Origin: Clostridia bacterium
Lineage (GTDB): Bacteria; Bacillota_A; Clostridia; Oscillospirales; CAG-382
Direction of reading: 5' to 3'
Assembly (NCBI GenBank): GCA_017517985.1
Contig: JAFWWX010000064.1
Span: 1-10,264 of the forward strand
DNA length: 10,264 nucleotides
Part shown: piece after piece, positions 1-10,264 of the stretch
Layout: each line of letters starts with the position of its first letter
Position numbering within the stretch: the first letter of the stretch is position 1
Notes under the pieces: model-generated
What the model was told of the DNA's origin: nothing
Database searches by the model: none
The model's input: only the letters and a program-made list of their open reading frames with translations
Program-made: the position numbers and the translations under genes

Positions 1-1
1 A

Positions 2-274
2 ACCGTTTCCGTTGTATTTGCACGAGGTGACAGTATGGCAGATAAGATTGAATCCGGGGATGCTTTAATTGTTGATGAATCTAAAACTTATATAAATAGT
101 GGTAAAGTTTATGCCTTTGTTTATGATTCTGAATTATTTTGTAAACAATTAAAGAAAACAGCTGACGGCATAACAGCGATTTCATTCAATAAAGATTATA
201 AACCATTTGAAATAGATAAAACAAAACAATTTGCAGTTGTTGGACAAGTTATAAGTGCAATGAAAAGGATATAA
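2..274 (+). CDS. Phage CI/LexA-type repressor, S24 peptidase domain (partial, N-terminus outside window)
   Basis: This is the C-terminal 90 residues of a self-cleaving repressor; the open frame runs off the left edge. The ATG at 35 is an internal Met of the motif FARGDSM, not the start. Seen: the S24 signature GDSM-x-x-x-I-x-x-GD, with the likely nucleophile Ser encoded at 32-34, then a strand-rich segment (KVYAFVYDSELFCKQL) carrying the likely catalytic Lys at 143-145. Known of the family: CI, LexA and UmuD proteins use this Ser/Lys dyad for RecA-stimulated self-cleavage, and phage members have an N-terminal HTH that holds the prophage silent. The HTH would lie upstream, so DNA binding is inferred. 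It ends 34 nt before the SNF2 gene on the same strand, so read-through into the defence genes is plausible. A UmuD-like protein is an alternative, but the phage genes in the window favour a repressor. Confidence 0.85.
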   Translation, partial: TVSVVFARGDSMADKIESGDALIVDESKTYINSGKVYAFVYDSELFCKQLKKTADGITAISFNKDYKPFEIDKTKQFAVVGQVISAMKRI

Positions 275-290
275 CCGCACCATTTATTTA

Positions 291-304
291 TGCTAAAATA
301 AGCA
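291..304 (+). promoter_or_regulatory. Possible extended -10 promoter overlapping a small dyad, upstream of the SNF2 gene
   Basis: The 34-nt gap after the repressor gene contains TGCTAAAAT (291-299), which fits an extended -10 (TGn followed by TAAAAT at 294-299). No good -35 lies at the usual distance. The same bases form a short inverted repeat, TGCT-N6-AGCA (291-304), which could be an operator half-site pair. A start about 7 nt after the -10 would fall at 305-307, only 2-4 nt before the ATG at 309, and no Shine-Dalgarno is seen there. Both the promoter and the operator are guesses from short motifs. Confidence 0.3.
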
Positions 305-308
305 CAGA

Positions 309-2915
309 ATGATGGAAGTGAAAACAAAGTTTCAATCAAAATATTCTGCAATTGTTGAGGCTAATCGTCTTGAAAGTCTTGCTGACGATAAAAACTTCCT
401 GCCGGTTTATGCATCTTCTAATGCTAAAATTTATCCGTATCAGATTATGGCGGCACGATTTGCTCTGCGTTCCGATTATTTGCAAGGGTGTATTTTATGT
501 GACGAAGCATCTTTAGGTAAAACCTATGAGGCACTTTTGGTTGCTTGTCAAAAATGGTACGAGGGAAAACCTAATATTCTTGTGATTTTACCTCCGAACC
601 TCGTTCCTCAATGGAGACGAAAATTAGAAAAAGATTTCCCGACCGTTCCGTTCGTGTTTTGGAATAATTCAAATACTCTACCCGATGAAGTCGGAATTAT
701 TATTACAACATACGACATCGCAACAAGACACGCACTTGCAGTTAAAGAGAGGGAATGGGATCTTGTAATTTTTGACGAAGCAGATGTTTTATCAAAGCCG
801 GAAAACAAAATGGTGCAGACTCTAAAAGATGCAGTCGGCAATGCTTACAAATTACTCCTGACTCCGACTCCTATCACGATGAGTATTATGGATATTTATT
901 GGCTTATTCATTTTATTGACGAAAGTGTTTTGCCTGATGCTGATTGGTTTTATAAACGATATTTCAGACAACCTGAAAGATACAAAGAACTTACAGAGTG
1001 GGTTTCGCAGTTTTGTTTCAGGACTTTAAAAGTTCAAACAACGGATTATGTGAATTTCACACGCAGAATACCGATTACAGTTGATTATGAGTTATCAAAG
1101 GAAGAAAAACTTATTTATAAATTAGTTTCTGCTTATATTTTGTCTGATGACAAAGCGGCATACCCTGAAATGGACAGTTACAATTTGAATCTATTATTTT
1201 TCAAATCGCTTTCATCTTCGCCAAGAGCATTTTCAAACATTCTTGACGGTGCTATAAAAAGGACTTACGGACACGAAAAAGCCGTATTGGAAGAGATACA
1301 AAAACTCACCGATGATATCCATATAAATTCAAAGACAGCAGAACTTTTGAAAATATTAAAAACGACTTTCAATCACTTAAAATCAATGAAAGTAAAACAA
1401 AAGGCAATAATTTATGTCGAACACAGTCTGACATTTGATTATTTATACAAGATATTTTTAGGTCAGGGTTATAACACTATAAAATACAAAGACAACGATT
1501 CAATAGAGCAATTCCGATTTGATGATGAAATTCAAATCCTGATAGCAAATGACGAAGCATCAAAGGGCATAGATTTAGAGTTCTGTCCTGTTGTTGTGAA
1601 TTACGACTTGCCGTATGATTCGGTCAAGATTGAACAGAGAATTTGCAGGTGTCATCGTCAGGGACAAAACTCCGATGTTTTGGTAATAAATATGTTGAGT
1701 AAAGAAAATTTTGCCGATGTTCGTATCTTGGAACTCATCAATAAAAGGACTTTGCAGTTCAACGGAATATTCGGAATGAGTGATGATATTGTCGGGAATT
1801 TTGATACAAAAATAAAAGAGGTGTTGCAAAACTTCAGAAGTTCAACAGAGGTTCAAGAGGCATTCAAAACTAATCTTGCAGTACATAAGGAAACAAACGA
1901 AGAGATAACTCAACGTGCTGAAGATATCCTGTTCACAACTTTTACAAAATCAATAGCTGACAAAGTTTCGATTAATCCAAAATATATGGAAGATAAAATT
2001 GATGAGATAAATAAAGATTTGTGGGAGGTTGTAAAATATTATTTCCTTAATATAAAAGAGGGTTGGTACGAAATTGATGACGAGAATAAAACCTTAAAAC
2101 TTATCGAGGGATATAACAGACCATATTTATTTTCATACAAAGATGACAGATTTTTAAAGGATTATAAAGGCTATCAGCAGTACGGAATGAATAAAGATTT
2201 TTCTCCGGCACGAGGCAGAATCGCATTAACCTCTGTATTTTCAAAAGGTATATTAAAAGAGATGGATATGGCTTGTCCACAGGAAGCAAAGATTTATGTA
2301 AATTCAGATATTGAGCCTGTTGAAATCGGTTATTATAATGTCGGGATCACTTCAAAAGATAATACTTCTCACAAGCATATTTTAATCGGGCAGACAAAAG
2401 ACGGAAGAACATTATCTGATAGTGAGTGCCGAGAACTTTTAAATCTTCCTGTTGTAAAAATAGAAGAACGCAACGGCTTTGATACAATCCGAATGGGGAG
2501 TTTACTTGAGCCGTTTGAGTTTAATTTGAATGATAAAATATCAAAGGATGAGATTTTACAGGAATATTTCAAGAACAAAGAGGGTTCTATTGCTTACGAG
2601 GTTGAAAAATTGAGAATGCTTGCAGGACGTAAAAAGTCTGCTCTTGAACTCAATTTGACCGACCTTAAAACCGAAATTGAAACGATGAAAAAGCAATTAA
2701 ACAGTAAGAATTCTGACCGCTTGGAAGAATTAAAATTAACAAAACAATTAAAGCTGAAACAAAAAGAATTACTAAAAAAAGAAGAGGGATTGTTTTTTGA
2801 TAAAGCACAAGTAGATGTTGAAACAGATGATGCAATTCAAGAGCTTACAAACGATTATAATTTCAATGTAATAATAGGTGCAAAATTCAAACTTCAAATC
2901 GTTAAAGCAGAGTAA
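309..2915 (+). CDS. SNF2-family (SF2) helicase-like ATPase of a Type III R-M locus
   Basis: An 868-aa SF2 ATPase of the SNF2 type, expected to translocate on double-stranded DNA using ATP in the cytoplasm. Seen: Q-like segment YPYQ (42-45), motif I DEASLGKT (65-72), Ia ILPPNLVPQW (93-102), ITTYD (132-136), motif II DEAD (156-159), motif III LLLTPTP (182-188), motif V ASKGIDLEFCPVVVNYD (417-433), motif VI EQRICRCHRQGQ (442-453). The order and the HRxGQ box are characteristic of SNF2 proteins. Motif I has DEAS where DEMG is usual, and motif III has LTPTP where LTGTP is usual. About 400 residues follow the core, including a charged probable coiled coil at about 785-828; I recognise no nuclease motif there. 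The ATG-ATG start at 309/312 lacks a Shine-Dalgarno. The stop is 49 nt before mod. A DrmD-like role is possible, but no DISARM partners are present. The family is secure; the function in this locus is unknown. Confidence 0.88.
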   Translation: MMEVKTKFQSKYSAIVEANRLESLADDKNFLPVYASSNAKIYPYQIMAARFALRSDYLQGCILCDEASLGKTYEALLVACQKWYEGKPNILVILPPNLVPQWRRKLEKDFPTVPFVFWNNSNTLPDEVGIIITTYDIATRHALAVKEREWDLVIFDEADVLSKPENKMVQTLKDAVGNAYKLLLTPTPITMSIMDIYWLIHFIDESVLPDADWFYKRYFRQPERYKELTEWVSQFCFRTLKVQTTDYVNFTRRIPITVDYELSKEEKLIYKLVSAYILSDDKAAYPEMDSYNLNLLFFKSLSSSPRAFSNILDGAIKRTYGHEKAVLEEIQKLTDDIHINSKTAELLKILKTTFNHLKSMKVKQKAIIYVEHSLTFDYLYKIFLGQGYNTIKYKDNDSIEQFRFDDEIQILIANDEASKGIDLEFCPVVVNYDLPYDSVKIEQRICRCHRQGQNSDVLVINMLSKENFADVRILELINKRTLQFNGIFGMSDDIVGNFDTKIKEVLQNFRSSTEVQEAFKTNLAVHKETNEEITQRAEDILFTTFTKSIADKVSINPKYMEDKIDEINKDLWEVVKYYFLNIKEGWYEIDDENKTLKLIEGYNRPYLFSYKDDRFLKDYKGYQQYGMNKDFSPARGRIALTSVFSKGILKEMDMACPQEAKIYVNSDIEPVEIGYYNVGITSKDNTSHKHILIGQTKDGRTLSDSECRELLNLPVVKIEERNGFDTIRMGSLLEPFEFNLNDKISKDEILQEYFKNKEGSIAYEVEKLRMLAGRKKSALELNLTDLKTEIETMKKQLNSKNSDRLEELKLTKQLKLKQKELLKKEEGLFFDKAQVDVETDDAIQELTNDYNFNVIIGAKFKLQIVKAE

Positions 2916-2937
2916 AAGTTATCTATTTTCATGGTAA

Positions 2938-2954
2938 TATAATTTCAAAAGGGG
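2938..2954 (+). promoter_or_regulatory. Possible internal -10 box and ribosome binding site for mod
   Basis: The 49-nt gap before mod holds a perfect TATAAT (2938-2943) followed by AAAAGGGG (2947-2954), which ends 10 nt before the ATG at 2965. The bases 17 nt upstream of the -10 (AAAGTT) are not a recognisable -35. The G-rich run is an acceptable Shine-Dalgarno and supports 2965 over the in-frame ATG at 3001. The promoter call is weak because TATAAT arises easily in AT-rich DNA. Confidence 0.35.
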
Positions 2955-2964
2955 TAATAATTAT

Positions 2965-4920
2965 ATGGTTGAAGGTATCGAAAAAATAAGCGGACAGAGC
3001 ATGGATATAGAGTTATCCGAAAAAGAAAAATTAAAATCTGTATTCCCACAATGCTTTAATGACGGCAAACTTGATATTGATAAGTTGCTGAATCTTTGCG
3101 GTGAATACATCGACAATGATTTTGAAAAATACAAGTTTGAATGGAAAGGCAAATCAAACTGCTATAAAATTGCATGGAAGCGTTCAACGGGAACACTTCG
3201 CCCATGCAAAGATGAGAGTGTTAATTTCGATACAACAAAAAACCTTTATATTGAGGGTGATAATTTAGAAGTCCTCAAACTATTACAAAACGCTTATTTT
3301 AGAAAAGTAAAAATGATTTACATCGATCCTCCGTATAACACAGGAAACGACTTTGTTTATGAAGATGATTTTGCTGATCCAATGGCAAAATATAAAGAGA
3401 TTACCCAACAGACAACAAAATCTAACCCCGAAACAATGGGAAGATTTCACACCAATTGGTTGAATATGATGTACCCACGCTTGAGGTTAGCATCAAATCT
3501 TCTTCGTGATGACGGTGTAATTTTTATTTCGATTGATGACCATGAATTATATAATTTAACAAAATTATGCAACGAAGTTTTTGGGGAAGAAAACTTTATC
3601 GGATTGTTTACTATTCAAAGTAATCCAAGAGGTTCTCAAAATAGTAAATTTTTGTCTTATGTTCATGAATATATACTAATGTATGCTAAATGTTACGATA
3701 GATTAGAGATTAAAGGTCTTGGTAAAGACGAAAGTGCGATTTCTGAATATTCTTTAAAAGATCAAGATGGCAGATTATATAGATTACTTGGATTAAGAAA
3801 ACGTGGAGGAGCTTGGAGAAAAGAAGATAGACCGAATATGTTCTATCCTGTCTATGTAAATCCTCAGACTCTTAAAGTTTCACTAACTCAAGCCGATGGT
3901 TATACTATTGAAGTCATACCTAAACGCCCAACAGGGGAATTAAGCAGATGGACATGGGGAAAAGATAAATTTATTGAAGATATTGATAAAGTTGTTCCCA
4001 AAAAAGTTAATAGAGTAGGCGAAGACGAGGCTTGGGATATTTTTAGAAAAGACTATCTTGACAACGATGATGGTGAAATTAAGACAACAAAAGCTAAAAC
4101 AATATGGATTGAAAAAGAAATTAATTATCAAAATGCTAAAAATGAAATAAAAGATTTATTTGGAAATTCAGAAGTTTTTGACTACCCAAAACCTACATAT
4201 ATAGTAAATAAATTGGCATCTATGGTAAGCATGGATGATTCAGATATTGTTATGGACTTCTTCTCAGGTTCTGCGTCATCTGCTGATGCCGTTATGCAGT
4301 TAAATCAACAAGATGGAATTCAAAGAAAATTTATTATGGTTCAATTACCCGTTCAATTAGATGAAAATTCGCAGGGTGCTAAAGAAGGTTATAATACTAT
4401 TTGTGAAATAGGTATGGAACGCATAAGACGTGCCGGCAAAAAATTAACCGAAAATTCAACTAATCAATTATCGTTAGAAGAAAAACAACCGCTTGATATT
4501 GGATTCAGGGTGTTCAAACTTGATACTTCAAATCTTGCGAAATGGGATTCCACACCGACTGAAGATGAAGAAGAATTAAAAACAAGATTTTTGGGTATGG
4601 CTGATACGGTTAAGGTCGGCAGAACACCTGAAGACTTGGTTTATGAGGTTATGCTTAAACTCGGTATTCCTTTAGATTACAAAGTGATTCCGATAAAAAT
4701 TAACGATAAAGAAGCTTTTGCTATCGGTGAAGATTGTCTTGTTTTGGTTTGCACAGACAAAGGCGAAAGCGGAATTTCAGGGGATGATATTCGTTTGATG
4801 TGCGATGAATACACTCCTGCCAAAATCGTAACTTCAGAGGAAGCATTTGCAGATGATTCTGCTTTATCAAATGCATACTATATCCTCAAAGACAAAGATA
4901 TTGAAATGGAAATATTATAG
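2965..4920 (+). CDS. mod: Type III restriction-modification Mod subunit, adenine-N6 DNA methyltransferase
   Basis: A 651-aa methyltransferase that should recognise the target site and methylate adenine using S-adenosylmethionine; in Type III systems Mod also supplies sequence specificity to Res. Seen: KNLYIEGDNLEVLKLL (93-108), catalytic motif IV DPPYNTGNDF (121-130), a variable segment at about 215-405 that is the likely target-recognition domain, KPTYIVNKL (409-417, motif X region), and SAM-binding motif I DFFSGSAS (431-438). DPPY preceding the FxG motif is the beta-class order typical of Type III Mod proteins, as are the length and a C-terminal segment resembling the Mod-type ending (EEAFADDSALSNAYYILKD). 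It lies 49 nt after the SNF2 gene and 3 nt before the 239-aa gene. No simple-sequence tract of the kind used for phase variation is visible. The recognition sequence cannot be predicted by eye. Confidence 0.93.
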   Translation: MVEGIEKISGQSMDIELSEKEKLKSVFPQCFNDGKLDIDKLLNLCGEYIDNDFEKYKFEWKGKSNCYKIAWKRSTGTLRPCKDESVNFDTTKNLYIEGDNLEVLKLLQNAYFRKVKMIYIDPPYNTGNDFVYEDDFADPMAKYKEITQQTTKSNPETMGRFHTNWLNMMYPRLRLASNLLRDDGVIFISIDDHELYNLTKLCNEVFGEENFIGLFTIQSNPRGSQNSKFLSYVHEYILMYAKCYDRLEIKGLGKDESAISEYSLKDQDGRLYRLLGLRKRGGAWRKEDRPNMFYPVYVNPQTLKVSLTQADGYTIEVIPKRPTGELSRWTWGKDKFIEDIDKVVPKKVNRVGEDEAWDIFRKDYLDNDDGEIKTTKAKTIWIEKEINYQNAKNEIKDLFGNSEVFDYPKPTYIVNKLASMVSMDDSDIVMDFFSGSASSADAVMQLNQQDGIQRKFIMVQLPVQLDENSQGAKEGYNTICEIGMERIRRAGKKLTENSTNQLSLEEKQPLDIGFRVFKLDTSNLAKWDSTPTEDEEELKTRFLGMADTVKVGRTPEDLVYEVMLKLGIPLDYKVIPIKINDKEAFAIGEDCLVLVCTDKGESGISGDDIRLMCDEYTPAKIVTSEEAFADDSALSNAYYILKDKDIEMEIL

Positions 4921-4923
4921 AAA

Positions 4924-5643
4924 ATGTCAATTCAATTAAAAGAAGAAAAATTGAAAGATTTTTTTGATGAAGGTGGTGTCGGAACAAGACAGTATTCATT
5001 TTTGAATTGGCGTTTTTCTCCGCACGATTCTATTGAAGTGCAATTTTGCAATTTAGCAGAGGGGTATTTTGAAGTTGCAAATAATTTAATTGAGCAATGT
5101 CTTGATAATAATAACGACCGTAAAGCAGATATATGGATATTTCCTATTCTTTTTAATATCGTACACGCTGTTGAGTTATACTTAAAAGCCATCAACTCGA
5201 TGTATCCGATATATTTTAAATTAAAAGGCTTTGTATTAGAAGAGCTTCCCGATAGTAAAATCGAAGGAGACCACGACATAAAACAAATGTGTCAAACGGC
5301 AATAAGCAAAGTAAGAAACGATTCTGACAGAGATCCTGATTTATATAAGGCATTAAAAGAAGTCTTGCAGTTTATAAATATTATTTATAAATACTCTGAT
5401 GATGTGGCTTTTACAAGATATCCTCTGCCAAAAGATGCAAAGTCTGATTTAAATAAAGAATATTTTTATGTTTCACACCAAAATGTAACCATAAATATGG
5501 TTGAACTTCATAAATGGGTTAAAAAGATTTCTAACAATTTATATAACATAACCGGCTTTTTAATCGATATGATTGACGAACTAAACGGTTACAGAAACGA
5601 GGTTATAGATGATGTCGTACCTCGTGAATATTACTATGAATAA
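4924..5643 (+). CDS. Unrecognised helical protein in the R-M operon, weakly HEPN-like
   Basis: A 239-aa, mostly helical, soluble protein that I cannot assign to a named family. Seen: a hydrophobic helix with FNIVHAVELYLKAI (77-90), then DHDIKQMC (116-123) after a linker of about 25 residues, then a helix (142-157) and TRYPLP (164-169), then long C-terminal helices. An ELYLKA-type helix, followed by an H-[DE]-[IL] segment and later an RYP segment, is a layout I associate with HEPN-like helical proteins. The classic HEPN RNase motif R-x4-6-H is not evident, so RNase activity is not supported. The ATG begins 3 nt after the mod TAG without a strong Shine-Dalgarno, suggesting translational coupling to mod. 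It ends 17 nt before res. Placement between mod and res suggests a regulator, assembly factor or separate effector; all of these are inference. Confidence 0.8.
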   Translation: MSIQLKEEKLKDFFDEGGVGTRQYSFLNWRFSPHDSIEVQFCNLAEGYFEVANNLIEQCLDNNNDRKADIWIFPILFNIVHAVELYLKAINSMYPIYFKLKGFVLEELPDSKIEGDHDIKQMCQTAISKVRNDSDRDPDLYKALKEVLQFINIIYKYSDDVAFTRYPLPKDAKSDLNKEYFYVSHQNVTINMVELHKWVKKISNNLYNITGFLIDMIDELNGYRNEVIDDVVPREYYYE

Positions 5644-5647
5644 GGAG
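5642..5647 (+). promoter_or_regulatory. Ribosome binding site of res
   Basis: AAGGAG overlaps the TAA stop of the preceding gene (5641-5643). The gap to the ATG at 5661 is 13 nt, longer than usual and T/A-rich. An in-frame TAA at 5658-5660 excludes any earlier start, so 5661 is the first possible ATG. Confidence 0.7.
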
Positions 5648-5660
5648 TATTTTTTAATAA

Positions 5661-8600
5661 ATGAAGTTAAAATTTAAAAATCAAAAATTCCAAACAGATG
5701 CAGTAAATTCAGTTGCAGACTTATTTATCGGACAAGAGAAAGCAAAAATGACATTCTCAATAGATAGTAATGTCGGGAATTTTGATTTGATTATGAGTGA
5801 ATTCGGGATTGGCAACAAACTTGAAATTTCTCAAGATGACTTAATAAAAAATATGCACACCGTTCAAAAACGTAATCAACTCCCGATTACTCGTGATTAT
5901 GAAAACCGCCAATATTCAATAGAAATGGAAACAGGAACTGGTAAAACTTATGTTTATACAAAGACAATGCTCGAACTAAACAAACGATTCGGATTTACAA
6001 AATTTATTGTTGTCGTTCCCTCTGTTGCTATAAGAGAGGGTGTGTTTAAGTCTTTGCAGGTTACACAAGAGCATTTCTCTAACCTTTATGATGGTGTTCC
6101 TTACAGATATTTTATTTATAATTCGTCTAAATTGTCGGATGTAAAACAGTTTGCGACATCTGACCATATAGAAATAATGGTTATAAATATTGATGCGTTC
6201 AAAAAAGCTGAAAATATCATCAACCAAGAACAAGATAAACTGAATGGCGAAGCGGCTATAAAATATATTCAGGCAACTAATCCGATTGTAATTATTGATG
6301 AACCGCAGTCCGTTGATAATACTCCAAAGGCAAAAGATGCAATTCAATCACTTAATCCGCTTGCAGTTTTTAGATATAGTGCAACGCACAGAGAAAAGAT
6401 TAACCTTTTGTATCGCTTAACTCCGATTGATGCTTATCAAATGGGACTTGTTAAGCAGATTTGTGTATCGTCAAATTCGGTCGCAAATGATTTCAATAAA
6501 CCTTATATTATGCTTAAATCCGTATCCAACGAAAACGGATTCTCTGCCAAAATTGAAATTGATGTCCAAAAACAAGATGCCAAAGTCGAGAGACAAACTT
6601 TCACCGTAAAGCCGGGAGCGGATTTGTATCAATTATCAGGAAGAGAATTATATGAAGGGTATGTAATTGAGGGAATTGACTGTACCAAAGATTATGAATG
6701 TATTGAATTTTCAAACTCTGAAACAGTTAATCTCGGTAAAGCCATCGGTAGTGTTGATGAAAATATAATCAAAAAAGCACAAATTTACAGAACCATTGAA
6801 ACTCACTTGGAAAAAGAACTCCGCTACCACGATAAAGAAATTAAAGTCCTGTCTTTATTCTTTATTGACAGAGTTGAAAAATACCGCACAGAAACAGGCG
6901 AAAAAGGTATTTACGCACAAATGTTTGAAGAGTGCTACGAAGAATTAATCAATAAACCAAAATATCAAGAACTGAAAAAATGGTTTAATACAGATGTTGA
7001 AAAAGCACACAACGGCTATTTTTCACAGGATAAAAAAGGTATTTATAAAAATACTAAAGGCGATACTCAAGCAGATGATGACACATACAACACAATTATG
7101 CGTGATAAAGAATGGTTATTATCCTTTGAATGTCCGTTAAGATTTATCTTCTCACACTCTGCATTAAAAGAGGGGTGGGATAATCCAAACGTGTTCCAAG
7201 TTTGCACTTTGATTGAACAAAAATCAACATTCACTTGCAGGCAAAAAGTCGGTCGTGGTTTAAGGTTATGTGTAAATCAAGACGGTGAGAGAATTGAAGA
7301 TAGAAATATAAACATTCTGCACGTTATGGCAAATGAAAGTTTCGCTGAATTTGCAAGCACATTACAAAAAGAAATTGAAGATGAAACTGGTGCTAAATTC
7401 GGTGTTCTTCAGTTGAGTAATTTAATCGGTTTAACTTGGCAGGAACAAGTTGAAGTTGAACATCAAATGGATGAAACTGATGCGGCAATGGCTTATGGTG
7501 CATTGATGGTTGAAGGTGTAATTGATAAAGACGGAAATATTAACCAAGATGCGGATATTGAAAAAGTTGAAATACCAAACATTGCTGAACCATTGCAAAA
7601 AGAGATTAAAAAGCAGATAAAAGAAAGTCACTCTGAACCGATTTCGCTTGATAAATTCAAAACGATAAAATGTACAGAGGTTAAAGTTGAACAAAAATCA
7701 TTCACTCATGAAGAAGCACAGGAACTTTACGAAGATTTAAAAGAAAAGAAAATTATCACTAAAGAAGGCAAAGTCAAAGATACAATGAAGGCTCAACTTG
7801 CGGCAGGAATTTTGGATTTGAAAAACAGATATTCAAATGCGGCACAAAGAGCAATTATTCAGGCATTAGAAAAAGCTGACAACAGACCTGTTATTCACGA
7901 TGCAAACAATGAAGTTACAGTAAGATTAAAACAAAAAGTTTTATTATCGCCTGAATTTAAAGAATTGTGGAATAGAATTAAACAAAAAACCACATACAGA
8001 GTTACGATTGATACTGAAACTCTAATAAAAAATTGTATTGCAGAATTGAAAGATATGCCACCGATTCCGAAAGCAAAATTAGTTTCTCAAACAGCAGAAA
8101 TTAATATCGAACAAGCAGAAGTATCATATACTGAAAAACACATTCGCTCTTCCGAAATATCCGGCACATATCAAGTTTTACCTGATATAATTCGATTAAT
8201 TTCATCTGAAACATTACTTTCAAGACGAACAGTAATAAAAATCATCAACGGAAGCGGAAGAATAAAAGACTTTATAAATAATCCGCAAGCGTTTTTAGAA
8301 AAAGCAATGGAAATTATCACAAGAAATCGTCATAATATGGCAATTGACGGAATTAAATATGTAAAACTTGCAGGGGAAGAATACTACACACAAGAGATAT
8401 TTGATTCGGATGAACTTATTGCATATATTGATAAAAATGCCGTTAAGGTTGAACACAGCGTTTATGATTATGTTTTATACGATAGTAAAACTGTAGAAAA
8501 ACCTTTCGCTGAAAAATTAGACGAAGATCCCGATGTAAAAATGTTCTTTAAAATTCCTGATAAATTCAAGATTGAAACACCAATCGGATCATATAATCCT

Positions 8601-8804
8601 GACTGGGCAGTATTTTTGGAAAAAGACGGAGAACAAAAATTATACTTTATTCTTGAAACAAAAGGTACAACAAGTTTATTTGATTTAAGACCAACAGAGC
8701 GATTAAAAATAAATTGCGGAAGAAAACACTTTGAGGCATTAGATGGAGTCGAATTCTCTGAATTGCCTGTTAAAGATTGGACAGAATTTAAGGTTAATCT
8801 GTAA
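5661..8804 (+). CDS. res: Type III restriction-modification Res subunit, DEAD-like ATPase and PD-(D/E)xK endonuclease
   Basis: A 1047-aa subunit that, with Mod, should hydrolyse ATP and cut unmodified DNA. Seen: motif I METGTGKT (89-96), Ia-like VVVPSVAIREG (117-127), motif II IIDEPQ (211-216), motif III RYSATH (238-243), and a region at about 490-535 with SALKEGWDNPN and RQKVGRGLRL (motifs V and VI). Near the C-terminus is a PD-(D/E)xK nuclease signature, NPDWAV (D at 981) followed by ILETKG (E999, K1001). DEPQ rather than DEAD or DEAH, and a C-terminal nuclease, are Res hallmarks. The length is close to EcoP-type Res proteins and all the motifs look intact, so the enzyme is probably active. 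It is the last gene of the plus-strand operon. Its 3' end overlaps the opposing phage gene by 11 bp, and no terminator hairpin is seen beyond it. Confidence 0.94.
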   Translation: MKLKFKNQKFQTDAVNSVADLFIGQEKAKMTFSIDSNVGNFDLIMSEFGIGNKLEISQDDLIKNMHTVQKRNQLPITRDYENRQYSIEMETGTGKTYVYTKTMLELNKRFGFTKFIVVVPSVAIREGVFKSLQVTQEHFSNLYDGVPYRYFIYNSSKLSDVKQFATSDHIEIMVINIDAFKKAENIINQEQDKLNGEAAIKYIQATNPIVIIDEPQSVDNTPKAKDAIQSLNPLAVFRYSATHREKINLLYRLTPIDAYQMGLVKQICVSSNSVANDFNKPYIMLKSVSNENGFSAKIEIDVQKQDAKVERQTFTVKPGADLYQLSGRELYEGYVIEGIDCTKDYECIEFSNSETVNLGKAIGSVDENIIKKAQIYRTIETHLEKELRYHDKEIKVLSLFFIDRVEKYRTETGEKGIYAQMFEECYEELINKPKYQELKKWFNTDVEKAHNGYFSQDKKGIYKNTKGDTQADDDTYNTIMRDKEWLLSFECPLRFIFSHSALKEGWDNPNVFQVCTLIEQKSTFTCRQKVGRGLRLCVNQDGERIEDRNINILHVMANESFAEFASTLQKEIEDETGAKFGVLQLSNLIGLTWQEQVEVEHQMDETDAAMAYGALMVEGVIDKDGNINQDADIEKVEIPNIAEPLQKEIKKQIKESHSEPISLDKFKTIKCTEVKVEQKSFTHEEAQELYEDLKEKKIITKEGKVKDTMKAQLAAGILDLKNRYSNAAQRAIIQALEKADNRPVIHDANNEVTVRLKQKVLLSPEFKELWNRIKQKTTYRVTIDTETLIKNCIAELKDMPPIPKAKLVSQTAEINIEQAEVSYTEKHIRSSEISGTYQVLPDIIRLISSETLLSRRTVIKIINGSGRIKDFINNPQAFLEKAMEIITRNRHNMAIDGIKYVKLAGEEYYTQEIFDSDELIAYIDKNAVKVEHSVYDYVLYDSKTVEKPFAEKLDEDPDVKMFFKIPDKFKIETPIGSYNPDWAVFLEKDGEQKLYFILETKGTTSLFDLRPTERLKINCGRKHFEALDGVEFSELPVKDWTEFKVNL

Positions 8805-9246
8805 GGTATTTGTTTATTTCTTGTTTTATCTCTTCGTAATCGTCATCTGTCAAGAATAAATACGGTCTTGCAGGGATTTCAACAGATTTGTTTTTGCCGG
8901 CTTGACCTCCAAGCTGATGAATGGCGGCATATTCTAAATTCGATCCGATAACCGCAGAATCATTATCATAATATGTATTTATTGATGCGGCAAGTTTACC
9001 TTCAACTTGTAAAATCTGTCCCGGCCACTTTCTTTTTTTAGTTCTTTGCTTTTTAGTTGATTCTGCCAAATCAAGCCATTTGTCAGGTCTGCCTTCTTCC
9101 TTAAAATTCTCTTCGGTTGAATAAGCAAATATGCCGGCAATATTTTTCATTAAAGGGCGCAGGTTCTCAGTCTTTTTGGCAAGAGTAAGAAGTTTTTCGT
9201 GGACTTCTTTATTATCAAATTCAATCTCTATCGGTTTGTCGTTCAT
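8794..9246 (-). CDS. Phage virion morphogenesis protein, Mu gpG-like (tail completion)
   Basis: A 150-aa protein of the phage virion morphogenesis family (Mu gpG-like), a structural or assembly factor for tail completion. Seen: GRPDKWLDLAESTKKQR (52-68), then W-x-GQILQVEGKLAASI (74-89), then a conserved block IGSNLEYAAIHQLGG (100-114), and near the end VEIPARPYLFLTDDD (122-136). These are the order and spacing of this family, and the length looks complete. I chose ATG 9246 because AAGGAA precedes it; a TTG at 9273 in the same frame would extend the protein by 9 residues and deepen the overlap with dam. As placed, it overlaps the end of dam by 26 bp, so the two are probably translationally coupled. 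The following gene expected in a Mu-like head module is absent; the opposing res gene begins there instead. Confidence 0.88.
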   Translation of the reverse strand: MNDKPIEIEFDNKEVHEKLLTLAKKTENLRPLMKNIAGIFAYSTEENFKEEGRPDKWLDLAESTKKQRTKKRKWPGQILQVEGKLAASINTYYDNDSAVIGSNLEYAAIHQLGGQAGKNKSVEIPARPYLFLTDDDYEEIKQEINKYLTD

Positions 9247-10045
9247 GAAGTTCCTTAATTGGGTAATTAGCAATCAACAATTCTTTAAAAATCTTTTTGC
9301 GATTTTCCACATCAGAGCGGTTGTTAATTCCGTTTAATCTTTCAACTTCTATCATTTCAAAGCCCTTATATAATTCTCGGACTTTAGGAGAATCATCGTA
9401 TGAAAGTAAAAATCTGCCTTTAATATTGCCCAAAACTTCTCTTAAGCGTTCGTGGTCAAAGTCTTTGGTTGAAGTTACATCATAACCACAGCCTTGAGAA
9501 TACGGAGGATCGCAATAGAAGAATGCATCTTCAAAATCGTATTGCTTAATAAGAGTTTCAAAGTCACGATTTTCAATCATAACTTTATCAAGTCTTTCGT
9601 GTATAGCATCAATCTTATCTAACACATTCTTTTGAGATTTACTTGCTCCGCCGGAAGATTTTTTAACCGTACCAAAAGACGAACCTTTACCTCCAAATGA
9701 GCGTGTAATAATAAAGTAGAATTGGACAGCCTTTTGAATATCAGTAATAAACGTTCCATTCAGGAATTGGAAGAACATATCTCTTGATCCAAGCAGATAT
9801 TTATACTCTTCTTTAAATGCGTTCGGATGGTATTTTACAATACGGAAAAGGTTTACAAGTCTGCCATCAAGATCGTTATAAATCTCTAAGTCAGCCCATC
9901 TGTCCTTATAAAATAGAACCCAACCACCGCCACCAAATGGCTCAATATAAGACTTTATATCTTTTGGAATAAGTGGAGCAATAGTCTTGCGCAATAATCT
10001 TTTACCACCAACCCAATTAATTAAGCATTTTTTGTCTGTTGTCAT
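9221..10045 (-). CDS. dam: Phage D12-class DNA adenine methylase (Dam family)
   Basis: A 274-aa adenine-N6 methyltransferase of the D12/Dam family (alpha class). Seen: N-terminal WVGGKRLLRKTI (11-22), SAM-binding motif I YIEPFGGGGWVLFYK (33-47), and catalytic motif IV FFYCDPPYSQGCGY (175-188), followed by LLSYDDSP (213-220). Motif I preceding DPPY is the alpha-class order, opposite to that of the Type III Mod in this window, so the two enzymes are unrelated in architecture. The ATG at 10045 has a strong AAAAGGAG six nt upstream. No cognate nuclease gene is adjacent, so it behaves as an orphan phage methylase. Known role of such genes: modifying phage DNA to evade host restriction, or regulation. 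Target GATC is typical of Dam but unproven here. It stands between a probable F-like gene and the gpG-like gene, as an inserted extra. The stop is TGA. Confidence 0.93.
   Translation of the reverse strand: MTTDKKCLINWVGGKRLLRKTIAPLIPKDIKSYIEPFGGGGWVLFYKDRWADLEIYNDLDGRLVNLFRIVKYHPNAFKEEYKYLLGSRDMFFQFLNGTFITDIQKAVQFYFIITRSFGGKGSSFGTVKKSSGGASKSQKNVLDKIDAIHERLDKVMIENRDFETLIKQYDFEDAFFYCDPPYSQGCGYDVTSTKDFDHERLREVLGNIKGRFLLSYDDSPKVRELYKGFEMIEVERLNGINNRSDVENRKKIFKELLIANYPIKELHERQTDRD
9251..9256 (-). promoter_or_regulatory. Ribosome binding site of the gpG-like gene
   Basis: On the minus strand AAGGAA lies 4 nt before the ATG at 9246, inside the end of dam. It favours this start over the in-frame TTG at 9273. 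Confidence 0.55.
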
Positions 10046-10051
10046 TTTAAA

Positions 10052-10059
10052 CTCCTTTT
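10052..10059 (-). promoter_or_regulatory. Ribosome binding site of dam
   Basis: AAAAGGAG on the minus strand, 6 nt before the ATG at 10045. It is the strongest Shine-Dalgarno in the window and fixes the dam start. It sits in the 34-nt gap after the upstream phage gene. Confidence 0.8.
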
Positions 10060-10079
10060 AAATTATTTTTAACTATCAT

Positions 10080-10264
10080 TTAATCGTCTATTAAACCGCT
10101 TGCAGGATTGTGCGACCACCCGACATCAGGTGCTACTCTTTTACCAGTCAGAGGATCTGTGTAAACTGTAACCGGCTTATACTCCCCTGACTTTTTAGAA
10201 ACAAGAGCCAATTCCTCCGATAGTGTGCCGGCAGAAGAACTGACCGTTCGGTTTTTCTTTTGCA
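10080..10264 (-). CDS. Probable Mu F-like phage minor head protein, C-terminal end (partial)
   Basis: Sixty C-terminal residues of an open frame that enters from the right edge on the minus strand and stops with TAA at 10080-10082. Seen: a charged stretch, then VTVYTDPLTGKRVAPDVGWSH and NPASGLIDD at the end. A terminal 'DP..G....P..GW.YNP' pattern is what I associate with Mu gpF-like minor head / head morphogenesis proteins, and the gpG-like gene two positions downstream supports this, since F and G are neighbours in Mu. The catalytic or structural core is outside the window, so the family call rests on a short tail plus context. It ends 34 nt before dam, in the same late operon. Confidence 0.6.
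   Translation of the reverse strand, partial: QKKNRTVSSSAGTLSEELALVSKKSGEYKPVTVYTDPLTGKRVAPDVGWSHNPASGLIDD

Follow-up and report, generated by a model that had tools for sequence, protein, structure and literature searches.

Organization of the Locus

The window, that is, the whole 10,264-nt stretch of Clostridia DNA analysed here, contains a complete DNA-cutting defence operon lying in phage-like DNA. The first-pass annotation had described four same-strand genes, and the reading-frame check bore out their coordinates and the intergenic gaps of 49, 3, and 17 nt; the domain matches are far beyond chance. One gene, encoding a protein referred to here as P239, separates mod from res (Table 1). 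No RNA genes at gathering scores and no tRNA genes were found in the window, promoter and terminator scans of it gave sites not in excess of shuffled sequences, and the RNA fold at the res end is unremarkable (z −0.82).

Table 1. Features of the window (L numbers denote related loci).
Feature	Position	Strand	Remarks
C-terminal part of S24/CI-like repressor, left flank, outside the module	35–274	+	PF00717, 4.3e-15; phrog_6201 (CI-like repressor), 9.6e-19
Discrete cassette (module)	282–8805	+	Over this span alone, 96–97% nucleotide identity to both L005 and L007, middle of Mod excepted
Extended −10-like element TGCTAAAAT	291–299	+	Left edge of cassette, 9 nt before SNF2 start
SNF2-family ATPase	309–2915	+	868 aa; nearest, DrmD; no nuclease domain by Pfam
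Type III Mod, N6-adenine methyltransferase	2965–4920	+	651 aa
Mod middle (target-recognition) region, exchanged between otherwise near-identical cassettes	3597–4243	+	No nucleotide match to L005
P239, all-helical, HEPN-like predicted fold, in variable mod–res slot	4924–5643	+	239 aa
Type III Res, SF2 ATPase and PD-(D/E)XK nuclease	5661–8804	+	1047 aa
Phage virion morphogenesis gene (Mu gpG kind), right flank, convergent with res	8794–9273	−	PF05069, 1.2e-31; TIGR01635 above cut-off
Dam-type (D12) phage methyltransferase, right flank	9221–10045	−	PF02086, 8.1e-30; phrog_56, 1.2e-79

The flanks of the cassette gave no match to those of L005 and L007 at the E limit used, and the nucleotide comparison shows the block as a whole to occur elsewhere with different flanks. 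The element TGCTAAAAT is conserved in the four relatives compared at the left edge (L005, L142, L143, and L145). Its likeness to the extended −10 consensus makes it a putative promoter element; the promoter scan, which demands a −35 element, did not list it. Its position suggests a very short leader for the SNF2 gene.

The left-flank repressor resembles the one beside the L009 cassette (68.6% at the nucleotide level over 277). A morphogenesis-like gene follows res directly in L101 and with one gene in between in L103 and L104; in L112 it is found about 2.5 kb and in L108 about 6 kb beyond res. No near-identical phage record was found for the window, the search giving a single 72-base match. 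Res was detected in viral contigs at three loci, and SNF2 in none of the viral contigs and named phages searched.

Mod and Res

Type III restriction–modification (R-M) enzymes assemble as Mod2Res1, recognize an asymmetric site, and cleave 25–27 bp away. Mod matches N6_N4_Mtase in Pfam (2.8e-28) and MTase_III in PADLOC (2.1e-182), as well as PDB 6k0w (6.8e-57) and EcoP15I Mod (4zcf, 1.6e-54). A script search found its DPPY and DFFSGSAS motifs intact, and the DPPY and AdoMet-type motifs lie on either side of the target-recognition region, as in a type III Mod. Res matches RE_endonuc (PF19778, 8.3e-38) in Pfam and REase_III (2.4e-295) in PADLOC, with TGTGKT, DEPQ, QKVGRGLR, and PDW...ETK intact in the same kind of search; it has the type III combination of an SF2 ATPase with a C-terminal PD-(D/E)XK nuclease and is encoded next to mod, bar one gene. 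Only 69 of 215 residues in the middle region of Mod are identical to L005, as against 204 of 211 before it and 203 of 225 after it, by which comparison this region is shown to have been exchanged between cassettes.

SNF2 as a Core Gene

The SNF2 protein matches SNF2-rel_dom in Pfam (1.1e-29), and its ...GKT, DEAD, and QRICRCHR motifs were found intact by script. It had been proposed that the four genes might recur together as an extended type III system; a neighbourhood search across 286 genomes of one order gave a divided answer, with SNF2 recurring alongside Mod/Res and the 239-aa gene mostly absent. Within this order, SNF2 is present in 22 of 24 assessable related Mod/Res loci, and all 24 assessable SNF2 genes adjoin mod or are fused to res. 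A Res match was found in 36 genomes, 24 of which were counted as the close clade; outside it fall G250, G026, and G054, with decayed pieces of 46–72% identity, and genomes with matches below 60% identity. A truncated or inverted SNF2 was scored as present, and L120, L001, and L060 have no SNF2 state. For 16 chosen loci with three full-length proteins, a set without L104 (nearly a duplicate of L103) and without loci in which a gene is split or missing, SNF2 and Res divergence are correlated (r = 0.90; 0 of 2000 permutations). By these comparisons SNF2 is inherited with this Mod/Res clade, on which point the first-pass annotation was right, and SNF2-Mod-Res is shown to form a stable core in the one order covered by the census, single loci having been viewed elsewhere. 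No description of this three-gene core was found in the literature searched, among the matches listed. A putative SNF2+Mod fusion (P0166) appears in a precomputed list.

The mod–res Slot

The space between mod and res was compared along a tree of 25 Res proteins of at least 900 aa, which leaves aside the split or partial Res of G002, G003, G233, G087, and G131; slot and SNF2 states were set by hand, and L119 has no slot state. The expectation of a fixed four-gene set failed here, and for the 239-aa gene the result is the one that the first-pass annotation had itself named as refuting: P239 occupies the slot in just 4 of 25 readable clade loci, 8 are empty, and nine kinds of gene, P239 being one, serve as occupants. 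The others include AbiJ, Bro-N, and YaaC, and in farther relatives RhuM and Shedu proteins lie between mod and res. The slots of near-identical operons differ by replacement, the boundaries falling at the mod stop and the res start or close to them, so that alignment shows this DNA to be exchanged between them for unrelated genes. A core in which SNF2 is nearly always present, next to a slot whose occupants include known anti-phage genes, suggests that a first defence line is backed up by a second that can be exchanged.

The P239 Family

P239 gave no match to Pfam, NCBIfam, or PHROG at the limits used, and its best PADLOC match is weak (E 0.01). Its 47 homologues at E ≤ 0.001 nevertheless define a conserved family; 17 columns are invariant in an alignment of 38 sequences (the window protein and 37 of the 47), among them H81, E84, K88, H117, R165, Y166, and Y182. 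A further alignment was made from 43 chosen sequences, and of the 55 loci given, 51 have a P239 reading frame. Besides type III, the gene is also found within R-M operons of types I and IIS, and P239 is thus shown, from gene order, to be one slot gene that is shared with other R-M classes and, like PrrC, embedded in R-M operons. It was found in no named phage, with either the window protein or its L016 relative as query. In viral contigs the single sequence found none and the alignment found one, L059 (46% over part). The L016 query found P239 in 3 of 72,556 plasmid records; no annotated R-M gene is present in the stretch of the two records viewed, which counts against a guard of R-M systems.

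For two models of the family HEPN folds come out on top, though statistically unproven, and a viral-library fold search gave no significant match, with a HEPN protein third (E 0.24). At the sequence level, the 38 members have 20 Pfam matches (E ≤ 1), none of them to a HEPN family, and a profile search of PDB sequences, run to E ≤ 10, found no HEPN chain. The HEPN RNase motif Rx4-6H occurs somewhere in 15 of the 38, 11 of these 15 sharing an Rx6H that ends at the invariant H117; it is absent from the window P239, which does not qualify by motif as a catalytic HEPN RNase. No ATPase domain was found in P239. Five of the 38 members weakly match baeRF_family7 in Pfam (best 3.6e-4).

Possible Role of P239

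On balance, we lean slightly towards reading the operon as a type III R-M module carried by a phage, with an accessory motor and a slot open to exchange, in which P239, guarded by the R-M proteins, serves in a second line as a HEPN-fold effector or sensor-effector. Mod and Res would restrict DNA that lacks the modification, at a site that the exchanged Mod region determines. SNF2 would translocate on DNA and either help Mod/Res to reach or clear sites or report blocked DNA. P239 would be kept inactive by the R-M proteins, probably by the restriction subunit, and would stop the infected cell if restriction were blocked or overwhelmed, in the manner of PrrC in EcoprrI. Since the usual HEPN RNase motif is missing from the window P239, the protein would work via another site, for which the invariant residues are candidates, or without catalysis. 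P239 would then be the exchangeable second-line module, probably an R-M-guarded effector.

It is rather less likely that P239 is no effector at all and instead regulates restriction or serves as its adaptor, say as a small RNA- or nucleotide-binding protein that tunes the R subunit or the translation of that subunit. The missing motif would fit this role, as would the position of P239 immediately ahead of the restriction gene in L005, L007, L011, L012, L013, L016, and L017, and PMC3710099 discusses inactive HEPN proteins acting as regulators, in the case of MtlR. However, a tuner of one enzyme should neither give way to AbiJ, YaaC, and others, nor be lacking in 8 of 25 clade operons, nor be common to type I, IIS, and III enzymes. 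Of the two roles suggested by the first-pass annotation, second effector seems likelier than regulator.

It is improbable that the slot is nothing more than a hot spot for insertions, whose passengers gain operon expression with no functional link to restriction. Some contents do look arbitrary: the occupants in L101, L102, L112, and L118 have neither a Pfam match above cut-off nor a PADLOC match, that of L111 matches a sheath initiator, and a HigB-type toxin was found in the SNF2–mod gap. Against this, AbiJ is a named anti-phage protein, RhuM and Shedu use the same slot in farther relatives, and P239 recurs independently in three R-M types. A fixed system needing all four proteins together, to which the tight one-strand spacing and the identical gene order of L005, L007, and, as far as its short contig reaches, L006 might point, is very improbable and as regards P239 largely refuted by the slot census and turnover, these three loci being near-identical copies of one module and the P239 frame being broken in L006.

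The guarded-effector reading can be widened, which we consider doubtful: P239 would represent a new family of R-M guards across classes, with a HEPN fold and a non-canonical active site, docking on the subunit that carries motor and nuclease in type I, IIS, and III enzymes and firing when that subunit is inhibited, while the SNF2-Mod-Res operon would be a platform whose slot takes interchangeable effectors.

Comparison with Known Systems

The operon resembles the type III systems of the EcoP1I/EcoP15I kind in its adenine-methylase motifs with a replaceable middle region, in the SF2 ATPase and C-terminal nuclease of Res, and in having mod ahead of res. EcoP1I and EcoP15I are not known to have genes other than mod and res, whereas the window adds an upstream SNF2 core gene and a variable mod–res slot. 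The closest named relative of SNF2 is DrmD of DISARM (NF038318), but its 293.9 bits fall far below the model cut-off of 950, which rejects DISARM membership; the SNF2 partner here is Mod/Res, matched as MTase_III and REase_III, and drmA, drmB, drmC, the DISARM methylase, or any other DISARM gene are not among the window genes.

Another related group is that of type III loci with a helicase of about 1050–1100 aa and a DUF4391-like gene (Erysipelothrix phage phi1605, L003, L013, L125, L127, L128, L129, and L131), which likewise carry an extra helicase gene upstream of mod and, in several cases, cargo genes. Their helicase is longer than the window SNF2 and weakly similar to it (34–46 bits where matched; no match at the limit for phi1605 and L127), and the window lacks a DUF4391-like gene, which was confirmed by Pfam for L128 and recognized by position and length in the others.

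Like PrrC in EcoprrI (type IC), P239 is a candidate second-line protein, with a predicted HEPN-like fold, encoded within an R-M operon. Unlike PrrC, it belongs to a family of its own in which no ATPase domain was found; the window member has no HEPN motif, and the family is spread over operons of three R-M types. The turnover of slot genes between related loci parallels the toxin displacement of the HEPN/toxin genes proposed in R-M loci (Makarova 2012; Anantharaman 2013).

Implications

The principle of a second line coupled to R-M is not new, restriction coupled to suicide genes having been proposed in 2012–2013 (PMC3506569 and PMC3710099). What the present analysis brings out is P239, a family inside type I, IIS, and III operons for which searches of the Pfam, NCBIfam, and PHROG libraries gave no match, and the three-gene SNF2-Mod-Res core. 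The sister operons pair off naturally, differing in the slot gene but hardly in the restriction core; therefore, the coupling of restriction to suicide becomes testable by a one-gene swap.

Gene Content and Boundaries of the Cassette

The window carries four forward-strand genes, and an ORF check confirmed the positions and the gaps of 49, 3, and 17 nt reported by the first-pass annotation. They encode an SNF2-family ATPase, a type III Mod, P239 (a helical protein of 239 aa), and a type III Res. Domain searches gave decisive matches for three of the four proteins, and the key motifs (motor, methylase, and nuclease) are intact. Because of the repressor, the gpG-kind gene, and the Dam-type methylase in the flanks, the DNA around the cassette looks phage-like. 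In L005, a near-identical copy of the cassette, a Mu-type transposase (PF09039, PF09299) is the next-but-one gene upstream.

Cassette genes and flanking features of the window
Feature	Position	Strand	Basis
S24/CI-like repressor, end of gene	left flank		domain searches
SNF2	309–2915	+	ORF check
mod	2965–4920	+	ORF check
P239 gene	4924–5643	+	ORF check
res	5661–8804	+	ORF check
Phage virion morphogenesis gene, Mu gpG kind	right flank	opposite to cassette	domain searches
Dam-type methylase gene	right flank	opposite to cassette	domain searches
Overlap of Dam-type and gpG-like genes, 53 nt	9221–9273	−	

The window aligns with L005 and a second near-identical copy, L007 (both from uncultured bacteria), at 96–97% nucleotide identity from 282 to 8805, with no match outside this interval at the limits used; in further relatives, the alignment starts at window position 276 or 287. 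By these edges, the cassette is a discrete module. At its left edge, TGCTAAAAT is kept in all four relatives compared there; it may be an extended −10 element, which would leave a near-zero leader ahead of SNF2.

The single hole in the alignment lies in the middle of mod, at about 3597–4243 against L005, and reaches 4326 against L007. Within it, 69/215 Mod residues are identical between the window and L005, versus 204/211 before and 203/225 after. In type III Mod proteins, this part is the target-recognition region; since it differs from that of L005, the two enzymes are expected to recognize different DNA sites. The converse is seen in the Mod of L129 (G254:C8), which has 149/215 residues in common with the window inside the region and only 104/211 and 73/225 outside it. 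The presence of much of the window's recognition region in this distantly related, much more divergent Mod body indicates exchange across Mod lineages.

A protein-kinase-domain gene (PF00069, 5.4e-31 in L005) lies 15 nt after res in L005 and L007. The window lacks this gene, and its place is perhaps a further cargo position.

SNF2 as a Core Gene

The census covered 286 genomes of the order containing the related loci L009 and L008 (the latter labelled Gastranaerophilales). Res matched at E ≤ 1e-20 in 36 of them. The close clade, defined by a Res identity of at least 60%, comprises 27 places in 24 genomes, with split and partial genes counted and three decayed remnants excluded; the surroundings of all 27 were examined, those of G001–G004 additionally via L005 and L007–L009. 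SNF2 stands upstream of mod on the same strand at 20 places, where it is split in G003, truncated in G082, and in some cases separated from mod by toxin–antitoxin or zeta-like genes. It is inverted near mod at two (adjoining in G118, with one gene between in G004), missing at two (G221, G207), cut off by contig ends at two (G242, G040), and fused to Res by a deletion in G087. The last case (G087:C8, 8187–9926) is a single open 590-aa frame running from the SNF2 start to the Res end.

The recurrence of SNF2 with this Mod/Res clade, proposed from the window, is thus borne out within one order, at 22 of 24 assessable loci. The reverse count found 28 SNF2 genes at E ≤ 1e-60 in 23 of the 286 genomes, four running into a contig edge; among the 24 assessable, 21 have a mod gene downstream on their own strand (the contigs of G056 and G286 stop within mod, leaving res out of view), two are inverted near mod, and one is fused to res. 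SNF2 and Res distances correlate across 16 complete loci (r = 0.90), a value reached by none of 2000 permutations. Gene order and co-variation together mark SNF2 as a core gene alongside this Mod/Res in this order.

The same SNF2 match occurs on 23,467-base contigs of two genomes (G004:C72 and G123:C71), where the gene, cut at the contig end, is 97.5% identical to that of the window; the coincidence reflects a shared element or mis-binning.

Exchangeable Genes between mod and res

The window's genes had been proposed to represent a four-gene extended type III system, should the set recur. The gene set is real and SNF2 recurs, but P239 is not a fixed member: it fills only 4 (G001–G004) of the 25 mod–res slots readable among the 27 places and, from this distribution, is non-core. 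Eight slots have no called frame, six of them with gaps of 4–18 nt and two of 167 nt (G040) and 93 nt (G131), where Mod or Res is partial. Three hold a 150–154-aa protein with a hydrophobic start (131/150 and 87/150 residues common), three a YaaC-like protein of 514 aa (identical in L103 and L104, with 426/514 residues common with L116), two Bro-N as sole occupant, and one AbiJ; proteins of 168, 207, 231, and 248 aa occupy one slot each. The 207-aa occupant matches the contractile-injection sheath initiator PF10934, which is no argument for defence, and the other three gave no match above the cut-off. Among more distant relatives, the slot is occupied by RhuM in L060 and by a Shedu SduA_C protein in L127.

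Bro-N also stands behind another occupant, directly ahead of res, in L008, L009, L103, L104, L115, L118, and L001, a record from a phage collection. Across L103, L104, L113, L115, L117, L118, L008, L009, and L001, this Bro-N-like protein is about 280 aa long and lies a few nt from res, either as sole occupant or behind another cargo gene; the call was made by Pfam on L103 only, and L113 was compared with L117, L118, L009, and L001.

On the Res tree, the slot state must have changed at least 12 times over 24 rows, Bro-N 4 times over 24, and the SNF2 state twice over 21. Because 12 slot states make at least 11 changes unavoidable, the count of 12 shows little except variety. Sister pairs are the stronger evidence for exchange. 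In L111 and L114, the sequences agree at 92.5% as far as the mod stop and again, at 99.2%, starting about 20 nt ahead of res; the intervening DNA measures 710 versus 18 nt. For L102 and L103, the matching stretches (94.0 and 97.3%) reach to within 2 nt of each gene, and 445 versus 2411 nt lie in between. Between L113 and L115, the mod match stops 6 nt short of the stop codon and restarts about 890 nt ahead of res, at the common Bro-N part; between L105 and L102, the res match restarts a few nt inside res. L107 and L108, both with empty slots, align without a break.

Extra genes also lie between SNF2 and mod in L106, L102, L109, L008, and L126. They encode a HigB-type toxin with a partner or a zeta-like AAA_33 protein (typed by Pfam in L102 and L106, and by similar first residues in the others), which makes this a second cargo gap.

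The P239 Family outside the Clade

P239 has 47 relatives in a large protein set, and a one-genome-per-species scan gave 54 loci; adding one viral contig brought the examined set to 55, of which 51 have a P239 frame. A restriction–modification (R-M) gene directly adjoins P239 at 11 of 15 loci scoring at least 100 bits and at 12 of 51 overall, versus 9 of 439 control genes from the same loci, with R-M queries drawn partly from these loci, the R-M genes that were scanned confirmed by Pfam, and fewer independent cases (L005–L007 are one module; L008 resembles L009, and L016 resembles L017). The order is HsdM–HsdS–P239–HsdR in L016 (by Pfam) and L017 (by similarity). By Pfam, P239 follows HsdS in L038 and an EcoEI-like HsdR in L014, and it lies between a C5 methylase and an AlwI/FokI-type nuclease in L011. 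At 6460–9825 in L014, this HsdR, followed by P239, has an N-terminal DUF4145 domain (1e-9).

The other relatives have no adjoining R-M gene by the queries used; many are short forms whose titles place them in Bacteroidota and Bacillota. R-M association is a feature of the nearer P239 branch. Within the order, P239 occurs in 6 of 286 genomes, in four of them in the mod–res slot. In L010 (Lachnoclostridium phytofermentans, 9935–11459), the gene right after P239 encodes a TIR-domain protein (PF13676, 4e-21), and the same queries matched no R-M gene within three genes.

An Rx6H motif ending at the invariant H117 marks one branch (11 of 38 family members), which seems, judging L016 by eye, to take in the form found in the type I operon. 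This branch may thus possess an RNase-like motif that was lost from, or replaced in, the branch of the window.

Relation to Earlier Proposals

Among the non-subscription papers listed for SNF2 or DUF4391 in connection with type III R-M, no title or abstract opening describes an SNF2–Mod–Res core. In such a core, SNF2 might act as a translocase, clearing or surveying DNA. Toxin-like domains (HEPN, Sir2, ParB, REase-fold) are reported for many R-M systems of types I and III, and the toxins replace each other (PMC3506569); R-M subunits are proposed to keep such toxins off, as EcoprrI does with PrrC (PMC3710099), and toxin-like accessory genes of R-M systems are treated in general terms (PMC12707154). 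The locus fits these proposals, with a core and an exchangeable back-up.
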